NCBI RefSeq assembly: GCF_029688865.1
Contig: NZ_JARUKV010000005.1
Coordinates: forward strand, 62,001 to 126,000
Reading direction: 5' to 3'
Length of the DNA: 64,000 nucleotides
Source: Natronococcus sp. A-GB7
GTDB lineage: Archaea > Halobacteriota > Halobacteria > Halobacteriales > Natrialbaceae
In this document: positions 1-64,000 of the stretch, one piece after another
Layout of the letters: the number at the start of each line of letters is the position of its first letter
Numbering within the stretch: position 1 is the stretch's first letter
Notes under the pieces: generated by a model
The model's database searches: none
The model's input: only the letters and a program-made list of their open reading frames with translations
Told to the model about the DNA's origin: nothing
Program-made: the position numbers and the translations under genes

Positions 1-2762
1 ACCCTGACGACCCGGCCGTAGTACGTCTCGCCGCGCTCGAAGTCGATCCCGATCGAGTCCTCCCGGCGGTCGAAGTAGTCGAATTCGGTATTGACGTTCG
101 TCGTCGTGATGTCGAACTCGTCCCCGTCGTTGACCTGATCCGAGTTGAACCGGAACGCCAGCTCGAGATGGTCGGCGATGGCGTTCAGATTCTCCGTCTC
201 GTCGAACCCGAACTGATCCTCGCCCTGACCGCCGAAGTCGGACTCGTCGAGCAGGAAGAGCGCGCCGCCATTGTCGAGGAACTCGGAGAGTGCCTCGAGC
301 TCCGAACCGGAGAACGACTCCGTGGGCGAGGCGACGACAAGGCCGTCCGCGTCGTCGAGACCCAGCGCACCCAGCCCGTCGAAGACGTCGAAGCCGTCGT
401 TGAAGTTGGCCGTCGTCGGAACGAACTCCGGGCCGGCGTTGTTCTCGTTGTCCTCGACCTGGTCGGCGTTGAACCGAAACGACAGCTCGAGGCGGTCGGC
501 GATCGCGTTCAGGTTGGCGGTCTCCTCGTTCGCGAACTCGGATTCGTCGAGCAGGAACAGCGCCCCGCCGTCGGCGAGGTGTGCCTCGAGGGCGTCGAGT
601 TCGTCGGCGGCGTAGGCCGACGCGGGCGAGGCGATCGCGACGGCGTCGGCGGCGTCGATCGCGCGCTCGTCGCCGCCGCCGAAGAAGTCGAACGACGCGT
701 TGAACGCGCTCGTCCGGGGGGCGAACGGGGCGAACCCGCTGTTTGCTTCGTCGACGATCTGATCCGAGTTGAACCGGAACGACAGCTCGAGCGTGTCGGC
801 GAGTTCGTTCAACTCGGCAGTGCCGTCGCCCTCGAAGTTCGACTCGTCGTGAAGGAACAGTGTGCCGCCGTCGTCGACGAACGCCGCCAGCGTCTCGTGT
901 TCCGATGTCGAGAACGAGTCCGCGGGCGTCGTGATCATCGCGAGGTCAGCGCCGTCGAGGTCAGCCGCGAGGTCGCCGGTGGCCTCGATCTCGAACCCGC
1001 GCTCTTCGGCGAGGCCTGCGAGTTCGGAGTAGTCCGCCAGCGTGAGCGCCTGGCCGTGGCCCTCGTCGTAGACAACGGTTCCGGTCCCGCCGATCCGGTC
1101 CATCCAGGCGCTGACGAGGAACTCGCGATTGGCGTCGACGTCGCTCTCGTCGGAGGCCAACTCCGCGCCGAGGCCGACGACTCCTTCATCGACGGCGACC
1201 AGCGGGATCGCCGTGTCGTCGGGGTAGTCGACGAACCGGGAGCCGGCAAATTCGCTCACCTCGAGGTCGAGGCTCGCCTCGTCTTCCGCGCCTTCGAACG
1301 TGATCGTCGCCGCGTACGTCTCGTCGTCCGGATTTCGCACGCCGTGGATCACGACCGAGCCGGGACCGGCGATGTCGGTGATGAAACTCCCACTGAGATC
1401 GAACGTTGCGGCTGCCCCATCGTAGTCGCCGCTTTTGACGCTGATCTCGCTTCTGTCCGGACCGTCCGACAGCTGACGGGTCAGTTCGACGGTCACGTCG
1501 TCGTTCGTCAGCCCGTCGAAGCTCGCGCTCTCGGGGTACTCGACGGTGATCGCGTCGACTTCCCCCTCGAAGTTGACGCCGTCGAACGTCCAGGTGTGGA
1601 CCGAGTCGGTCCCCGGTTCGATCGGGTCGGCGACGAGCGCGGTGCCGTCGCTCTCGGTGTCGTCCTCGCTCGCGTCCTCGTTCTCGGCGGTGTCTTCGGC
1701 CCACACGGCGACCGACGACCCGTCGGTCAGCGGCTCGTAGTCGGCGTCGAGCAAACTCGCTGTCGAGAAGAATTCGAGTTCGTCGACGGCGGTGCGCTCG
1801 GCCAACAAGTCCTCGGCCGCGTCAAACTCGTAGCCCTCGCCTTTGATCGCGTCGGCGAACTCGCCGAACTCCGAGGAGTCGTAGAACGTATCGTGGGCGT
1901 CGTCCCACAGCACGGTCCCGCTCGACCCGATCGTGTCGGCGAGTAAGTTCAGTGCGAATCGCTCGTTCGGTTCGGTCATCTCGCCGTCCTCGAGCAGCTC
2001 CGCCGTTCCGACCCCGACGACGTCGCCGTCGCGCGAAACCAGCGGGATCTCCTCGTCGTCCCCGTAGAGATGTGACGCCTCGTCCCCGTCGTTGTCGACG
2101 TTCGTCGCCGTCGACTCGGCCCAGACGACCACGTGCGAACTGTCAGTGAGTGGGCCGCCGTCGGGGCCGACCTGGCTGGCCGTCGACGGAAACGTCAGTG
2201 ACTCGCTGTCGAGGAGGTCGGTCGTCGCCTCGATTTCGTAGCCCGCGTTCGCCGCGTACTGGCGGAACGAGTCGTAGTTCGAGAGCGCGAGTCCGCCGAA
2301 CTGGTCGTGACTCTCGTCCCACAGCACCGTTCCGGAGCCGCCCATCTTGGCGTCGAAGAGATTGAGCACGAACTCCTCGTTGTCGAGGTCGAACCCGCCG
2401 TTGTCGTCGCTGACGAAGTCGGCCGTACCGATACCGACGACCCCGCCGTCCTCGGAGACCAGCGGGATATCGTTGTCCTCGTAGATGACCGTCTCCGGCC
2501 CGTCGTCGGTCGTTTCGAAGTTGTGCGCGCTTGGTTCGGCCCAGACGACGACGGTATCGTCGTCGTCGAGTTCGCTCTCCCCGTCGGGAGCGATCTGGCT
2601 CGCCGAGGAGTAAAACGACAGCGCGTCGAGCTCCGTCTCGGACCAAGCCCGTTCCTGTGCAACCGTCCCTCCGGAGAGGCCGAGCGAGCCGAGTCCGGCA
2701 ACGACCGATGCGAGGAATCCGCGGCGACCGAATGAACGATGGCTGCTCCGTCTTTTTGCCAT
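1..2762 (-). CDS. Tat-exported repeat protein with DUF4350-like half-modules (3' end outside window)
   Basis: An uninterrupted frame runs from an ATG at 2762 to the window edge, about 920 residues with no stop, so the C-terminus is missing. The N-terminus is a clear twin-arginine signal (S-F-G-R-R-G-F-L-A then a hydrophobic stretch and AQE), so the protein is exported. Three copies of one module lie at about residues 45-185, 190-330 and 335-610, each with VVVWAE, IPLVS.DG.VVG and SGTVLWDE.H blocks. The third copy carries an extra ~150-residue beta-rich insert. Three copies of a second module follow at about 615-910, with FVDDGGTLFLHDES-like and LELSFRFNSDQ blocks. Together the two types resemble N- and C-halves of DUF4350/GATase-like folds; this assignment is from memory of the family. 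Function unknown, probably surface-associated. A TATA-containing AT-rich stretch lies upstream (2763-2842). Confidence 0.8.
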   Translation of the reverse strand, partial: MAKRRSSHRSFGRRGFLASVVAGLGSLGLSGGTVAQERAWSETELDALSFYSSASQIAPDGESELDDDDTVVVWAEPSAHNFETTDDGPETVIYEDNDIPLVSEDGGVVGIGTADFVSDDNGGFDLDNEEFVLNLFDAKMGGSGTVLWDESHDQFGGLALSNYDSFRQYAANAGYEIEATTDLLDSESLTFPSTASQVGPDGGPLTDSSHVVVWAESTATNVDNDGDEASHLYGDDEEIPLVSRDGDVVGVGTAELLEDGEMTEPNERFALNLLADTIGSSGTVLWDDAHDTFYDSSEFGEFADAIKGEGYEFDAAEDLLAERTAVDELEFFSTASLLDADYEPLTDGSSVAVWAEDTAENEDASEDDTESDGTALVADPIEPGTDSVHTWTFDGVNFEGEVDAITVEYPESASFDGLTNDDVTVELTRQLSDGPDRSEISVKSGDYDGAAATFDLSGSFITDIAGPGSVVIHGVRNPDDETYAATITFEGAEDEASLDLEVSEFAGSRFVDYPDDTAIPLVAVDEGVVGLGAELASDESDVDANREFLVSAWMDRIGGTGTVVYDEGHGQALTLADYSELAGLAEERGFEIEATGDLAADLDGADLAMITTPADSFSTSEHETLAAFVDDGGTLFLHDESNFEGDGTAELNELADTLELSFRFNSDQIVDEANSGFAPFAPRTSAFNASFDFFGGGDERAIDAADAVAIASPASAYAADELDALEAHLADGGALFLLDESEFANEETANLNAIADRLELSFRFNADQVEDNENNAGPEFVPTTANFNDGFDVFDGLGALGLDDADGLVVASPTESFSGSELEALSEFLDNGGALFLLDESDFGGQGEDQFGFDETENLNAIADHLELAFRFNSDQVNDGDEFDITTTNVNTEFDYFDRREDSIGIDFERGETYYGRVVR

Positions 2763-3028
2763 GAGTGTTGAGACGATCGTAGATACAAAGCATTTCGTAC
2801 ATTTAACAATTCATGTATGTGTACCACTCCATTTTTTAAAAGATGTCTCGACTGGAGACGAACACGACGGCGAAGCGATCCGCGGTGTCATCGCTCGACT
2901 CTCTTGACGAACACGCTCGCGCTAGCGACCATCTACCGGTACGTGCGACGGGCCCGGAACGATCGTGGCGAGTGACGACCTCGCGCACCGACGGAGCGAC
3001 TTTGTGGCTCGCCGCCGAAAACGCGGAC

Positions 3029-3466
3029 ATGGCGACCGACATCCGGGAGTTCGTGGCCGAGGACCTCTGGCTTCTCGTCGGTATCGTCACCTTCGTCCTC
3101 GTCAGTATCGTCGCGTTGATCGGCCTCGAGACCGTCGGGGTCCTGATCGCGATCGTCGGCTGGTTCCTGCTGGTTCCGGTGTTCCTGTTCTGGGGCGAGG
3201 AGATCGCCGATATCGTCCTCGAGGAGCGTGCGCCGGACTCCGCGAGTGAGACGGTCCCGCCGTCGACGGCCGAATCGGACGACGCCCTCGAGGAGCTCAA
3301 ACGCCGCTACGCCGCGGGCGAGATCGACGACGACGAGTTCGAGCGCCGACTCGAGCGGCTGGTCGGCGTCGAGGACGCCTTCGAGGACGTCTTCGCCGAC
3401 GGCCCCTCGTCGGACCGATCGCCCTCCGAGACCGCACTCGAGCCGGAAGTGGAACGTGACCGGTAG
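3029..3466 (+). CDS. Two-TM membrane protein with C-terminal SHOCT domain
   Basis: 145 residues. Two hydrophobic helices (about residues 13-60, from LWLLVGIVTF to VFLFWG) are followed by an acidic linker and a C-terminal SHOCT-type motif (LEELKRRYAAGEIDDDEFERRL, about residues 90-110), a short helical domain found at the end of many prokaryotic proteins. The frame is open from 2843, but the upstream 62 codons lack any family feature and the ATG at 3029 gives the usual layout, so I start there. A second SHOCT membrane protein with the same architecture lies at 57569-57928. Function is not known; SHOCT is thought to mediate oligomerisation or regulation. Confidence 0.75.
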   Translation: MATDIREFVAEDLWLLVGIVTFVLVSIVALIGLETVGVLIAIVGWFLLVPVFLFWGEEIADIVLEERAPDSASETVPPSTAESDDALEELKRRYAAGEIDDDEFERRLERLVGVEDAFEDVFADGPSSDRSPSETALEPEVERDR

Positions 3467-3532
3467 GTGTCCCGCGCCGAGCGAAGCGTCGCTCCCGAGG
3501 ACGCGGTTCGCCGCAAGCTCCGGCACGCTATT

Positions 3533-3805
3533 TCAGGATCGATCCGCGAACTCGACGACGAACGTCTCGTCGCCGCGGTAGGTGATATCGGCGATCTCGA
3601 TCGCGTCGACGGCCACGCCGTACTCGGCCAGTTCGTACCGCAGGTCCTCGAAGTAGTCGTAGTCACAGCACATCCGACAAAACGGCCCCTCGAACCGCAC
3701 CGTGAACGAGTCGTCCGTCGAGTCGACGACTGCGGCCGTGGCCATCGGACTTCGGTACTCGTTGTAGGTCGCGACCGCGTCCTCGAGTATCGCGGCTGAG
3801 ATCAT
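3533..3805 (-). CDS. Conserved haloarchaeal protein of unknown function with CxxCC motif
   Basis: 90 residues, acidic, with a beta-alpha pattern and a mid-protein F-C-R-M-C-C-D-Y-D-Y-F-E-D-L motif that could bind metal or form disulfides. I recall similar small proteins in haloarchaea but cannot name the family. It sits just downstream of moeA on the same strand (16-base gap from moeA stop to this start), so it is probably co-transcribed with it. The codon pattern is like its neighbours. Confidence 0.65.
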   Translation of the reverse strand: MISAAILEDAVATYNEYRSPMATAAVVDSTDDSFTVRFEGPFCRMCCDYDYFEDLRYELAEYGVAVDAIEIADITYRGDETFVVEFADRS

Positions 3806-3820
3806 CGAGGCTCCGGGCGG

Positions 3821-5095
3821 TCAGGGATGCGATTCCCAGTCCTGGACGGCGACCGTCTCGCCCTCGGCGATCCCCTCGAGGTCGTCGTCGACGACGACCC
3901 AGCCGTCGGCCAGCGCGACGCTCGAGAGCACGCCCGACCCGCTGGCTCGCGTCGGCGTCGCCGCGAACGCGGGACCGTCCTCGCCGTCGCGCTCCTCGAG
4001 CTGGACCCGCGCGAACGTCCGGGTGCCGGGCTCGCTGGGGATCTTGCGCTCGAGGACGGCCCGCGTGGTCGGGTGCGGATCGGGCGTCGTCCCCTCGAGC
4101 CGGCGCAGCGTCGGCCGGAGGAACTGGACTGCGTTGACGATACAGGCGACGGGGTACCCCGGGAGCGCGAGGACGGGCGTGTCCTCGACGATTCCCAGAC
4201 AGACCGGGTGACCGGGTTTGAGCCCGACGCCGTGGACGAGCACCTCGCCGAGCTCGTCGATCACTTCGGGCAGGAGGTCCCGCTCCCCGACGGAGGACCC
4301 TCCGGTCGTAACGACGACGTCCTTCGTCAGGTCGCGCTGGATCGCCACCCGAAGCGACTCGGCGTCGTCGGTGACGACGTCGCGGTACGTCGCGTCGGCT
4401 CCCCAGCGCTCGACCATCCGCGAGACGGTGAGGCCGTTCGTCTCGATGACCTCGCCCGGGCCCGGTTCGCCGTCGACGAGCTCCTCGCCGGTCGGGATCA
4501 CGCCGACGGTCGGCCGCTGGGCGACCTCGAGGCGGCCGTAGCCGACCGACCGCAGCAGGCCGAGATCGGAGGGCCGAAGTCGGTGGCCGGCCTCGTACAG
4601 CCGCTCGCCTTCCGTAACGTCCTCGCCGATCGGAGCGATGTTCTCCCCCTCCGCGACGGCGTCGCCGACCTCGAGCTCACCGACGTCCGCGAGCTCCTCG
4701 GCGTGTTCGATCATCACGACGGCGTCGGCCCCGTCGGGCAGCGCGCTTCCCGTGTGGACCCGGACGGCTGTCTCGGGACCGACCGGTCCGTCGCGGTCGC
4801 CGATCCGCAGCACCTCGGGGGATCGATCGGACGCGCCGAAGGTGTCCCCCGCCCGGACGGCGTAGCCGTCCATCGCCGCCCGTTGGTAGTGTGGGACGTT
4901 TCTCGCGGCCGTGATCGGTGCCGCCAGTACTCGCCCGTCGGCTCGCTCGAGCGAGACCGTCTCTGTGCCAGTCGGCGGGTCGTCGGCGTCGTTTCCGTCT
5001 CCGACGGCCGCTTCGCTGAGAATCCGGCGCGCCTCGTCGACGGGCGTTCGCTGCTTGAACCCCGCCTCCTTGCGCTCGCTGTCGGCTCCTTCCAT
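3821..5095 (-). CDS. moeA: Molybdopterin molybdenumtransferase MoeA
   Basis: 424 residues, the length of stand-alone MoeA. It inserts molybdate (or tungstate) into adenylylated molybdopterin in the last step of cofactor synthesis. Visible family blocks are RADGRVLAAPI, NVPHYQRAAMDGYAV, VHTGSALPDGADAVVMIE, GEDV.EG, the MoCF-like segment VVTTGGSSVGERDLL and the LPGYPVACI block, in the expected order of domains II, I, III and IV. The frame is open for 15 more codons upstream, but the ATG at 5095 gives the usual N-terminus. The likely client in this window is the aldehyde oxidoreductase at 51868 with its MoaD-like partner; the genes are far apart. Confidence 0.93.
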   Translation of the reverse strand: MEGADSERKEAGFKQRTPVDEARRILSEAAVGDGNDADDPPTGTETVSLERADGRVLAAPITAARNVPHYQRAAMDGYAVRAGDTFGASDRSPEVLRIGDRDGPVGPETAVRVHTGSALPDGADAVVMIEHAEELADVGELEVGDAVAEGENIAPIGEDVTEGERLYEAGHRLRPSDLGLLRSVGYGRLEVAQRPTVGVIPTGEELVDGEPGPGEVIETNGLTVSRMVERWGADATYRDVVTDDAESLRVAIQRDLTKDVVVTTGGSSVGERDLLPEVIDELGEVLVHGVGLKPGHPVCLGIVEDTPVLALPGYPVACIVNAVQFLRPTLRRLEGTTPDPHPTTRAVLERKIPSEPGTRTFARVQLEERDGEDGPAFAATPTRASGSGVLSSVALADGWVVVDDDLEGIAEGETVAVQDWESHP

Positions 5096-5214
5096 ACGCT
5101 GACTCGGGTCGGCGGGACCCAAAAGGGTACGGGACGCCACCCCGGGTCCCCGGCGCTCGCCCGGAACCGACCGCTACCGCGGGGTTTTTCGTACCCGCGT
5201 TCGAACCCACGACC

Positions 5215-5583
5215 ATGTCAACGCTGCGCGACGCGTTGCGGGACCTCTCGGACGACGTTTTCTTCGATCTGCTCGAGAGCGACGACGCGTACCTCCTCGT
5301 GCTGGACGTTCCTGGCGCCACGCCGGAGTCGGTCTCCGTCACGGTCGCCGAGGAGACGGTCGCCATCGAGGCGCGTCGCGAGAAGCTCGACGACGGTGAG
5401 TACCGGTACTTAGAGGAGAACCGGCCGCTCCTGTTCGACGTCGAGCTACCGCTTCCCGACGACGCCGCGAGCGAGACGGCGACGGCCGTCGAGCGCGGCG
5501 TCCTCGAGCTGACCGTTCCGAAGCGCCCGGCGGACGGCGGCGAAACGCCACTCGATGCCGTCGAGCACGAGAACACGGGGTGA
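5215..5583 (+). CDS. Hsp20/alpha-crystallin-type small heat-shock protein
   Basis: 122 residues, with an alpha-crystallin-like beta sandwich (about residues 20-105): YLLVLDVPGATPESVSV, then RYLEENRPLLFDVELPLP and the closing GVLELTVPK strand. Small heat-shock proteins are ATP-independent holdases. The C-terminal I-X-I/V anchor seen in many Hsp20s is not obvious, so it could be a divergent family member. Its TGA is followed directly, in the same reading frame, by the UbiB-family gene; the pair is likely one transcript. The ATG at 5215 follows a TTTTTCG AT-rich patch typical of a haloarchaeal promoter end. Confidence 0.85.
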   Translation: MSTLRDALRDLSDDVFFDLLESDDAYLLVLDVPGATPESVSVTVAEETVAIEARREKLDDGEYRYLEENRPLLFDVELPLPDDAASETATAVERGVLELTVPKRPADGGETPLDAVEHENTG

Positions 5584-5649
5584 CCGAGGCTGGCAACACT
5601 CCGCGCGTACCGCCGGTTCGTCGTCGTCGCCTGGCAGTTCCTCCCGCTG

Positions 5650-7257
5650 TTGCTCGCGTACGCCCGCGACCGCCGCCGGTTCCTGCTGTTCGGCTCGCGA
5701 CGACGGGTCGATCCGGAGACACGACGGCACCGCGCACAGACCCTGCTCGAGTCGCTTTTGACCCTCGGCCCGACGTTCATCAAGCTCGGCCAGCTACTGT
5801 CGACCCGGCCCGACGTGCTCCCGCCCGAGTACATCGACGAGCTCGCCGCCCTGCAAGACGACGTCCCACCCGCCGACTGGCCCGAGGCCAAACGGGTCCT
5901 CGAGGACGAACTCGGCCCGCTCGAGGAGCGCTTCGCGGAGTTCGACACCGAGGCGATCAGCGGAGCGAGCCTCGGTCAGGTCTACCGCGCACAGGTCGAC
6001 GGCGACCCCGTCGCAGTGAAGATCCGTCGTCCGGAGATCGAGTCGCTGGTCGAGGCCGATCTTCGGGTCATCCGCTGGTCGCTGCCGCTGCTCCTGTACT
6101 TCGTCGACGAGTCTCGATCGTTCTCGCTCGAGAACCTCGCCGACGAGTTCGCGAAGACGATCCGCGAGGAGATGGACTACGAGCGGGAGGCGGCGATGCT
6201 GACCGAGATCCGCTCGAACTTCGCGGACGACGACCGGATCCTCGTTCCCGAGGTCCTCGAGAGCCACTCCGGGCCGCGCGTGCTCACGATGGAGTACGTG
6301 CCGGGAACGAAGATCAACGACGTCGAAGAGCTGGATCGGAAGGGGATCGACCGGAGCCAGGTTGCGGAGACCCTCCAGCGGGCGTACCTCCAGATGATCA
6401 TCGACGACGGCGTCTTCCACGCCGACCCCCATCCGGGTAACCTCGCGGTGACCGACGACGGGGCGATCATCTTCTACGACTTCGGGATGTCCGGCCGGGT
6501 CGACGAGTTCGTCCAGGGGAAGATCGTCGAGTTCTACATCGCGGTCGCCAACCAGGACATCGACGCCATCCTGGACGCGCTGATCGAGGTCGGCACCCTG
6601 AGTCCGGACGCCGACCGGGCGGTGATGGCCGAGGTGATGGAGCTCGCGATTCAGGACGCTCGCGGCCAGGAGATCGAGCAGTACCGCGTCCAGCAGATCG
6701 TCGGCCAGATCGAGGACTCGATCTACGAGTTCCCGTTCCGGCTGCCGAAGAACCTCGCGCTCGTGCTACGCGTCGCGACCGTCGTCGAGGGGGTCTGTGT
6801 CACGCTCGACGAGGACTTCGACTTCATCGACACCGCCACGACGTACCTGACCGAACAGGGCTACCGCGAGGAGTCGATCCGTCAGTACGCCGAGCAGACG
6901 GGTCGACAGCTCCGCGAGTCCGGCGAGTCGCTGACCCGCCTCGCGCCGAAAACCGAGCGCACGCTGGACCGACTCGACCGGGACAACCTCTACGTTCGGA
7001 TCGGCGTCGAGGACTCGGAGAGCGTCTTCGACAAGCTCGCGAAGCGACTCGTCTACGGGATGTTACTGACGATGGCGCTGTTCTCGATGGGCGTACTGTA
7101 CGCCCTCCAGGCGCCGGAGGCGTCGGTCGTCGCCGCCGTCCTCTCGGCAGTGCTGTTCGTCCAGCTCTACCGATCGTTCCGCGACGGCGGCAGCTCGTTG
7201 CAGGCGAAGCCCCAGTTCACCCGCCAGAACCTCCGCCAGCGACGACGCGAGGAGTAA
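5650..7257 (+). CDS. ABC1/UbiB (AarF)-family kinase-like membrane protein
   Basis: 535 residues from the TTG at 5650. Family blocks include LGPTFIKLGQLLSTRPDVLP (the KxGQ signature), the Ala-rich SGASLGQVYRA loop, VAVKIRRP with the nucleotide-site Lys, DGVFHADPHPGN (catalytic-loop equivalent) and IIFYDFGMSG (metal-binding DFG). Two C-terminal membrane helices lie at about residues 470-520. UbiB proteins are atypical kinases/ATPases of isoprenoid-quinone and lipid metabolism. The start is doubtful: in-frame codons upstream (5593-5649) read L-R-A-Y-R-R-F-V-V-V and match the family N-terminus as I remember it, but offer no ATG or GTG, only a CTG at 5590. It probably forms an operon with the Hsp20 gene. 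Confidence 0.9.
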   Translation: MLAYARDRRRFLLFGSRRRVDPETRRHRAQTLLESLLTLGPTFIKLGQLLSTRPDVLPPEYIDELAALQDDVPPADWPEAKRVLEDELGPLEERFAEFDTEAISGASLGQVYRAQVDGDPVAVKIRRPEIESLVEADLRVIRWSLPLLLYFVDESRSFSLENLADEFAKTIREEMDYEREAAMLTEIRSNFADDDRILVPEVLESHSGPRVLTMEYVPGTKINDVEELDRKGIDRSQVAETLQRAYLQMIIDDGVFHADPHPGNLAVTDDGAIIFYDFGMSGRVDEFVQGKIVEFYIAVANQDIDAILDALIEVGTLSPDADRAVMAEVMELAIQDARGQEIEQYRVQQIVGQIEDSIYEFPFRLPKNLALVLRVATVVEGVCVTLDEDFDFIDTATTYLTEQGYREESIRQYAEQTGRQLRESGESLTRLAPKTERTLDRLDRDNLYVRIGVEDSESVFDKLAKRLVYGMLLTMALFSMGVLYALQAPEASVVAAVLSAVLFVQLYRSFRDGGSSLQAKPQFTRQNLRQRRREE

Positions 7258-7336
7258 CACGGGAAGGGGAGGAGGGTGCCGCCACTGCAAGTGCCGCCAC
7301 TGCAACCTTCTTTTCGTTGGCTCCCGACTCCCTCCT

Positions 7337-8392
7337 ATGAGCTACGATCGGATCGCTGACCTGTCGCTGACGATCGACGACGTCTCGATGGCCCGCCTCG
7401 AGCGTGAGACCTCGAGCGGCTTCACCCGCGTTAGCACCGAGTTCTCGTTCGAGGGGCCCGACGGCGCGGTCGGAAAGGGCGAGGACGTCACCTACGAGAC
7501 CGACGACCACGACGCGCTCGCCGAGAGCGGGCTGCCCGACCTCACCGGCGAGTACACGATCGACGCCTTCTCGAGCCGGCTCGCCGACCTCGACCTGTTT
7601 CCGGCGGGCGCGCCAGACCGCGAGGTGTTCCGGAACTACCGCCAGTGGGGGCTCGAGGCCGCCGCGCTCGACCTCGCGCTCCGACAGGCCGGGACGGACC
7701 TGGCGTCGCAACTGGACGCCGAGTACGAACCGGTACGATTCATCGCCAGCACGCGACTCGGCGACGAGCCTTCGACCGACCGGGTCGAGGAACTGCGCGA
7801 GGCGGTTCCGGAGCTCGAGTTCAAGCTCGATCCGACCCCGGAGTGGGACGCCGCGCTGGTCGAGGCCCTCTCGGCGACCGACGCCGTCCGGGTCCTCGAC
7901 CTGAAGGGCCAGTACCACGGCACCGAGGTCGATGTCGAGGCCGACCCGGAGCTGTACGAGCTGGTGATCGGGGGCTTTCCCGAGGCCGTCCTCGAGGACC
8001 CCGCCCTCGAGGACGACACCGAGGCGCTGTTCGAGGACGACGAGGTCCGCTCGCGGACCTCTTGGGACGCGCCGATCCACGGCCTCGAGGACGTCCAGAA
8101 TCTCCCGTGGGAGCCCGAGTGGCTCAACATCAAACCCTCGCGCTTCGGTTCGCTCGAGTCGCTGCTCGAGACGATCGACTACTGCCGGGAGCGCGGCATG
8201 ACGCTGTACGGCGGGGGCCAGTTCGAGCTCGGCATCGGGCGCGGCCAGCTCCAGGCGCTGGCCTCGGTGTTCTACCCCGAGACGCCTAACGACATCGCAC
8301 CGGGGGCGTACAACGATCCCGAGGTGACAGGCGAGTTGCCCGAGAGCCCGCTCGAGCCGCCCGCGGATCCCGAGGGCTTTCGCTGGTCCTGA
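7337..8392 (+). CDS. Enolase-superfamily protein (OSBS/muconate cycloisomerase-like)
   Basis: 351 residues. The N-terminal capping domain is followed by a barrel with superfamily-like elements: FKLD with a candidate catalytic Lys, VLDLKG and LEDP and WDAP as candidate metal-ligand Asp/Glu/Asp positions, and NIKPSRFG followed by GGGQFELGIGRGQ near the C-terminus. The superfamily abstracts a proton alpha to a carboxylate. The substrate cannot be told from sequence; it is more divergent than MenC or mandelate racemase. A diverged copy of its last ~13 codons lies at 9248-9286, downstream of the next two genes. Confidence 0.75.
   Translation: MSYDRIADLSLTIDDVSMARLERETSSGFTRVSTEFSFEGPDGAVGKGEDVTYETDDHDALAESGLPDLTGEYTIDAFSSRLADLDLFPAGAPDREVFRNYRQWGLEAAALDLALRQAGTDLASQLDAEYEPVRFIASTRLGDEPSTDRVEELREAVPELEFKLDPTPEWDAALVEALSATDAVRVLDLKGQYHGTEVDVEADPELYELVIGGFPEAVLEDPALEDDTEALFEDDEVRSRTSWDAPIHGLEDVQNLPWEPEWLNIKPSRFGSLESLLETIDYCRERGMTLYGGGQFELGIGRGQLQALASVFYPETPNDIAPGAYNDPEVTGELPESPLEPPADPEGFRWS
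8350..8388. repeat. Direct repeat copy A: tail of the enolase-like gene
   Basis: This 39-base segment inside the 3' end of the enolase-like gene matches 9248-9286 at 36 of 39 positions when aligned by eye. The three differences change Ala to Thr, Pro to Ser and Gly to Asp. The two copies bracket the membrane-protein/XRE-regulator pair. Confidence 0.75.
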
Positions 8393-8478
8393 AGGGCAAG
8401 AACGAGGCTAATTCGTCCGTTCCACCGAACCGTCGTTCCAGATTCTCTGAAATAGCCGATATCCGAACAGCCGGTACG

Positions 8479-8484
8479 TTTATT
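8479..8484 (+). promoter_or_regulatory. Candidate TATA box for the DUF2178/XRE operon
   Basis: TTTATT lies about 25 bases before the paired inverted repeats and about 45 bases before the ATG at 8528, which places a transcription start inside the repeat array. Confidence 0.45.
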
Positions 8485-8490
8485 GTTGGC

Positions 8491-8526
8491 TGTAAAGTAC
8501 GCTTTACTGTAAAAGGTGCTTTACAG
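8491..8526. promoter_or_regulatory. Double inverted repeat, candidate operator
   Basis: Four GTAAA half-sites alternate in orientation: GTAAAG at 8492-8497 facing CTTTAC at 8502-8507, then CTGTAAA at 8507-8513 facing TTTACAG at 8520-8526. Both dyads are perfect. They sit between the TATA-like element and the first start codon, where a bound protein would block transcription. The XRE-type protein encoded as the second gene of the operon is the obvious candidate ligand (inference), giving autorepression. Confidence 0.65.
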
Positions 8527-8527
8527 C

Positions 8528-8947
8528 ATGAACACCACCCTCGGCTCGGTCGGCATCGACAAACGGGCGTACGAACGAATCACGTGGATACTGGTAGCGT
8601 TCGGCTGTCTCGGCCTTTGGTTGGGTATGTACCTCGATGCGCAACTCGTCGGAACGATCACCTATCTCGTGGCAGTCTGGACCATGATGGGGATCGTATT
8701 CGGCTTACCACGGGTTACCGAGACCAAACTATCCGACGAACGCGACGAAGCATATCACAACCGCGCCAGCGGTCTCATGTTCTCGATCACGGCGATCGTA
8801 ACGATCAGCGTCGTTCCGGCGCTCTACGTTCTCGATGCCGGCGGCTACTTCACCATCACGTCGACGATGTGGGGTGGGATCTACGTCCTGTCGGCTCTCG
8901 CGCTCCTCTACGGCCTCTGCTACGGAATCGTACTCTGGCGCAACTAA
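8528..8947 (+). CDS. DUF2178-like four-helix membrane protein
   Basis: 139 residues with four hydrophobic segments (about residues 17-32, 38-57, 85-105 and 112-133) and a short conserved-looking loop ETKLSDERDEAYHNRAS between helices 2 and 3. That layout, followed directly by a small XRE regulator, is typical of the DUF2178 family (assignment from memory). The ATG at 8528 is preferred over the in-frame GTG at 8516, which lies inside the second inverted repeat. The function of the family is unknown; a membrane stress or sensing role is only a guess. The gene is 6 bases upstream of the regulator gene. Confidence 0.75.
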   Translation: MNTTLGSVGIDKRAYERITWILVAFGCLGLWLGMYLDAQLVGTITYLVAVWTMMGIVFGLPRVTETKLSDERDEAYHNRASGLMFSITAIVTISVVPALYVLDAGGYFTITSTMWGGIYVLSALALLYGLCYGIVLWRN

Positions 8948-8953
8948 CGATCT

Positions 8954-9157
8954 ATGGACAATCAGGTCACGAAGCGCCGAGAAGAACGCGAGCTGAGTCA
9001 GGGCGAGCTCGCCGAAGCCGTCGGCGTAACTCGCCAGACGATCAATTCGATCGAGCGCGAACGGTACGATCCGTCGCTGGAACTGGCCTTCAAGTTGGCG
9101 GCGTACTTCGACTGTCGCGTCGACGACCTCTTCGATCCGGATCTCGACGGCGAGTAA
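8954..9157 (+). CDS. XRE-family helix-turn-helix regulator
   Basis: 67 residues, nearly all one HTH_3 domain: helix-turn-helix core SQGELAEAVGVTRQTINSIERERYDPSLELAFKLAAYFDCRVDDLF in the standard five-helix order. Such short proteins often pair with DUF2178-type membrane proteins and bind dyad operators. The four GTAAA half-sites at 8491-8526 are the likely target. The gene follows the membrane protein by 6 bases, in the same operon. Confidence 0.92.
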   Translation: MDNQVTKRREERELSQGELAEAVGVTRQTINSIERERYDPSLELAFKLAAYFDCRVDDLFDPDLDGE

Positions 9158-9247
9158 CGGCGGACTCGGACACGACCCTCGAGTACGCCGGAGTTGCGTA
9201 GACTCCCCTCGAGGCCGAGGGCCACAGGTCGGCTCTCGAGTCGCTCC

Positions 9248-9286
9248 GCTCGAGCCGCCCACGGATTCCGAGGACTTTCGCTGGTC
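9248..9286. repeat. Direct repeat copy B: relic of the enolase-like gene tail
   Basis: Matches 8350-8388 at 36 of 39 positions and still reads in frame as a C-terminal PP-T-D-S-E-D-F-R-W segment, but no open gene precedes it. It may mark the far boundary of an insertion or recombination event that placed the membrane-protein/XRE pair here. Confidence 0.7.
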
Positions 9287-9425
9287 ACGAGAAGCGAGGG
9301 GAAGGTGGATTCGACCGATCGAGTCGGAGTGAACCCCATCTCCGATTGCCTCGGCTGGACTACAGTGGTGGCGTTGCGCGAGGTCTTAATAGTGTGAACG
9401 AAGGCTTGTCAGAGCATGCTCCGAC

Positions 9426-9459
9426 AGCGTAGCGCGGAACCGAAGGTTCTGCGGACCAT
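9426..9459 (-). repeat. Inverted repeat copy L of a palindromic block
   Basis: The 34 bases match the reverse complement of 11005-11038 at 30 positions. Similarity in looser form continues on both sides. The two copies face each other around the histidine kinase gene. Confidence 0.6.
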
Positions 9460-9606
9460 GCGAATAGTGCGAGGTAAGGTCTCGCATACCGTGCGGACGG
9501 TGCGCGCGTGAACGCAGTGAGCGAGAACCGCGCTGTGAACGGGGAACGGAGTGAGCCGTGAACGGACACTACGCGTCCGTGAGCAGCGGGCCCCCTCGAA
9601 AAGAGA

Positions 9607-10692
9607 TCACGTATCAGTCCGTGGAAGCGTAAACGAAAAGGTCGATCCACCGCCGGGGTCAGGGGCAACCCAAATCTCGCCACCGTGTCGTTCCACGATT
9701 CGCTCGCAGAGTGCGAGGCCGATCCCCGTTCCGTCGTACTCCTCGTGGGTGTGGAGTCGCTGGAACACGTCGAAAACTCGGTCTGCATGTTCTTGATCGA
9801 TACCGATCCCCTCGTCACTGACCGAAATTATCCACTCGTCCTCGTCACGTGTCGCAGAGATTGACACTCGAGGCGTCTGCTCGCCGCTGTACTGGAGAGC
9901 GTTTTCCAACAGGTTCTGGAAGAGTTGGCGGAGTTGGCTGGCGTCACCGTTGACAGTCGGCAGCGGTTCAGCGGTGATTTCAGCATCGGTTTCGTCGATC
10001 CGAACGCCGAGATCCGTCAAAACATCATCAAGCACTGCTTCAAGATCGACCGAATCGAAGGACTTCCCCTGCGTTTCGACCCTGGAGTACACAAGAAGCC
10101 CCTCAATCATTGCCTCCATCCGCTCGGCACCGTCGACTGCGAACTCGATGAACTCTTCGGCATCCTCATCGAGTTCGTCGCTATACCGACGCTCGAGCAG
10201 CTGCAGGTAGTTCGTGACCATCCGTAACGGCTCTTGGAGGTCGTGGGAGGCAGCGTGGGCAAACTGCCGGAGGCGCTCGTTGGATTCTTCTAGCTGACGC
10301 TGGTACTCGTACCGGTCGGTGATATCGAAATGCGCGACAGCGACGTATCTCCGATCACCGTCGGTGAACTGTGCTGCTCGCATGAGGAACCACCGTTGTT
10401 TGTCGGGAGAGTGACACGGGTATTCGAACTCGAAGAGTTCTCGTTCACCCGCTAAAATCTCGGATAACCCAGTGGCAGCAGTTTGAGCCGTTTCCGTCTC
10501 CGCTTGTTTGGTGATCTCGAGATAGTTGGTACCGATTGTATCTGGGCGAAGGTCGATATCGTTGGCCCTACCGAACTCTCGCCATGCACGATTCGTATAC
10601 AGGATCGTCCCGTCACTATCGAGAATGGCAAAGTTGATCGGGAGTGTTTCAACGGCCGCTGGAACGAGAGCCTCCGGCTCCCGGAAATCCAT
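9607..10692 (-). CDS. Cytosolic PAS sensor histidine kinase
   Basis: 361 residues with no membrane helix. A PAS domain (about residues 14-130, ending in FDITDRYEYQRQLEESNERL) leads into the HisKA helix with H-box FAHAASHDLQEPLRMV (phospho-acceptor His about residue 150). A HATPase domain follows with N-box NLLENALQYS, G1 DEGIGI, an F-box and G2 GTGIGLAL. It should autophosphorylate and pass phosphate to a response regulator not encoded nearby. The stimulus is unknown; the PAS domain could bind a small ligand. The gene stands alone between the two inverted palindromic blocks, which is unusual. Confidence 0.92.
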   Translation of the reverse strand: MDFREPEALVPAAVETLPINFAILDSDGTILYTNRAWREFGRANDIDLRPDTIGTNYLEITKQAETETAQTAATGLSEILAGERELFEFEYPCHSPDKQRWFLMRAAQFTDGDRRYVAVAHFDITDRYEYQRQLEESNERLRQFAHAASHDLQEPLRMVTNYLQLLERRYSDELDEDAEEFIEFAVDGAERMEAMIEGLLVYSRVETQGKSFDSVDLEAVLDDVLTDLGVRIDETDAEITAEPLPTVNGDASQLRQLFQNLLENALQYSGEQTPRVSISATRDEDEWIISVSDEGIGIDQEHADRVFDVFQRLHTHEEYDGTGIGLALCERIVERHGGEIWVAPDPGGGSTFSFTLPRTDT

Positions 10693-11332
10693 ATCCGACT
10701 TTCGTTGACCGACGGGGAAAACATTGTTCCCCTGTCCAGCAACCTGACTTTGACCGCCGCTGGAGATATCGGTGTTTGCTTCGGCAATGATCTAGCTCCT
10801 CCATCGTTGGAGAATCGGGCGTGCGACATTCGCGCCCTGTATTCAGCAGGGCACTCTCAACATCTCTCCCAGTTGATTGAAGAGATCGTATTAGGTTCGC
10901 ACGCTCTACGCAACAAATCATTCTCTACAACGTATACTGGCAGCAGTGAACTTCCACGCCCTCCCCAGCCGATTTCTGCTCACGGGCGCTGCGCGCCCGT
11001 TCGTATGGTCCGCGGAACCGCAGGTTCCGCGCTACGCTCACTCGCTTCGCTCTTTGACAGAAAGACGTGAAGCGTCTTTCAAGCCTTCGCTCGCCTGCAC
11101 GCGAAGACCTCGCACGGGGTCGTACGACGGTTCGCTATCGACTCACGGTTCCTTCCAGTCACCGCTCGCTTATCGAGGCGTTCGCGATGCTCACGCCTCG
11201 CCTTCGCTCACCGTCGACCAGCGCGCGCCACTGTGTCGTGGCCCACTCGGATCGCCGTTCGCGTTCGGTTCTCGAGCCCACGGTCCAGCCGAACCAGCAA
11301 CCCGTATTACCCGTTCCCGCCAACCCCCAGGC
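10693..11332. other. Gene-less stretch with palindromic block
   Basis: No coding frame is convincing here. 10693-10945 is of lower GC and holds nothing I recognise. From about 10960 to 11240 the sequence is built from short dyads, for example GGGCGCTGCGCGCCC and GGAACCGCAGGTTCC, resembling in inverted orientation the block at 9385-9590. The open frame running through it into the aminotransferase has arginine/serine-rich composition unlike a haloarchaeal protein, so I treat it as noncoding. Confidence 0.6.
11005..11038 (+). repeat. Inverted repeat copy R of a palindromic block
   Basis: Partner of 9426-9459 in opposite orientation (30 of 34 positions). Its centre is the near-perfect dyad GCGGAACC-GCA-GGTTCCGC. 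Confidence 0.6.
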
Positions 11333-12436
11333 ATGCAGATCGACACCTTCGGTCTCGAGCGCTGGTTCGCCGAGTACGAACACGAGGCCGATATCATGCT
11401 TGCCGAAAGCGGCGTCCGCAGCCTCTCGACGGATCGCTTCGATACCGATCCCGGAGAACTGGGGTACGTGATCCCGACGAACGGCGACCCCGACCTCCGG
11501 GCGCGGATCGCCGACCGGTACGACCGAGAAGCCGACGAGGTGTTGTGTACCTGCGGGACCCAGGAGGCGAACTTCCTGGCGTTCCTGTCTGTTCTCCAGG
11601 AGCCGACGTTCGGCGCCGACGGCGCCTCGTCGTCCGGCTCCGCGTCGCGGAGCCCGCATGCCGTCATCGTCACCCCAACCTATCAGGCGCTCCACGCCGT
11701 TCCCGACGCCGTCGGCGAGGTGACTCGAGTGCCCCTCGAGCCCCCGACCTGGGAGCTCGACGTCGATGCCGTCGCCGACGCGATCCGCCCCGAAACGAAG
11801 TTGCTCGTGCTGAACAACCCGAACAACCCTACCGGTAGGTACCACTCCCTCGAGAAAGTGGAGGCGTTGTACGACCTCGCGGCCGACAACGACGCGTACC
11901 TGCTCTGCGACGAGGTCTACAGACTGCTCGCCGAGGATCCGCTGCCGCCCGTGGCGAGTCTCGGACCCAAGGGACTCTCGACCGCCAGCCTCTCGAAATC
12001 GTACGGCCTCGCCGGCCTGCGCTTCGGCTGGCTCGTCGGGAACGAAGACCTGCTCGAAACGGCCTGGAACTGGAAGGACTACACCACCATTTCCCCCTCC
12101 ATATTCGGTCAGCACGTCGCAAAACAGGCCCTCGAGCGGGAAGACGAGATCCTCGCCGAAAACCGCGACCTCGTGGCCGATCACCGCGACCGAGTGCAGG
12201 CGTTTCTCGAGCGCCACGACCTCGAGTGGTACGACCCCGTCGGCGTCAACGGCTTTGTGACCGTTCCTGACGGCTTCGAGCACGGGAAGGCGTTCTGCCG
12301 TGCGGTCCTCGAGGAGGGCGTCGTCCTCGCGCCCGGCGAGTTCTTCGGCCACCCGGATCGGTTTCGGATCGGGTTCGGGCTGCCGACCGAGGAGCTCGAG
12401 GAGGGATTGGATCGGATCGAGCGGGTGCTCGAGTAG
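11333..12436 (+). CDS. PLP-dependent class I/II aminotransferase
   Basis: 367 residues from the ATG at 11333. Fold type I aminotransferase blocks are present: substrate-side GELGYVIPTNGDPDLR, NNPNNPTGRYH (N and G of the PLP site), YLLCDEVYRLL (PLP-pyridine Asp and Tyr) and SLSKSYGLAGLRFGW with the Schiff-base Lys, then the C-terminal RIGFG Arg that binds the alpha-carboxylate. The amino-acid substrate cannot be told. An in-frame extension upstream to 10946 is rejected because it runs through the palindromic repeat block. A short Ser/Ala-rich insert (GADGASSSGSASRSP, about residue 90) is unusual for the family and probably a surface loop. Confidence 0.9.
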   Translation: MQIDTFGLERWFAEYEHEADIMLAESGVRSLSTDRFDTDPGELGYVIPTNGDPDLRARIADRYDREADEVLCTCGTQEANFLAFLSVLQEPTFGADGASSSGSASRSPHAVIVTPTYQALHAVPDAVGEVTRVPLEPPTWELDVDAVADAIRPETKLLVLNNPNNPTGRYHSLEKVEALYDLAADNDAYLLCDEVYRLLAEDPLPPVASLGPKGLSTASLSKSYGLAGLRFGWLVGNEDLLETAWNWKDYTTISPSIFGQHVAKQALEREDEILAENRDLVADHRDRVQAFLERHDLEWYDPVGVNGFVTVPDGFEHGKAFCRAVLEEGVVLAPGEFFGHPDRFRIGFGLPTEELEEGLDRIERVLE

Positions 12437-12472
12437 CGACGGGCGAGCCCGGGGTGTACCGAACCCCTCTAA

Positions 12473-13015
12473 TTACGACCGACACGCCGCCCACAGCGTC
12501 GCGACCGAGCCGTCGTCGCCGTCGGCGCGCTCGATATCTCGTCGGAGGTCGAACGCCCGGTAGCGGTCGTCCTCGAGCAGTCTCTCGACGAGTTCCGCCG
12601 GCACCGTCACTCGCCGACACTCGCCGTCGACCAGCAGCCCGTCGGGGCCGAACGTGAACTCGACGTCGTAGTACGCGACGCGCTCGTCGTGTTCCTCGAC
12701 CACTGGATGTATCGTCTCGAGTGCGTTCGCGACGTATTCGAATACCATCTTCATCCCAGGCGCATCGGTCGTTCCGAGGGCGATCCGAATCCGGGGCGCG
12801 TACACCGGTTCGCTGGCGCCTTCCTCGGCGAGCGCCAGTCGGCGGACCCTCGGCGCGCGCTCGAGATGTGAGCCCGTTCCCGGCGCCATCGACGCTGCGA
12901 GTCGGTCGTCGATAGCCTCCTCGAGCGGGGAGCGACGTGATCGACCGCTTCGGACGATCAGCACGGTAGCGACGAGGGCGACGACGAGCAGCGACGCGGC
13001 GAGCGCGGTTCGCAT
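12473..13015 (-). CDS. Membrane-anchored protein of unknown function
   Basis: About 180 residues: one N-terminal hydrophobic helix (TALAASLLVVALVATVLIV) followed by an acidic soluble domain with a beta-rich pattern (PRIRIALGTTDAPGMKMVFEYVANAL, then YYDVEFTFGPDGLLVDG). Predicted single-pass anchor with the domain outside, or an uncleaved signal. The start could also be the ATG at 13036 or an in-frame one further upstream; 13015 places the helix at the N-terminus. No family is recognised. Divergent from the eIF5A gene, with which it shares a 147-base promoter region. Confidence 0.6.
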   Translation of the reverse strand: MRTALAASLLVVALVATVLIVRSGRSRRSPLEEAIDDRLAASMAPGTGSHLERAPRVRRLALAEEGASEPVYAPRIRIALGTTDAPGMKMVFEYVANALETIHPVVEEHDERVAYYDVEFTFGPDGLLVDGECRRVTVPAELVERLLEDDRYRAFDLRRDIERADGDDGSVATLWAACRS

Positions 13016-13162
13016 CGTCGGTCCGTTCGCCTCCATCCCCCGAGGCGTTTTCGCTCCGGACCGGATCGGACGAACCCGAGCGAACGGGCCGTGGTATCGG
13101 ATTCCACCCGCTCGAGCGGCCATTCCAAACGGTTTATGGCCGTCGGTTGATTATCCGGCGAT

Positions 13163-13537
13163 ATGGCGAAACAGCAGCAAGAGGTTCGCGATCTCCAGGA
13201 AGGAAGCTACGTCGTTATCGACGACGCGGCCTGTAAGATCAACTCGTACTCGACGGCCAAGCCCGGCAAACACGGCAGCGCCAAGGCCCGCATCGAGGCC
13301 GAGGGCGTCTTCGACGGGAAGAAGCGCTCGCTGTCCCAGCCCGTCGACGCGAAGATCTGGGTCCCGATCGTCGAGCGAAAGCAGGGCCAGGTCGTCTCCG
13401 TCGACGGCTCGGACATGCAGGTGATGGACCTCGAGACCTACGAGACGATGACGATGCGCGTTCCCGACGACCAGGACGTCTCCCCCGACGAGAACATCGA
13501 GTTCCTCGAGATGGAAGAACAGCGAAAGATTATATAA
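13163..13537 (+). CDS. eif5a: Archaeal translation factor aIF5A (hypusine-containing)
   Basis: 124 residues: an SH3-like N-terminal domain and a C-terminal OB fold, the standard aIF5A layout. The exposed loop [12 protein letters not shown] carries the Lys (about residue 36, between Gly and His) that is converted to deoxyhypusine/hypusine. The factor relieves ribosome stalling, for example at proline runs. Its TAA overlaps the ATG of the agmatinase gene by one base, and deoxyhypusine synthase lies at 22266, so the modification route is largely encoded in this window. A TATA-like TTTATGG lies about 30 bases before the ATG, implying a nearly leaderless message. Confidence 0.97.
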
Positions 13538-14388
13538 TGTTCCCCGGGGCGACCGACGAGCGCGAGCGAGCCGACGCGACGGGAGGGCCCGATCGCTCGG
13601 ACGCGAACTTCGTGGTCGTCGGTGCGCCCCTGGACGCCTCGACGACCTTTCAGCCGGGGACCCGCTTCGGTCCCCGCCGCATCCGCCACTTTTCGGAGAC
13701 GTTCGACGACTACGACCGCCGGACGGACCAGTACTTTTCGGAGCTGGGCGTCGTCGACCACGGCGACGTCCGTCCGTGGGACGACGTCGAGGACTACCTC
13801 GAGTGGCTCGAGGGAACGGTCCGTGACGTCGTCTGGGACGACGCCGTCCCGCTCGTGCTGGGCGGCGAACACACCGTCACGCTCGCGGGTGCCCGCGCCG
13901 TCGAGCCCGAGGCGCTGGTCGTCCTCGACGCTCACCTCGATCTCCGCGAGGAGTACGACGGCAACCGCCTCTCGCACGCCTGCGTCACCCGACGGATCCT
14001 CGAGGGTGTCGACCGTGTCGAGAAGGCGGTGATACTCGGCGCCAGAACTGGCAGCGAGGAGGAGTGGAGACGGGCGAGCGAAGCCGACGTGACGGTCGTT
14101 CCCCCCGAGGACGCCCCCGACTGGGAACCCGACCCGGCGCTGCTCGAGCGAGAGCTGTACTGCAGCGTCGATATCGACGCCGCCGATCCGGGGTATGCGC
14201 CGGGGACGGGAACCAAAGAGCCGTTCGGCCTCGAGCCCCGCGAGATGCGCGACGTCGTCCGGGCGCTCGCACCCGCCGCGACTGGGTTCGACGTCGTGGA
14301 AGTCAACGACCGGGACGACGGGCAAGCCGCGGCGCTGGCCGGGAAGCTCGTCCGGGAGTTCGTCTACGCTAGCTCGGCGTCGTCGTAA
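13537..14388 (+). CDS. speB: Agmatinase (ureohydrolase family)
   Basis: 283 residues. Dinuclear manganese-site motifs are intact: GGEHTVT, VLDAHLDLR and SVDIDAADPGYAPGTGT. The enzyme hydrolyses agmatine to putrescine and urea. It overlaps eIF5A by one base (TAATG), so the two are translationally coupled. In Haloferax the agmatinase has been linked to eIF5A modification rather than to general polyamine synthesis (recalled from the literature), and this arrangement agrees. The N-terminal ~20 residues are acidic and unconserved. Confidence 0.95.
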   Translation: MFPGATDERERADATGGPDRSDANFVVVGAPLDASTTFQPGTRFGPRRIRHFSETFDDYDRRTDQYFSELGVVDHGDVRPWDDVEDYLEWLEGTVRDVVWDDAVPLVLGGEHTVTLAGARAVEPEALVVLDAHLDLREEYDGNRLSHACVTRRILEGVDRVEKAVILGARTGSEEEWRRASEADVTVVPPEDAPDWEPDPALLERELYCSVDIDAADPGYAPGTGTKEPFGLEPREMRDVVRALAPAATGFDVVEVNDRDDGQAAALAGKLVREFVYASSASS

Positions 14389-14490
14389 CCGATCGTGCGG
14401 ATTCGTTCGGTCATCGAGCCCACGACCCGATTCCGCCGAACCATACTGGTGAGGGAGTGCGATTGAGACGGTTGTCACCTAGTATCGGGT

Positions 14491-14844
14491 ATGCCAGAAC
14501 CGGAGACGAACGATCCCAATCCGGACGTGGTTTGGCACCTCCTCTCGGATCCGCAGCGCCGATACGTACTCGAGTACCTCCACTCAACCGAGCGAACGAC
14601 GCTCGCGGCGCTCGCTCGCGGAATCGAAGCGAGGATCGAGGGCGGGGAGCCCGGAGACGGGGAACGGACGTCGGCGAGCCGCCGCCGGATCGAGATCGCA
14701 CTCGCCCACGATCACCTTCCGCGGCTGGCCGACTGCGGCGTGATCGCGTACGATCCGTCGACCCTGGAGGTCGTCCTGACGGCCGACCCCGAGACCCGAC
14801 GGCTGCTCGAGGCGGTTCTCGAGTCCGACGTGGCGGTTCGGTGA
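14491..14844 (+). CDS. Haloarchaeal winged-helix protein (DUF7344-like)
   Basis: 117 residues with a winged-helix layout: DVVWHLLSDPQRRYVLEYLHS (helix 1), TTLAALARGIEAR (helix 2) and IALAHDHLPRLADCGVIAYDP (recognition helix plus wing). Such single-domain proteins are numerous in haloarchaea and presumed to be transcription regulators; targets are unknown. A dyad GGTGA...TCACC lies just before the start. It converges on the acetamidase gene, with one base between the two stop codons. Confidence 0.75.
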   Translation: MPEPETNDPNPDVVWHLLSDPQRRYVLEYLHSTERTTLAALARGIEARIEGGEPGDGERTSASRRRIEIALAHDHLPRLADCGVIAYDPSTLEVVLTADPETRRLLEAVLESDVAVR

Positions 14845-14845
14845 G

Positions 14846-15751
14846 TTACAGCGGCGACTCGAGGTAGGCCTTCGGCACCGCGTTGCGCGCGGTCACGAGC
14901 GGATCGACGACCTGGCTGATCTCGAGGCCGCCGACCAGACTCGAGAGCATGTAGGCGTCGGTCGCGTCCCAGCCGTGCTCGGCCGCGAGCAGTTCGACCG
15001 CGTCGCGGTTCGCCAGCTTGCAGGCCTCCTGGAGCGTCTCGGCGCTGGCGATCGTCTTCCAGGCGTCGGCCGTCTCGACCAGCGGTCGCTCGAGACCCGG
15101 GTCGGGATCGGAGACCACCTCGAGGGTGACGTCGATCTCGGTGGCGATCTCCGCGCCGGTACCGCACATCTCGCCGTCGGCCATCGCCGCCTTGCAGTCG
15201 CCCATCGCGAGCATCGCCCCCTCCTGGAACACCGGGAAGTAGGCGACGGAGCCGGCAGTCATGTCGGTCGTGTCGAGGTTTCCGCCGTGGTCGTGAGGGA
15301 CCAGCGTCGTGTACGACTCGGAGTCGGTTGCGACTCCGATCGTTCCGATCACGGGTGCGACGTCGATCTCGAGCTCGCCGAACGCGAGGGTGTCGCCCTC
15401 GACCGACACCAACCGGGTTCTCGGCGACTCGATCCCCTCCTCGCCGTCGAGCAGGCCGAAGCCGCCGATGGTGATCACGCGCCCTTGCTCCTCGGTGAGG
15501 CGAATCTCCTCGATCTCGATCCGGAGGGCGTCGCCGGGTTCGGCTCCCTCGACCGCGATCGGTCCCGTCGCGGCGTTGACCTGCGAGGGGATCGACTCGA
15601 TCACGTCCGCCTCCGTGTGGATCGTCCCGTCCAAGCTGTCTCTCGTCTCGATCGTCAGCTCGGCGCCGGGCTCGACGGTCGTTACAGCCTCGAGGTCGGG
15701 GCTGAACTCGTACACGACGCCGTCGTCGTACGTGACTTGTTCACGTTGCAT
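14846..15751 (-). CDS. Acetamidase/formamidase-family protein
   Basis: 301 residues, the usual length. Family blocks are EGAEPGDALRIEI, HDHGGNLDTTDMTAGSVAYFPVFQEGAMLAMGD and DGEMCGTGAEIATEIDVTL, the predicted metal- and substrate-binding region of FmdA/AmdA amidohydrolases, which release ammonia from formamide, acetamide or similar short amides. The real substrate is unknown. The TATA/AT patch at about 15823 lies upstream and is shared with the divergent cold-shock gene. Confidence 0.9.
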   Translation of the reverse strand: MQREQVTYDDGVVYEFSPDLEAVTTVEPGAELTIETRDSLDGTIHTEADVIESIPSQVNAATGPIAVEGAEPGDALRIEIEEIRLTEEQGRVITIGGFGLLDGEEGIESPRTRLVSVEGDTLAFGELEIDVAPVIGTIGVATDSESYTTLVPHDHGGNLDTTDMTAGSVAYFPVFQEGAMLAMGDCKAAMADGEMCGTGAEIATEIDVTLEVVSDPDPGLERPLVETADAWKTIASAETLQEACKLANRDAVELLAAEHGWDATDAYMLSSLVGGLEISQVVDPLVTARNAVPKAYLESPL

Positions 15752-15822
15752 ACACTAACTGTTCGAACGGAGGGGTGGTAAAACGGTCCCTCGGTCGACC
15801 CGTCGAGGGTTCCACCCCTCGA

Positions 15823-15830
15823 ATATATAT
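15823..15830 (+). promoter_or_regulatory. TATA box of the cold-shock protein gene
   Basis: ATATATAT centred about 28 bases before the ATG at 15855, the spacing of a leaderless haloarchaeal transcript. It is flanked by GC-rich sequence, so it stands out clearly. It may serve both directions. Confidence 0.6.
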
Positions 15831-15854
15831 GGTCGGGCGCCGGAGACACAGGTA

Positions 15855-16049
15855 ATGCCAACCGGAACGGTCGACTTCTTCAACGACACTGGCGGCTACG
15901 GCTTCATCGAGACCGACGAAATCGACGACGACGTCTTCTTCCACATGGAGGACGTCGGCGGCCCCGACCTCGAGGAGGGACAGGAAGTCGAGTTCGAGAT
16001 CGAACAGGCGGACAAGGGTCCGCGCGCGAAGAACCTCACGCGACTCTGA
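15855..16049 (+). CDS. Cold-shock domain protein (CspA family)
   Basis: 64 residues forming a complete five-strand OB fold: GTVDFFNDTGGYGFIETDE carries the RNP1-like GYGFI, and DVFFHMEDV carries the RNP2-like VFFH. It binds single-stranded RNA or DNA and acts as an RNA chaperone. Several acidic substitutions (IDDDVFF, DLEEGQEVEFEIEQADKG) are the usual halophilic adaptation. Confidence 0.96.
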   Translation: MPTGTVDFFNDTGGYGFIETDEIDDDVFFHMEDVGGPDLEEGQEVEFEIEQADKGPRAKNLTRL

Positions 16050-16146
16050 TCGGACCCGATCGAGGGCTTCGATCCGCGGCGACGAGACGAACGAACGGCG
16101 GACGACGGCGAGCGGTGCGTTTTTGGCGTCTTACAGGTTGTCTTCT

Positions 16147-16812
16147 ATGAATTCCGACGATATCCACGATCGATGGGCCGACCGAACGGGCGCGTACTCG
16201 CCGGCGTACTACGCCCACTACGGCCCCAACGAGACGAGCGAACTGCTCGAGGCGATCATCGACCGCGTCGTCGGTCCCGACGCCGCCGTCCTGGAGCTGG
16301 GCTGTAGCTCGGGTCGTCACCTCGCTCACCTCCACGAGCACGGGTACGACGACCTCCACGGCGTCGATATCAACGAGACGGCGTTCGAGGTGATGGAACG
16401 GGTCTACCCCGACCTCGCCGCGACGGGGACGTTCACCCACGGCTCGCTCGAGGAGTTCGTCCGCGACCGCGGGCGGGATCGGTTCGACGTCGTCTACGCG
16501 GTCCAGACCCTCCAGCACCTCCCGCCCGAGGCCGAGTGGGTGTTCGACGAGCTGGTTCGGCTGACCGACTCGCTACTCGTCACGGCCGAGACCGACGCCG
16601 GCGGATCTGTGGCTGCTGCCGACGAATCGACGGCCGACGCCGTCGACGATCCCGACTCGACCGTGACCGACGTCCGCGACGTCGACGGCGTCCCCCTGTA
16701 CGTCCGCGACTGGTCGCGGGTGTTCGCCGACCGCGGCTGGATCGAACTCGAGGAGGAGGCAACCGTCCTCGACTACCACACGTTCAGGGCGTTCCGCCCG
16801 CCGGCGGAGTAG
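16147..16812 (+). CDS. Class I SAM-dependent methyltransferase
   Basis: 221 residues. Motif I VLELGCSSGRHLAHL, a motif II acidic end GVDINETA and a post-II VVYAVQTLQHLP block place it in the class I Rossmann methyltransferases, most like methyltransferase domain 11/25 enzymes. The substrate is unknown. I start at the ATG 16147; the frame continues 8 codons further upstream to an alternative start. It lies between the cold-shock gene and the oxidase gene with no clear operon partner. Confidence 0.85.
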   Translation: MNSDDIHDRWADRTGAYSPAYYAHYGPNETSELLEAIIDRVVGPDAAVLELGCSSGRHLAHLHEHGYDDLHGVDINETAFEVMERVYPDLAATGTFTHGSLEEFVRDRGRDRFDVVYAVQTLQHLPPEAEWVFDELVRLTDSLLVTAETDAGGSVAAADESTADAVDDPDSTVTDVRDVDGVPLYVRDWSRVFADRGWIELEEEATVLDYHTFRAFRPPAE

Positions 16813-17021
16813 CCCGCCGAGCCCGAGCGAAGGGGTGAGCCGTTCCGTACAAAAGCGACCTTGCAACCGCACTGGATAGCTTCATACCCGCGACGGTCGA
16901 GAGCGTTCCCTTGCCTATGGTTCTCGCGTCTCGACTCCGAACGGGGGGAGATCGCCGCAGTTCGACCACGACGCCGCGCTCGAGCGGAGGCGGCCGACCG
17001 ATCGGCTCGAGTGGCCGTTTC

Positions 17022-17028
17022 GGAGGTG
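17022..17028 (+). promoter_or_regulatory. Shine-Dalgarno of the oxidase gene
   Basis: GGAGGTG lies 7 bases before the GTG at 17036 and decides that non-ATG start. Strong SD sites are uncommon at the first gene of a haloarchaeal transcript, so the message probably has a leader. Confidence 0.75.
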
Positions 17029-17035
17029 GGCTCGA

Positions 17036-19513
17036 GTGAGCGACCTTCCGCCGAAGACGAGTCTCAGGCGCTGGCTCGTCACGACCAATCACAAGGACGT
17101 CGGGATCCTCTATCTGGTGACGGCGCTGTTCTTCCTGGTGCTGGGTGGAATCATGGCGTTGCTGTTCCGGGCGCACCTCTGGGAGAGCGGTGGCACGGGA
17201 CTGCTGACGGAGAACCAGTTCAACCAGGCGGTCTCGACCCACGGGCTGTTGATGGTGTTCTGGTTCCTCTCGCCGATCGCGTCCGGCTTCGCGAACTACT
17301 TCGTCCCGCTACAGATCGGGGCGAAGGACCTCGCCTTTCCCCGCCTGAACGCACTGAGCTACTGGTTTTACCTGTTCTCCGGGATCCTGTTCGGGATCTC
17401 GTTCTTCCAGGGGAGTTCCTTCTCGGGGGGATGGACGATGTACGCGCCGCTGAACGTCCCGATGTACACGCCCGCCCTGGAGGCGACGACCGGCGGCAAC
17501 GGCGCCGTGCTCGCGCTGATCCTGTTCGTGCTCTCGATCACGCTCGGTTCGGTGAACTTCATCACGACGATCCACCGCTCGCGGGCCGAGGGGCTCGGCC
17601 TGTGGAACATGCCGATGTTCACCTGGACGTGGCTGCTGACCGTCTGGATGATGCTGTTCGCGTTCGCGGCGCTGTTGGCCGCGTTGCTGTTACAGGCGTC
17701 CGACCGGATCCTGTTGACCCAGTACTTCGCGACCGATCAGGGATCGGGCCTGCTGTGGGCCCACCTGTTCTGGTTCTTCGGTCATCCGGAGGTGTACATC
17801 GTCTTCTTCCCCGCACTGGGGATTATGCTCGAGGCGTTCCAGACGTTTACGGGACGGCGACTCGTCGGCCGCAAGTGGGTCATCATCGCGATGGTGCTCA
17901 TCGCGGTCCAGTCGTTTTTGGTGTGGATGCACCACATGTTCCTGACGACGATCAACCTCGAGATCAAGACGCTGTTCATGGCGACGACGATCGGCATTTC
18001 GCTGCCCTTCGACCTGATCGTCTTCGCGCTGATCTACACGATGGTCAAGGGCCGCGTGCGGATGACGACGCCGTTTCTGTTCTCGCTCGGGGCGCTCGTC
18101 CTCTTTATCCTCGGCGGTATTACGGGGGTGTTCCTGGGTGCCGTCGTGCTCGACTACGAGTTCCGGGGCACCTACTGGGTCGTCGCCCACTTTCACTACG
18201 TGATGGCCTCCGGCGTCACCGCGCTGGTCGGCGGCCTCTACTACTGGTGGCCGAAGCTCACCGGGCGGATGTACTCCGAGACGCTCGGCAAGCTCAACTT
18301 CGCGGTCTACTTCGTCGGGTTCAACCTGCTGTACTTCCCGCAGTTTCTCGCCTGGGAGACGCCCCGGCGCGTCTTCCACTACACCGAGGGTCTCCAGCTC
18401 TACCACCAGCTCTCGACGGTCGGCGCGTTCGTCTTCGGCGCCTCGTTTCTCATCCTGTTCGCGACGCTCGCCCACAGTCTCGTTGCGGGTCCGCGAGCGC
18501 CCGAGAACCCCTGGGAGTTCTCCCGCACGGCCGAGTGGGCGGTCCCCTCGCCACCGCCGCTCGAGAACTGGGACGGCCGCCCCAGCTACGCCTCGGGATC
18601 GCTCGAGTTCGTCGAGGACTCGGCGGCCCAGCCCGACGGCGGCGTCGCACACGAGAACCGGACCGCCTCGGAGGCTGCCGGGGGCGGGGAACACGCCGAC
18701 CACGCCAGCATCTGGCCGCTCGGGGTGGGGTTGGGCACGTTCGTCTTCTTCCTCGGACTGACCGGGATCACGCCGTACACGATCGGCTTCGCGGAGGGAA
18801 CCGGCGTCCCGCCCGAGGCGCTCACCGGGACCAGCGCCGAGCAGAGCGTCCTGTACCCGATACTGACCGTGCTTGGCGTGGCAATCATGGGGTACACGCT
18901 GTTCGAGTTCGGCCGCGAGCGGTTCGTCGTCCCCGAGATGGCCATCGCCGAGCGCTGGCCCGTCGAGGGGGTCGGCAACACGAAGTTCGGGGTCTGGGTG
19001 TTCCTCGCCTCGGACGTCGTCGTCTTCGGAGCCATCATCGGCGCGTACATCTTCATGCGACTCCACGCGGGCTGGGGCGACTGGACGCGGGTTCCGTTCG
19101 CCTCCTGGCCCGGCCTGCTGAACACGTACATCCTGCTGACCTCGAGTTTCACCGTCGTACTCGCGCTCGTGATGGCCGAACGCAAGAACAAGCGGGGCCT
19201 GCTCGCGACGCTGGGTGCGACCCTCGGACTCGGACTGGCGTTCATGGGCGTGAAAGGCTACGAGTACAGCGTGAAGTTCGCCGACGGCGAGTACTGGTGG
19301 TACGGCCTGGAGTACTCGATCTACTACGTGACGACGGGGATGCACGCCCTGCACGTCATCTTCGGCCTGCTGATCGCCGGCTTCATGATCTACCGCGTCT
19401 GGTCGATCGACGCCTATCTCGAGGACCACCGGCCGGTGGAGTTCTTCGGGCTCTACTGGCACTTCGTCGACATCGTCTGGGTGATCCTCTTCCCGCTGTT
19501 CTACCTGATGTGA
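17036..19513 (+). CDS. Haem-copper oxidase, fused subunits I and III
   Basis: 825 residues. Residues 1 to about 530 are subunit I: THGLLM (low-spin haem His about 69), FGHPEVY with CuB His 250, the Glu of the proton channel and the cross-linked Tyr 254, CuB His pair at 299-300 (WMHHMF), and HFHYVM with the high- and low-spin haem His at 385 and 387. After a charged linker, residues ~575-825 form a subunit III-like helical bundle (FGVWVFLASDVVVFGAIIGAYIF ... ALHVIFGLL ... WHFVDIVWVILFPLFYL). It is the proton-pumping terminal oxidase core, A-type by the GHPEVY glutamate. Subunit II is not encoded nearby. The GTG start is supported by the strong SD. Confidence 0.95.
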   Translation: MSDLPPKTSLRRWLVTTNHKDVGILYLVTALFFLVLGGIMALLFRAHLWESGGTGLLTENQFNQAVSTHGLLMVFWFLSPIASGFANYFVPLQIGAKDLAFPRLNALSYWFYLFSGILFGISFFQGSSFSGGWTMYAPLNVPMYTPALEATTGGNGAVLALILFVLSITLGSVNFITTIHRSRAEGLGLWNMPMFTWTWLLTVWMMLFAFAALLAALLLQASDRILLTQYFATDQGSGLLWAHLFWFFGHPEVYIVFFPALGIMLEAFQTFTGRRLVGRKWVIIAMVLIAVQSFLVWMHHMFLTTINLEIKTLFMATTIGISLPFDLIVFALIYTMVKGRVRMTTPFLFSLGALVLFILGGITGVFLGAVVLDYEFRGTYWVVAHFHYVMASGVTALVGGLYYWWPKLTGRMYSETLGKLNFAVYFVGFNLLYFPQFLAWETPRRVFHYTEGLQLYHQLSTVGAFVFGASFLILFATLAHSLVAGPRAPENPWEFSRTAEWAVPSPPPLENWDGRPSYASGSLEFVEDSAAQPDGGVAHENRTASEAAGGGEHADHASIWPLGVGLGTFVFFLGLTGITPYTIGFAEGTGVPPEALTGTSAEQSVLYPILTVLGVAIMGYTLFEFGRERFVVPEMAIAERWPVEGVGNTKFGVWVFLASDVVVFGAIIGAYIFMRLHAGWGDWTRVPFASWPGLLNTYILLTSSFTVVLALVMAERKNKRGLLATLGATLGLGLAFMGVKGYEYSVKFADGEYWWYGLEYSIYYVTTGMHALHVIFGLLIAGFMIYRVWSIDAYLEDHRPVEFFGLYWHFVDIVWVILFPLFYLM

Positions 19514-19653
19514 ACGGGACTCACGACCTTCGGTCGGTCGCGTTCGGTCGCACCCGCTCGAGCGGCGAACACCGAACGTTCGTTTTCGTATTGACGGACG
19601 TATACCTCACCTTACCATAGTCATTTGCTACCCCAGCGCATATCTTCGGACGT

Positions 19654-20148
19654 ATGTTCGAAACGATCCTCCTCCCAACGGACGGCAGCGAGCGGGCGGA
19701 GCGAGCGGCGCCGTACGCCGTCGAGCTGGCCGAACGGTTCGACGCGACACTGCACCCGATGTACGTCGTCGACACCGACGCGCTCGGTCACGTCCTCGGT
19801 CCAGAGCAGGTCGATCGGATCGGCGCCGGCCAGTTCGCGGAGATGACCGAACTCCACGAGCGGGCCGCGGCAGCCGTCGATGGGGTCCGCGAGTACGTCG
19901 ATTCGGCCGACGTCACGGTCGATCCCGTGATCGAGGCTGGGATCCCACGGACGGTGATCTCCCGGTTTGCAGCGGAGAACGACGTCGACCTCATCGTGAT
20001 GACGTCGCAGGGTCGCGGCGGCGTCCGGCGCGCCCTGTTCGGGAGCATTACCGAAGATGTCGCCCGCGAGACGAACGTGCCCGTGATGGTGATCGACGCG
20101 GACGACGACCGCCAGGATCGAGCCGAACCCGAACCCGAGCTCGCCTGA
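19654..20148 (+). CDS. Universal stress protein UspA family
   Basis: 164 residues with a single USP fold: N-terminal ILLPTDGSERAERAAPYAV and the ATP-binding-type signature VMTSQGRGGVRRALFGSITEDVARETNVPVMVI (G-2x-G-9x-G-S/T). It probably binds ATP. Monocistronic, with a TATA-like CATATCTT about 18 bases before the ATG. A second, divergent UspA protein lies at 48519. Confidence 0.93.
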   Translation: MFETILLPTDGSERAERAAPYAVELAERFDATLHPMYVVDTDALGHVLGPEQVDRIGAGQFAEMTELHERAAAAVDGVREYVDSADVTVDPVIEAGIPRTVISRFAAENDVDLIVMTSQGRGGVRRALFGSITEDVARETNVPVMVIDADDDRQDRAEPEPELA

Positions 20149-20197
20149 TCGGGAGCGATCGCAAGGTTACAAGCCATCGGCGGCGTAACCGCCCGGT

Positions 20198-20971
20198 ATG
20201 TCCCTCGAGCTCTCGACGTTCGCGGATCGACTCGACGAGCGGCTGCACACCGACGACTACGCCGACCTCGACGCCAGCGCGAACGGTCTGCAGGTCGGCC
20301 CCGACGAGGGGAGCCTCGAGCGCGTCGCGTTCGCCGTCGACGGCGCCGTCGAAACGTTCGAGCGCGCCGCCGAGGCCAACGCGGACGCGCTCGTCGTCCA
20401 CCACGGGCTCTCCTGGGGCGGGTTCGATCGGGTGACGGGACGAACGTACGATCGGCTCGAGCCCCTGTTCGAGCACGATATCGCGCTGTACGTCTCCCAC
20501 CTCCCGCTGGACGGCCACCAGGAGCTCGGCAACGCCGCGGGCGTCGCCGACGTCCTCGAACTCGAGGACCGGAACCCGTTCGGCGAGCTCGGCCCCGAAC
20601 ACATCGGGCAGCGCGGCACCGCTCCGGACGCCTACGAGCCCGACGATCTCACTGATCGACTCGAGTCGGAGCTCGAGACCGACGGCCGACCCGTCCGGCT
20701 GCTCGAGTTCGGCCCCGACGAGATCGAGGCGGTCGCGGTCGTCACCGGTAGCGGCGTCGACTGGCTCGACGAGGCGGTCGAGGCTGGCGCGGACGCACTC
20801 GTCACGGGCGAGGGGAAACAGCAGGTCTACCACGAGGCCAGGGAGGCGGGGATCAACGTCGTCCTCGCGGGTCACTACGCGACCGAGACGTTCGGGGTTC
20901 GGGCGCTGCAGGAACTCGTCGAGGAGTGGGGGCTCGAGACGACGTTCCTCGAGGCGCCGACCGGGCTGTAG
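20198..20971 (+). CDS. Nif3-like dinuclear-metal hexameric protein
   Basis: 257 residues. Metal-site motifs HHGLSWGG near residue 68 and, toward the C-terminus, GHYATETFG (His and Glu) match Nif3/YbgI proteins, which form toroidal hexamers with two metals per subunit. Some members are annotated GTP cyclohydrolase I type 2, but that activity is not established for archaea. A 49-base gap separates it from the uspA gene upstream. Confidence 0.92.
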   Translation: MSLELSTFADRLDERLHTDDYADLDASANGLQVGPDEGSLERVAFAVDGAVETFERAAEANADALVVHHGLSWGGFDRVTGRTYDRLEPLFEHDIALYVSHLPLDGHQELGNAAGVADVLELEDRNPFGELGPEHIGQRGTAPDAYEPDDLTDRLESELETDGRPVRLLEFGPDEIEAVAVVTGSGVDWLDEAVEAGADALVTGEGKQQVYHEAREAGINVVLAGHYATETFGVRALQELVEEWGLETTFLEAPTGL

Positions 20972-21268
20972 GCTGTCGTTGACGATGGATGCGGGTGCGT
21001 ACACCGCCGACGCGGGACGTAGCGACGCCGTACTGTCGCCCGTCGATCGGCTCGAGTCGGCGACGATCGGTTTGACGCGGCGCTCGGGCCGTCCGTCGCC
21101 CCGACCGCCCCGCTTGAGCGACCGACGACCCGATCGTCGCGGTGGCGTCCGACGGATTGCTCGAGCCGCGCTGTTGGCTCCCGTGAACCGCCCTGCAGCC
21201 CGTCGATAACAATGGTCGTCGCGCGGGAAGGGGCTCTCACTCTCGGGATCGACCCGGGGAACTAACCA

Positions 21269-22132
21269 ATGACACGAGAGCTCCCTTCCAGACGAGAGTG
21301 GTTACGAAGGGTCACCGTTACCGCTGCGGTGATCGGTGGCGCATCGGGCAGTGCGGTCGCCGGCGACGGCGCGGCAACGGCGACCGACGGCGGCGTCGAT
21401 CCCGCGTGCGCGGAGCCGGACCCCGCCGACGTTCGGCTCGTCCCCGCCTGTACGGACGACGACGCGGCCGTCTTCTGCGTGACCAACGACGGAACGCGTC
21501 CGGTCTCCCTCGAGTGGCGCCCCGTCGATCCGCCCGAGGAACGAATCGAGTTCGTCGACTGCCAGACCGTACGCGTCGTCGGCGAGTTCGTCGACGTGAT
21601 CGTCGGCGCGACGTTCGTCGCCGCGGACGGCCAGATCGGCAACCTCTTCGAGCCGTTCGGCGGCGTCGACGGCGTCCGAACGTTCGACGTCCGCGAACTC
21701 GAGGGCGTCCCCGACGACGCGATCATCGACGGTATCGAGGCGTTCCGCGACGAGCCCGTACTCCCGGGAGCGGGGGACCTCGCGGTCACGAACCCCGAGT
21801 TCGACGCCTGCCAGGAGGCGTTCTTCGGCGAGGTGCTCGTCGAGAGCGGCTCGGACGGCGAGGACGACGATCCCGAGGAGGGGGCGGATGCCGACCGTGC
21901 CGAAGACGTCTCCGCTGACGACCTCGAGACGCTGACGGTGGATCCCGGAGAGACGACCTGCATCGCCGTCGAGGCGCCGGACGGCCCCGTCGCCGTACAG
22001 CTTCTCCGGGACGGGGAGGTGCTCGTCGAGCGAACCAGCGCCGCCGACGTCGCGTGTCCGCGTCCGATCTCGGCCGACGAGGTGAGCTCCGTCGTCGCGC
22101 CGCCGGACGAGTTCGTCGACGACCGTTCCTGA
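21269..22132 (+). CDS. Tat-exported acidic protein of unknown function
   Basis: 287 residues. The N-terminus has a Tat motif (S-R-R-E-W-L-R-R) followed by a hydrophobic stretch ending AVAGDG. The mature part is acidic, with six or more Cys spread through it (for example VRLVPACTDDDAAVFCVTNDG and VACPRP) and a low-complexity Asp/Glu stretch at about residues 195-215. It opens with a domain describing 'deviation from normal' style beta strands (FCVTNDGTRPVSLEWRPV). No family is named. The Cys pairs may be disulfides, which is less common in haloarchaeal exported proteins. Confidence 0.75.
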   Translation: MTRELPSRREWLRRVTVTAAVIGGASGSAVAGDGAATATDGGVDPACAEPDPADVRLVPACTDDDAAVFCVTNDGTRPVSLEWRPVDPPEERIEFVDCQTVRVVGEFVDVIVGATFVAADGQIGNLFEPFGGVDGVRTFDVRELEGVPDDAIIDGIEAFRDEPVLPGAGDLAVTNPEFDACQEAFFGEVLVESGSDGEDDDPEEGADADRAEDVSADDLETLTVDPGETTCIAVEAPDGPVAVQLLRDGEVLVERTSAADVACPRPISADEVSSVVAPPDEFVDDRS

Positions 22133-22265
22133 GCGGTCGCGCGTCGCCGACGGTGACGGGGTCGTCGGAGGCAAGTCGCCAGAATCAGGCGCTTCCGATT
22201 CGGACGGCCGAGTCGGTCCCGCCGAGATCGCGGCGTTGAAAGCGCTGGCCCGCCGACTCGAGGAC

Positions 22266-23309
22266 ATGACCGACGAGCACGACAGCGACGAGGATCACGA
22301 CCACGAGCCCGAGCGCGAGACGTTCCAACACGACCCCGTCGGCCACGCCGAGGCCCGCGCGGGGATGACGGTCGGCGAACTCGCCGACGAGTACGGCAAC
22401 GCGGGCGTCGGCGCGGCGAGCCTCCACGAGGCCGTCGACGTCACCGAGGCGATGTTCGACGACGACGTGACCGTCTTCTTCGGGCTGGCCGGTGCGATGG
22501 TGCCGACCGGGATGCGTCGGATCGTCGCCGACCTGATCCGGGACGGCTACATCGACGCGCTGATCACGACCGGGGCGAACCTCACCCACGACTCGATCGA
22601 GGCCATCGGCGGGAAACACCACCACGGCTGCGTACAGGCCGAGGGCAAAACGGAGCGCGAACACGACGAAACGCTGCGCGACGAGGGAGTCGATCGGATC
22701 TACAACGTCTACCTTCCCCAGGAGTTCTTCGCGACGTTCGAATCGCACCTTCGCGAGGAGGTCTTCCCCGTGCTCGAGGAGGAGGCGGAGGACTCCGGCC
22801 CCGTCTCGATCGAACGCCTGACTCGCGAACTCGGGCGAGCCAACGCCGAGATCAACGAGCAAGAGGACGTCGAGGAGGGGCCAGGCATCGCCGCCGCGGC
22901 CTACGAGAACGACGTGCCGATCTACTGTCCCGCCGTCCAGGACTCCGTTCTCGGGCTACAGGCCTGGATGTACTCCCAGACCTCGCCGTTCTCGCTGGAC
23001 GCCCTCGCAGACATGACCGCGCTGACCGACATCGCGTTCGAGGCCGAGGAGGCCGGCGCCTTCGTCGTCGGCGGCGGCGTCCCGAAAAACTTCACGCTCC
23101 AGACGATGCTCGTCGCGCCCGGGGCCTACGACTACGCGGTCCAGCTGACGATGGACCCGAAACAGACGGGCGGGCTCTCGGGGGCGACCCTCGAGGAGGC
23201 CCGCTCGTGGGGCAAACTCGAGAAAGATGCAGAAAACGTCTCGGTGTACGCCGACGCGACGATCACGCTGCCGCTGGTGATCGCCGCTGCGCGGGAACGC
23301 CTCGAGTAG
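22266..23309 (+). CDS. dhs: Deoxyhypusine synthase
   Basis: 347 residues from the ATG at 22266. DHS blocks: FFGLAGAMVPTGMRRIVADLI (NAD site), TTGANLTHDSIEAIGGKHHHG, VPIYCPAVQDSVLG, GGGVPKNFTLQ and EARSWGKLEKDAENVSVYADATI, whose Lys (about residue 317) aligns with the catalytic Lys that forms the enzyme-imine intermediate. It transfers the aminobutyl group (from spermidine, or in haloarchaea possibly via agmatine) to the eIF5A lysine. Its partners eIF5A and agmatinase are at 13163-14388. The in-frame start at 22236 is less likely since it adds no conserved residues. Confidence 0.96.
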   Translation: MTDEHDSDEDHDHEPERETFQHDPVGHAEARAGMTVGELADEYGNAGVGAASLHEAVDVTEAMFDDDVTVFFGLAGAMVPTGMRRIVADLIRDGYIDALITTGANLTHDSIEAIGGKHHHGCVQAEGKTEREHDETLRDEGVDRIYNVYLPQEFFATFESHLREEVFPVLEEEAEDSGPVSIERLTRELGRANAEINEQEDVEEGPGIAAAAYENDVPIYCPAVQDSVLGLQAWMYSQTSPFSLDALADMTALTDIAFEAEEAGAFVVGGGVPKNFTLQTMLVAPGAYDYAVQLTMDPKQTGGLSGATLEEARSWGKLEKDAENVSVYADATITLPLVIAAARERLE

Positions 23310-23345
23310 CGAGCGAGTCGGCGGTACGGGGGCGCTCGGGCGGGT

Positions 23346-23732
23346 TCAGTACGTCCGATAGCTCGCCGTGCCGACGTCGACCCGAACGAGCCGGTTCTCC
23401 TCGTAGGCGTCGCTGGGCGCGCCGTACTTCTCGTTGATCCGGCGTCTGGCTTCGTCGGTCTCGGCCTCGTCCTCGACCACGTTCGCGGTGCCGAGCAGCG
23501 TCACCATCCACTGCGTGTCGCCGCCGTCGTCGGCCTGGATCGACAGCGCGACCTTCGGGTTCTCGCGGACGTTCTCGAGCTTGCGTCCCGTCGTGACGAT
23601 CTCGACCGTGTCGTCCTCGTAGCGAAACCAGACGGGCGCGGCGTGGGGGCGCCCGTCGACGCAGGTGGCGAAGTGGGCCATCACCGGTTCGTTCTCGAGC
23701 AGTCGTTCGGCTTCGGGTGGAACCGTCGTCAC
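23346..23732 (-). CDS. Pyridoxamine-5'-phosphate-oxidase-like split-barrel protein
   Basis: 128 residues from a GTG at 23732. A split-barrel flavin-binding fold is suggested by MAHFATCVDGRPHAAPVWFRYEDDTVEIVTTGRKLENVRENPKVALSI, the standard PNPOx/F420-dependent reductase N-terminal half. Cofactor may be FMN, F420 or haem; substrate unknown. The frame is open upstream to 23789, but the GTG gives the usual family start. It converges with dhs. Confidence 0.85.
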   Translation of the reverse strand: MTTVPPEAERLLENEPVMAHFATCVDGRPHAAPVWFRYEDDTVEIVTTGRKLENVRENPKVALSIQADDGGDTQWMVTLLGTANVVEDEAETDEARRRINEKYGAPSDAYEENRLVRVDVGTASYRTY

Positions 23733-23785
23733 GGCCGAGGATGGGTGCCGAGCCCGCAAAAGCGGCCGCCCCGCGACTGCCGGAC

Positions 23786-24451
23786 TCAAACCGACGTCCG
23801 GAGCCGACCCGCGTCGAGGGAGACGTAGTGAAACAGCGTTCCCGTCAGTCCGCTGTCGGCGATCCGCCGACCGGAGCTCTCGACGAGCACCGAATCGTGG
23901 TAGCCCGTCGGCAGCTGCCGGGCGAGCCGTCGGCTAAAGGCGGTGTCCTCGTTTGGCACCTCGGGGAACCCCCCGGCCTCGAGAAAGGCCTCCCGGTGGA
24001 CGAAGAAGTTGAACCCGGGAAGAATGGGGCGCTCGAAGTGGGGAAAGACGTGGTTGATCGTCCCCTCCATCAGCTTCGCCCGCAGGGGTCCGGTCATCCG
24101 ACAGGCCGAGCTGCCGGCTGCGAGGTTCTCGCGCTCGACGAAGCCGAGCAGCTCGGTCAGATAGCTCGGCCGAACGCGAGTGTCGGCGTCGACGAAGGCC
24201 AGCCACTCGCCCTCGGCCGCCTCGCCGCCCAGGTTTCGGCCCGCGGCGATGCTCGAGCCCGATCCCTCGAGCACCGTCGCACCGTGTGCGCGGGCGACGT
24301 CGGCGGTGGCGTCCGTCGAGGCGCCGTCGACGACGATCACCTCGTACTCGTAATCGGTCTCGAGGGCGGCGATGCTCTCGAGACAGTCGGCGAGGTAGTC
24401 GGCCTCGTTTCTCGCGGGAACGACGAAACTCACGTCCGGTGTGGCTGCCAT
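23786..24451 (-). CDS. Family 2 glycosyltransferase
   Basis: 221 residues. GT-A fold: VSFVVPARNEADYLADCLESI, VIVVDGASTDATADVARAHGA, the nucleotide-site AFVDADTR (DxD-like) and the acceptor-side GFNFFVHREAFLEAGGFPEV.NEDTAFSRRL. No membrane helix, so it acts on the cytoplasmic face. Similar to haloarchaeal GT2 proteins of unknown acceptor. Same strand as the downstream PNPOx-like gene (53 bases apart), perhaps co-transcribed. Confidence 0.9.
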   Translation of the reverse strand: MAATPDVSFVVPARNEADYLADCLESIAALETDYEYEVIVVDGASTDATADVARAHGATVLEGSGSSIAAGRNLGGEAAEGEWLAFVDADTRVRPSYLTELLGFVERENLAAGSSACRMTGPLRAKLMEGTINHVFPHFERPILPGFNFFVHREAFLEAGGFPEVPNEDTAFSRRLARQLPTGYHDSVLVESSGRRIADSGLTGTLFHYVSLDAGRLRTSV

Positions 24452-24670
24452 CCGTGTTTTCGAGTCCGCTACCCTCGAGTATAACCTGTGGGCGGGCAGG
24501 TGCCGACAGCCGCGTCGCCGATCGCGGCGATACTCGGTAGATCATGAACGTTTATTATGGTTCGGTCTGAAGAATGGAGTACAGATGTCGGTCGTACCCG
24601 TACACCCCCTCGCCTGATTCTCCGACGACAGCATCGCCTGCCGACGACGCGACTTCCCACACGACCGACA

Positions 24671-24886
24671 ATGAGCACGCATCCCCACTACGCCAAGCCC
24701 GAACCGACTCCCGACCAGCCGACGACCGAGACACCGTCGACGCAGCCGACAACCGAGACGGCCTCGCCCGCGACGGCGAGCGACCGCGCTCCGGCAACGT
24801 TCTCGAGGACACGGAGCGACCGCCTGCAGAATCTCATCGACGAGTGGAACACCGCCTTCGCGGCGGACGGCTCGAGCGCCGAGTGA
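24671..24886 (+). CDS. Small acidic Thr/Pro-rich protein, unknown function
   Basis: 71 residues from the ATG at 24671. The first half is a Thr/Pro/Glu repeat-like linker (TPDQPTTETPSTQPTTETASP), the second an amphipathic helix (RSDRLQNLIDEWNTAFAADG). A TATA-like TTTATTATG at 24550 lies well upstream. Codon use is G/C-ending and consistent with coding, but there is no recognised family, so it may also be spurious. Confidence 0.45.
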   Translation: MSTHPHYAKPEPTPDQPTTETPSTQPTTETASPATASDRAPATFSRTRSDRLQNLIDEWNTAFAADGSSAE

Positions 24887-25046
24887 GGACCGTTCGGGAA
24901 GATCCAAACCGTCTTTTGGCTCTCGAGCGTAGGCCCGTACGGCCGATGACGACCCACTCGCTCCGAGCCGGACTCGGCACCCGGTGGTGACGAGCCCTAT
25001 GAGTGCCGAGGCCAACGATTTACTGGTACCGGATTGATAGCGACGA

Positions 25047-25820
25047 CTACTTTTCTGCAGCTACGACGAGCGTCGGTGGGATTCGGGCCATCCGGTCCGG
25101 CTGGAAACTCCCGTACTCGGACTCGTACTTCTCAGGGTCCTCGTACCCCGGTTCACGAAGTTCTTCGATCGAAAACCCGACTTCGAGCAGTGAGGTCGCA
25201 ATCTCACTGACAGTTCTGCGGTAGACGATCATTTCGGCGTCGAACTCCTCGCTGTATTCTCTGCGTGGTGAATCGGCAAAGTAACTGACCGTCAGTTCAC
25301 CAGTCTCCGGGTCGAGGCATCGATACAGGGGATGGTCGACACTGAAGACCAGTTTCCCGCCGGGTTTGAGGACGCGATGCGCTTCCGAGAAACAGGATCG
25401 GATATCTTTGACCCACTGGAATGCGAAGGCGGAAAATGCCAAGTCGTAAGACGCATCCTTAACCATCGGCATGTTAGTCACGCTCGCTTCAACAAGGTCG
25501 ATATCCTCGTCGTGTTCGACCGCGAGGTCACGAGCGTGTGCGAGTTGGTTTTCGGAGAGATCCACGCCAGTCACCTCGGCACCTGCTTTGGAGATCGCAA
25601 GGCCGAATTGCGCGCCGCCACAGCCGAGTTCGATCGCTCGTTTCCCGTCGAGATCGCCGAACAGGCCGAGGTCGTCGCCATCGGGTACTCCGGGTCCGAA
25701 CGCGATACCGACCTCTGTCTCGGCCTCGGCAAATGCTTGCTGGAACGTGTCTGACCAGCTTTCCCACCACTCTTTGGCTTTCTGGTCGGACCGTTCGAGC
25801 GATAGCCTTGATTCGTTCAT
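25047..25820 (-). CDS. Class I SAM-dependent methyltransferase
   Basis: 257 residues from the ATG at 25820. Motif I AIELGCGGAQFGLAI, motif II EVTGVDLSENQL, then DLAFSAFAFQWV and HRVLKPGGKLVFSVDHP are typical methyltransferase-11 blocks. N-terminal KEWWESWSD helix. Substrate unknown. GC is lower than in the flanking 1-24 kb genes, suggesting acquisition. It is divergent from the zinc-ribbon HTH gene (116 bases between starts), which may regulate it. Confidence 0.87.
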   Translation of the reverse strand: MNESRLSLERSDQKAKEWWESWSDTFQQAFAEAETEVGIAFGPGVPDGDDLGLFGDLDGKRAIELGCGGAQFGLAISKAGAEVTGVDLSENQLAHARDLAVEHDEDIDLVEASVTNMPMVKDASYDLAFSAFAFQWVKDIRSCFSEAHRVLKPGGKLVFSVDHPLYRCLDPETGELTVSYFADSPRREYSEEFDAEMIVYRRTVSEIATSLLEVGFSIEELREPGYEDPEKYESEYGSFQPDRMARIPPTLVVAAEK

Positions 25821-25936
25821 CGTGTCTGTGAGACTGGAGCGGGACAGACATAACGTTACTCTGTAGGAGATTACAGTAACCAGACAGACGGACTGCCAGC
25901 CTTTGATTAAACAACGTAGACTCACAACCGCTCAGT

Positions 25937-26848
25937 ATGGGGAGCGAGGATTCAGAAAGTAGTTCCACCGAGAAGGGTGAGAGCTCGCTCGACATTGAAA
26001 CCCACTCATCAGCGGATGTATTCGAGACGCTCGGCAGTGAGACGCGAATCGAGATACTGGAAGCACTGGGAAACCCCCCGGGTGAGAAGATGTCGTTCAC
26101 GGAACTGTACAAGGCTGTTGAGATAGACGACAGCGGTAATTTTGCGTACCATCTGAACAGAGTTCTGGGAACGTTTGTCCTCAAAGAGGACGAACAGTAC
26201 CTGTTGAGTCACGCCGGGGAGCAGGTGGTCGGCTCCGTTCAGGCTGGCACGTATCAGGCAAAGGCCACTGTCGAGCCCGCTGCGTTTGGTGGAACGTGCC
26301 AGCTCTGTGGGGGCGAACTCATTTTCGAATACACACAGGAGCGGGTCAGGGTGTACTGCGACGAATGCGGAGCGGGTCGCTCGTTCCCGTTTCCACCAGG
26401 ATGTCTTCCAGACTACGATATTGAGGAGCTTCCAGCGGTCTCGGCGCGTTGGTACCGAACACACGTGAAACGGGTTCTCGACAGATTCTGTCCACTCTGT
26501 GCAGGCGAGATGAGTGGCGAACTGATACACGGTGTAAACGAAGACAGCGACCCGCCAGAGCCATCACTGGCGAGATTTAGCTGCATAACGTGTGGAAAAC
26601 AGGTGCATCTGACTGGTGCAACGATTGCGACGTTCCATCCTGTTTTCGAGGGATTCCTGTTCGAACATGGGTTCGATACGAGGTGTGGCCCCCATTCTGA
26701 GGTCTGGGCTGCTCTCGACGACACGACCGAAACCACACATACCCGTGATCCTCTTTCCATCGAAGTGACCTTCACTCACGATGGAGAGACGGTGACCGGT
26801 TTCGTGGAGGAAGATGCGTCACTGACGAACGTCGAGAGACAGTGGTGA
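25937..26848 (+). CDS. ArsR-like winged-helix regulator with zinc-ribbon C-terminus
   Basis: 303 residues. A winged helix (about residues 28-95: DVFETLGSETRIEILEALG ... MSFTELYKAVEIDDSGNFAYHLNRVLG) precedes a C-terminal half with two rubredoxin-like cysteine pairs sets: CQLC...CDEC and CPLC...CITC, i.e. two candidate zinc ribbons. This combination matches the haloarchaeal HTH plus DUF7351 type (from memory). Divergently placed against the methyltransferase gene, it probably controls that gene and itself. Confidence 0.85.
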   Translation: MGSEDSESSSTEKGESSLDIETHSSADVFETLGSETRIEILEALGNPPGEKMSFTELYKAVEIDDSGNFAYHLNRVLGTFVLKEDEQYLLSHAGEQVVGSVQAGTYQAKATVEPAAFGGTCQLCGGELIFEYTQERVRVYCDECGAGRSFPFPPGCLPDYDIEELPAVSARWYRTHVKRVLDRFCPLCAGEMSGELIHGVNEDSDPPEPSLARFSCITCGKQVHLTGATIATFHPVFEGFLFEHGFDTRCGPHSEVWAALDDTTETTHTRDPLSIEVTFTHDGETVTGFVEEDASLTNVERQW

Positions 26849-26966
26849 CACTACGTTCGTTCCGGGTACTGGTACATCGTCCGGGTTCGAGTGCCGAGGC
26901 CTCGTTTCTCGCTACTGATTCGCCTGTGAGAGAGTCGAACTGTTTCCGATCCCGTGTAACAAGCTG

Positions 26967-28490
26967 TCACGCCCAGTCAGCTGATCGAAGAATCGCCTCT
27001 TGCCACCGTTTGTATCGCTGTTCGACGTTCGTCCCTTCCGTCGGAACGAACGTCCGGTCGACTTGCCAGTTCTCCTCGAGTTCGTCGAGAGAGGCCCAGT
27101 AGTCGACGGCGAGCCCAGCGGCGTACGCAGCGCCGAGGGCGGTCGTTTCGTCGACCACTGGACGGATGATCTCGTTTTGCAAGATCGTCGCCTGAAGTTG
27201 ACAAAGGAAGGTATTCCGGACAGCGCCGCCGTCAACGCGAAGCGTCGAGAGCGAGATCGATGCGTCTTCGACCATCGCCTCGGCGACGTCCCGTGTCTGG
27301 AAGGCGATCGACTCGAGCGCAGCACGAACCAGGTGTTCACGACGTGTGTCTCGTGTCAGTCCGACGATGGTCCCGCGTGCCCGCTGGTCCCAGTGTGGGG
27401 CCCCGAGCCCGGTAAGCGCCGGCACGAAATAGACGCCGTCAGTCGACTCGACCCGCCGGGCAAGCTGTTCGGACTCCGCGGGGTCCTCGATAAGCGAAAG
27501 TTGTTCGAGCCACTCTATCGCCGCTCCAGTAGTGAAAATCGGACCCTCAAGCGCGTACTGTGCAGGGTCTCCCGACAGCTGAAATCCGACCGTGGTGAGT
27601 AGCCCGTGTTCGCTCATCACGGCCCGTTCGCCGGTGTTCATGAGCATGAACGATCCCGTTCCGTAGGTCGTTTTCGTCTCGCCTGGCTCGAAGCAGGTCT
27701 GTCCGAACAACGCCGCCTGTTGGTCACCGAGTGCCGCCGCAACGGGGATTTCCGCTCCCAGGAAGCCGGCCGGATCCGTCCGTCCGTAAAGCGCTTCGTC
27801 AGCGGAGGGCCGAACCTCCGGGAGCGCGGCCGCCGGAACGTTGAACTCCGCCAGAAGATCGTCGTCCCACTCCAGATCGAACGTATTGAACAGCATCGTT
27901 CGAGACGCATTGGTAACGTCCGTCACGTGATTGCCCGTTAGATTGTATACGAGCCAACTGTCGATCGTTCCGAGGAGCAGCTCTCCGTCCGCCGCTCGGT
28001 CGCGGACATCTCGAGAACGCAACCGGCTGAGTGTGATCGGATCGGTGTTATCGAGCAGCCACTCGGCTTTCGGTGCCGAAAAGTACGCATTCGGCTCGAG
28101 TCCAGTTTTGTACCGGACGGCGTCGACTTTGTCTTCAGCCTCGAGGCGCTCGATCCGATCCGTCGTTCGACGGTCTTGCCAGACGATCGCGTTCGTAACC
28201 GGCTTCCCTGTCGACGCGTCCCAGAGGACGATCGTCTCTCGCTGGTTCGCTACACCGATCGCTTCCAGCTGGTTCGCCTCGAGGGGACCACGCTCGAGTG
28301 CGTCGGTGATTACACGTTTGGTGTTGTCCCAGATTTCCATCGGGTCGTGCTCGACCCACCCCTGATTCGGATACAACTGTTCGTGTGTGCGAGAGGCGCT
28401 CGAGACGACGTTCCCGCCGTGATCAAAGACACTGAACCGAGTCCCCGCCGTTCCCTGGTTGATTGAACCGACGTACGTGTTTTGAGACAT
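26967..28490 (-). CDS. Glycerol kinase paralogue with substituted active-site Asp
   Basis: 507 residues, full FGGY length. Most glycerol-kinase blocks are kept: WVEHDPMEIW, NQRETIVLW (glycerol-site Arg/Glu), VWQDRRTTDR, NASRTMLFN, GDQQAALFGQ with the catalytic-base Asp, TYGTGSFMLMNTG and GLGAPHWDQRARG. The N-terminal phosphate/Mg motif, normally D-Q-G-T-T, reads here S-I-N-Q-G-T-A-G-T-R: Asp to Asn (residue 11, codon AAC) and Thr to Ala. YFSATK of the canonical paralogue is YFSAPK. The other copy at 40909 is canonical. It may be slow, accept another substrate, or be regulatory. No glp dehydrogenase genes adjoin. Moderately lower GC than core genes. Confidence 0.9.
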   Translation of the reverse strand: MSQNTYVGSINQGTAGTRFSVFDHGGNVVSSASRTHEQLYPNQGWVEHDPMEIWDNTKRVITDALERGPLEANQLEAIGVANQRETIVLWDASTGKPVTNAIVWQDRRTTDRIERLEAEDKVDAVRYKTGLEPNAYFSAPKAEWLLDNTDPITLSRLRSRDVRDRAADGELLLGTIDSWLVYNLTGNHVTDVTNASRTMLFNTFDLEWDDDLLAEFNVPAAALPEVRPSADEALYGRTDPAGFLGAEIPVAAALGDQQAALFGQTCFEPGETKTTYGTGSFMLMNTGERAVMSEHGLLTTVGFQLSGDPAQYALEGPIFTTGAAIEWLEQLSLIEDPAESEQLARRVESTDGVYFVPALTGLGAPHWDQRARGTIVGLTRDTRREHLVRAALESIAFQTRDVAEAMVEDASISLSTLRVDGGAVRNTFLCQLQATILQNEIIRPVVDETTALGAAYAAGLAVDYWASLDELEENWQVDRTFVPTEGTNVEQRYKRWQEAILRSADWA

Positions 28491-28866
28491 CCCGTAGGTA
28501 ACACACTCCGTATCTGACGCGAGTTGTCGACTGGAACAATCTCGAGTCCAGTCTCCGTCGTCTTGGTAAAAAGGTCAAGGCGGACGTGAATCTTTGTAAT
28601 GAGCGGCGGGATGGACAGACGATACGGGTTATCGTCGCCAATCGGATTCCTCGTTCGTCCGGACGGACTGGCCGGAGCCGTCACCCGTCGTAGTACGTGG
28701 CTCCACAACAGCTTGTGCAGTCAGTCCGTGGCAATCAACGGCTAACAATAGTGTTTGAAAACCACATTATTGTGCACGGAAACGTACGTATGCGATGTAA
28801 GATAGTGAAGGATATTTCCAAGAACCAAAAGATGTTTTACTACATGGCGTAAATAATCAAGCAGTC
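28491..28866. other. Intergenic stretch with candidate dyad
   Basis: No gene seen on either strand. AT-rich from 28745 onward. An imperfect inverted repeat, ACAATAGTG at 28745-28753 facing CACATTATTGT at 28763-28773, could be an operator. A TTTTACTA element near 28835 may be the TATA box for the small ORF at 28867. Confidence 0.4.
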
Positions 28867-29043
28867 ATGTATCACGAACTCGACTCTCGAGAAGTAACGG
28901 AACCACGAACCCCGATGGTCGGTAGCGAAAGTAGAACGGGCCAACCTCAGTCGCCAATGTTCGGTACTGACAATACTTTCGACGAAACTACCCAGTCACC
29001 GATGGTTGGTGGCTCCGGCCGGCCCGTTCAGACGAACGGATAG
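28867..29043 (+). CDS. 58-residue ORF with three TPMVG-like repeats
   Basis: ATG at 28867 to TAG at 29041-29043. The peptide contains three copies of a short motif with a 14-15 residue period: RTPMVGS (residues 14-20), QSPMFGT (28-34) and QSPMVGG (43-49), the Pro of each at residues 16, 30 and 45. The rest is polar (Thr, Glu, Asp, Gln). No signal, no membrane helix, no cysteines. A TATA-like TTTTACTA lies 30 bases upstream and the 28-bp dyad about 100 bases upstream. No family is recognised. The regular repeat argues that it is translated, but there is no other proof. Confidence 0.55.
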   Translation: MYHELDSREVTEPRTPMVGSESRTGQPQSPMFGTDNTFDETTQSPMVGGSGRPVQTNG

Positions 29044-29639
29044 TTGTAGGCTCCAGTCTGACCTCCTACCGACACCTCGATCGATCCGATCGCTCTTCTC
29101 GAGTTTGTTTAGTCGTCATACAGAACCTATTCCGGCCAGATCTTGCAGCGAGTGCGTGACTGCTCACGCGACACTCTGTAGGACCGGTTTCCCGAGTTGA
29201 CTGGACGTCATTGATCGACTCGACCGGGAGCAGCCCAGCCTGCGAAATGCCGTGGTGGACCTCGAGCAGTTCGGACACCGTCGGTTCTTCCACCAGATGT
29301 CTCTAGGTAGTGACGACCCCGGCCTGTGGCTTCCCGGGGTGAGCACGACTGCCTCGAGGGAGACCGATCGCTCGAGATCGAGTTACCGTCGAACCGCCCG
29401 CGGCGTCGTCGGCCATAGCCGACATCGCGCTGGTCGAGATCCTCGATCCGTATCGGTCCGTCCTCCGTGTTCGCCGTCCGACGGTCGGCTGCCGTCATCG
29501 TCTCAACGAAAAACGACGCTGCGAACCGGCGCCAATCGCCCGCGTGAAATCATTTCGCGCTCTGGAAACGGTCGGTCCCCGGGGTTTCTTACCCAAAGCT
29601 CGCGGTTTCCGGGGGTTGAGGGGAACCACCCCTGCTCCG
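29044..29639. other. Gene-less stretch, possibly a decayed gene
   Basis: No frame is intact. On the minus strand an ATG at 29498 stands in the same position relative to repeat element A as the methyltransferase start stands to element B, and begins a plausible acidic stretch (M-T-A-A-D-R-R-T-A-N-T-E-D-G). Coding signal then breaks up, with another plausible segment (EEPTVSELLEVHHGISQAGLL) in a different frame at about 29285-29200. I read this as a possible frameshifted remnant, weakly supported. Confidence 0.35.
29521..29557. repeat. Repeat element A (partner of 30489-30525)
   Basis: 37 bases nearly identical to 30489-30525 (three or four differences by eye). It contains the imperfect dyad GTGAAATCATTTCGC at 29544-29558. 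It lies about 80 bases beyond the end of the methyltransferase gene and 23 bases before the minus-strand ATG at 29498. Confidence 0.7.
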
Positions 29640-30464
29640 CTATCGCAGAGTGAGGACGAACGATTCTATCGGGAAGACGATCCCGTCGTCGTCGGTATAC
29701 GCCTCGAGTCCGTCCTCGACGGCCGAGACGAGCGCATCTCGAACGTTCCGACCGACGCCGCTGATGGGCTCGGCCAGCGGCGAACTCGCCGCCTCCCGAC
29801 GCACGAACTCCTCGGCCGAGGGGTAACGCACCGAGCCGATCTCGATCGCGACCGACACCTCACCGAACCCGGCATCGCGGGCGAACGTTCGAAGCTCCTC
29901 CTCGTGCCACGCGGGAAACGGCGAGCGCATCATCGCACCGGCGTCCTCGCCGACGTGGCGCTCCAGCGCCTCGGCCAGCACGACGTATCCGGGCTGGTGC
30001 TCCAGTGGCCGCCAGACGCTTATCACCACGCATCCGTCCGACCCGCAGACGCGACCCATCTCCTCGAGTGCAGCCGTCGGATCGTCGACGAACTGGAGCG
30101 CCTGCTGGCAGCAGACGGCGTCGAACCCGCCTCCGGAGAACGGCAACTCCGTCGCATCGCCCGCTCGCCACTCGATTTCGAGTTGCGCCTCCGCTGCGGT
30201 CCTCGCTGCCACCTCGAGCATCCCCTCGTTGACGTCGAGCCCGACCACCGAGCCAGCGTCGCCGACTCGGGCGGCAGCGTGTCGCGCCACGACGCCGGTT
30301 CCACAGGCGACGTCGAGCACCCGATCCCCGTTCCCGACGTCGGCTCGGTCGACGAGGCGTTCCGCCCACGGGACGAAAATCGCCGGCACGAGGTACCGCT
30401 CGTAGGCTTCGGGGGCGCTGCGGTCGAGCTGCCAGCCGGTCGATCGGCGTGTCTGATCGCTCAT
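29640..30464 (-). CDS. Class I SAM-dependent methyltransferase (UbiE/COQ5-like)
   Basis: 274 residues from the ATG at 30464. Motif I VLDVACGTGVVARHA, motif II VVGLDVNEGML, then GDATELPFSGGGFDAVCCQQALQF and GSDGCVVISVWRP match methyltransferase-11/UbiE enzymes, with a C-terminal helical segment. Substrate unknown. Its promoter region carries repeat element B with the perfect dyad GTGAAATCGTTTCAC. Upstream on the same strand are a FilR1-type regulator, a hydrolase and a second FilR1 regulator, so the four may form one locus. Confidence 0.88.
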   Translation of the reverse strand: MSDQTRRSTGWQLDRSAPEAYERYLVPAIFVPWAERLVDRADVGNGDRVLDVACGTGVVARHAAARVGDAGSVVGLDVNEGMLEVAARTAAEAQLEIEWRAGDATELPFSGGGFDAVCCQQALQFVDDPTAALEEMGRVCGSDGCVVISVWRPLEHQPGYVVLAEALERHVGEDAGAMMRSPFPAWHEEELRTFARDAGFGEVSVAIEIGSVRYPSAEEFVRREAASSPLAEPISGVGRNVRDALVSAVEDGLEAYTDDDGIVFPIESFVLTLR

Positions 30465-30488
30465 AGTACTACGAACGGAGAGTACGCC

Positions 30489-30525
30489 GCGAACCGGCGT
30501 CAATCGCCCGCGTGAAATCGTTTCA
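30489..30525. repeat. Repeat element B, 5' of the methyltransferase gene
   Basis: Second copy of the 37-base element at 29521-29557. The two copies bracket the methyltransferase gene at similar distances from a minus-strand ATG (25 and 23 bases). Confidence 0.7.
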
Positions 30526-30526
30526 C
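30512..30526. promoter_or_regulatory. Perfect dyad GTGAAA-TCG-TTTCAC
   Basis: A 15-base palindrome about 50 bases before the methyltransferase ATG (minus strand). Position and symmetry fit an operator for a winged-helix dimer, for which the adjacent FilR1-type regulators are candidates (inference). Confidence 0.55.
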
Positions 30527-30594
30527 ATCGTGAACGCTCGAGCGTCCGAGAACGAGTTCGGCGTCGTCGACATCGGTTCGATTCGGCGGCTGGA

Positions 30595-31413
30595 TCACGC
30601 GAGCGGATCGACCGAGAGGAGGTCCCCCGCTTCGTCGAGGGGCGTCGCAGCCGCGCGATATCGCTCGACGATCGACTCCCCCCACTCGTACGCCCGCGGC
30701 GCGTCGGTGTCGACGAGCGATCGGATCATCCCGGAATCGGGTTCGTAACAGCAGACGCTCAGGTGGTCGTCCGTGAGACAGATACCGCACCAGTCGCTGT
30801 TCGGGAGATCGTCGTGGATGTACACGTCGTGGGTGTCGAGCTCGGCCGCCTCCGAGACGAGCTCGGGATTCCACGCGTGGACGGACTCGAACACCGCAGG
30901 CGGGTAGATCATCGTCACCGCCAGCCCGTCGAAGACGCTCTCGAAGAAGTGCTCGAGGACGCTCGCCTTCAATAGTACCATTCCGAACCCCCGAACCGTC
31001 TCGGTGTCGTCGATGAGGTCTCGATTCCGCTCCATCGGTTCGTACGGATATCCTGGACCTGGGTACGAGACCACCGCGTCGGCGAGCAAGTCTACCCGAA
31101 AGCCGTCGAGTTCGTACGGGAGCCACGGGGAGACGTCGCGAAGCCGACGCTCGAGCGCCATCGCGTCGACGAACGCCGCCAGTCGGTCGGCGACGAACTC
31201 GCCTAACCCGGTCAGCCGATACCACCTGCCGTCGCGCTCGATCCAGTGTCGCTCCTCGAAGTCGGCGAGCACGCGGCCGATAGTCGGCGCGGACGCACCC
31301 GTCGCCTCGCGCAGGTCGTGTCGGTCACACGGGCGCTCGGTCAGCGCTTCCAGAACCCCGGTGCGGTGGGCGGAACTGGCGAGGAACTCGACCTCGTCGA
31401 GTGTCGCACTCAT
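30595..31413 (-). CDS. FilR1-type winged-helix transcriptional regulator
   Basis: 272 residues. N-terminal winged helix (about residues 1-75: EVEFLASSAHRTGVLEALTERPCDRHDLREATGASAPTIGRVLADFEERHWIE) followed by a FilR1-type domain recognisable by IHDDLPNSDWCGICLTDDHLSVCCYEPDSG and VDTDAPRAYEWGESIVERYR. FilR1 domains occur in archaeal regulators such as methanogen FilR1 and many haloarchaeal proteins; they likely bind a small ligand. A paralogue with the same layout is at 32476. Start chosen at the ATG 31413; seven more codons upstream are open. Confidence 0.85.
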   Translation of the reverse strand: MSATLDEVEFLASSAHRTGVLEALTERPCDRHDLREATGASAPTIGRVLADFEERHWIERDGRWYRLTGLGEFVADRLAAFVDAMALERRLRDVSPWLPYELDGFRVDLLADAVVSYPGPGYPYEPMERNRDLIDDTETVRGFGMVLLKASVLEHFFESVFDGLAVTMIYPPAVFESVHAWNPELVSEAAELDTHDVYIHDDLPNSDWCGICLTDDHLSVCCYEPDSGMIRSLVDTDAPRAYEWGESIVERYRAAATPLDEAGDLLSVDPLA

Positions 31414-31475
31414 ACGGTTGCTACTCGGTGACACACCAAAACAGTATAGCCGAAGCCGCGTTCATCGCGGACGGA

Positions 31476-32318
31476 TCACCGTCGGTCACGGGTAAACGCG
31501 AGCACCTCGTTCGTAAACCGGTCCGGCGCGGTGACGTTCGCCTCGTGTCCGTGTCCGTCGATGGTGACGACTCGGCCGTTCGGCAGCGCGTCGGCGACCG
31601 CGTCCGTCGCATCGAGAAGCCACTCGCCGCTCTCGCTACCCGCGACGAGCAGCGTCGGGACGGTCAGCTCCGCGAACCGGTCCGGGTCGAACTCGTAGTC
31701 GGCGGCGACTGCCGCTTCCAGCTTGGGGAGGATCGTCTCGAGGAAGGTGTCGACGTACGCCGGCCACGTCGGATCCGTGTGCAGCGCCTCGAGCTCGTCG
31801 GGCGTGAGCAGGGCGAGCTCCTCCAGAAAGACCGTGACTGCTCGGTCGTTCTCGCCGTCGTCCAGCAACGCCAGCATAGTCGCGAACACCTCGTCGACGT
31901 CGAGTGCGGCTTCGAACCCCGGAACGGCGGGTTCGTGCAGGACGAGGCTGCGGAGGTTGTCGGTTCGCAGGGCCGCTTCGAGCGCGTGGAACGCGCCGCC
32001 GGACTCCGCGAGCAGGGCCACGGGCTCGTCGATCGAGTCGACGACCGCGACGACGTCCTCGAACTCCCGCTCTAGCTCGAACTCGCCGGGGTGTTCGCTC
32101 TCGCCGTGACCGCGACAGTCCATCGCGTAGACGGTGTGGCGTTCGGCGACGGTGTCGCGGACACCGGAGAGATCCCAGTACCGGTGATCGATGCTCGCTC
32201 CGTGGACGAGCACGAACGGTGTCCCGCGTCCCGTTCGTTCGAACGCGATTTCGGTTCCGTCGGCCGACGTGACTGTTTCCATCTCGGTAGCCGTGTCGGA
32301 GAGTGTGTGTTCGGTCAT
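31476..32318 (-). CDS. Alpha/beta-fold hydrolase
   Basis: 280 residues from the ATG at 32318. Oxyanion block FVLVHGASIDHRYWD, the DCRGHGES loop, a nucleophile elbow AESGGAFHAL (Ser within A-E-S-G-G, one residue off the usual G-x-S-x-G), an acid-side VPTLLVAGSESGEW segment and the catalytic His in IDGHGHEANVTAPDRF. Could be an esterase, lactonase or dehalogenase-like enzyme. The gene lies between two FilR1 regulators on the same strand. Confidence 0.88.
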   Translation of the reverse strand: MTEHTLSDTATEMETVTSADGTEIAFERTGRGTPFVLVHGASIDHRYWDLSGVRDTVAERHTVYAMDCRGHGESEHPGEFELEREFEDVVAVVDSIDEPVALLAESGGAFHALEAALRTDNLRSLVLHEPAVPGFEAALDVDEVFATMLALLDDGENDRAVTVFLEELALLTPDELEALHTDPTWPAYVDTFLETILPKLEAAVAADYEFDPDRFAELTVPTLLVAGSESGEWLLDATDAVADALPNGRVVTIDGHGHEANVTAPDRFTNEVLAFTRDRR

Positions 32319-32475
32319 GGTTCGATTACCTACCTTCACCTGGAGCGACGCCGGGAGTAGTCGTGTAACTATCTAGTGAAATATTGCGCGGTGTGCAACC
32401 GAGACGCGTCGATCACCGCACTCGACTGCACATCGGCCGTCGGAGGCTCAGCCGAGATCGGTCACCACGACCTGG

Positions 32476-33303
32476 CTACGGGACCGTGAACTGCTCGGGA
32501 ACCGGCGTCTCGAGTGCGTCTTCGTCGACCGGTCGCGCCTCCTCGCGGTACCGCTCGAAGACGGTTCGCGCCCACGCTCTGGCCTCGGGCGCGTCGCTGT
32601 CGACCCACGCCCGCAGCGCCCTGGTTTCGGTGTCGTGACAGCAGATACCCACGCGATCGTCGAAGATGTCGATTCCACAGCGCGTCCTGTCGGGGAGATC
32701 GTCGTGGACGAGAACGGTACAGTGGTCCCGGGCAACCACTTCCTCGAAACGGTCGGGGTCCCATGCGACGGTCGCCGCCAGGACGGCCGGCGAGTACACG
32801 ACCTCGATCTCCGTGCCGTCATCGACGGCCTGACAGAACGCCTCGTTGGCGACCGATTTGAACACGGTCGCTCCGAGCGCGTGCACCGACTCGCTTTCGT
32901 CGACCAGTTGGACCACTCGATCGACCGGTTCGTACGGGTAGCCCGGGGCCGGATAGGAGACGACGGCGTCCGCGAACAGCTCCGCGGAGAACCCCTCCAT
33001 CTCCCGCGGGAGCCACTGCCAGACGTCGCGGAGTTTCATTTCGGTCTCCATCGCGTCGTGCAGTTCGCCGAAGCGTTCGGCGACGAACTCGCCGAGTGGC
33101 GTGAGTTCGTACGTCGGTCCGTTCCGTTCGATCCACCGTCGTTCCTCGAAATCGCCGAGGACGCGTCCGACGGTCGAGGCGTGGGCGCCAGTCAGTGATC
33201 GCAGGTCAGCCCGGTCGTACTCCCGTTCGGCGAGCGCATCGAGTATTCCGACCCGGTGGTTCGAACTGGCGATAAATTCGATCTCCTCGATCGGCGATCC
33301 CAT
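32476..33303 (-). CDS. FilR1-type winged-helix transcriptional regulator (paralogue)
   Basis: 275 residues, same layout and many identical blocks as the 30595 protein (for example WHTH EIEFIASSNHRVGILDALAEREYDRADLR, and VVSYPAPGYPYEPVDR, VDSDAPEARAWARTVFERYR). The two are probably an old tandem duplication around the hydrolase gene. They may share or divide ligand and target. Start ATG at 33303 coincides with the motif boundary. Confidence 0.85.
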   Translation of the reverse strand: MGSPIEEIEFIASSNHRVGILDALAEREYDRADLRSLTGAHASTVGRVLGDFEERRWIERNGPTYELTPLGEFVAERFGELHDAMETEMKLRDVWQWLPREMEGFSAELFADAVVSYPAPGYPYEPVDRVVQLVDESESVHALGATVFKSVANEAFCQAVDDGTEIEVVYSPAVLAATVAWDPDRFEEVVARDHCTVLVHDDLPDRTRCGIDIFDDRVGICCHDTETRALRAWVDSDAPEARAWARTVFERYREEARPVDEDALETPVPEQFTVP

Positions 33304-34232
33304 TGCAGACGATCGGACGGAACCGGTATTACGTCTTTGGGGTGCTACGCAGTCCGACGAAGAACTGAGGTCACAGCTCGGAGTCGGACCGGTAGTGGTC
33401 TACCGGTTCGACGTTCGAGGTGGTTTCGAGGTCATTCGACAGCCCCAACTAACCGCGACCGTAGCAATGTAACAATCCCCCAAGAGCGGCTGGATGCGCA
33501 CCTGACTATTCACTCCGCGAGTCGCTGAGAGGAATAATGGAACTTTGAGGGTCAGAGATGCCTTTAGCAAGGCTTCGATCGGTGGACCAAGTCGACCAAC
33601 CAGATCTACTCGAGAAAAACATCAATAGACGGATCATACAATACAACATGGTAGCCCAAACACTGCGCTTTCTACGGATTCGATGGTAAAAGCGGCGTCT
33701 TCAACTCGAGATCATATATCATATCTTACGAGACGTCGAGATTCAGCTGCAGCCCTTTTCTGTTGCAGTTTGAATACAATACTGGGCGCCGTCGATCTCG
33801 ACAGCAGTTCGGTCACCATCGACCCGCGATGGCGAAGCCGCTGGCGTGCCTCGATTGCTGTCAGCTAGTCAACGTACTCGGCTCCGGACCGCTCCCGTGA
33901 GAGGCGTTGACGTATCGCTCCGCGAGAACCACGTTATCTCTCGGAGCGAACAGCCAGCCTGCTGAAGGTGGACGGCGAACGCCCTGCTGGGAGTCCGCAG
34001 AACGCAAAGGGAGCTGCTCTCGAGGCGGATGCGTGATTCGTCGACCAGTAGAAAACACTGCTCTCCAATCGATTGCACGACACCGTCGCTTTCGTAACCG
34101 TCGCTGTCCGCTCTTTTTCCGTCTCCGATACACGAATCGGGGGTCTCTCGACCCGACGTTCGTTCGAAAGTGACCGTGTCAGAATAGTTCATATAGCTAG
34201 AGTAATAGTGCTACGGGTGAGAAATAGAGGGA
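33304..34232. other. Long gene-less stretch
   Basis: No intact gene is seen in 929 bases. GC is lower than average at 33640-33740. It includes a degraded transposase-like fragment (33743-33868). The strongest open frames around 33870-34190 are Arg/Ser-rich and unconvincing. The last 40 bases carry a CATATAGC promoter-like element for the aldolase gene. Confidence 0.45.
33743..33868 (-). pseudogene. Possible IS6-like transposase fragment
   Basis: A 41-codon open stretch without a start codon reads P-S-R-V-D-G-D-R-T-A-V-E-I-D-G-A-Q-Y-C-I-Q-T-A, resembling the first DDE motif region of haloarchaeal IS6-type transposases (consensus VDETAVxIxGxxYWxYxA, from memory). The catalytic Asp is not in the right place and the rest of the gene is absent. 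Assignment is weak and made by eye. Confidence 0.3.
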
Positions 34233-35051
34233 ATGTACCCGATAGACGAGACGCCCCTCGCCAGCGATGGCAAGATCGTCATCCTGGCATACGATCACGG
34301 GATAGAACACGGACCGGCGGATTTCACCGGAATGCTCGAGCGTGCGGATCCGAGACCGGTGTTCGAGGCCGCCACGCATCCGGCTGTCACCTCGCTCGCC
34401 GTCCAGAAGGGACTCGCGGAGGGATACTATCCCTCCTACGAAGACGACGTCGACCTACTGGTGAAACTCAACGGAACCTCGAACCTCTGGATGGGCGAAC
34501 CCGACACCGCGGTCAACTGCTCCGTGGACTACGCGAACGAGATCGGCGCGTCCTCGGTCGGATTCACGATCTACGCCGGTGCGAACAACGAGATCGGCAT
34601 GGCAGAGGAGTTCCGCGAGGCCCAGGAGAGCGCCCGCGAGCACGACCTCCCGGTAGTGCTGTGGGGGTACCCGCGCGGACAGGGGATCAAAAACGCCTCG
34701 AAGCCCGAGGTCATTCAGTACGCGGCACGGCTGGGACTCGAACTCGGCGCGGACGTGACGAAGGTCAAGTACCCCGGCTCGGAGAGCGCGATGGCGGACG
34801 TCGTCCGGATGGCCGCGGACTCCAAGGTCGTCATGTCCGGCGGGTCGAAGACCACCGATCGCGCGTTCCTCGAGGACGTCCGGGCCACCATGGACGTCGG
34901 CGGGGACGGCGTCGCCGTCGGCAGGAACGTCTGGCAACATGAGGACCCGTCGGCGATTCTCGACGCACTGGAGGCGATCGTCTTCGAGGACGCGACGGTC
35001 GACACCGCGCTGACGAACGCAGGACTCGAGGAGGACGCCCGCGATGAGTGA
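34233..35051 (+). CDS. Class I fructose-1,6-bisphosphate aldolase (DhnA/FbaB type)
   Basis: 272 residues. Archaeal class I aldolase blocks: ILAYDHGIEHGP, TSLAVQKGLA, KLNGTSNLW, GFTIYAGANNE and the Schiff-base Lys region ELGADVTKVKYPG, then VVMSGGSKT and GVAVGRNVWQ for the phosphate. It should cleave and form FBP from DHAP and glyceraldehyde-3-P. Eight bases of overlap with the FBPase gene make the two translationally coupled, and suggest net flux toward fructose-6-P. Confidence 0.93.
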   Translation: MYPIDETPLASDGKIVILAYDHGIEHGPADFTGMLERADPRPVFEAATHPAVTSLAVQKGLAEGYYPSYEDDVDLLVKLNGTSNLWMGEPDTAVNCSVDYANEIGASSVGFTIYAGANNEIGMAEEFREAQESAREHDLPVVLWGYPRGQGIKNASKPEVIQYAARLGLELGADVTKVKYPGSESAMADVVRMAADSKVVMSGGSKTTDRAFLEDVRATMDVGGDGVAVGRNVWQHEDPSAILDALEAIVFEDATVDTALTNAGLEEDARDE

Positions 35052-35910
35052 CGCAACGACCGAGGAGGTGTTCGACGTCGTCGCCGCGACCGCGCCCGAG
35101 ATCCGCGCCACGCTCGTCGACCGCGTCGGCTTCGAGAGCGAGGAGAACCCGAGCGGGGAGAAACAGATCGCGGCCGACGTCCACGCCGACCGGTTGCTCG
35201 AGGAGCGGTTGCGTCCGATCGACGGCGTGAACGAGTACGCAAGCGAAGAGCGCGACGAACTCGTTACCGACGGCGATGGGGAGGATGAGGGGTACGGCGT
35301 CGCCGTCGACCCGGTCGACGGCTCGTCGAACATCGAGACCAACAACGCGGCCGGAACCATCGTCGGGATCTACGACGGAGCGCTTCCAGCCAGCGGCGAC
35401 AAACTCGTCGGTGCCGCGTACGTGCTCTACGGGCCACGGACGACGATGGTCGCCGCGACCGAGGGGTCCGTTACCGAGTACGTCATCGAGGACGGTGACC
35501 GGGCCGTCGTCCGAGAGGACGTCCGTATCCCGGACGAGGCCGGCGACAAGGGCGTGTTCGGATTCGGGGGGCGTGTCTCCGAGTGGCCCGCCGAGGTCGA
35601 AGCGTTCGTCCGCGAGATCGAGCAGGAGCTCAAACTCCGGTACAGCGGCGCGATGATCGGCGACATCAATCAGGTGCTCAGCTACGGCGGGATCTTCGCG
35701 TACCCACCGCTCCGGTCGGCACCGGAGAGCAAGCTTCGGCTGCTGTACGAGGGGAACCCGATCGGTTACATCGTCGAGGCCGCCGGCGGGCGTTCCTCGG
35801 ACGGCGACCGATCGATCCTCGAGGTGCCCCCGGAGGACCTGCACCAGCGCGTTCCGGTTCACATCGGGACGACCGAGTACGTCGACAGGCTCGAAGCCGC
35901 ACTGGACTGA
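35044..35910 (+). CDS. fbp: Fructose-1,6-bisphosphatase class I
   Basis: 288 residues. Metal/phosphate motifs are GVAVDPVDGSSNIETNN (D-P-x-D-G-S-S-N), a Glu in YASEERDE, and the C-terminal GNPIGYIVEAAGG. YSGAMIGDINQVLSYGGIFAYP is typical of the class I enzyme. It hydrolyses FBP to fructose-6-P, the committed step of gluconeogenesis. Overlaps the aldolase gene by 8 bases. Convergent with the HAD gene (13 bases). Confidence 0.93.
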   Translation: MSDATTEEVFDVVAATAPEIRATLVDRVGFESEENPSGEKQIAADVHADRLLEERLRPIDGVNEYASEERDELVTDGDGEDEGYGVAVDPVDGSSNIETNNAAGTIVGIYDGALPASGDKLVGAAYVLYGPRTTMVAATEGSVTEYVIEDGDRAVVREDVRIPDEAGDKGVFGFGGRVSEWPAEVEAFVREIEQELKLRYSGAMIGDINQVLSYGGIFAYPPLRSAPESKLRLLYEGNPIGYIVEAAGGRSSDGDRSILEVPPEDLHQRVPVHIGTTEYVDRLEAALD

Positions 35911-35923
35911 CGGGCAGGTGGAG

Positions 35924-37180
35924 CTACTGCTCTCGCGCCAGCCGGTTGAGCGCGTACACGGTCCGGAGAACGTCGCTGGCACGCCCCCGGTCGAAGACGA
36001 GTTCGTCCGTCGAGAGCACGTGATTCAGGACGCTCTGTGAGGCGTGATCCGGGGCGGCAGCGAGCCCCGCGTCGTTTTCGGCGACCCAGCGCATCACCCG
36101 CAGGTCGCTCTTGGAGTCGCCCATGACGATCGTGAACGGGTCGTCGATCCCGAGCACGTCGAAGGCCGCCTCAACGCCGACCACCTTGCTCAGCTCGAGA
36201 CTGCCGATTTCGGCTGCATCACCCTCGTAGTAGCCGACGTCGATCCGATCGAACACGCTCCGGACGTCCTCGGGAACGTCCGCCGGGGCTGCGGCCGGGA
36301 GCCCCCCTTGTTGCTCGAGAACCAGACGGATTTCGGGATCCTGGTCGGCGTAGTAGGCGCGTGCCCAGTCCTGAGCGGTTTCGATCGCGACGTCTCCGAC
36401 GTGTTCCAGGCTGGTGACGGCGTCACCGAGGAGATCGAGTTCGTAGACGAGCGCGTCGTCGATAGTCTCGCGCGCGGCGTTCGATCCCGTCTCGTAGTTG
36501 GGTTTCATCGTGACGTTGAACTCGTTGCCCTGCAGGTGACAGCCCGTACGGAGCCGCTCGGGGGCCTCCGAGAGAATGCGCGATCGGATGTCGGTGAACA
36601 CGGTCTGGATCTCCGCGTCCAGATCCGCGTAGAGCAACTGTTTGGTGTCGCTGCCGTGTCTCGGCGTGAACACGCCCGTCCCGGTTTCGTACACGATGCT
36701 GAGGTTCCCCGAGTGAACGATCTCGCTGCCCAGCCCCTGGATCGCGAACCCCTTGACGTTCTCCAGGGTCTGCCCGGTACAGATGACGATCGGAACGCCC
36801 GCCTCGTGGAACTTGGTGAGGAGATTGATCGTGTCGCGGGGAATTTCGTTGTCGGTGCTTCCCGTCGAGCGCAGTGTTTCGTCGACGTCGAGGACGAACA
36901 CGTTCACCGCGCGGTCGTACTTCTCGTAGAGGTCGAGCGCGGTAAAGGCCTGCTCCCGCGTCGCCCGGGTCGCCAGATCCGCGAACGTCGCCCCGACCGC
37001 GGGAAACGCGTCGCGGATTTCGGCCTTGCCGTCGGCGAGTTCCTCGCTGGCCTCCTGCCAGCGATCGAGTGCGACGCGGGAGTCGATCGCCGGAAAGAGA
37101 TCGACGAGGTCCTGCAGAGCACGCAGGGTGTCGGTGTCGTGGTTCTCGTACAGCTGGTAGAGTCGGTCGTATCGCTCCAT
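35924..37180 (-). CDS. HAD-superfamily hydrolase with helical N-terminal extension
   Basis: 418 residues. An N-terminal ~90-residue helical region precedes a HAD core: motif I VFVLDVDETLRSTG (nucleophile Asp), motif II-like VICTGQ, a cap with the NLSIVYETG loop, and motif IV IVMGDSKSDLRVMRWV. The fold is closest to Cof-like/sucrose-phosphatase-like HADs. Substrate unknown; it could dephosphorylate a sugar phosphate given the aldolase/FBPase neighbours (inference). The N-terminal extension is unusual for the subfamily. Confidence 0.85.
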   Translation of the reverse strand: MERYDRLYQLYENHDTDTLRALQDLVDLFPAIDSRVALDRWQEASEELADGKAEIRDAFPAVGATFADLATRATREQAFTALDLYEKYDRAVNVFVLDVDETLRSTGSTDNEIPRDTINLLTKFHEAGVPIVICTGQTLENVKGFAIQGLGSEIVHSGNLSIVYETGTGVFTPRHGSDTKQLLYADLDAEIQTVFTDIRSRILSEAPERLRTGCHLQGNEFNVTMKPNYETGSNAARETIDDALVYELDLLGDAVTSLEHVGDVAIETAQDWARAYYADQDPEIRLVLEQQGGLPAAAPADVPEDVRSVFDRIDVGYYEGDAAEIGSLELSKVVGVEAAFDVLGIDDPFTIVMGDSKSDLRVMRWVAENDAGLAAAPDHASQSVLNHVLSTDELVFDRGRASDVLRTVYALNRLAREQ

Positions 37181-37346
37181 GTGAGACCCACGCGAGACAG
37201 TGCAATAAACGTCGGTTACGGACCGGAAGCTGGCGACGGTTGCTGACCCGTGAGATCCCCGATTCCAACCTCACCCCGTACCGAACGTCTCCCGACGACG
37301 ACATCCGCCTGCCGAAAGCTACGGACCGTGCAACGGACGGGCTCGA

Positions 37347-38132
37347 TTATCGCTCGAGTTCGTCCATCCGACCCTCGAGTGTCTCGCGGATCGACGAGAC
37401 GTCCCCACCGATCCGAACGATCCGGTAGCCGGCGTCGATCGCCGCCTGCGCAGCGGTGGCGTCGTTCCGGATCCGACCGATCGGGATACCGGCCGCGAGA
37501 CAGGCCTCGAGCGTTCGGTCGATCGCGGACGCTACGGCGTCGGGGTGCTTCGCTGTGGGGTCACCGGCAGACAGCGACATCGCCAGGTCTGCCGGACCGA
37601 CGAAGGCGAACCCGAGCCGGGGCACGGCGAGGATGTCCTCGATGTTCTCGACGGCCCGTTCGTTCTCGATCATCGTCCCCACCAGAACCTCGTCGTCTTC
37701 CCCGGCGACGTAGCTGTCGGCGTAGCCGGCCCACTCGCCCGACCGACCGATTCCCTCCCCTCTATCGCCGACGTCGCCGTCGTACGAGAAGTACGCCGCC
37801 TCGATCCCCCGGCGTAACTCGCTTGCCGTCTCGATTCGGGGGAGCAGAATCGTTCGAACGCCGGCGTCGAGTACCTTCCTGACGAGTGGGGGGTCCGGTG
37901 CCGGCAGCCGAACCAGCAGTTCGACGTCGGCCGTTTCGGCCGCCCGGCTCAGCTCCTCGAAGGCGGTGCTGTCGTACGGGCTCGGTCCGCCGTGCTCGAA
38001 GTCGAGCCAGACGTAATCCAGCCCGAGATAACCGGCCGTCTCGACGACCGTCGGTGAGAACGTCGCTGCATTCATCCCCAGCACCGTCTCACCGTCTTCG
38101 AGCGCGCGACGGAGTCCGTTCTCGGTTCGCAT
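37347..38132 (-). CDS. HpcH/HpaI-family aldolase
   Basis: 261 residues, TIM-barrel size. Motifs: YVWLDFEHGGPSPYD (active-site His), VRLPAPDPPLVRKVLDAGVRTILLPRIETASEL, the metal-ligand VLVGTMIENERAVENIEDILAV and GFAFVGPADLAMSLSAG. The family does divalent-metal pyruvate aldol chemistry on 2-oxo-3-deoxy sugar acids or 4-hydroxy-2-oxo-acids. Its ATG overlaps the stop of the upstream 2-hydroxyacid dehydrogenase (TAATG) with an SD GGAGGTGA just before, so the two are made together; the dehydrogenase could reduce or oxidise its 2-oxo or 2-hydroxy product (inference). Confidence 0.9.
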   Translation of the reverse strand: MRTENGLRRALEDGETVLGMNAATFSPTVVETAGYLGLDYVWLDFEHGGPSPYDSTAFEELSRAAETADVELLVRLPAPDPPLVRKVLDAGVRTILLPRIETASELRRGIEAAYFSYDGDVGDRGEGIGRSGEWAGYADSYVAGEDDEVLVGTMIENERAVENIEDILAVPRLGFAFVGPADLAMSLSAGDPTAKHPDAVASAIDRTLEACLAAGIPIGRIRNDATAAQAAIDAGYRIVRIGGDVSSIRETLEGRMDELER

Positions 38133-39106
38133 TACGTCACCTCCAGGTCCAGGTCCTCGCGGTTCACCGTCGACTCGGGGAGCCCACCCTCGTAGACCCG
38201 GCGTACGTTCGCCGCTGCCCGCCGGCTCATGCGGACGAGCGCCTCGTGGGTCACGCCCCCGACGTGGGGCGTCAAGATCACGTCGTCGCGGGCGTACAGT
38301 GGGTGGTCATCGCCCGGCGGCTCCTCCTCGAAGGTGTCGAGGCCGGCACCGCCGAGCGCACCCGTCTCGAGCGCCTCGAGGAGCGCAGCTTCGTCGACGA
38401 TAGCGCCCCGTGCGGTGTTGAGGAGCACGCCGGTTTCGCCGAGTGCTGCCAGTTCGTCCGCCGAGACCGCGTGGCGAGTCTCCGGAGTCAGCGGCACGTG
38501 GACGCTCACCGCGTCGGACCGGGCGAACAGCTCACCGAACTCCGAGACGCGCTCGACCCGTGCCGGCACGTCGTCGTCCGGAACGTACGGATCGTACGTG
38601 AGAACGTCCTGACCGATTCCGTGGGCCAGGTCCGCCGTCTCCCGGGCGATCGCTCCGAACCCGAACAGTCCGAGCGTGTCGCCCGTGAGCTCCCGGCCCG
38701 TAAACGCCGAGCGTTCCCAGCCGGCACCACGGACGTGTCTATCGGCGGTTGCGAGGTTTCGCCGGACGCCGAACAGCAGGGCAGTAGCGTGTTCCGCTAC
38801 CGATCGTGCGTTGGCTCCGGGTGTGTTACAGACGACGATGTTGCGACGTGACGCCGCCTCGACGTCTACCGAGTCGAGGCCCGCCCCGTGTTTGGCGATG
38901 ACCTTCAACCGATCCGCACGGTCGAGGACGTCGTCGTCGACCGACGCCAGTCTGAGGACGACGGCGTCGTACCGTCCGATATCCTCGAGTGCGGCTTCGT
39001 AACTGGCGTACTCGTCCATACCGGTGCACCGTGCAAAATCCGTTATCGACTCCGGGCCCGACGGGTGGATATCGGTCGGGAGGAGAACGTTCCAGTCTGT
39101 AGTCAC
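38132..39106 (-). CDS. D-isomer-specific 2-hydroxyacid dehydrogenase
   Basis: 324 residues. Catalytic Arg in NTARGAIVDE, Glu in DTFEEEPP and His in TPHVGGVTHEA, and the NAD site GLFGFGAIARETA, are all present. Likely a SerA-type/phosphonate- or glyoxylate-like oxidoreductase; the substrate is unclear. Its AGTNR-like block HGAGLDSVDVEAASRRNIVV fits the SerA branch. Coupled to the HpcH aldolase gene downstream; divergent, at ~700 bases, from the eIF2B-like gene. Confidence 0.9.
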   Translation of the reverse strand: MTTDWNVLLPTDIHPSGPESITDFARCTGMDEYASYEAALEDIGRYDAVVLRLASVDDDVLDRADRLKVIAKHGAGLDSVDVEAASRRNIVVCNTPGANARSVAEHATALLFGVRRNLATADRHVRGAGWERSAFTGRELTGDTLGLFGFGAIARETADLAHGIGQDVLTYDPYVPDDDVPARVERVSEFGELFARSDAVSVHVPLTPETRHAVSADELAALGETGVLLNTARGAIVDEAALLEALETGALGGAGLDTFEEEPPGDDHPLYARDDVILTPHVGGVTHEALVRMSRRAAANVRRVYEGGLPESTVNREDLDLEVT

Positions 39107-39802
39107 AGCGACCGGTTCACCGGCCAGAGAGAAAAGTATGCACTCCGGCTGAGTGCCCCGGATTTCCGCGTGACGGCTCGGTTCGATAGGTCTCCGTTAG
39201 TTCCGTTCGCAGTCACATCCCGATAGTACCAGCCAGTCGTAACGTATCGTTCCAGTTCGAATACGATGGTATGTATGTAAACCCCTCCGTCACTCGTATA
39301 GTCACACCTACATTATTTCGACCGGTTCTCGCTCCCTCATGTCACTGACTGCGATCCAGTGTACGTAGCCATGACAACGTACAGACACTGTTCGTGACCG
39401 TACGCTTGACAGTCCGGTCGCGAAGACGACTTCGGGAGTGACCCGTTCGTGTGGATCTCAAGTCGTCTTCGTGGGGTGAGAGCGTTCCGTGTCCGCGGAC
39501 GCGTCGAGAAACCCCAAGCCGAGGCTGGATCTGCTTCTTCGCTCCTCTTTCTCGTCTCCAATAAAAAGGGTATTGCTGGAAGGGCCCTGCTCGCTGCGGA
39601 CTCGCGGGAGGGGGTCGGGTGTTGTCCGATCACGAACGCGGCCTCTGTAGTAGTCGCCGAAAATCAGTGCACTCCCGCTTGCGAATCAGCGGCCGCGCGG
39701 CCGATGCTGGCCGCTCGAGTATGAGTAGCGAGTAACTCGTTTCGACGACGACTGTCCTCCCTCGGGAGAAATTCCATGTAGGTGCGCACCATAGTAAGTG
39801 GT
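39107..39802. other. Gene-less divergent region
   Basis: 696 bases between divergent genes. No coding frame is convincing; the longest (39449-39724 plus, 39337-39633 minus) are out of line with haloarchaeal composition. AT-rich patches at 39250-39330 and 39560 could hold promoters. It is unusually long for this genome and may be a decayed gene. Confidence 0.45.
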
Positions 39803-40654
39803 ATGATAGACGAGACGGTGACACAGATCGAGGAGATGCAGACCCAGAGTGCATCGATCGTAGCAGTGAAGGCTGCCGAAGCGCTCCGGGAACTGACCGA
39901 ACGGGAGTTCTATACCGTCGAAGAGTATCTCCGGTCGCTGAAACGAAACAGCGGGGCGCTCCACCGTGCGAGCCCCTCGCACGCGACGCTGTACACGACA
40001 CAGCGACGTATCGTCACCGACGTTACCGAGTCCGATCCGGACACCGTCGAGGAAGCGAAGGAACGAACGCTCACTGCGATCCAGACCGTCGTCACTGCTG
40101 TCGAGTCGAGCAAGGACCGTGCCGCGGAACGAGCAGCGACGCTCATCGAGGACGGAGACGCGTTGTTGACACACGAGAACTCCTCGACGGTGATGGCAAC
40201 GCTCGAGTACGCTCTCGATGCGGGCAAGCAGTTCGAACTGTACGTGACGGAGTCTCGGCCGCGTTTCATCGGGCGGAAAACCGCCCGCCAGCTAGCCGAT
40301 CGTGACGGTGTCGCGGTGACGCTCATCACCGACAGTGCTGCGGGGCACTTCCTCTCCCAGTGCGATCGAGTCATGGTCGGGATGAACTGCATCATCGAGG
40401 AGACCGTGTACAACCGCGTGGGGACGTACCCGATCATCGCAACCGCGGCCGAGTCGAACGTGCCGGCAACGGTCGTCGGATCGTCGACGAAGTTCATCGA
40501 CAGCGGCTTCGTGTTCGAAAACGAGCACCGATTGGCGTCCGAAGTACTGCTCGAACCGTCGGAGGGGTTCGACGTGGCGAACCCCGCGTACGACGCGACA
40601 CCGGTGGGCCTCCTCGAGACGGTCGTTACGGACGAGCAGATACACGAGTACTGA
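39803..40654 (+). CDS. eIF2B-alpha / R15P-isomerase family protein lacking catalytic residues
   Basis: 283 residues from the ATG at 39803. The C-terminal Rossmann half carries family blocks LLTHENSSTVMATLEYA, ELYVTESRPRFIGRKTARQLA, LITDSAAGHFL, DRVMVGMN and YNRVGTYPIIATAAE. In ribose-1,5-bisphosphate and methylthioribose-1-phosphate isomerases the catalytic Cys lies in T-H-C-N and the catalytic Asp in V-G-A-D; here these are T-H-E-N and V-G-M-N. Both catalytic positions are thus replaced, as in eIF2B-alpha-like regulatory members. It may bind a phosphosugar without isomerising it (inference). It is followed 255 bases later by the canonical glycerol kinase gene. Confidence 0.85.
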   Translation: MIDETVTQIEEMQTQSASIVAVKAAEALRELTEREFYTVEEYLRSLKRNSGALHRASPSHATLYTTQRRIVTDVTESDPDTVEEAKERTLTAIQTVVTAVESSKDRAAERAATLIEDGDALLTHENSSTVMATLEYALDAGKQFELYVTESRPRFIGRKTARQLADRDGVAVTLITDSAAGHFLSQCDRVMVGMNCIIEETVYNRVGTYPIIATAAESNVPATVVGSSTKFIDSGFVFENEHRLASEVLLEPSEGFDVANPAYDATPVGLLETVVTDEQIHEY

Positions 40655-40908
40655 TGAACTGCGACCGTTACCTGTTTCGTCTCCGGAGATTTCGGTCGGC
40701 AGCGCTCGCTTCCTTGGTTCACGGCGACGGCCAGTCGACCACGTCCTCCTCCACCGACAGTAGTGTTCGACGGTCGTTCGAACCACGGTTCACTGGCGGC
40801 ACCATAAGTTTAAGACTCTGGTGAGCATTGTCCACACGGACCAGGATACGCCAGTACTCGTAGCTGTCGCAGACACGGGGCGACTGATTACGAACAAACC
40901 AACCACAC

Positions 40909-42444
40909 ATGTCCTCAGAAAACACATACGTCGGTGCGATCGATCAAGGAACGACCGGCACACGGTTTATGATATTCGACCGGAGCGGGAGAATCCTCAC
41001 CAGCGCCTACGAGAAACACGAACAGATCTACCCGGAACCGGGCTGGGTCGAACACGACCCCAGAGAAATCTGGGAGACGACGACGCAGGTCATCGAGACC
41101 GCGCTCGACTCGGCCGACCTCGACGCCGAACAACTCGCGGCGATCGGTGTCACCAACCAGCGCGAGACGACCGTCGTCTGGGAGCGTGACACGGGCGAGC
41201 CGGTTCACAACGCGATCGTCTGGCAAGACCGGCGGACGACCGACCGGATCGAAGAACTCGAGGAGGAGGGCAAAGTCGGGGAGATCCGCGAGAAAACCGG
41301 CCTCGAGGCGGACGCGTACTTTTCGGCGACGAAAGTCGAGTGGCTGCTCGACAACGCTGCGCCGGTCAAGATGCAGCGCTCGCGACCGGCCGATTTCCAC
41401 GAACGGGCGGCCGACGGAGAGCTCTGCTTCGGTACGATCGACTCCTGGGTGATCTACAACCTCACGGGCAACCACATCACCGAGGTGACGAACGCCTCGC
41501 GGACCATGCTGTACAACATTCACGACCTCGAGTGGGACGACGAACTCCTCGAGGAGTTCGGAGTTCCGGAGGCGATGCTGCCGGAGGTCCGTCCGTCCAG
41601 CGACGAGGCACTCTACGGCCACACCGACGCGGACGGCTTCCTCGGTGCCGAGGTTCCGGTCGCAGGTGCCCTGGGCGACCAGCAGGCGGCGCTGTTCGGC
41701 CAGACGTGCTTCGATCCGGGTGACGCGAAGAACACCTACGGGACAGGGTCGTTCTTCCTCACGAACACCGGCACCGAGGCAGTCACGAGCGATCACGGGC
41801 TGTTGACGACGATCGGCTTTCAGCGCTCGGGCGAACCCGTCCAGTACGCCCTCGAGGGAGCGATCTTCGTGACGGGCGCGGCGATCGAGTGGCTCGAGGA
41901 CGTCGGTCTGATCGACGACCCGGGCCAGACCGAGCAACTGGCACGAAGCGTCGACTCGACCGATGGCGTGTACTTGGTGCCGGCGTTTACCGGCCTCGGC
42001 GCCCCGTACTGGGACGGCCGCGCTCGGGGCGCGATCGTCGGGATGACCCGCGGTACTCGCAAGGAACACATCGTCCGTGCGACGCTCGAATCGATCGCCT
42101 TCCAGACGCTCGACGTCGCGGAGGCGATGGAAGCCGACACTGGGCTCGAGATCACGAGTCTCAAAGTAGATGGGGGCGCGGTGAAGAACAACTTCCTCTG
42201 TCAGCAGCAGGCGGATATCCTCGAGGTAGAGATCGTCCGTCCCGAAGTCGACGAGACGACCGCGCTTGGCTCCGCGTACGCTGCAGGTCTCGCCGTCGGC
42301 TACTGGGACGATCTCGACGAACTTCGAGACAACTGGCAGGTTGACCGGAAATTCACTCCCGAGGAAACCGAAGACGTCGATCGACGCCACGAGCGCTGGA
42401 AGGACGCGATCGAACGCGCTCGTGACTGGGCTCGCAAGGAGTGA
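40909..42444 (+). CDS. glpK: Glycerol kinase
   Basis: 511 residues. All key motifs are intact: G-A-I-D-Q-G-T-T-G-T-R (phosphate/Mg Asp, residue 12), NQRETTVVW, VWQDRRTTDR, YFSATKVEW, GDQQAALFGQ (catalytic base), TYGTGSFF and GLGAPYWDGRARG. ATP-dependent phosphorylation of glycerol gives sn-glycerol-3-P. Many haloarchaea place glpABC next to it; here they are absent. TATA-like AGTTTAAG at 40808 is about 100 bases upstream, implying a leader. A paralogue with a substituted motif is at 26967. Confidence 0.97.
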   Translation: MSSENTYVGAIDQGTTGTRFMIFDRSGRILTSAYEKHEQIYPEPGWVEHDPREIWETTTQVIETALDSADLDAEQLAAIGVTNQRETTVVWERDTGEPVHNAIVWQDRRTTDRIEELEEEGKVGEIREKTGLEADAYFSATKVEWLLDNAAPVKMQRSRPADFHERAADGELCFGTIDSWVIYNLTGNHITEVTNASRTMLYNIHDLEWDDELLEEFGVPEAMLPEVRPSSDEALYGHTDADGFLGAEVPVAGALGDQQAALFGQTCFDPGDAKNTYGTGSFFLTNTGTEAVTSDHGLLTTIGFQRSGEPVQYALEGAIFVTGAAIEWLEDVGLIDDPGQTEQLARSVDSTDGVYLVPAFTGLGAPYWDGRARGAIVGMTRGTRKEHIVRATLESIAFQTLDVAEAMEADTGLEITSLKVDGGAVKNNFLCQQQADILEVEIVRPEVDETTALGSAYAAGLAVGYWDDLDELRDNWQVDRKFTPEETEDVDRRHERWKDAIERARDWARKE

Positions 42445-42589
42445 GGCCAACGGTCGACTGTCGGTCTCGAGTTGGTCGCCGTGTCTGGTAACGACGGATC
42501 GTCGTATCGGTAGTGTGTTGGTGCGTGATTTTTGACCGTCCTGTACTGTTTAGCACCTCCGACGAAAGATATTCATTGAGTGATGATTA

Positions 42590-43010
42590 TGGTAGGAGTA
42601 TATTATAGTAGTGCCAAGAGAGTCCAACATACTCTCTACCGCTTGCCTGACTGTTGGCCACGAACTGTGGGATCAGTGACGCCGAATCTCGAGAGTACGA
42701 ACCCAGTTTCCGATGTGGCTTCGATCGAGAGAATCGAAGCGGCCGTTTCCCCCTAATCGATAGACAGTCGTCAGATGCCAACTACCATCGACGAGAAATT
42801 CAGCGGTGGAGAGACCGTGTTTCTCGGTGTGTTCGTGCAGAAAACGCTGCAGCTTGATCGGTAGCTCGCCGTTCAAAGAGTGCGATGTCGGGGACGGACG
42901 TTGTAGCGACTTCTATTGCAAAATATGCACAAGATTAGGTGCCGTCAGTCTTGACAGCGGTTTTACCCCTGATCCAGGGACGACGGCCCTCGCGCTCCCG
43001 CGTTCGGGAA
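42590..43010 (-). pseudogene. Decayed IS6-like transposase
   Basis: Conserved pieces of a haloarchaeal IS6-type transposase can be read on the minus strand but in three frames. Near 42973 is G-K-T-A-V-K-T-D-G-T (first catalytic Asp region, Asp lost, then a TAA), followed by CAYFAIEVA and DIALFERRATDQAAAF. After a shift at about 42860 comes LHEHTEKHGLSTAEFLVDGSW (second Asp kept) and SHIGNWV where the third-motif Glu (IEKWF-like) is replaced. After another shift near 42670 it ends FVANSQASGREYVGLSWHYYN. At least two frameshifts and one stop make it inactive. Terminal repeats were not identified. Boundaries are approximate. Confidence 0.6.
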
Positions 43011-43180
43011 AATATAAGATCGGTTGAACGTAATAGGGCAACGGGAACGGGCTCGAGAGGGGAATCCTTCGGCACCAGATGGGCATTCGGCCTGTCCCGC
43101 CTGTAAAACAGTCCACTTTGTTACAGTTTTTGTGCTTCTCATAGTGGACTCCGGAGGTATTTATAGTACGAACGAACAGT

Positions 43181-43603
43181 TCACTTCATCGGATTACGGA
43201 TGAGTTGCCCGTGTTCGACCTTCATACAGCGATCCTGAACGACGTCTACCCCCGCTGTCTCCGCTTCCCGTGCAGCCTCGTCGTTCCGAATTCCCTGCTG
43301 CATCCAGACTGCTACGACGTCGTCGCGATCGAGCGCCTCCTCGACGATCCCCGGAACCTCCTCGCCAGGCCGAAAGATCTGGACGATATCGATCGGCTCT
43401 GGAACGTCGGCGAGCGAATCGAACGCGTGTTCGCCGAAGATCTCGTCCGCGGTCGGATTGACCGGCAGTAGCTCGTACCCGTGGCGCTGGAGATACGCCG
43501 GGACGATGTGCGCCGCTTTTTCGTACGACGTCGACGCACCGACGACCGCGACGCGATCGTATCCGAGAATTCGCCGGAGTTCCTCGTCGTCCTCGATTGG
43601 CAT
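43181..43603 (-). CDS. CoA-binding domain protein
   Basis: 140 residues, one CoA-binding (CoA_binding_2) Rossmann domain: VAVVGASTSYEKAAHIVPAYLQRHGYELLPVNP, IDIVQIFRPGEEVPGIVEEALDRDD and VWMQQGIRNDEAAREAE. These match small YccU-like proteins that bind CoA; biological role unclear. Start at 43603. Confidence 0.92.
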   Translation of the reverse strand: MPIEDDEELRRILGYDRVAVVGASTSYEKAAHIVPAYLQRHGYELLPVNPTADEIFGEHAFDSLADVPEPIDIVQIFRPGEEVPGIVEEALDRDDVVAVWMQQGIRNDEAAREAETAGVDVVQDRCMKVEHGQLIRNPMK

Positions 43604-43806
43604 ACGGTCGATAGCGAGAGGCGACAGATCAGTGTACCGCCGGAGAACTCACGTCCCGCTCGGTTTGCCGACGATATGGATATTGAAGCGAGCTGCACAC
43701 TCTCGATACCGCAGACAGTTCATACGCGATCGAAATCCGTTGCGATCTCGGATCGGGACTGACGACATATCATTTATATTTGCGCGCTCGAGAGGTCTAA
43801 CACGAT

Positions 43807-44616
43807 ATGAAGAGACGGACGGTGCTCGGCGCCGGGGCCGCGACCGTCGGCCTGGTTGCGGGCGCGAGCGTCCTCCGATCGAGGGGCGAGCCGTCGGGAC
43901 CGAGCGAGCCCCCGTCCCCCCACTCGTCGATGGACCTCGAGACGCACCCGATCATGGAGGGAACCGACCGTGAGACGCCACTGTTCGAACTCGAGGCCCC
44001 CGAGTTGGGCCCGACGGCGATCGTCTTCGGCGGGATCCACGGCGGCGAAACGAACGGGTATCGAGCCGCAGAGGAGATCATCGGCTGGGGTGTCGACAGC
44101 GGCACGCTGGTCGTGATCCCCTGGGCCGAGATCGTCGCCGTCGAGCGAAACACCCGCGACGGTCCGGAGGGGGACCTGAACCGGAAGTTTCCCTCCGGCG
44201 AGGAGCCGACGACCGAACTCGCACGGGCGCTGTGGGCGGAGGTCGAACGCTACGACCCGGACGTCGTGCTCGACCTGCATCGCTCTCGAGGGATCTACGA
44301 CACCCACAACCAGTGGGTCGGGCAGGCGATCTTTCCGACGGGAGCGGGCGACGCCCCCGCCGATGCCAGGGCGGTGATCGAACAGATGAACGACGAACAC
44401 GTCCCGCGGCTCATGCTCCCCCATCGGTTCACGATGGGGAACACGCTAACCGGCTCGAACCCGCTGTTGATCCACAAGGTCGGCGGCGATCTCGAGCGAC
44501 CCGGTTTCCTCGTCGAACTCACGGACTTCATGCTCGATCCGGCGACGCAGGTGCGCTGGACGGAAGCGCTCACCGAACGACTGCTGGAGCGTTACGGTCT
44601 CGAGCGGATCGCATGA
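43807..44616 (+). CDS. Tat-signal succinylglutamate desuccinylase/aspartoacylase-family protein
   Basis: 269 residues. The N-terminal MKRRTVLGAGAATVGLVAGASVL is a Tat-type signal or anchor. The catalytic domain has the M14-like zinc motif GGIHGGETNG (His, Glu) and DLHRSRG (third-ligand His), with RNTRDGPEGDLNRKFPSGE typical of this family (zinc hydrolases acting on acylated amino acids). It probably acts outside the cell on an unknown amide. It overlaps a three-helix membrane gene (ATGA, 4 bases). Confidence 0.87.
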   Translation: MKRRTVLGAGAATVGLVAGASVLRSRGEPSGPSEPPSPHSSMDLETHPIMEGTDRETPLFELEAPELGPTAIVFGGIHGGETNGYRAAEEIIGWGVDSGTLVVIPWAEIVAVERNTRDGPEGDLNRKFPSGEEPTTELARALWAEVERYDPDVVLDLHRSRGIYDTHNQWVGQAIFPTGAGDAPADARAVIEQMNDEHVPRLMLPHRFTMGNTLTGSNPLLIHKVGGDLERPGFLVELTDFMLDPATQVRWTEALTERLLERYGLERIA

Positions 44617-44924
44617 ACGAGTATCGCGAGTTCGCGGTTCGGGTCCTGTTCGGGCCGGCGACGGTCGTCGCGTTCTGCCTGCTGTTCGTCCCCCTGGCCC
44701 TCGGCGTTCTCGACACCCGGCTGATGACGCCGTTCGCGGCGCCGGGATACGCACTCTTGCTCGCGATGACCGTCGTCGGGAGCTACGTGCTCCCGCAGTA
44801 CTCCCTCTGGGTCTACTGGATTCCCTTCACTGTCGTCTGCTACGGGATCGCGACGGTCGTCGGCGGGCTCTACTACGGGGTCCGCGCGTTGCGGGACACA
44901 GGAGAGTCCGTGTCCGTATCCTGA
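44613..44924 (+). CDS. Small three-helix membrane protein
   Basis: 103 residues with three hydrophobic helices (VRVLFGPATVVAFCLLFVP, LLLAMTVVGSYVL, WIPFTVVCYGIATVVGGLYYG). The ATG at 44613 overlaps the stop of the zinc hydrolase gene by 4 bases (ATGA), so it is translationally coupled. No family recognised; possibly its membrane partner. Confidence 0.8.
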   Translation: MNEYREFAVRVLFGPATVVAFCLLFVPLALGVLDTRLMTPFAAPGYALLLAMTVVGSYVLPQYSLWVYWIPFTVVCYGIATVVGGLYYGVRALRDTGESVSVS

Positions 44925-44964
44925 GCGATCTCGAGTCCACGGCACTCCGCGACGATGACCCTCC

Positions 44965-45888
44965 CTAGGCGATCGTCTCGACCTCGACGGTCGCCGTCTC
45001 GGGTGCGTCGTCGACGAGCACCGTCGCTTCCCCCTCGATGACCCGTTCGCCGTCCGAATCGAGGACGTCGGTCGTCAGTTCGAACTTTCGGTCGCCGATC
45101 TCGCCGACGATCTCACAGACCGCCGTGACGCGCTCGCCGATATCGACCGGCCCCAGAAACGCCAGGTCCTGGGAGACGTAGATGGTGACCCCCGGGAGTC
45201 TGGCGAGGGCGGAGCTGATGAGCCCGCTCACGAGGGTCCCGTGGGCGATTCGTCGGCCGAATCGCGTCTCGCCCGCGTAGCGCTCGTCGAGGTGGAGTCG
45301 GTTGGTGTCGCCCGACGCCGTCGCGAACGACCGCACGTCCGCCTCGGAGATGGGTTTCGAGAACTCCGCCCGGTCGCCAACGCTCAGCCCGTCGGCGGAG
45401 ACCGTCGAACACTCGAACGTCCAGTCGGCGTGCTCGTACTCGGTCTCCTGTCTGGCGTGATACTGGGGCGCCGACTCGGCGTCGGCAGTGAGCGTCCGAC
45501 GGTGAAAGACCTGTGGAGCGTACCGGATCACGTCGTCGGTGCTCACCAGGCCGACGAGACGACCGTCCTCGACGACGACCAGCCGCGCCACCCCGTGGTC
45601 GTGCATGGTCTCGAGGGCGTCTTTGAGTTCGGCGGCCGGATCGGTCGTCGCGACCGGCGCGGACATGACGTCCGCCAGTAGCTTTTCGCGCGGGGACTCG
45701 CTCCGGTCGAGCGCCCGGATGAGGTCCGTTCCGGTGACGATGCCGACGACCTCGTCGTCCTCGACGAGGACGACCGAGTTGATCTCCTTCTCGAGGAGGG
45801 TCCCCGCGGCGTCGGCGACCGTCTCCTTCGGCGCAGCTGTAACCACCGGCGTGCTCATGACGTCTGCGACGCGGATCGGATACGACAT
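44965..45888 (-). CDS. CBS-pair and MaoC hot-dog fusion protein
   Basis: 307 residues. Two CBS domains (about residues 7-125: VADVMSTPVVTAAPKETVADAAGTLLEKEINSVVLVEDDEVVGIVTGTDL; ADVMSAPVATTDPAAELKDALETMHDHGVARLVVVED) precede a hot-dog fold with the MaoC/(R)-hydratase motif (DTNRLHLDERYAGETRFGRRIAHGTLVSGLIS; Asp and His). CBS pairs bind adenine nucleotides; MaoC domains hydrate enoyl-CoA. The fusion suggests an energy-sensing enoyl-CoA hydratase. No neighbour is an obvious fatty-acid gene except the FadH-like enzyme. Confidence 0.88.
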   Translation of the reverse strand: MSYPIRVADVMSTPVVTAAPKETVADAAGTLLEKEINSVVLVEDDEVVGIVTGTDLIRALDRSESPREKLLADVMSAPVATTDPAAELKDALETMHDHGVARLVVVEDGRLVGLVSTDDVIRYAPQVFHRRTLTADAESAPQYHARQETEYEHADWTFECSTVSADGLSVGDRAEFSKPISEADVRSFATASGDTNRLHLDERYAGETRFGRRIAHGTLVSGLISSALARLPGVTIYVSQDLAFLGPVDIGERVTAVCEIVGEIGDRKFELTTDVLDSDGERVIEGEATVLVDDAPETATVEVETIA

Positions 45889-46109
45889 CGCAGTGACGTA
45901 GGCTGGCGTCGATCATAGTATCGTGGTCCGGTTTTCAGCATCGTGGATCGGTCCGGTGCGATCCAGTCGCTCGAAGTTCGGCGAGCGGGATTCGGTCCCA
46001 GGCTCTTCGAACTCGTGGGGTCGGGAGGAAAGCGTTTGACGAGAACAGCAGAACGGGCGCTACCTGGATCTGTCCGCCGAAAACCGGCGCCGCGAGCTAC
46101 CGGACGTGA

Positions 46110-48092
46110 TCACGGCTGCGGGCTGAAGGTCCGGTACGGATCGCCGATCGAGATGCCGGCCTCGGTGCCGTCGAGGGTCGCGCGGTAGACGTCCCGGGAC
46201 TCCCGAGCGTCGCCGACGACGTAGACAGGCGCGGGGTACTCCTCGAGTTCGTCGGCGAGGCCGTCGTTCGGCTCGTGTCCTACCGCAAGCACCACTCGGT
46301 CGGCCTCGTAGGCGGCCTCCGAGCCGTCGGGACGGACGGTGGTCACGCTCTCCTCTTCGATGGATAACACCGTCTCTCCCGTGACGAGTGCGACGTTGTC
46401 GTTCGACTCGAGAGCCTGAAGCACGTCGATACGGCTGATCCGTTCCTTGTCCGGCGCGATCCGATCGGTTTGCTCGATCACGGTGACTTCACAGCCCCGA
46501 TCGGCCAGGAACCCGGCCGTGTCACAGCCCACGTCGCCGCCACCGACGACGACCACCGATTCGTCGTCGACCGAAACGGAGCCGTCGATGACGTCCCACG
46601 ACTGGACGACGTGGGATCTGTCGGCTCCCGGAACACTGATCCCGCGAGGACTGGCACCGGTCGCCACGACGACGGCATCGGGGTCGGCCGCCTCCACTGT
46701 CGCTCGATCGACGCGTGCTCCGAGCCGAACGTCGACCGGACGACGCTCGAGCTGGTGCTCCAGATACTGGAGATACCATCCGTTTTTACCCTTTCCGGGC
46801 GGGGCGGCCGCGAGGTGGAGCTGGCCGCCCACCTCCTCAGCCGCGTCGTACAGTGTGACGTCGTGTCCTCGGTCGGCGCTTCGGATAGCGGCCTGAAGCC
46901 CCGCCGGGCCGGCGCCAACGACGAGTACCCGCTGGCGCTCCGGTGCGGGCTCGAGGGTGGCGAACTCCCGCTCGCGGCCCACCGTCGGATTGACCGTACA
47001 GCCCAGCTCCCTGTCGGCGAAGATCCCCTCGCCGATACAGCCGATGTTGCAGCCGATACACCGGTTGATTTCCGCCACGCGTCCCTCCCGGGCCTTGCGC
47101 GCGAAGTGTGGATCCGCGATGTGACCCCGGCCGACGGCGACGAAGTCGGCGTCGCCGTCGGCGAGTACGGTCTCGGCCGTCTCCGGCTGACGAATCACCC
47201 CGACGGTGATGGTAGGGACGTCGACGGTCTCCCCGATCGTTGCGGCGTACTGCGACCGCCAGGCTTCCTCGAAGCTCATCGGCTCGAGGACGCGGGTCGG
47301 CACGCCGTAGGCGCCAACCGTGACGCTGAAGGCGTCGACGCCGGCCGCGGCGAGCTGTTCGGCCATCCGTGTGGCCTCCTCGAGGCCGTAGCCGCCGTCG
47401 ACGAACTCGTCGGCGCTCAGCCGGAACGACAGCGCGAGGTCGTCGCCGACCGCGTCCCGAATCCCCTCGACGATCTCTGTCGGAAACCGCATACGAGCGT
47501 CGAGGTCGCCCCCGTAACGGTCGTCCCGCCGATTGTTCCGTGGCGACAGGAACTCCTGGATGAGGTAGCCGTGCGAGCCGTGCAGTTCCACGCCGTCGAA
47601 TCCGGCCTTCCGTGCGCGTTTTGCGGCGTCGACGAAGCGTTCCACCGTCGATTCGACTGCGTCGGTCTCGAGAACCCGCGGATCCCGAGCGTTGTACGCG
47701 TTCTCGACTCTCGAACTGACGACCGGTCGGGGGCCGCCGGTTTTCTTCACCGTGGTCCCGCCGCCGGCGTGGTGGAGCTGTACGAACGCGTTCGCCCCGT
47801 GCTGTTTGATACGCCGGGCGAGCTTCGAGAGCCCCGGAACGTGACTGTCGTCAGCGATCGAGAGCTGGTTGACGATAGCGCGTCCTCGAGGGTACTCGAC
47901 GGCCGCGGTACCGACGGTGACGAGCCCGGTACCGCCGGCCGCACGTTCCGCGTAGTAGTCGAGCAGCCGGTCGGTAACTTCTCCCGAGGCGGTGGCATAA
48001 TTCGTCCCCATCGGCGCCATGACGAGGCGGTTTCGGAGTTCGAGGGGGCCGATGCGTCCAGTGTCGAACAGGTGTGGAAATTCGGAGGTCAT
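46110..48092 (-). CDS. NADH:flavin oxidoreductase, FadH (2,4-dienoyl-CoA reductase) type
   Basis: 660 residues, modular: FMN TIM-barrel (about 1-330; LVMAPMGTNYATASGEVTDRLLDYY, ELHGSHGYLIQEFLSPRNNRRDDRYGG), a 4Fe-4S site (CIGCNIGCIGEGIFADRELGC, Cys spacing 2-3-12), an FAD domain (VVGAGPAGLQAAIRSA) and an NAD domain (VVVVGGGDVGCDTAGFL). Members reduce dienoyl-CoA, trimethylamine or related substrates; which one cannot be told. It is on the same strand as the CBS-MaoC gene downstream, so both may act on CoA thioesters. Confidence 0.9.
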   Translation of the reverse strand: MTSEFPHLFDTGRIGPLELRNRLVMAPMGTNYATASGEVTDRLLDYYAERAAGGTGLVTVGTAAVEYPRGRAIVNQLSIADDSHVPGLSKLARRIKQHGANAFVQLHHAGGGTTVKKTGGPRPVVSSRVENAYNARDPRVLETDAVESTVERFVDAAKRARKAGFDGVELHGSHGYLIQEFLSPRNNRRDDRYGGDLDARMRFPTEIVEGIRDAVGDDLALSFRLSADEFVDGGYGLEEATRMAEQLAAAGVDAFSVTVGAYGVPTRVLEPMSFEEAWRSQYAATIGETVDVPTITVGVIRQPETAETVLADGDADFVAVGRGHIADPHFARKAREGRVAEINRCIGCNIGCIGEGIFADRELGCTVNPTVGREREFATLEPAPERQRVLVVGAGPAGLQAAIRSADRGHDVTLYDAAEEVGGQLHLAAAPPGKGKNGWYLQYLEHQLERRPVDVRLGARVDRATVEAADPDAVVVATGASPRGISVPGADRSHVVQSWDVIDGSVSVDDESVVVVGGGDVGCDTAGFLADRGCEVTVIEQTDRIAPDKERISRIDVLQALESNDNVALVTGETVLSIEEESVTTVRPDGSEAAYEADRVVLAVGHEPNDGLADELEEYPAPVYVVGDARESRDVYRATLDGTEAGISIGDPYRTFSPQP

Positions 48093-48518
48093 TGGTGGTG
48101 TGGGCCGAAGAGAGCGTGCAGTGGGCTACTGTTCTTTCGGCCCGACATAAACTCTCGCAGTGTTCTAACGCTCGAATAATCGGAAGTGGATATTCTACGC
48201 CTCGTATCACGCTCTCGATGCCAGCCCAGCTCGCTCCAGTCAACCCCCGTTACTGTCATCGGTCGACTCTCGGACGGGGCTGGATCCGACTCTGGTTGAC
48301 GCTTCGTCCACTCGAGGGAATCGACCACGGAAACACGAGCGAGACCCTCGGCTCACTCGGGGGATCGATCGCTCGCGGTTCGTTGTCGCCACGGCCATTG
48401 GCGTCGATCGGCTGTACCTCGCGCTCGTGGCCGCCGGGCTGTCGATCGTCTCGGGGGCAACGTCCACGACGCCGTAGTACATGCCGACACCGAGAGAAAC
48501 GACGGTCCGCGACCCACG
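48093..48518. other. Gene-less stretch with a possible membrane-peptide remnant
   Basis: No complete gene. An open frame on the plus strand without a start codon ends at 48478 and reads a hydrophobic tail (R-F-V-V-A-T-A-I-G-V-D-R-L-Y-L-A-L-V-A-A) that looks like a membrane-helix remnant of a small protein. Otherwise nothing is seen. Confidence 0.3.
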
Positions 48519-49112
48519 CTACGATCGACCGGATTTCCGAACCGAGATCACGGGGCGGTCCACCGATCGCAAGATCTCCTGGGAGACGCTGCCGAACAGC
48601 GCCTGCCGGGCGGGAGAGCGATCGCGGCCGCCGACCACGACGAAGTCGGGATCGACGTCCTCGACCGCAGCGAGGACCCGCTCGGTCGGTTCCCCGACGT
48701 CGCCGCGGATCTCGTAGTCGATGCCGTCCTCCTCGAGGGCCGCCGCGAACTCCCGAATCAGTTCCTTTCGCTCGAGAACCGTCTCGATTCCCTCCACGGA
48801 CGGCGACTCGGCCCGTTCCGCGGCGTCGCCGCGCTCGGACCACGCTTTCACCCATTCCGGAACGTCGCCCTCGATTCCCGGCTGGGTGGCCGGTTCCGTC
48901 CGTGACCACCGTTGTACCCACTCGAGGGGTTCCTCGTCGCTCGCCGCTTCGGTCTGTGAAACCGCCTGCTGGTACGTCTCCTCGGTGAGGACGTGGACGA
49001 GCACGACCGTCGCGTCCACCGGGGCGGCGACGTCGATTACGGCGCTGGCAATCTCGTCGGTGCGGCCCCGATCCTCCTCACCGACGGTCACCAGGATCGT
49101 GTCTACACTCAT
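48519..49112 (-). CDS. UspA-like protein with Trp-rich insertion
   Basis: 197 residues from the ATG at 49112. USP fold: TILVTVGEEDRGRTDEIASAV at the start, VVLVHVLTEETY after beta2, and the end block DFVVVGGRDRSPARQALFGSVSQEILRSVDRPVISV. A ~55-residue insertion between the first helix pair has two similar W-rich segments (EWVQRWSRTEP, EWVKAWSERGD). Core glycine spacing is partly kept, so nucleotide binding is possible. The insertion is unusual for the family. Confidence 0.85.
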   Translation of the reverse strand: MSVDTILVTVGEEDRGRTDEIASAVIDVAAPVDATVVLVHVLTEETYQQAVSQTEAASDEEPLEWVQRWSRTEPATQPGIEGDVPEWVKAWSERGDAAERAESPSVEGIETVLERKELIREFAAALEEDGIDYEIRGDVGEPTERVLAAVEDVDPDFVVVGGRDRSPARQALFGSVSQEILRSVDRPVISVRKSGRS

Positions 49113-49294
49113 ACAGTTTCCTTCGACCTCGAGACAGATAGCGCTATCACCCGCTCGAGTCGGTGGTGCTCGAGGCGTACGACGGTGTGGATAGCGTTCG
49201 GGAGTGCTTCGGCTCCTGGTAACGGCCCGATCCGAACGAAGCAAAAGCGGGGGAACGCAAATCCGTCGACGTCTCCCCTACTGAACGCGCGGGC

Positions 49295-49543
49295 TTATTC
49301 GAGCGCCTCGAGAAACTCGTCGAGCGTGTCGGTGAGTTCGTCGACCTCTCTGCCGTCCTCCTCGGTGGAGTAGCGAACGATGTAGACGTCGTTCTCGTTG
49401 GCGTCGCGCGTGCCGTCGACCTCCTCGACGCCCTTCCAGATCCCGGTTACCTCGACCTCGCCGTGTCGTTCGTGCTCGTAAGTCTCCTCCCGTTCGACCA
49501 CCTGCTCGCCGTTCGATCCCGGTTGCTCGTCCGACTCACCCAT
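49295..49543 (-). CDS. Small acidic protein of unknown function
   Basis: 82 residues from the ATG at 49543. Very acidic, with an EETYEHERHGEVEVTGIWKGVEEVDGT stretch, then VYIVRYSTEEDGREVDELTDTLDEFLEALE, which looks like a small beta-alpha domain. No family recognised. Its start overlaps a 36-residue ORF by 8 bases. Confidence 0.65.
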   Translation of the reverse strand: MGESDEQPGSNGEQVVEREETYEHERHGEVEVTGIWKGVEEVDGTRDANENDVYIVRYSTEEDGREVDELTDTLDEFLEALE

Positions 49544-49646
49544 TGGCTTGCTTGCGGTCGCTGGTGTCCCCCTCGAGCAGTTCCCCTTCCCCGACCGTGG
49601 CGTCGACACCGCCGAACCGGGTCGACACCTGGCGCTCGTTTCGCAT
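49536..49646 (-). CDS. 36-residue ORF overlapping the next gene
   Basis: ATG at 49646 to TGA at 49536-49538: a polar 36-residue peptide (M-R-N-E-R-Q-V-S-T-R-F-G-G-V-D ... K-Q-A-N-G) with G/C-ending codons. It lies directly after an AT-rich promoter-like stretch (TTATAAAC, 49700-49710 minus) that is otherwise unoccupied, and overlaps the 82-residue gene by 8 bases, which would couple the two. No homologue is known to me. Confidence 0.4.
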   Translation of the reverse strand: MRNERQVSTRFGGVDATVGEGELLEGDTSDRKQANG

Positions 49647-49714
49647 CACGTGGTACCGTTAGCACGGAGCGGTGGTGAGTTTAACTTTTACTTTCGTAAC
49701 GTGTTTATAAGTGA

Positions 49715-50365
49715 TCAGTCCGACCGTCCGATCAACGTGCTCGCGATCAGCCGTCTGGTTCCGCGCTGGAGGCGGGAGGCAAGCGCCTGTCGGGAGATCT
49801 CGAGTTCGTCGGCGACCTCCTTCTGCGTGACTTCGCGCGGGGAGTCGTAGAACCCGCGGGCGTACGCCAGCGTCAGCGCCTCCCGCTGGGCCTCGGTGAG
49901 GTCGTACTCCTGGCCCGACTCGAGCGGCGAGAGCGCGTGGAGCTGGGTCAGCTCCACCGGGATGCCGTGGCGCTTGCAGTAGGACTGAAACGCCGAGACG
50001 TCCTGCTGTTCGGTCCCGCGGACCTCGAACGTCCATTCCCCCTCCTTGCCGACGGCCGAGACCAGCGCCACGTCGGTCTCGAGGATCGCCGTCAGCACGC
50101 TCTCGTACTCGAAGTCCCAGTCGATGCGGACGAACAGCTCTCCGTTGACGTCGTCGACGACGCGCAGGCCGTCGATCCCGGGGTGGTCGATCCCTTCTAA
50201 ACTGATCTCTGCGGAGTCCTCTTGCTTGAGCCAGAAGTACGGGATCAGTACATCGTTCGTGGGGACGACCCGGTCCAGCTCGATCCGAGCAGCGGGGAAC
50301 TTCGAGAACACTTCGGCGAGCGGAAACTCCCCCTCCGTCGCGGTAAACGAGGCCTCGATCGCCAT
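49715..50365 (-). CDS. HTH-10 (Bat-type) transcriptional regulator
   Basis: 216 residues. The C-terminal HTH_10 domain is unmistakable: LTEAQREALTLAYARGFYDSPREVTQKEVADELEISRQALASRLQRGTRRLI. The N-terminal ~150 residues are a Bat-type sensor-like domain (GELFVRIDWDFEYESVLTAILETDVALVSA ... WTFEVRGTEQQDVSAFQSYCKRHGI). Haloarchaeal bacterio-opsin activator family; targets unknown. No signal to the neighbouring PAP2 gene is evident. Confidence 0.95.
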   Translation of the reverse strand: MAIEASFTATEGEFPLAEVFSKFPAARIELDRVVPTNDVLIPYFWLKQEDSAEISLEGIDHPGIDGLRVVDDVNGELFVRIDWDFEYESVLTAILETDVALVSAVGKEGEWTFEVRGTEQQDVSAFQSYCKRHGIPVELTQLHALSPLESGQEYDLTEAQREALTLAYARGFYDSPREVTQKEVADELEISRQALASRLQRGTRRLIASTLIGRSD

Positions 50366-50475
50366 ACCGGCCCTCGTCGCGAGGACGCAAAGCTCTACCG
50401 TAGCCCCTCCCGAATCGCCGCGAGTTCGGAGCGGGCGGTCGCGCCGGCTCGCCGAATCGAACCGGCCGCGGTCGG

Positions 50476-51486
50476 TCAGTCGTCGGTCCGCTCCTCGGGT
50501 GTTGGTTCCTCACCGACGGCGTCGGCGTCGACGGTCCGCCCGCTGAACGGCAACGCGGTCTGGAGTGTCCGAGTCACCCTCGAGTCGTTGAACCGAGTCG
50601 CGACGAACGGCACCGCGATCGCGCCCCCGAAGGCGACTGCGAACCCGACGGTCTCGAGGATCGCCAGCAGGCTCACCGTCACCGTCTCGGCGATCACGAA
50701 CCCGCCCTCGACGGCGATCAGCAAGTCGAGCAGCCTGACGACCGCGAGCAACGGAAGCACGAACAGGCCGAGCGCCAGCACGGATGCCCCAAGCGGCTCG
50801 GCGTTCCGGTCCTCGAGGAGCGGCCACGTCACGAGTCCGCCAAGCGATGCCCCGATCGCCATCGTCGTGTACTCCTCGGAGCCGAGCAGGAAGGCCCCGA
50901 CCGCGATCGCAAGCGAGAGTGCGAACATCGGCGTGACCGATCGGTTCGTGATCCGGAGGGCGACGGCGACGAGCGCGAGTCCCAGCGCGACGCCGAGGAT
51001 GACGTCGCCGACGTAGTGAACCCCGAGGACGACCCGCGAGAACGGGATCGCGACGATCAACGCGGCCGCGACCGCGTACCGCTGCCAGCGTTTCCCGACG
51101 TTCGTCACGACGGCCAGTGCGCCGTAGACCGACGCGGCGCCCATCGCGTGGGCGCTGGGTGTGCTCCAGCCCGGGTACGTCTCCGGGGCGAAGGCTAGCG
51201 GTGGCTCGGCCGCGTACAGCGGGCGCTGGACCTCGAGGATGCCCTTGAGTCCGGCGACGAGCGCGAGCGTCGTGACGGCGATCGCGAGCACCATCGCCCG
51301 ATCGTGGCGGTCCTCGGCGGCGCCGAACCAGTACAGCAGGGCCGCGACGGCGACCAGCGTCGCCCCGTCACCAAGGGTGGTGATGACTCCGAAGGCCTCG
51401 ACGACGGCCCGAGGCAGCGCCTCGTTGATCGATCTGTTTACTTCGGGATCGAAGAGGACCGTGGGCAGGTCTCGCCCCTCGCTCAT
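50476..51486 (-). CDS. Membrane PAP2-family phosphatase
   Basis: 336 residues with about eight hydrophobic helices. The PAP2 catalytic motifs are complete: KGILEVQRP (K-x6-R-P), PSAHAMG (P-S-x-H) and SRVVLGVHYVGDV (S-R-x5-H-x3-D). Likely lipid-phosphate or isoprenyl-phosphate phosphatase facing the outside. The C-terminal ~120 residues form an extra group of helices. A short polar tail ends the protein. Confidence 0.92.
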   Translation of the reverse strand: MSEGRDLPTVLFDPEVNRSINEALPRAVVEAFGVITTLGDGATLVAVAALLYWFGAAEDRHDRAMVLAIAVTTLALVAGLKGILEVQRPLYAAEPPLAFAPETYPGWSTPSAHAMGAASVYGALAVVTNVGKRWQRYAVAAALIVAIPFSRVVLGVHYVGDVILGVALGLALVAVALRITNRSVTPMFALSLAIAVGAFLLGSEEYTTMAIGASLGGLVTWPLLEDRNAEPLGASVLALGLFVLPLLAVVRLLDLLIAVEGGFVIAETVTVSLLAILETVGFAVAFGGAIAVPFVATRFNDSRVTRTLQTALPFSGRTVDADAVGEEPTPEERTDD

Positions 51487-51548
51487 TCTATGGATCGATT
51501 CGAGAACGAGCTACTTGGCTCTGGGGCCGGCTTATCTCGGCGAACGTA

Positions 51549-51683
51549 TCAGTTCTCGGTAAACCGTCTGAGTCCGACGCCGACGACGGTCAGGAGGGCA
51601 CCGAGCACGATCCCAAGCGGGGGCGGGAGCGGAACGACTCTCGCGACGCCGACGAGGATGACGATGGTCGAAAGTCGAGTCAC
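51549..51683 (-). CDS. 44-residue single-helix membrane peptide
   Basis: GTG at 51683 to stop at 51549: VTRLSTIVILVGVARVVPLPPPLGIVLGALLTVVGVGLRRFTEN. A hydrophobic hairpin or helix with a PLPPPLG kink is flanked by basic residues. The codon bias and TM composition look real; similar small proteins are common in haloarchaea. Function unknown. Confidence 0.5.
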   Translation of the reverse strand: MTRLSTIVILVGVARVVPLPPPLGIVLGALLTVVGVGLRRFTEN

Positions 51684-51867
51684 GGAGAACGTACCGCGGC
51701 CGTCCGGAAAAGTCCAGTGCGTGCGTGGGCGAGCGGACACCCCCTGTGTTAACCGAGCAGGAGTCCACTGGGTCCCCTCGACACACCGGGGGCCGTCGCA
51801 ATCCACTCGGCACGCGGGAACATCGCCGATGAATTAAGGGGGCCTCCGCCGTACGGTATTCGTATCA

Positions 51868-53727
51868 ATGTCCGAGACGCTCCCCTCGGTGTACGGCGGC
51901 GAGATCCTGCACGTCCACCTCGGAACCGGCGATAGCGAGATCGAATCGATCGACCCCCGGGACGCCCGGCGATTCCTCGGCGGGAACGGGTTCGTCGCCA
52001 AACAGGTCGCCGAACACGTGCCCGCTGACGCGGATCCGTTCGATCCGGAGAACGTGCTGGCGCTGGCGGTCGGGCCGATGAACGCCACCCCGTTCCAGTC
52101 GACGTCGCGCGGCGTCGTCGGCTTCGTGAGCCCGATGACGAACGGGTTCTTCGATTCGACCTTCGGCGGTACGTTACCGCAGGCGCTGAAAACGACCGGG
52201 TTCGAGGTGGTCGTTCTCCACGGGACGGCTGAGGAACACTCCTACGTACTCATCGACGAGGACGGGGCCGAGGTGAAGTCGGCCGACGGCCTCGAGGGAA
52301 CCGAGACCTACGAGACGTGCCAGGAGATCCGCGAGCGCGAGGACGTCGGCTACGACACGCACGTCCTCGCGAACGGGCCGGCAGGCGAGAACCAGGTCCG
52401 GTACGCCTGTCTGGTCCACGAATCGAAGATGCGCGAGGGCGTCGCCGGCCGCGGTGGCGCAGGCGCGGTACTCGGCTCGAAGAACGTGAAGGCCATCGCG
52501 GTCCAGGGCGGCGACTTCCAGCCGGAACCCGCCGGCGACCTGCAGGGGCGGGCGGTTCAACAGATGGGGCGGCTGATGGACGAGACCGAGATGCTCCAGG
52601 AGTACGGCACCGCGGGGCTGGTCAACCCGATCAACGAGATGGGGAAACTCGGCCATCGGAACATGCAGACCGAGCAGGCCGACGCCGAGGACGCCGAGGC
52701 GGTAAGCGGCGAGACCCTGCGCGAGGAGTACGTCACCGAGGACACCACCTGCTCGAACTGCGCGGTCAAGTGCGGCAAGCACGTCTCGGTCGAGGCCGAG
52801 GGGATCACCGAGGGGAAGATCCCGGAGTTCGAATCGCTGTTCGGGACGGCGACGCTCCAGGAGGTCTACGACCCCGAGCGCGTCATCAAGGCCAACGACC
52901 TCTGTGACCGCCTCGGCATGGACACGATCTCGTGGGGCGTCACGGTCGCGTTCGCCCGGGAGTGCTACGAGAAGGGACTGCTCGACGACGACGACTCGCC
53001 CCACCTCGAGTTCGGGGACGCCGACGGGCTGGTCGAACTCGCCCGGCAGACGGCCGAGCGCGAGGACTTCGGCGACGACCTCGCCGAGGGCTCGTTCCGG
53101 CTGGCCGAGTCGCTCGACGACGAGGCCGAACGTTACCTCTACGGCGCCAAGGGTCTCGAGTTCGCGGCCCACTCCGCGCGCGGACTGAAGGGGATGAGCA
53201 TCGGCTACGCGACGGCGACGCGGGGCGGCTCCCACCACGACACCCGACCCACCCTCCAGTACGACGGCAACCACGACGAGACGACCGAGGGAACCCCCGA
53301 GTTCGCCGCCCGAACCCAGCACTTCACCGCGCTGGGCGATTCGCTGACTCAGTGTCGGTTCGTCAGCGAAGCGGGCTGGGGCGCCCGGGTCAACGAGCGC
53401 TACGCGGAGGCGATCAGCCTCGCGACCGGCTGGGAGCTCTCGACCGAAGACGTCGAGGCGATCGGTGAGCGGATCTACAACGTCGAACGCCTGATCAACG
53501 TCGCCCGCGGCGTCGCCGACCGCGGGACGGACACGCTCCCCCACCGGACGATGCACGAGCCGATTCCCGACGGCCCCTCGGAGGGGATGTACTGCCCGCC
53601 CGAGGAGCTCGAGGGAATGCTCGACGAGTACTACGAGTTCCGCGGCTGGAACGACAACGGCCACCCGACGACCGACACCGTCGATCGACTCGACCTGGCC
53701 GACGTCGCCGAGAGCGTCGCCGACTGA
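51868..53727 (+). CDS. Aldehyde ferredoxin oxidoreductase (tungsten, AOR family)
   Basis: 619 residues. N-terminal AOR domain (VYGGEILHVHLGTGDSEIESIDPRDARRFLGGNGF, VGPMNATPFQSTSRGVVGF), the 4Fe-4S Cys motif C-S-N-C-A-V-K-C-G-K with its fourth Cys in LGDSLTQCRF, and the pterin-contact GRGGAGAVLGSKNVKAI. It oxidises aldehydes to acids with reduction of ferredoxin using a tungsten bis-pterin cofactor; aldehyde specificity unknown. Stop overlaps the start of a MoaD-like gene by one base; an iron alcohol dehydrogenase gene follows. Confidence 0.95.
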   Translation: MSETLPSVYGGEILHVHLGTGDSEIESIDPRDARRFLGGNGFVAKQVAEHVPADADPFDPENVLALAVGPMNATPFQSTSRGVVGFVSPMTNGFFDSTFGGTLPQALKTTGFEVVVLHGTAEEHSYVLIDEDGAEVKSADGLEGTETYETCQEIREREDVGYDTHVLANGPAGENQVRYACLVHESKMREGVAGRGGAGAVLGSKNVKAIAVQGGDFQPEPAGDLQGRAVQQMGRLMDETEMLQEYGTAGLVNPINEMGKLGHRNMQTEQADAEDAEAVSGETLREEYVTEDTTCSNCAVKCGKHVSVEAEGITEGKIPEFESLFGTATLQEVYDPERVIKANDLCDRLGMDTISWGVTVAFARECYEKGLLDDDDSPHLEFGDADGLVELARQTAEREDFGDDLAEGSFRLAESLDDEAERYLYGAKGLEFAAHSARGLKGMSIGYATATRGGSHHDTRPTLQYDGNHDETTEGTPEFAARTQHFTALGDSLTQCRFVSEAGWGARVNERYAEAISLATGWELSTEDVEAIGERIYNVERLINVARGVADRGTDTLPHRTMHEPIPDGPSEGMYCPPEELEGMLDEYYEFRGWNDNGHPTTDTVDRLDLADVAESVAD

Positions 53728-54008
53728 TGGAGCTCGAACTCCGGTACTTCGCGATGGTTCGCGAGGCCGTCGGCGAGCGGACGACGACTCGTGAGTTCGA
53801 CCCGGAAACGACCGTTCGGGACGTGCTTGCCACGCTCGAGAACGACCATCCCGACCTCGAGGGGACGTTGCTCGCCGACGACGGGACGATCGCTCGGAGC
53901 GTCACGGTGTTACGAAACGGGACTAACGTGACCCACCTCGAACGCGGCGCGACCGAGCTGGCCGACGGCGACACGCTCTCGATCACGCCGCCCGTGACCG
54001 GCGGGTGA
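53727..54008 (+). CDS. MoaD/ThiS ubiquitin-fold protein (SAMP-like)
   Basis: 93 residues, a ubiquitin-like fold ending in Gly-Gly (PPVTGG), the C-terminus that is adenylylated and thiocarboxylated to deliver sulfur for molybdopterin, or conjugated to Lys in haloarchaeal sampylation. ELRYFAMVREAVGERTTTREF and the terminal GDTLSITPPVTGG are typical of MoaD. The one-base TGATG overlap with the AOR gene suggests a role in that enzyme's cofactor. A dual SAMP/MoaD role is known for such proteins in Haloferax. Confidence 0.93.
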   Translation: MELELRYFAMVREAVGERTTTREFDPETTVRDVLATLENDHPDLEGTLLADDGTIARSVTVLRNGTNVTHLERGATELADGDTLSITPPVTGG

Positions 54009-54027
54009 ACGGCTCCGACCCTCGATT

Positions 54028-54043
54028 AACAACTCCTGTTGTT
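54028..54043. promoter_or_regulatory. Perfect dyad AACAAC-TCCT-GTTGTT before the alcohol dehydrogenase
   Basis: A 16-base perfect inverted repeat directly abutting the ATTTATA element at 54044-54050. It overlaps the expected TFB site, so a repressor or activator bound here could control the alcohol dehydrogenase gene. It could alternatively end the aor-moaD transcript. Confidence 0.5.
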
Positions 54044-54050
54044 ATTTATA
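54044..54050 (+). promoter_or_regulatory. TATA box for the iron alcohol dehydrogenase gene
   Basis: ATTTATA lies about 42 bases before the ATG at 54092, giving an expected transcript start near 54073 and a short leader. Confidence 0.55.
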
Positions 54051-54091
54051 ATGGAGAACCTTCTTGAACGCGCTCTGCGTTGGCACAACGC

Positions 54092-55318
54092 ATGTCCGAG
54101 CTCACGCACGGAACGCGCACTGTGGTCTCACCGGGAAAGACGCTGTTCGGCGTCGACGCCAGCGAGCGGGTCGGCGAGTACGCCGGCCGACACGGAGAGA
54201 CGGCGCTCGTGGTCGCCTCCGAGATGATCTACGACATTCACGGTGAGCGAATCGTCGAGAACCTCGAGGCGAGCGGCGTCGAGACGGCGCTGTACACCGG
54301 CGTCAGGCCCGATCCGACGGTCGAGAACGTGGAGAACGCCTTCGAGGTCTGGGAGGACCGAGACTGCGACGTCATCGTCACGCTCGGGGGCGGCTCCTCC
54401 ATCGACGTCGGCAAATCGGTTGGCATCCTCGCGGCCAACGACGGCGACCTCCGGGAGTTCGGCGTCGACAAGGCGGGCTACGAAGGCGTGCCGAATCCGG
54501 CGCCGCCGATTATCGCGGTCAACACGACGGCGGGAACCGGCAGCGAGACGACCCGGACGGCCGTGCTGACCGACGAGTCCACCGCCACGAAGTTCATCAT
54601 CGTCTCCGAGAACATCGTTCCAGACGTCGCCATCGAGGACCCCGAACTGACGCGCTCGCTCCCGAAGAGCCACACCGCGTTCACCGGAATCGACGCCTTC
54701 GCTCACGCTATCGAGGCGTTCACCTCGGTCGAGAGCTACCCGCTCACCGACGAGTACGCTCGCAACGCGATGGGACGCATCGTCGACTCGCTACCGGCCG
54801 CCTGGGCCAACGGCGACGACATCGAGGCCCGCTCGGAGATGATGATCGGCCAGTTCCACGCCGGCAAGGCCTTCGGTAACTCGTCGGTGGCACTCATTCA
54901 CGGGATGGCCCGCCCGCTCGGCGCACAGTTGCATATCCCACACGGGCTGGCGAACGGGCTCATCCTCCCCTACGTCGTCGAGTTCAACCAGCTGGCCGCG
55001 CCCAAAAAGTACGCCGAGGTGGCCCGGATGCTCGGGGTCGCCGACGAGGGCGACCCCGACCGCGTCGCCGCACGGTGGGCCAGCGACGGCGTCGAACAGC
55101 TCTGCGAGGATATCTCGCTCACCGGCTACCTCGACGAGTTCGGCGAGGTTCCCGACCGCGAGACGTACCTCGACGTCGTCCCGGGGATGACCCAGGACGC
55201 CTTCGACTCGGGCTCGCCGGACAACAATCCCCGAAAGCCGACCCGGGACGAACTCGAGGCGCTCTTCGAGCGGGTGTACGACGACGCGCTTGCGCCCGAC
55301 AGCCGGCGCCGATCCTGA
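54092..55318 (+). CDS. Iron-containing alcohol dehydrogenase
   Basis: 408 residues from the ATG at 54092. NAD(P) block VTLGGGSSIDVGKSVGI, the metal-binding Asp/His motifs FTGIDAFAHAIEAFTS (Asp, His) and the NSSVALIHGMARPLGAQLHIPHGLANG block (His, His), and NTTAGTGSETTRTAVLTD. Family includes ethanol, butanol and lactaldehyde dehydrogenases. With the upstream AOR-MoaD pair it could connect alcohol and carboxylate levels via an aldehyde (inference); independent promoter likely. Confidence 0.94.
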   Translation: MSELTHGTRTVVSPGKTLFGVDASERVGEYAGRHGETALVVASEMIYDIHGERIVENLEASGVETALYTGVRPDPTVENVENAFEVWEDRDCDVIVTLGGGSSIDVGKSVGILAANDGDLREFGVDKAGYEGVPNPAPPIIAVNTTAGTGSETTRTAVLTDESTATKFIIVSENIVPDVAIEDPELTRSLPKSHTAFTGIDAFAHAIEAFTSVESYPLTDEYARNAMGRIVDSLPAAWANGDDIEARSEMMIGQFHAGKAFGNSSVALIHGMARPLGAQLHIPHGLANGLILPYVVEFNQLAAPKKYAEVARMLGVADEGDPDRVAARWASDGVEQLCEDISLTGYLDEFGEVPDRETYLDVVPGMTQDAFDSGSPDNNPRKPTRDELEALFERVYDDALAPDSRRRS

Positions 55319-55355
55319 ACGGTCGTCCGGAGCCGAGGGCCCACGCCCGGACCGC

Positions 55356-56681
55356 TTACTGCGTGTGGGGGTTCTCGGCGTTCTCGGTCGGCACCGACAT
55401 CTCGTCGAAGTAGCGCATTTCGTCGATATCGTGGATCGAACCGTCGGCGATCCGGCGGAAGGTCTCGAGGTAGACGTCGCGGGTGAGTTTGACCTTGAAC
55501 CCTTCGCCCTTCTGGCCGCGCTCCTCGCTCTGGTGGGAGACCTCGTACAGCAGCGCCGCGGCGTCGGTGTACAGCGGCAGCACCTCCTCGTAGCTCCCCC
55601 ACAGCGGCCCGTAGGGGAAGCGGTTGACTTTGTCGATCCGACCGCCGCCCGCGAGTCCCGCCGCGTCCTTGGCCAGTACGGCCGACTGGAGCGAGCGTTT
55701 CTCGGCGTCCTCAGTGATGAAGACGTTGCCGTCCTCGGGACCGTCGATGTCGTCGGAGACGTCGCCGTAGGCCGCGCCCTGGGGAGCCATCACGCTCATC
55801 GAGGTCTGCCAGTCGGGGCCGTTCTCGTCGCTCGAGTCCGGATCGATCGGGGTCCCCTGGTGGTGGTGGGTGAAGGCCCAGTCGGGATCGGCCTCGAGGA
55901 ACGAGTCGATGGTGGCGCGTGTTTCGGGATTGAGGTTCAGCCCACTTCCCCAGATGACCTCTGGGGGGTCATCGACCTGCGACTCGAGGTCGATTTCGTC
56001 GATCGGGATACCGTACGAACGTCCATCCCAGATACCGAGATTCTCGTCTTCGTCGGGATCGAAGTCGGGGATAACCGGGAAGTCCCGGTTGAGGTCGTAG
56101 CCCGGGACGTCCCAGTGGTCGTAATAGTAGCTCGGCATCTCGGCGGTTTCGCCGTCCCACTCGGTCGTGTTCGCCCGCCGTTGGTAGAAGTCGGAGCTAT
56201 TCCCCTCAGCCAGCCCGTCGTCCCCGCGGAACTCGTTGCCGTCGGGGTTCATATCCGGGATGATCGTCAGCGAGAGTTCGTCGAGGATGTCCGCGACCTC
56301 CGGGGAGTTCCCCATCGCGAGCGTCTGGAGAACCTGGACGGTGGCCTCGAGCCCCGAGGGCTCGTCGCCGTGGATCCCGTTGATCATGTGCAGACTCTCG
56401 TCGCCATCGCCGATCTGCACCTCCCAGATCGGATCTTCGCGACCGGCGGACTCGCCGATCTGGCGGAGCTCGAGGCGGTCGCTGCGGCGGTCGAGCCCCT
56501 GGAGGCGGTCGGCGAGCTGTTCGTTCGTGTAGTAGGAGGCGTAGGGCAGTTTTTCCTGATCGTCGGTCGTCCCCCACGGCCCCCGCGGTCGGTAGTTGTC
56601 GTCGTCGCCGCTGGCGGTCCCCGCAAACGCCAGTCCGGTCGCCGTCGCCGCTATCGACTTGAGCGCGGTACGTCGTTGCAT
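55356..56681 (-). CDS. Tat-exported M14 zinc carboxypeptidase
   Basis: 441 residues. A Tat-type signal (MQRRTALKSIAATATGLAFAGTASG) with R-R-T-A-L precedes an M14 domain: ligand motif GIHGDEPSG (His, Glu), PDMNPDGNEFRGDDG, DLNRDFPV (Arg of the substrate site), the third-ligand THHHQG, and a C-terminal catalytic YEVS Glu. Zinc carboxypeptidases release C-terminal residues from peptides; active outside. Long acidic insertion loops (DFDPDEDENLG) are halophilic features. Confidence 0.9.
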   Translation of the reverse strand: MQRRTALKSIAATATGLAFAGTASGDDDNYRPRGPWGTTDDQEKLPYASYYTNEQLADRLQGLDRRSDRLELRQIGESAGREDPIWEVQIGDGDESLHMINGIHGDEPSGLEATVQVLQTLAMGNSPEVADILDELSLTIIPDMNPDGNEFRGDDGLAEGNSSDFYQRRANTTEWDGETAEMPSYYYDHWDVPGYDLNRDFPVIPDFDPDEDENLGIWDGRSYGIPIDEIDLESQVDDPPEVIWGSGLNLNPETRATIDSFLEADPDWAFTHHHQGTPIDPDSSDENGPDWQTSMSVMAPQGAAYGDVSDDIDGPEDGNVFITEDAEKRSLQSAVLAKDAAGLAGGGRIDKVNRFPYGPLWGSYEEVLPLYTDAAALLYEVSHQSEERGQKGEGFKVKLTRDVYLETFRRIADGSIHDIDEMRYFDEMSVPTENAENPHTQ

Positions 56682-56987
56682 GATCTACCGACTCTCTCCG
56701 GAACGGATGAGGTAAAGATTTGTGGTCTTTGTCAGTTGATGAATTAGAAGTCAGAATAGGACTAATAGCTTAGTTCGATCAATAAACGCGGTCGGAACGT
56801 CCCGATCCGGCGCGAGTCGGTCACTGAGGACTGCTCGAGAGACCGGCCCCACTGGTCCTCGACGCGACGACGAGTCGTCTGCGCTCGATTCCGCGCCGGA
56901 ACCGGCCCCACAATCGAACCGGCGACCGGACCACACCCTCGTGTGCAACGTTCACAATTATTATGGACGATGTTGTGACGAACGCAC
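56682..56987. other. Intergenic stretch
   Basis: No gene seen. It holds the AT-rich promoter area of the carboxypeptidase (56700-56770, minus) and, at 56955-56965, an AATTATTATG element upstream of the zinc-finger gene. Confidence 0.4.
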
Positions 56988-57140
56988 ATGGTAATGGACC
57001 CGCGAGACGACGAGGACGTCGAGGAATCGAGCGCGTTCCCCTGTCCGGTCTGCCAGGAGACCTTCGACTCCCAGCAGAAACTGGCGGAACACGGCGAGAC
57101 CGAACACGAAGATACTGATATCGGATCGAAACAGCCCTGA
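56988..57140 (+). CDS. Small C2H2-type zinc-finger protein
   Basis: 50 residues from the ATG at 56988 (a second ATG two codons on is equally possible). An acidic leader, then a C2H2-like finger C-P-V-C-Q-E-T-F-D-S-Q-Q-K-L-A-E-H-G-E-T-E-H (C-x2-C-x12-H-x4-H). Such microproteins are common in haloarchaea; some regulate stress or biofilm traits, but a role here cannot be told. TATA-like AATTATTATG lies about 30 bases upstream. Confidence 0.8.
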   Translation: MVMDPRDDEDVEESSAFPCPVCQETFDSQQKLAEHGETEHEDTDIGSKQP

Positions 57141-57227
57141 TCGGACGCTGGCGTGCGCACGACACGAATTCGGCGGGTACAATTAAGTAGTACGACGTTG
57201 ATAAGTATAGTTAACGGAGAGTTGACT

Positions 57228-57494
57228 GTGTCTCTCACTGACAACCCGCGCCCGCCGCTTCCGACGTGGATTACGGACGCGTACGAGGTGCTGTCGACCC
57301 GGATCGTCGACTCGAGCGCCGACCACGACGGTGTTCCGTCGATCGACCGCGAGCGGGCGGTTTCGATCCTCACCGAAATCGAGGAGCTCGCACTCGAGCG
57401 GGTCGACGCCGAGCACGCGATCACGCGGCTGCTCGAGCGGGGCTACCTCTACGAGGTCGACGGCGAACTGCGGGTGACCAGCCGCTCGGACTGA
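57228..57494 (+). CDS. Small haloarchaeal protein, possible winged-helix-like
   Basis: 88 residues from the GTG at 57228, preceded by GGAGAGTT, an SD-like site. A helical N-terminal half (WITDAYEVLSTRIVDS ... IDRERAVSILTEIEELALERV) ends in a wing-like strand pair (AITRLLERGYLYEVDGELRVTSR). It resembles a small DNA- or partner-binding domain but no family is assigned. Independent of the zinc-finger gene just upstream. Confidence 0.65.
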   Translation: MSLTDNPRPPLPTWITDAYEVLSTRIVDSSADHDGVPSIDRERAVSILTEIEELALERVDAEHAITRLLERGYLYEVDGELRVTSRSD

Positions 57495-57568
57495 ACGGCG
57501 ATGGGGCTGGAACTCGCGTTCGTGACCGGTGTGCGGTCTGATGCGTTACTGCCATCGAGCGACGCGGT

Positions 57569-57928
57569 TCAGGGCCGTTCGTCCTCGCGCCGGAGCCGAT
57601 CTCGACGCGTCTCGAACTCCTCGTCGGAGAGTTCCCCGCGAGCGTACGCGACTCGCAGCTCCTCGAGTGCAGGATCCGAGCGACGGCTCGAGGAGCCGAC
57701 GAGAGCCCTATACAGCAAGTAGCCGACGCCGAGGATCACCGCCAGCGGGAACAGCCACAACAAGACTGCGAGCCACCCGATCCCTGCGGTTCCGTTCCAG
57801 GTCCACATGTGACCGCCTCCCCACAGCCCCATCATCGGAACGGCCAGCAGCATCAGCAAAACCGGCAGCAAGAACAGGACGACGAGAACGAGTAGTAGGG
57901 TTCGGACGGCCGTTTCGTCGGTAGCCAT
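57569..57928 (-). CDS. SHOCT-domain membrane protein
   Basis: 119 residues. Two or three hydrophobic segments (TLLLVLVVLFLLPVLLMLLAVPM, GWLAVLLWLFPLAVILGVGYLLYRAL) and a C-terminal SHOCT motif LEELRVAYARGELSDEEFETRRDRL. Same architecture as the gene at 3029. Function unknown. ATG at 57928 chosen; upstream codons to 57955 are unconserved. Confidence 0.85.
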   Translation of the reverse strand: MATDETAVRTLLLVLVVLFLLPVLLMLLAVPMMGLWGGGHMWTWNGTAGIGWLAVLLWLFPLAVILGVGYLLYRALVGSSSRRSDPALEELRVAYARGELSDEEFETRRDRLRREDERP

Positions 57929-57983
57929 ACGGAGACGTTCGACGGCGATCACCAAAATACCGAGCGGACGCTTTCGCGGCCCG

Positions 57984-59636
57984 TCAGGCCCGACCGCTCA
58001 GCCGGCCCGTCACCCGTCGAAGCGACTGGGTCACTTCCCCAGGGTGGGGCAGCCCGAGGCGGTACCGGATCCGATCCTGGCGCTTGAACGGCTCGAGCAC
58101 CGCGGGCTCCTCGAGCTCCCAGATCCGCGCCGTCTCGCGAGCGCCGTGGCGCCGACAGATCGCGTTCGCGGCCCGGCGCCCGGCCTCGTTGGCCGACTCC
58201 ATCGACGCGAGGTCGCTGTTGGTCCGGACGTAGTCGCTCGCGATCGTCAGGTTCGGAACGCCGACGTCCGCGGGCGGCCGGTTTCGCAGTGCACCGACCG
58301 TGTTGATCAGCAGCGGCGAGCGGTTCTCGACGCCCTCGACGGCCTCGCCACGGGTCCCCGACACACCGCCAGTCTCGACGAGCGCGGGATCGAGGAACCA
58401 GTCGACCAGCAGGTCGTCGGTGAGCCGCGTCTCGGGACCGTCGAGGTGGCGCTTGAGCTGCTCCCAGATCTCCGTCGCGATCTCCTCGCGGGAACACCGC
58501 CGCGCGGGCTTGCCGTAGACGATTCCGGGTGTATCCCAGTCGGAGGCGATCACCGAGAGCACGCCCTCGACCTCGTCGGGGCCGCGCTCGTCGAGATCGT
58601 ACCCCGTCCAGAACTGGCGCTGGGAGATCGACGTCAGTGCCCAGGGGGCGTCGGCGTACACCTGGTGGCCGCGGGTCAGCTCGACGTCCTCGCGGAGGTA
58701 GAACTGGATCCCGTTCATCCAGGCCGTCTCGAGGCGGTCGATCCGGTCGAGCTCGGGCGCGACCCGAGCCAGCTCCGGCGTCACGAACTCGGGAGCGACC
58801 TCGACGGGAACCGCGAGGACGTACTCGTCGCTCCGAACCCGACTCCCGTCGACCAGCTCGAGGCCCGCGACCTGTCCTCCGTCGACCTCGAACCCGCGGA
58901 CCGGCGTCGCCGGGTGGAACTCGACGCCGAGGTCCTCGAGGTACGCGACCCAGGGATCGATCCAGGCCTCGTTGGTCGGTCCGTTCAGGATCCGTTCGGT
59001 CGGCCTGCTCGGATCGAGCTGGCCGAACAGCAGCTGCATGTAGATCGTCCCGATCGTTCGAGCGCTACCGACCTCCGGTCGGAGCGCGACCAGCGACTGG
59101 GTGGCGAAGGCGAGCCGATCCTGGAACTCCTGCGAGCGGTTCTCGGCGTCGATGAACTCCCACCAGGAGACGTCGTCGAGCTCCTCCTCGCGGCGCTTCT
59201 CGCAGGCGGTCAGCAGGTACGCCAGCCGCTCGAGCAGGAACCGGACGTCCTCGGACGGCAGGTCCTCGGCGAACGCCGGCCGGAGCGCCTCGAGCCACTC
59301 GCGGAGCGACTCGGGATTTCCGGTCTCGGCGACCTGATCCGGGCGGTGGGTGCTGGCGATCAGCGTCGCCTCGGTCTCGACGAGGTTGTCGGCGACGCTA
59401 CCCGTTCCGTCCGGAATTCGCTCCATCGTATCGACGACGTGGCGGTAAAACGCTGGAAAGAAGCGAAACCCGTGCTCGCCGTGCAGTCCGTCGGGGTCGT
59501 CGATCGGCATCGAACGGGCCTTCCCGCCGAACCGGTCGTTGGCCTCGTAGACGGTCACGTCGAACCCGCGCTCGGCGAGTTCCTGCGCCGCGGTGAGCCC
59601 GCCGATCCCGCCGCCGACTACGGAAACCTCGGTCAT
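57984..59636 (-). CDS. FAD-dependent amine-oxidase/phytoene-desaturase-like protein
   Basis: 550 residues. FAD dinucleotide motif VVGGGIGGLTAAQELAERGFDVTVYEA, then GGKARSMPI, a substrate-domain with HGEHGFRFFPAFYRHV and a C-terminal FAD block NLTIASDYVRTNSDLASMESANEAGRRAANAI. This pattern matches hydroxysqualene dehydroxylase/carotenoid-desaturase-like flavoproteins, which often act in isoprenoid metabolism. No clear partner gene nearby; the substrate is unknown. Confidence 0.87.
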   Translation of the reverse strand: MTEVSVVGGGIGGLTAAQELAERGFDVTVYEANDRFGGKARSMPIDDPDGLHGEHGFRFFPAFYRHVVDTMERIPDGTGSVADNLVETEATLIASTHRPDQVAETGNPESLREWLEALRPAFAEDLPSEDVRFLLERLAYLLTACEKRREEELDDVSWWEFIDAENRSQEFQDRLAFATQSLVALRPEVGSARTIGTIYMQLLFGQLDPSRPTERILNGPTNEAWIDPWVAYLEDLGVEFHPATPVRGFEVDGGQVAGLELVDGSRVRSDEYVLAVPVEVAPEFVTPELARVAPELDRIDRLETAWMNGIQFYLREDVELTRGHQVYADAPWALTSISQRQFWTGYDLDERGPDEVEGVLSVIASDWDTPGIVYGKPARRCSREEIATEIWEQLKRHLDGPETRLTDDLLVDWFLDPALVETGGVSGTRGEAVEGVENRSPLLINTVGALRNRPPADVGVPNLTIASDYVRTNSDLASMESANEAGRRAANAICRRHGARETARIWELEEPAVLEPFKRQDRIRYRLGLPHPGEVTQSLRRVTGRLSGRA

Positions 59637-59762
59637 TACAGCGATTAGGTCGACGACGCACCTAACGGGCGGGCCTAACAGTGGTATCCCCGATCGTCCA
59701 TCTCGGACCTGTCGGTTTCCGAGGAAACGCCTATTTGTTCCTGCGTGATGCGAGATCCTCGC

Positions 59763-60854
59763 ATGATTCGATCGTTCAAATCACCGGCAGCGTACGTACA
59801 GGGCCGCGACGCCCTCGACCAGCTCGGCGACCGCCTCGAGCCCGCCGCGGAGTCGGCGCTCGTGCTCGCCGACGCGGACGTCCTCGAGATCGTCGGCGAT
59901 CGGGCCGAGGCGAGCCTCGAGGACGCCGACGTCGAACCGGTCCTCGAGGAGTTCGGCGGCGAAGCCTCCGAAACCGAGATCGACCGCCTCACCGAGATCG
60001 CTCGCGATGCCGGCGCGGACGCGATCGTCGGCGCCGGCGGCGGGAAAGCCCTCGATACGGCCAAGGCCGTCCGGGAGAACGCGGGCGGGGCGATGGTCTC
60101 GGTGCCGACGATCGCCTCGACGGACGCACCGACGTCGGCGCTCTCGGTGATCTACTCGGACGAGGGCGAGTTCGAACGCTACTGGTTCTACACGGACCAC
60201 CCCGATCTGGTGCTGGTCGACACGGCGGTGATCGCGGGGGCTCCCGTTCGCTTCTTCAGCTCGGGGATCGCGGACGCGATGGCGACCTGGTTCGAGGCCG
60301 ACGCGGTCCGGCGGGCCGACGGCGAGAACTTCTTCGACGAGGGACCGACCCACGCCGCCCACTCGCTCTCTCGGCTCTGTTACGACCTCCTGCGGGAACA
60401 CGGCCGCTCGGCGGTGCGGGCCGTCGAGCAGGGGATCGTCACCGAGAGCGTCGAAGCGGTGACCGAGGCCAACACCCTTTTGAGCGGCCTGGGGTTCGAG
60501 AACGGCGGCATCGCGGCCGCCCACTCCGTTCACAACGGGCTCACCCAGCTCGAGGATACCCACCACGCGACCCACGGCGAGAAGGTCAATTTCGGGATCA
60601 TTACCCAGCTCGTCCTCGAAGGACGCGACGACGCGTTCGTCGACGACGTGATCGAGTTCTCGACCGCGCTCGAGCTTCCCGTCACGCTCGGCGAACTCGG
60701 CGTCGACGATCCCGCCGAGGACGACCTCGAGCGCGTCGCGACCGCCGCGCTCGCCGAGGGAGAGACGATTCACAACGCCTTCGACGCGAGCGTCGACGAG
60801 GTCCGCGACGCGATCATCGCGGCCGACGACCTCGGATCCCAGCACCGCTCGTAA
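59763..60854 (+). CDS. gldA: Glycerol dehydrogenase (GldA type)
   Basis: 363 residues. Closely resembles GldA through VGAGGGKALDTAKAV (NAD), PTIASTDAPTSALSVIYSDEGEFERYWFY (metal/NAD contacts), VRFFSSGIADAMATWFEAD, GFENGGIAAAHSVHNGLT (metal His) and HATHGEKVNFGI (metal His). It oxidises glycerol to dihydroxyacetone with NAD. Archaeal glycerol-1-phosphate dehydrogenase is a related family but lacks the ASTDAP block. With glpK this window encodes both the oxidative and the phosphorylating entry for glycerol. Start ATG at 59763; codons upstream are unconserved. Confidence 0.93.
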   Translation: MIRSFKSPAAYVQGRDALDQLGDRLEPAAESALVLADADVLEIVGDRAEASLEDADVEPVLEEFGGEASETEIDRLTEIARDAGADAIVGAGGGKALDTAKAVRENAGGAMVSVPTIASTDAPTSALSVIYSDEGEFERYWFYTDHPDLVLVDTAVIAGAPVRFFSSGIADAMATWFEADAVRRADGENFFDEGPTHAAHSLSRLCYDLLREHGRSAVRAVEQGIVTESVEAVTEANTLLSGLGFENGGIAAAHSVHNGLTQLEDTHHATHGEKVNFGIITQLVLEGRDDAFVDDVIEFSTALELPVTLGELGVDDPAEDDLERVATAALAEGETIHNAFDASVDEVRDAIIAADDLGSQHRS

Positions 60855-60944
60855 TCACCCGCCCGACTCACGGGAGCACGGTCGACGGTCGAGACGGCGG
60901 GGCTCGCGGAGACGGTCCGGCGTTCCCGTGGCCGAACGGGCGCC

Positions 60945-61580
60945 TCAGTCCCTGACCCGTTCGAGGTCCGAGTCCTCGATCGGCAGGAACCGCTCGGGAA
61001 GGGACTCGAGGACGGGCTCGGGGAGTCGTTCGAGCAGCCACTCGGCGACCACGACGAGGGGTTTTCGGACGAGCGCGTATCCGACCGCGACCGCAAGCAG
61101 TGCGATCGCGGCGGTCCGGACGGTCCCGTCGAAGACCACCAGCCCGGGAACGGCGAGGACGCCGGCGAGCGCGAGATCGGTCGGCGCGCCGTCGTACCGA
61201 ACCCAGCGCCGCGGCGCGAGCCAGCGGCCGTGGTAATGGCTGTAGACCGCCCGGTCGGACGTTTCCCGCCAGGGTTTCAGCTCGAGGCCACCGCCGAAGA
61301 CGTCCATGAGCGAGTGCAACGCGGCCGCGAGGAGGAAGATCGCGACGGCGATGGTCGCGTCGGTCGGGACGAGCACCGCGACGACGGATGCCGGTACCGC
61401 GAGCAGCCAGTAGTAGACAGGAAAGTGAAGCGTTCGCCGGTGGCCCGCGTACAGATCGAGATCGGGAAAGACGCCGCCGGCGATCGCCGCGACCGCGAGG
61501 ACGAACGCGAACTGCGGCGCGACGAGCGCGAGAACGGCAGCGAGCACGAGTCCCGCGAACGCGTGGGTCGGCGCCATCAT
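60945..61580 (-). CDS. DUF457/YdjM-type membrane metal-dependent hydrolase
   Basis: 211 residues from the ATG at 61580. Membrane protein with hydrophobic segments starting APTHAFAGLVLAAVLALVAPQFAFVLAVAAIAGGVFPDLDL, then AGHRRTLHFPVYYWLL, HSLMDVFGGGLEL and HYHGRWL. The spread His/Asp residues (HAF, PDLDL, HRRTLHF, HSLMD) are the metal-binding signature of LexA-binding-inner-membrane-associated/YdjM proteins. The reaction is unknown. Confidence 0.85.
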   Translation of the reverse strand: MMAPTHAFAGLVLAAVLALVAPQFAFVLAVAAIAGGVFPDLDLYAGHRRTLHFPVYYWLLAVPASVVAVLVPTDATIAVAIFLLAAALHSLMDVFGGGLELKPWRETSDRAVYSHYHGRWLAPRRWVRYDGAPTDLALAGVLAVPGLVVFDGTVRTAAIALLAVAVGYALVRKPLVVVAEWLLERLPEPVLESLPERFLPIEDSDLERVRD

Positions 61581-61820
61581 CGGTTGGGTCCTGTTCGACC
61601 GCTCGTCGGATATGGCCGTCGCGCGCTCGAGCAAGCGTCCACCGTCGGTCGCAGACTCACGGGAGGGGACCACGCTCGGGGCGGGAGCCGTAACGGTTTC
61701 CCGGGGTGGACTCTGCAAGCCCCGCGCTTTCTTCCGAATCGAACGTACCGAAATCCGAACTCGCCACCGTCGCCGTCGCTGCCACTCGTCTGCGACGCGA
61801 GACGAACGACCCCTCCGACG

Positions 61821-63101
61821 ATGTCACGAACACCAACCCGCGCGTTTCACGGCGAGCGGTCGAACGCCGCGATCTCCTGGCTCGCGATCGTCGCCGTGGT
61901 CCTCATCGGCGCGAGAGCGCTCCTCGAGGGGCGCGTCCACGAGGTGCTGTTCGCCACGACGGTCGTCACCGTCGCGGTCGTCCCTCTGATCGCGCTCCGG
62001 TCGACGCGTGCCGCCCTCCCCTGGGAAGTGACGGCGGCCGCGATCGCACCGTTGCTCGCCGCCATCGTCGCACCGGAGCTCTGGAGCCGCCAGCTCGTCA
62101 TCTACGGCGGCGCGGCGACGATCGCGCTCGCGCTCACGCTCGAGGTGCACGCGCTGACCGAGATTCGCCTCGAGCGGTGGCTCGCGATCGCGTTCGTCAC
62201 GATGCTGTCGGCGGCGGTCGCGGCGACCTGGACGGTGCTCACGTGGACGGTAGATCTCGTCGCGGGAACCGACCTCCTCGCAAGCAATACGGAGGCGATG
62301 TGGCTCCTGATCGTCGCGACCATTGCGGGGCTCCTCGCGGGCGCCTGCTTCGATCGCTACTACCGTCGCTTCCCGGGCGAGGAGCTCGTCTCGGCGCCCG
62401 TCGACGGGATCGAGGAGGACGTCTTTGCGAGCGAAGCCGATATCGACGGCCACCCACCCCTCGAGGAACGGCTTCCGATCTCCGGACGCGCCCAGCACGG
62501 GCTCGTCCAGGTGCTGCGGCTCGGGATGGCTGCGATCCTCGGCTACGGAGTCGTCACGTTCGATCCGGGAGTGATCTCCAACGCGGCCGCGATGCTCGCG
62601 GTGACGTTCCTGCCGACGTTGCTCCGCCGGCGGTACGGGATCCCGTTCGACGCGGGGCTCACCCTCTGGATCACGACGGTAGTGTTCATGCACGCGATCG
62701 GTTCGTTCTATATCTACGACCGGTCGTTCTGGTGGCACAACCTCACCCACCCCCTCTCGGCGACGCTCGTCGGCGCGGTCGGCTACGTCGCCGTCCGCAC
62801 CCTCGACGAGCACCGCGACGAGATCCACCTGCCGCCGGAGCTCGTTCCGGGAACCATCGTGGTGTTCGTCCTCGCGTTCGGCGTCTTCTGGGAGATCGGC
62901 GAGTTCGGGTTCGACGTCGTCGCCGCCTACACCGGCCTCGAGATGCCCCTCGCCCAGCACGGACTGGACGATACGATGACCGATATCGTGTTCAACACGA
63001 TCGGCGCGATCGTGGTCGCGCGCTGGGGACTCCCCTACCTCACCGACGTCACCGACGTCGTGACGGATCGCCTCGAGAACTGGTGGATTCTCGGCCGATA
63101 G
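61821..63101 (+). CDS. Multi-pass membrane protein (DUF2238/YjdF-like tail)
   Basis: 426 residues from the ATG at 61821, about ten hydrophobic helices. The C-terminal third has FWWHNLTHPLSATL, FWEIGEFGFDVV and DDTMTDIVFNTIGAIV, which resembles the YjdF/DUF2238 family (assignment from memory). N-terminal part unassigned. Function unknown. The long open frame upstream is out of register with conserved content. Confidence 0.8.
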   Translation: MSRTPTRAFHGERSNAAISWLAIVAVVLIGARALLEGRVHEVLFATTVVTVAVVPLIALRSTRAALPWEVTAAAIAPLLAAIVAPELWSRQLVIYGGAATIALALTLEVHALTEIRLERWLAIAFVTMLSAAVAATWTVLTWTVDLVAGTDLLASNTEAMWLLIVATIAGLLAGACFDRYYRRFPGEELVSAPVDGIEEDVFASEADIDGHPPLEERLPISGRAQHGLVQVLRLGMAAILGYGVVTFDPGVISNAAAMLAVTFLPTLLRRRYGIPFDAGLTLWITTVVFMHAIGSFYIYDRSFWWHNLTHPLSATLVGAVGYVAVRTLDEHRDEIHLPPELVPGTIVVFVLAFGVFWEIGEFGFDVVAAYTGLEMPLAQHGLDDTMTDIVFNTIGAIVVARWGLPYLTDVTDVVTDRLENWWILGR

Positions 63102-63161
63102 CGGCCGTCGGTCGGCTTCCGAGAACGAACAGCTTTTACTCGGATTGGCCGAACCCACGCT

Positions 63162-63764
63162 ATGGAACGCCTGCTCGCCTCGCTCGACGACGCACCGATC
63201 ATCGACAAGGACGGCTACGAGTACCTCGTGCACCCGATCAGCAACGGCGTCCCCCAGCTCGAGCCCGCGCTGCTGCGGGAGGTCGTCGTCGAGGTCATGC
63301 GGACCGCCGACCTCGAGGTCGACAAGATCGTCGCCCCCGAAGCGATGGGGATCCACCTCGCGACCGCGGTCTCGCTCCAGACCGACATTCCGCTCGTGGT
63401 GATCCGCAAGCGCCCCTACGGGCTCGAGGGCGAGGTGTCGCTCCACCAGGAGACGGGGTACTCCGAGTCGGAGATGTACATCAACGACGTCGCCGAGGGC
63501 GACCGCGTGGTGGTCCTCGACGACATGCTCTCGACGGGCGGTACCTTGGCCGCGATCTGTGAGTCCCTCGACGAGATCGGCGCCGAGATCGTCGACGTCG
63601 TCGTCGTCATGCGGAAGGTCGGCGACTCCGCGCTCGACGACACCCCCTACGAGGCGACCAGTCTCCTCGACATCACCGTCGAGGACGGCGAGGTGATCGT
63701 CCACGACGTGCCTGACTCCGTCGAGGCCGACACGATCCCAGATTCTGTACACGATAGTGGATAG
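63162..63764 (+). CDS. hpt: Hypoxanthine/guanine phosphoribosyltransferase
   Basis: 200 residues. PRPP-binding loop [22 protein letters not shown] (acidic pair and TGGT) and the substrate hood [35 protein letters not shown] match the archaeal HGPRTase/adenine-like type I family. Salvages hypoxanthine and/or guanine with PRPP to the nucleotide. It precedes a nucleobase permease gene, consistent with purine salvage. Base preference cannot be told. Confidence 0.92.
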
Positions 63765-63864
63765 ATAGTGGCTGTAGTCAGCGAAATTTGATCGCGATTG
63801 CGAGACCTTCTGTGCGGCGGTTCGCAACCTGGCAGCCACAGATGTCGACCGAACGGGACGGGAG

Positions 63865-64000
63865 ATGGACCTCGAGTACGAACTCGACGACAAGCCGCCG
63901 CTGCCGAAGTCGGTACTGCTGGCGATTCAGCGCGCCGCGGTGATAATCGTCCCGGCGACGACCGTGGTGTACGTCGTGGCCGGGGACGTCGGATTCGACG
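63865..64000 (+). CDS. Nucleobase permease (xanthine/uracil family), N-terminal fragment
   Basis: The window ends 45 codons in. ATG at 63865 then D-L-E-Y-E-L-D-D-K-P-P-L-P-K-S-V-L-L-A-I-Q, followed by RAAVIIVPATTVVYVVA. The DDKPPLP motif and following helix are the usual N-terminus of uracil-xanthine permeases (NCS2). The gene follows hpt on the same strand. An SD-like GGGAG precedes the ATG. Confidence 0.85.
   Translation, partial: MDLEYELDDKPPLPKSVLLAIQRAAVIIVPATTVVYVVAGDVGFD

Follow-up and report, generated by a model that had tools for sequence, protein, structure and literature searches.

The IF-2B family contains enzymes, namely the R15P isomerases (R15Pi) and MtnA, and also the alpha subunit of eIF2B. 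The isomerase has been studied through variants: C135S and D204N have lost activity and still bind R15P, with Kd values of 13.8 and 10 µM, respectively, and C135A binds no substrate and holds the product weakly (PMC5789824). The residues which bind the 1-phosphate in this enzyme are reported to be missing from eIF2B-alpha (PMC5789824). Human eIF2B-alpha binds F6P in the same pocket, with activation by F6P (PMC8187479), and the Kd is quoted as 9.4 µM in PMC8576121. PMC8187479 raises the question of why eIF2B came to be built around a sugar-phosphate isomerase. Archaea lack the catalytic eIF2B subunits gamma and epsilon, and what their “aIF2B” proteins do without these partners has been called unknown (PMC8576121).

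The protein described here belongs to this family and is probably a non-catalytic paralogue of R15Pi and of eIF2B-alpha, -beta and -delta. With moderate confidence, it is proposed to be a sensor of sugar monophosphates which tunes the flux from glycerol to storage carbohydrate.

The gene and its altered active site

The gene lies at 39803..40654 on the forward strand of the window, that is, the whole 64,000-nucleotide stretch of Natronococcus DNA that was analysed. The reading frame is open throughout and, according to the ORF, Pfam, alignment and tree, encodes a 283-aa, predicted isomerase-dead IF-2B family protein of what is called here the E/N clade. The start is the conserved ATG at 39803, relatives opening with M-I-D-[EQ]-T-V, and GTG at 39782 is an alternative in-frame start. 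A match of 161.4 bits to Pfam IF-2B (PF01008; cut-off, 22.4 bits) over residues 14-277 places the protein in the superfamily, but with the R15P isomerase model TIGR00511 it scores 148.3 bits and does not reach the curated cut-off of 314.1 bits, and with the MtnA model TIGR00512 it scores 81.2 bits, far under the cut-off of 279 bits. The top phmmer matches in the PDB are the R15P isomerases TK0185 and PH0208 (E ~1e-29), and human eIF2B-alpha ranks below an Archaeoglobus family member. When residues 98-233 are taken alone, human eIF2B-alpha scores 77 bits and R15Pi 75-77 bits. An earlier note on this DNA had described the protein as “eIF2B-alpha-like”; its nearest relatives are of the HVO_2706 type. 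The AF2 model (pLDDT 92.3) is also closest to R15Pi among known structures (TM 0.91 with 3a11), and the structure match with the best E-value is 5yft, the D204N mutant of R15Pi.

The earlier note held that both catalytic residues of the isomerase are replaced, and the alignment to TK0185 and PH0208 bears this out. The T-H-E-N motif (residues 123-126; 40169..40180, +) falls on the T-H-C-H block and the V-G-M-N motif (residues 192-195; 40376..40387, +) on the M-G-A-D block. Glu125 (codon 40175-40177, +) thereby stands in place of the catalytic Cys133 of TK0185 or Cys135 of PH0208, and Asn195 (codon 40385-40387, +) in place of the catalytic Asp202/Asp204; in the same alignment no substitute Cys or Asp was found elsewhere in the protein. 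The PDB holds isomerase mutants engineered at both sites, C133S (3vm6) and D204N (5yft), and the D-to-N change is natural in the window protein. Human eIF2B-alpha has Ala and Glu at the two sites. Among the 30 E/N clade sequences, the Cys site is Glu in 29 and the Asp site is Asn in all 30; a clade member in genome G398 has Gly at the Cys site.

The published RuBP-binding residues of PH0208 (PMC5789824) were mapped onto these 30 sequences and 44 sequences of the core clade, the paralogous group described below. The 5-phosphate ligands Ser137 and Lys240 and the sugar ligand Asn214 (PH0208 numbering) are invariant in 74/74 haloarchaeal sequences. In the window protein the retained 5-phosphate ligands are Ser127 and Lys230 (codon 40490..40492, +), the latter equivalent to Lys240 of PH0208 and K234 of human eIF2B-alpha, and the retained sugar ligand is Asn204 (Asn204-Arg205 codons, 40412..40417, +), equivalent to Asn214 of PH0208 and N208 of human eIF2B-alpha (PMC5789824, PMC8187479). 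The 1-phosphate ligands are replaced in the E/N clade, Arg22 by Gln, Arg65 by Asn or Ser, Gln166 by Leu or Ile and, in 28/30 sequences, Lys215 by Arg (Arg205 in the window protein). Since the 1-phosphate ligands are lost and the 5-phosphate and sugar ligands are kept, the expected ligand would be a monophosphate. The sensing of phosphosugars suggested in the earlier note would be in keeping with the retained ligands.

Ten positions cleanly separate the E/N clade from the core clade, and four of these (Q15, E125, N126 and N195) belong to the pocket of 17 residues (p=0.0015). Pocket positions have a mean conservation of 0.96, the remaining positions one of 0.81. Judging from its residues, the pocket is re-specialised rather than decayed. 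The window gene is under purifying selection, dN/dS against its counterpart in another genome, G017, being 0.147; a conserved clade together with a ratio of 0.15 rules out chance or assembly error as the origin of the replacements.

The conserved pocket is also compatible with an enzyme. Glu serves as the base in other aldose-ketose isomerases, and Glu125 might act as a general base in place of Cys, so that the protein would be a working enzyme of altered chemistry isomerising another (mono)phosphosugar of the island pathway. The strong conservation of the pocket, the fixation of E and N without drift and the position of the gene among sugar-phosphate enzymes speak for such an activity. However, the Asp essential to R15Pi is Asn throughout the clade, and in PH0208 this change abolishes turnover (PMC5789824); moreover, the Gly in the G398 member is incapable of acting as a base, and every step of the pathway appears to have its enzyme. 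An isomerase of this kind is thus unlikely, though it is the chief alternative to a sensor.

Descent and distribution of the E/N clade

In a tree of 56 sequences rooted on R15Pi, all haloarchaeal sequences with Asn195 fall into one clade with support of 100/100, so that the C-to-E and D-to-N changes do mark a conserved haloarchaeal clade, a point which the earlier note had proposed to check. The clade is sister to Haloarcula core sequences (100/98) and groups with the core to the exclusion of R15Pi. By this topology it appears to be a duplicate of the near-universal HVO_2706-type core paralogue, and the members in Natrialbaceae and in a second family suggest that the duplication took place near Haloarcula and was followed by transfer.

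The window genome has three further family members. L001 is a canonical R15Pi (THCHS/VGADS) whose TIGR00511 score of 459.7 bits is over the cut-off, and L002 is a paralogue with 61% identity to the window protein and the motifs THDYS/VGMDC. L004 (G000:C8) is a NUDIX-eIF2B fusion which has T-L-S-R-S at the Cys motif and retains V-G-A-D. Judged by the sizes and names given in PMC8576121, L001, L002 and L004 would be the counterparts of Haloferax HVO_0966, HVO_2706 and HVO_1934, respectively, and the core clade is likewise presumed from size and name to be the HVO_2706 type.

A family match is present in 391/391 haloarchaeal genomes, mostly at HVO_2706-type similarity. The HENSSTV DNA pattern occurs in 31 of the 391, and 26 of these 31 have true members by protein hits (~7% of the sample); with G036, from outside the sample, the E/N-positive set comes to 27. 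A single genus (g36, Haloarcula) supplies 18 carriers, and members are also found in Natrialbaceae (the window genome, G017 and G036) and in another family (g54, g61). Carriers with a species name include Haloarcula japonica, H. vallismortis, H. argentinensis, H. amylolytica and Halomicroarcula rubra. The core clade, too, departs from the canonical motifs: its Cys site is Asp, and in Halorientalis and some Halovenus the catalytic Asp has given way to Ser or Thr. The HVO_2706-type paralogue (core-type loci L183, L193, L196, L198, L216, L220, L224, L230 and L232-L234) thus probably makes up another family of non-isomerases that is annotated as an initiation factor.

The E/N protein, as a duplicate of the core protein, might be a non-catalytic subunit which joins it in mixed oligomers in the style of eIF2B alpha/beta/delta and modulates its function. 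A core copy is also present in the E/N genomes inspected, and dimers and hexamers are known in the family (PMC5789824), but the core genes lie in different neighbourhoods and pull-downs in Haloferax gave the core protein only one or two partners (PMC8576121), so this arrangement is improbable.

Gene neighbourhoods and carbon metabolism

The order in the window is FBA (class I)-FBPase / HAD / HpcH / 2-hydroxyacid dehydrogenase / E/N protein / glpK, and the earlier note had located the FBA, FBPase, HAD and HpcH genes correctly. The island starts with an FBA-like class I (DhnA/DeoC-type) aldolase gene (34233..35051, +), which has an orthologue in G017 and overlaps the gene for fructose-1,6-bisphosphatase (35044..35910, +). 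A second, 59% identical copy of the latter is elsewhere in the genome, as is a second copy of the Cof-type HAD phosphatase (418 aa; 35924..37180, -), for which a sequence search against the PDB gave no match. Because extra FBPase, HAD and TreT copies are present outside it, the window island is a supplementary set of duplicated central-carbon genes. MalQ (4-alpha-glucanotransferase) and the island-type sugar nucleotidyltransferase found in other carriers are absent from the window genome.

The glycerol kinase gene glpK (40909..42444, +), over the NCBIfam cut-off, adjoins the E/N gene after a gap of 254 bp. This gap carries a TATA-like element, taagtttaa (40805..40813, +), upstream of glpK and conserved in G017, so that co-transcription is doubtful, an operon of the two genes is unsupported and glpK is probably transcribed on its own, from its own promoter. 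Another glycerol kinase gene, with 69% identity to this one, is located at 26967-28490 (-) of the window; its third-position GC is 0.71 and that of glpK at 40909 is 0.81.

The G017 protein is 88% identical to the window protein, and its locus has the order FBA-FBPase-HAD-TreT-E/N protein-GlpA fragment-GlpK-nucleotidyltransferase. HpcH and the 2-hydroxyacid dehydrogenase are not in this syntenic locus, TreT being in their place, and they are not conserved partners. Between the clade gene and glpK of G017 (L061:10294-11229) there is a GlpA-like protein of 311 aa, with a DAO N-terminal half and a cysteine-rich domain, which appears to have suffered an internal deletion; the corresponding stretch of the window measures just 254 bp.

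In Halomicroarcula rubra the order is GlpK-TreT-HAD-PGM-FBPase-E/N protein-FBA(II)-nucleotidyltransferase, and in Haloarcula it is GlpA-E/N protein, then MalQ, a GlgA-like glycosyltransferase, DUF7510, a nucleotidyltransferase and GH15. The MAG QS_4_62_28 has FBPase, FBA II, PGM and glucan genes all together, and G263 has its glucan genes ~20 kb away on the contig of the clade gene. In genus g54 the gene immediately after the clade gene encodes HAD, which is also near clade genes in g1, g8 and g36 (G399), and the island HAD copies are extra copies in the window genome, G017 and G399; as a clade-specific partner it was dropped, the family being present in 295/391 haloarchaeal genomes. The recurring partners of the E/N genes are GlpK/GlpA, FBA, FBPase, HAD, TreT, PGM, a sugar nucleotidyltransferase and glucan enzymes, and what the loci share is the conversion of glycerol, by way of gluconeogenesis, into glycogen or trehalose. 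The link to a carbon island made in the earlier note recurs in other genera, with HpcH as an incidental neighbour. Some Haloarcula core copies (L093, L096, L194 and L202) adjoin class I FBA and ketohexokinase (Khk), which is another phosphosugar association.

Seven markers were set in the Natrialbaceae islands and scored in loci outside Natrialbaceae to limit circularity. Carbon markers are present at 12/14 E/N loci and at 2/50 other family loci (p=2.3e-9), the p-values given here overstating independence because the loci share ancestry (many are from Haloarcula). Not every E/N locus has carbon markers within 9 kb, examples without them being Haloarcula salina L160, L172, G348 and G411. In genome content, counted without the genomes G398 and G406, whose clade members are variants, and with G036 only 55% complete, MalQ is present in 24/27 E/N-positive and 10/33 E/N-negative genomes (p=5e-6), and within genera g12, g36, g47 and g63 in 20/21 and 2/17, respectively. 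The island-type nucleotidyltransferase (>=70% identity to that of G017) is present in 19/27 E/N-positive and 0/33 E/N-negative genomes (p=1.1e-9).

This last distribution is the reason for considering that the protein might be a stand-alone allosteric subunit, a sugar-phosphate sensor similar to eIF2B-alpha, whose target in trans would be the short sugar nucleotidyltransferase of the islands (PF00483, 319 aa). The gamma and epsilon subunits of eIF2B have a nucleotidyltransferase fold, and such a sensor, if true, would reproduce in metabolism the architecture of eIF2B, whose alpha/beta/delta sensor core sits on gamma/epsilon. Genomic linkage is its sole basis, proximity is not interaction and the island type is absent from the window genome itself; the chance that it is correct is slim.

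Proposed function and comparison with known systems

It is very unlikely that the protein is an aIF2B subunit serving translation initiation, which is a frequent annotation of the family. The homology to eIF2B-alpha (77 bits over the C-terminal half) speaks for this role, as does the in vitro binding of aIF2-alpha by archaeal members (Dev et al. 2009, as cited in PMC8576121). Against it, the distribution is patchy (~7% of genomes), the gene context is carbon metabolism, archaea lack the catalytic eIF2B subunits, and HVO_2706, the nearest studied paralogue, can be deleted and has few links to initiation factors (PMC8576121).

A ligand-binding regulator fits best, because the catalytic residues are lost, the pocket is conserved but altered, selection is purifying and the linkage is to one pathway. 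In the proposed sensor, the old active site would bind a sugar monophosphate, for example a hexose phosphate such as F6P or G6P, a triose phosphate or a glycerol phosphate, and ligand-dependent oligomerisation would then adjust one or more enzymes of the pathway from glycerol through G3P/DHAP, FBP, F6P, G1P and NDP-glucose to glycogen or trehalose. Sugar-phosphate binding, the identity of the ligand, the target protein and the direction of the effect are points which we infer.

A literature search in a limited paper collection found no haloarchaeal link between eIF2B and glycogen or between eIF2B and glycerol kinase, and no report of the E/N clade or of its glucan link. The clade offers an archaeal case in which the catalytic residues were lost, the pocket was re-specialised and the gene has kept its tie to carbon metabolism and not to translation, and it argues against the initiation-factor annotation of these genes. 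Ligand-binding and deletion tests are feasible because carriers are available from culture collections (Haloarcula japonica DSM 6131, H. vallismortis ATCC 29715 and H. argentinensis DSM 12282).

Compared with the known systems, the window protein has in common with R15Pi TK0185 and PH0208 the fold (TM 0.91), the 5-phosphate ligands and the Asn sugar ligand, whereas the two catalytic residues are replaced, as is the 1-phosphate site. With MtnA it shares the family and the fold, but the catalytic Cys and Asp of MtnA are missing. Like eIF2B-alpha, it is probably non-catalytic, keeps the 5-phosphate and Asn ligands and has no 1-phosphate site (PMC5789824, PMC8187479); however, A129, Y130, R132 and E198 of the eIF2B-alpha pocket are E, N, S and N in the window protein and only N208 and K234 are common, so that affinity for F6P is not to be assumed, since Y130 and E198 are Asn and R132 is Ser. 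The HVO_2706-type core (L002 in the window genome) has the same length and mostly 51-68% identity, has also lost the catalytic Cys and keeps the same 5-phosphate and Asn ligands as the E/N clade, but it has T-H-D-[YF] and V-G-M-D, mostly with Asp204 kept, in place of THEN and VGMN, and it is near-universal and in a different neighbourhood, whereas the E/N clade is patchy. The closest relatives of the window protein are the haloarchaeal HVO_2706-type paralogues and not eIF2B-alpha, while its overall fold is nearest to that of R15Pi.
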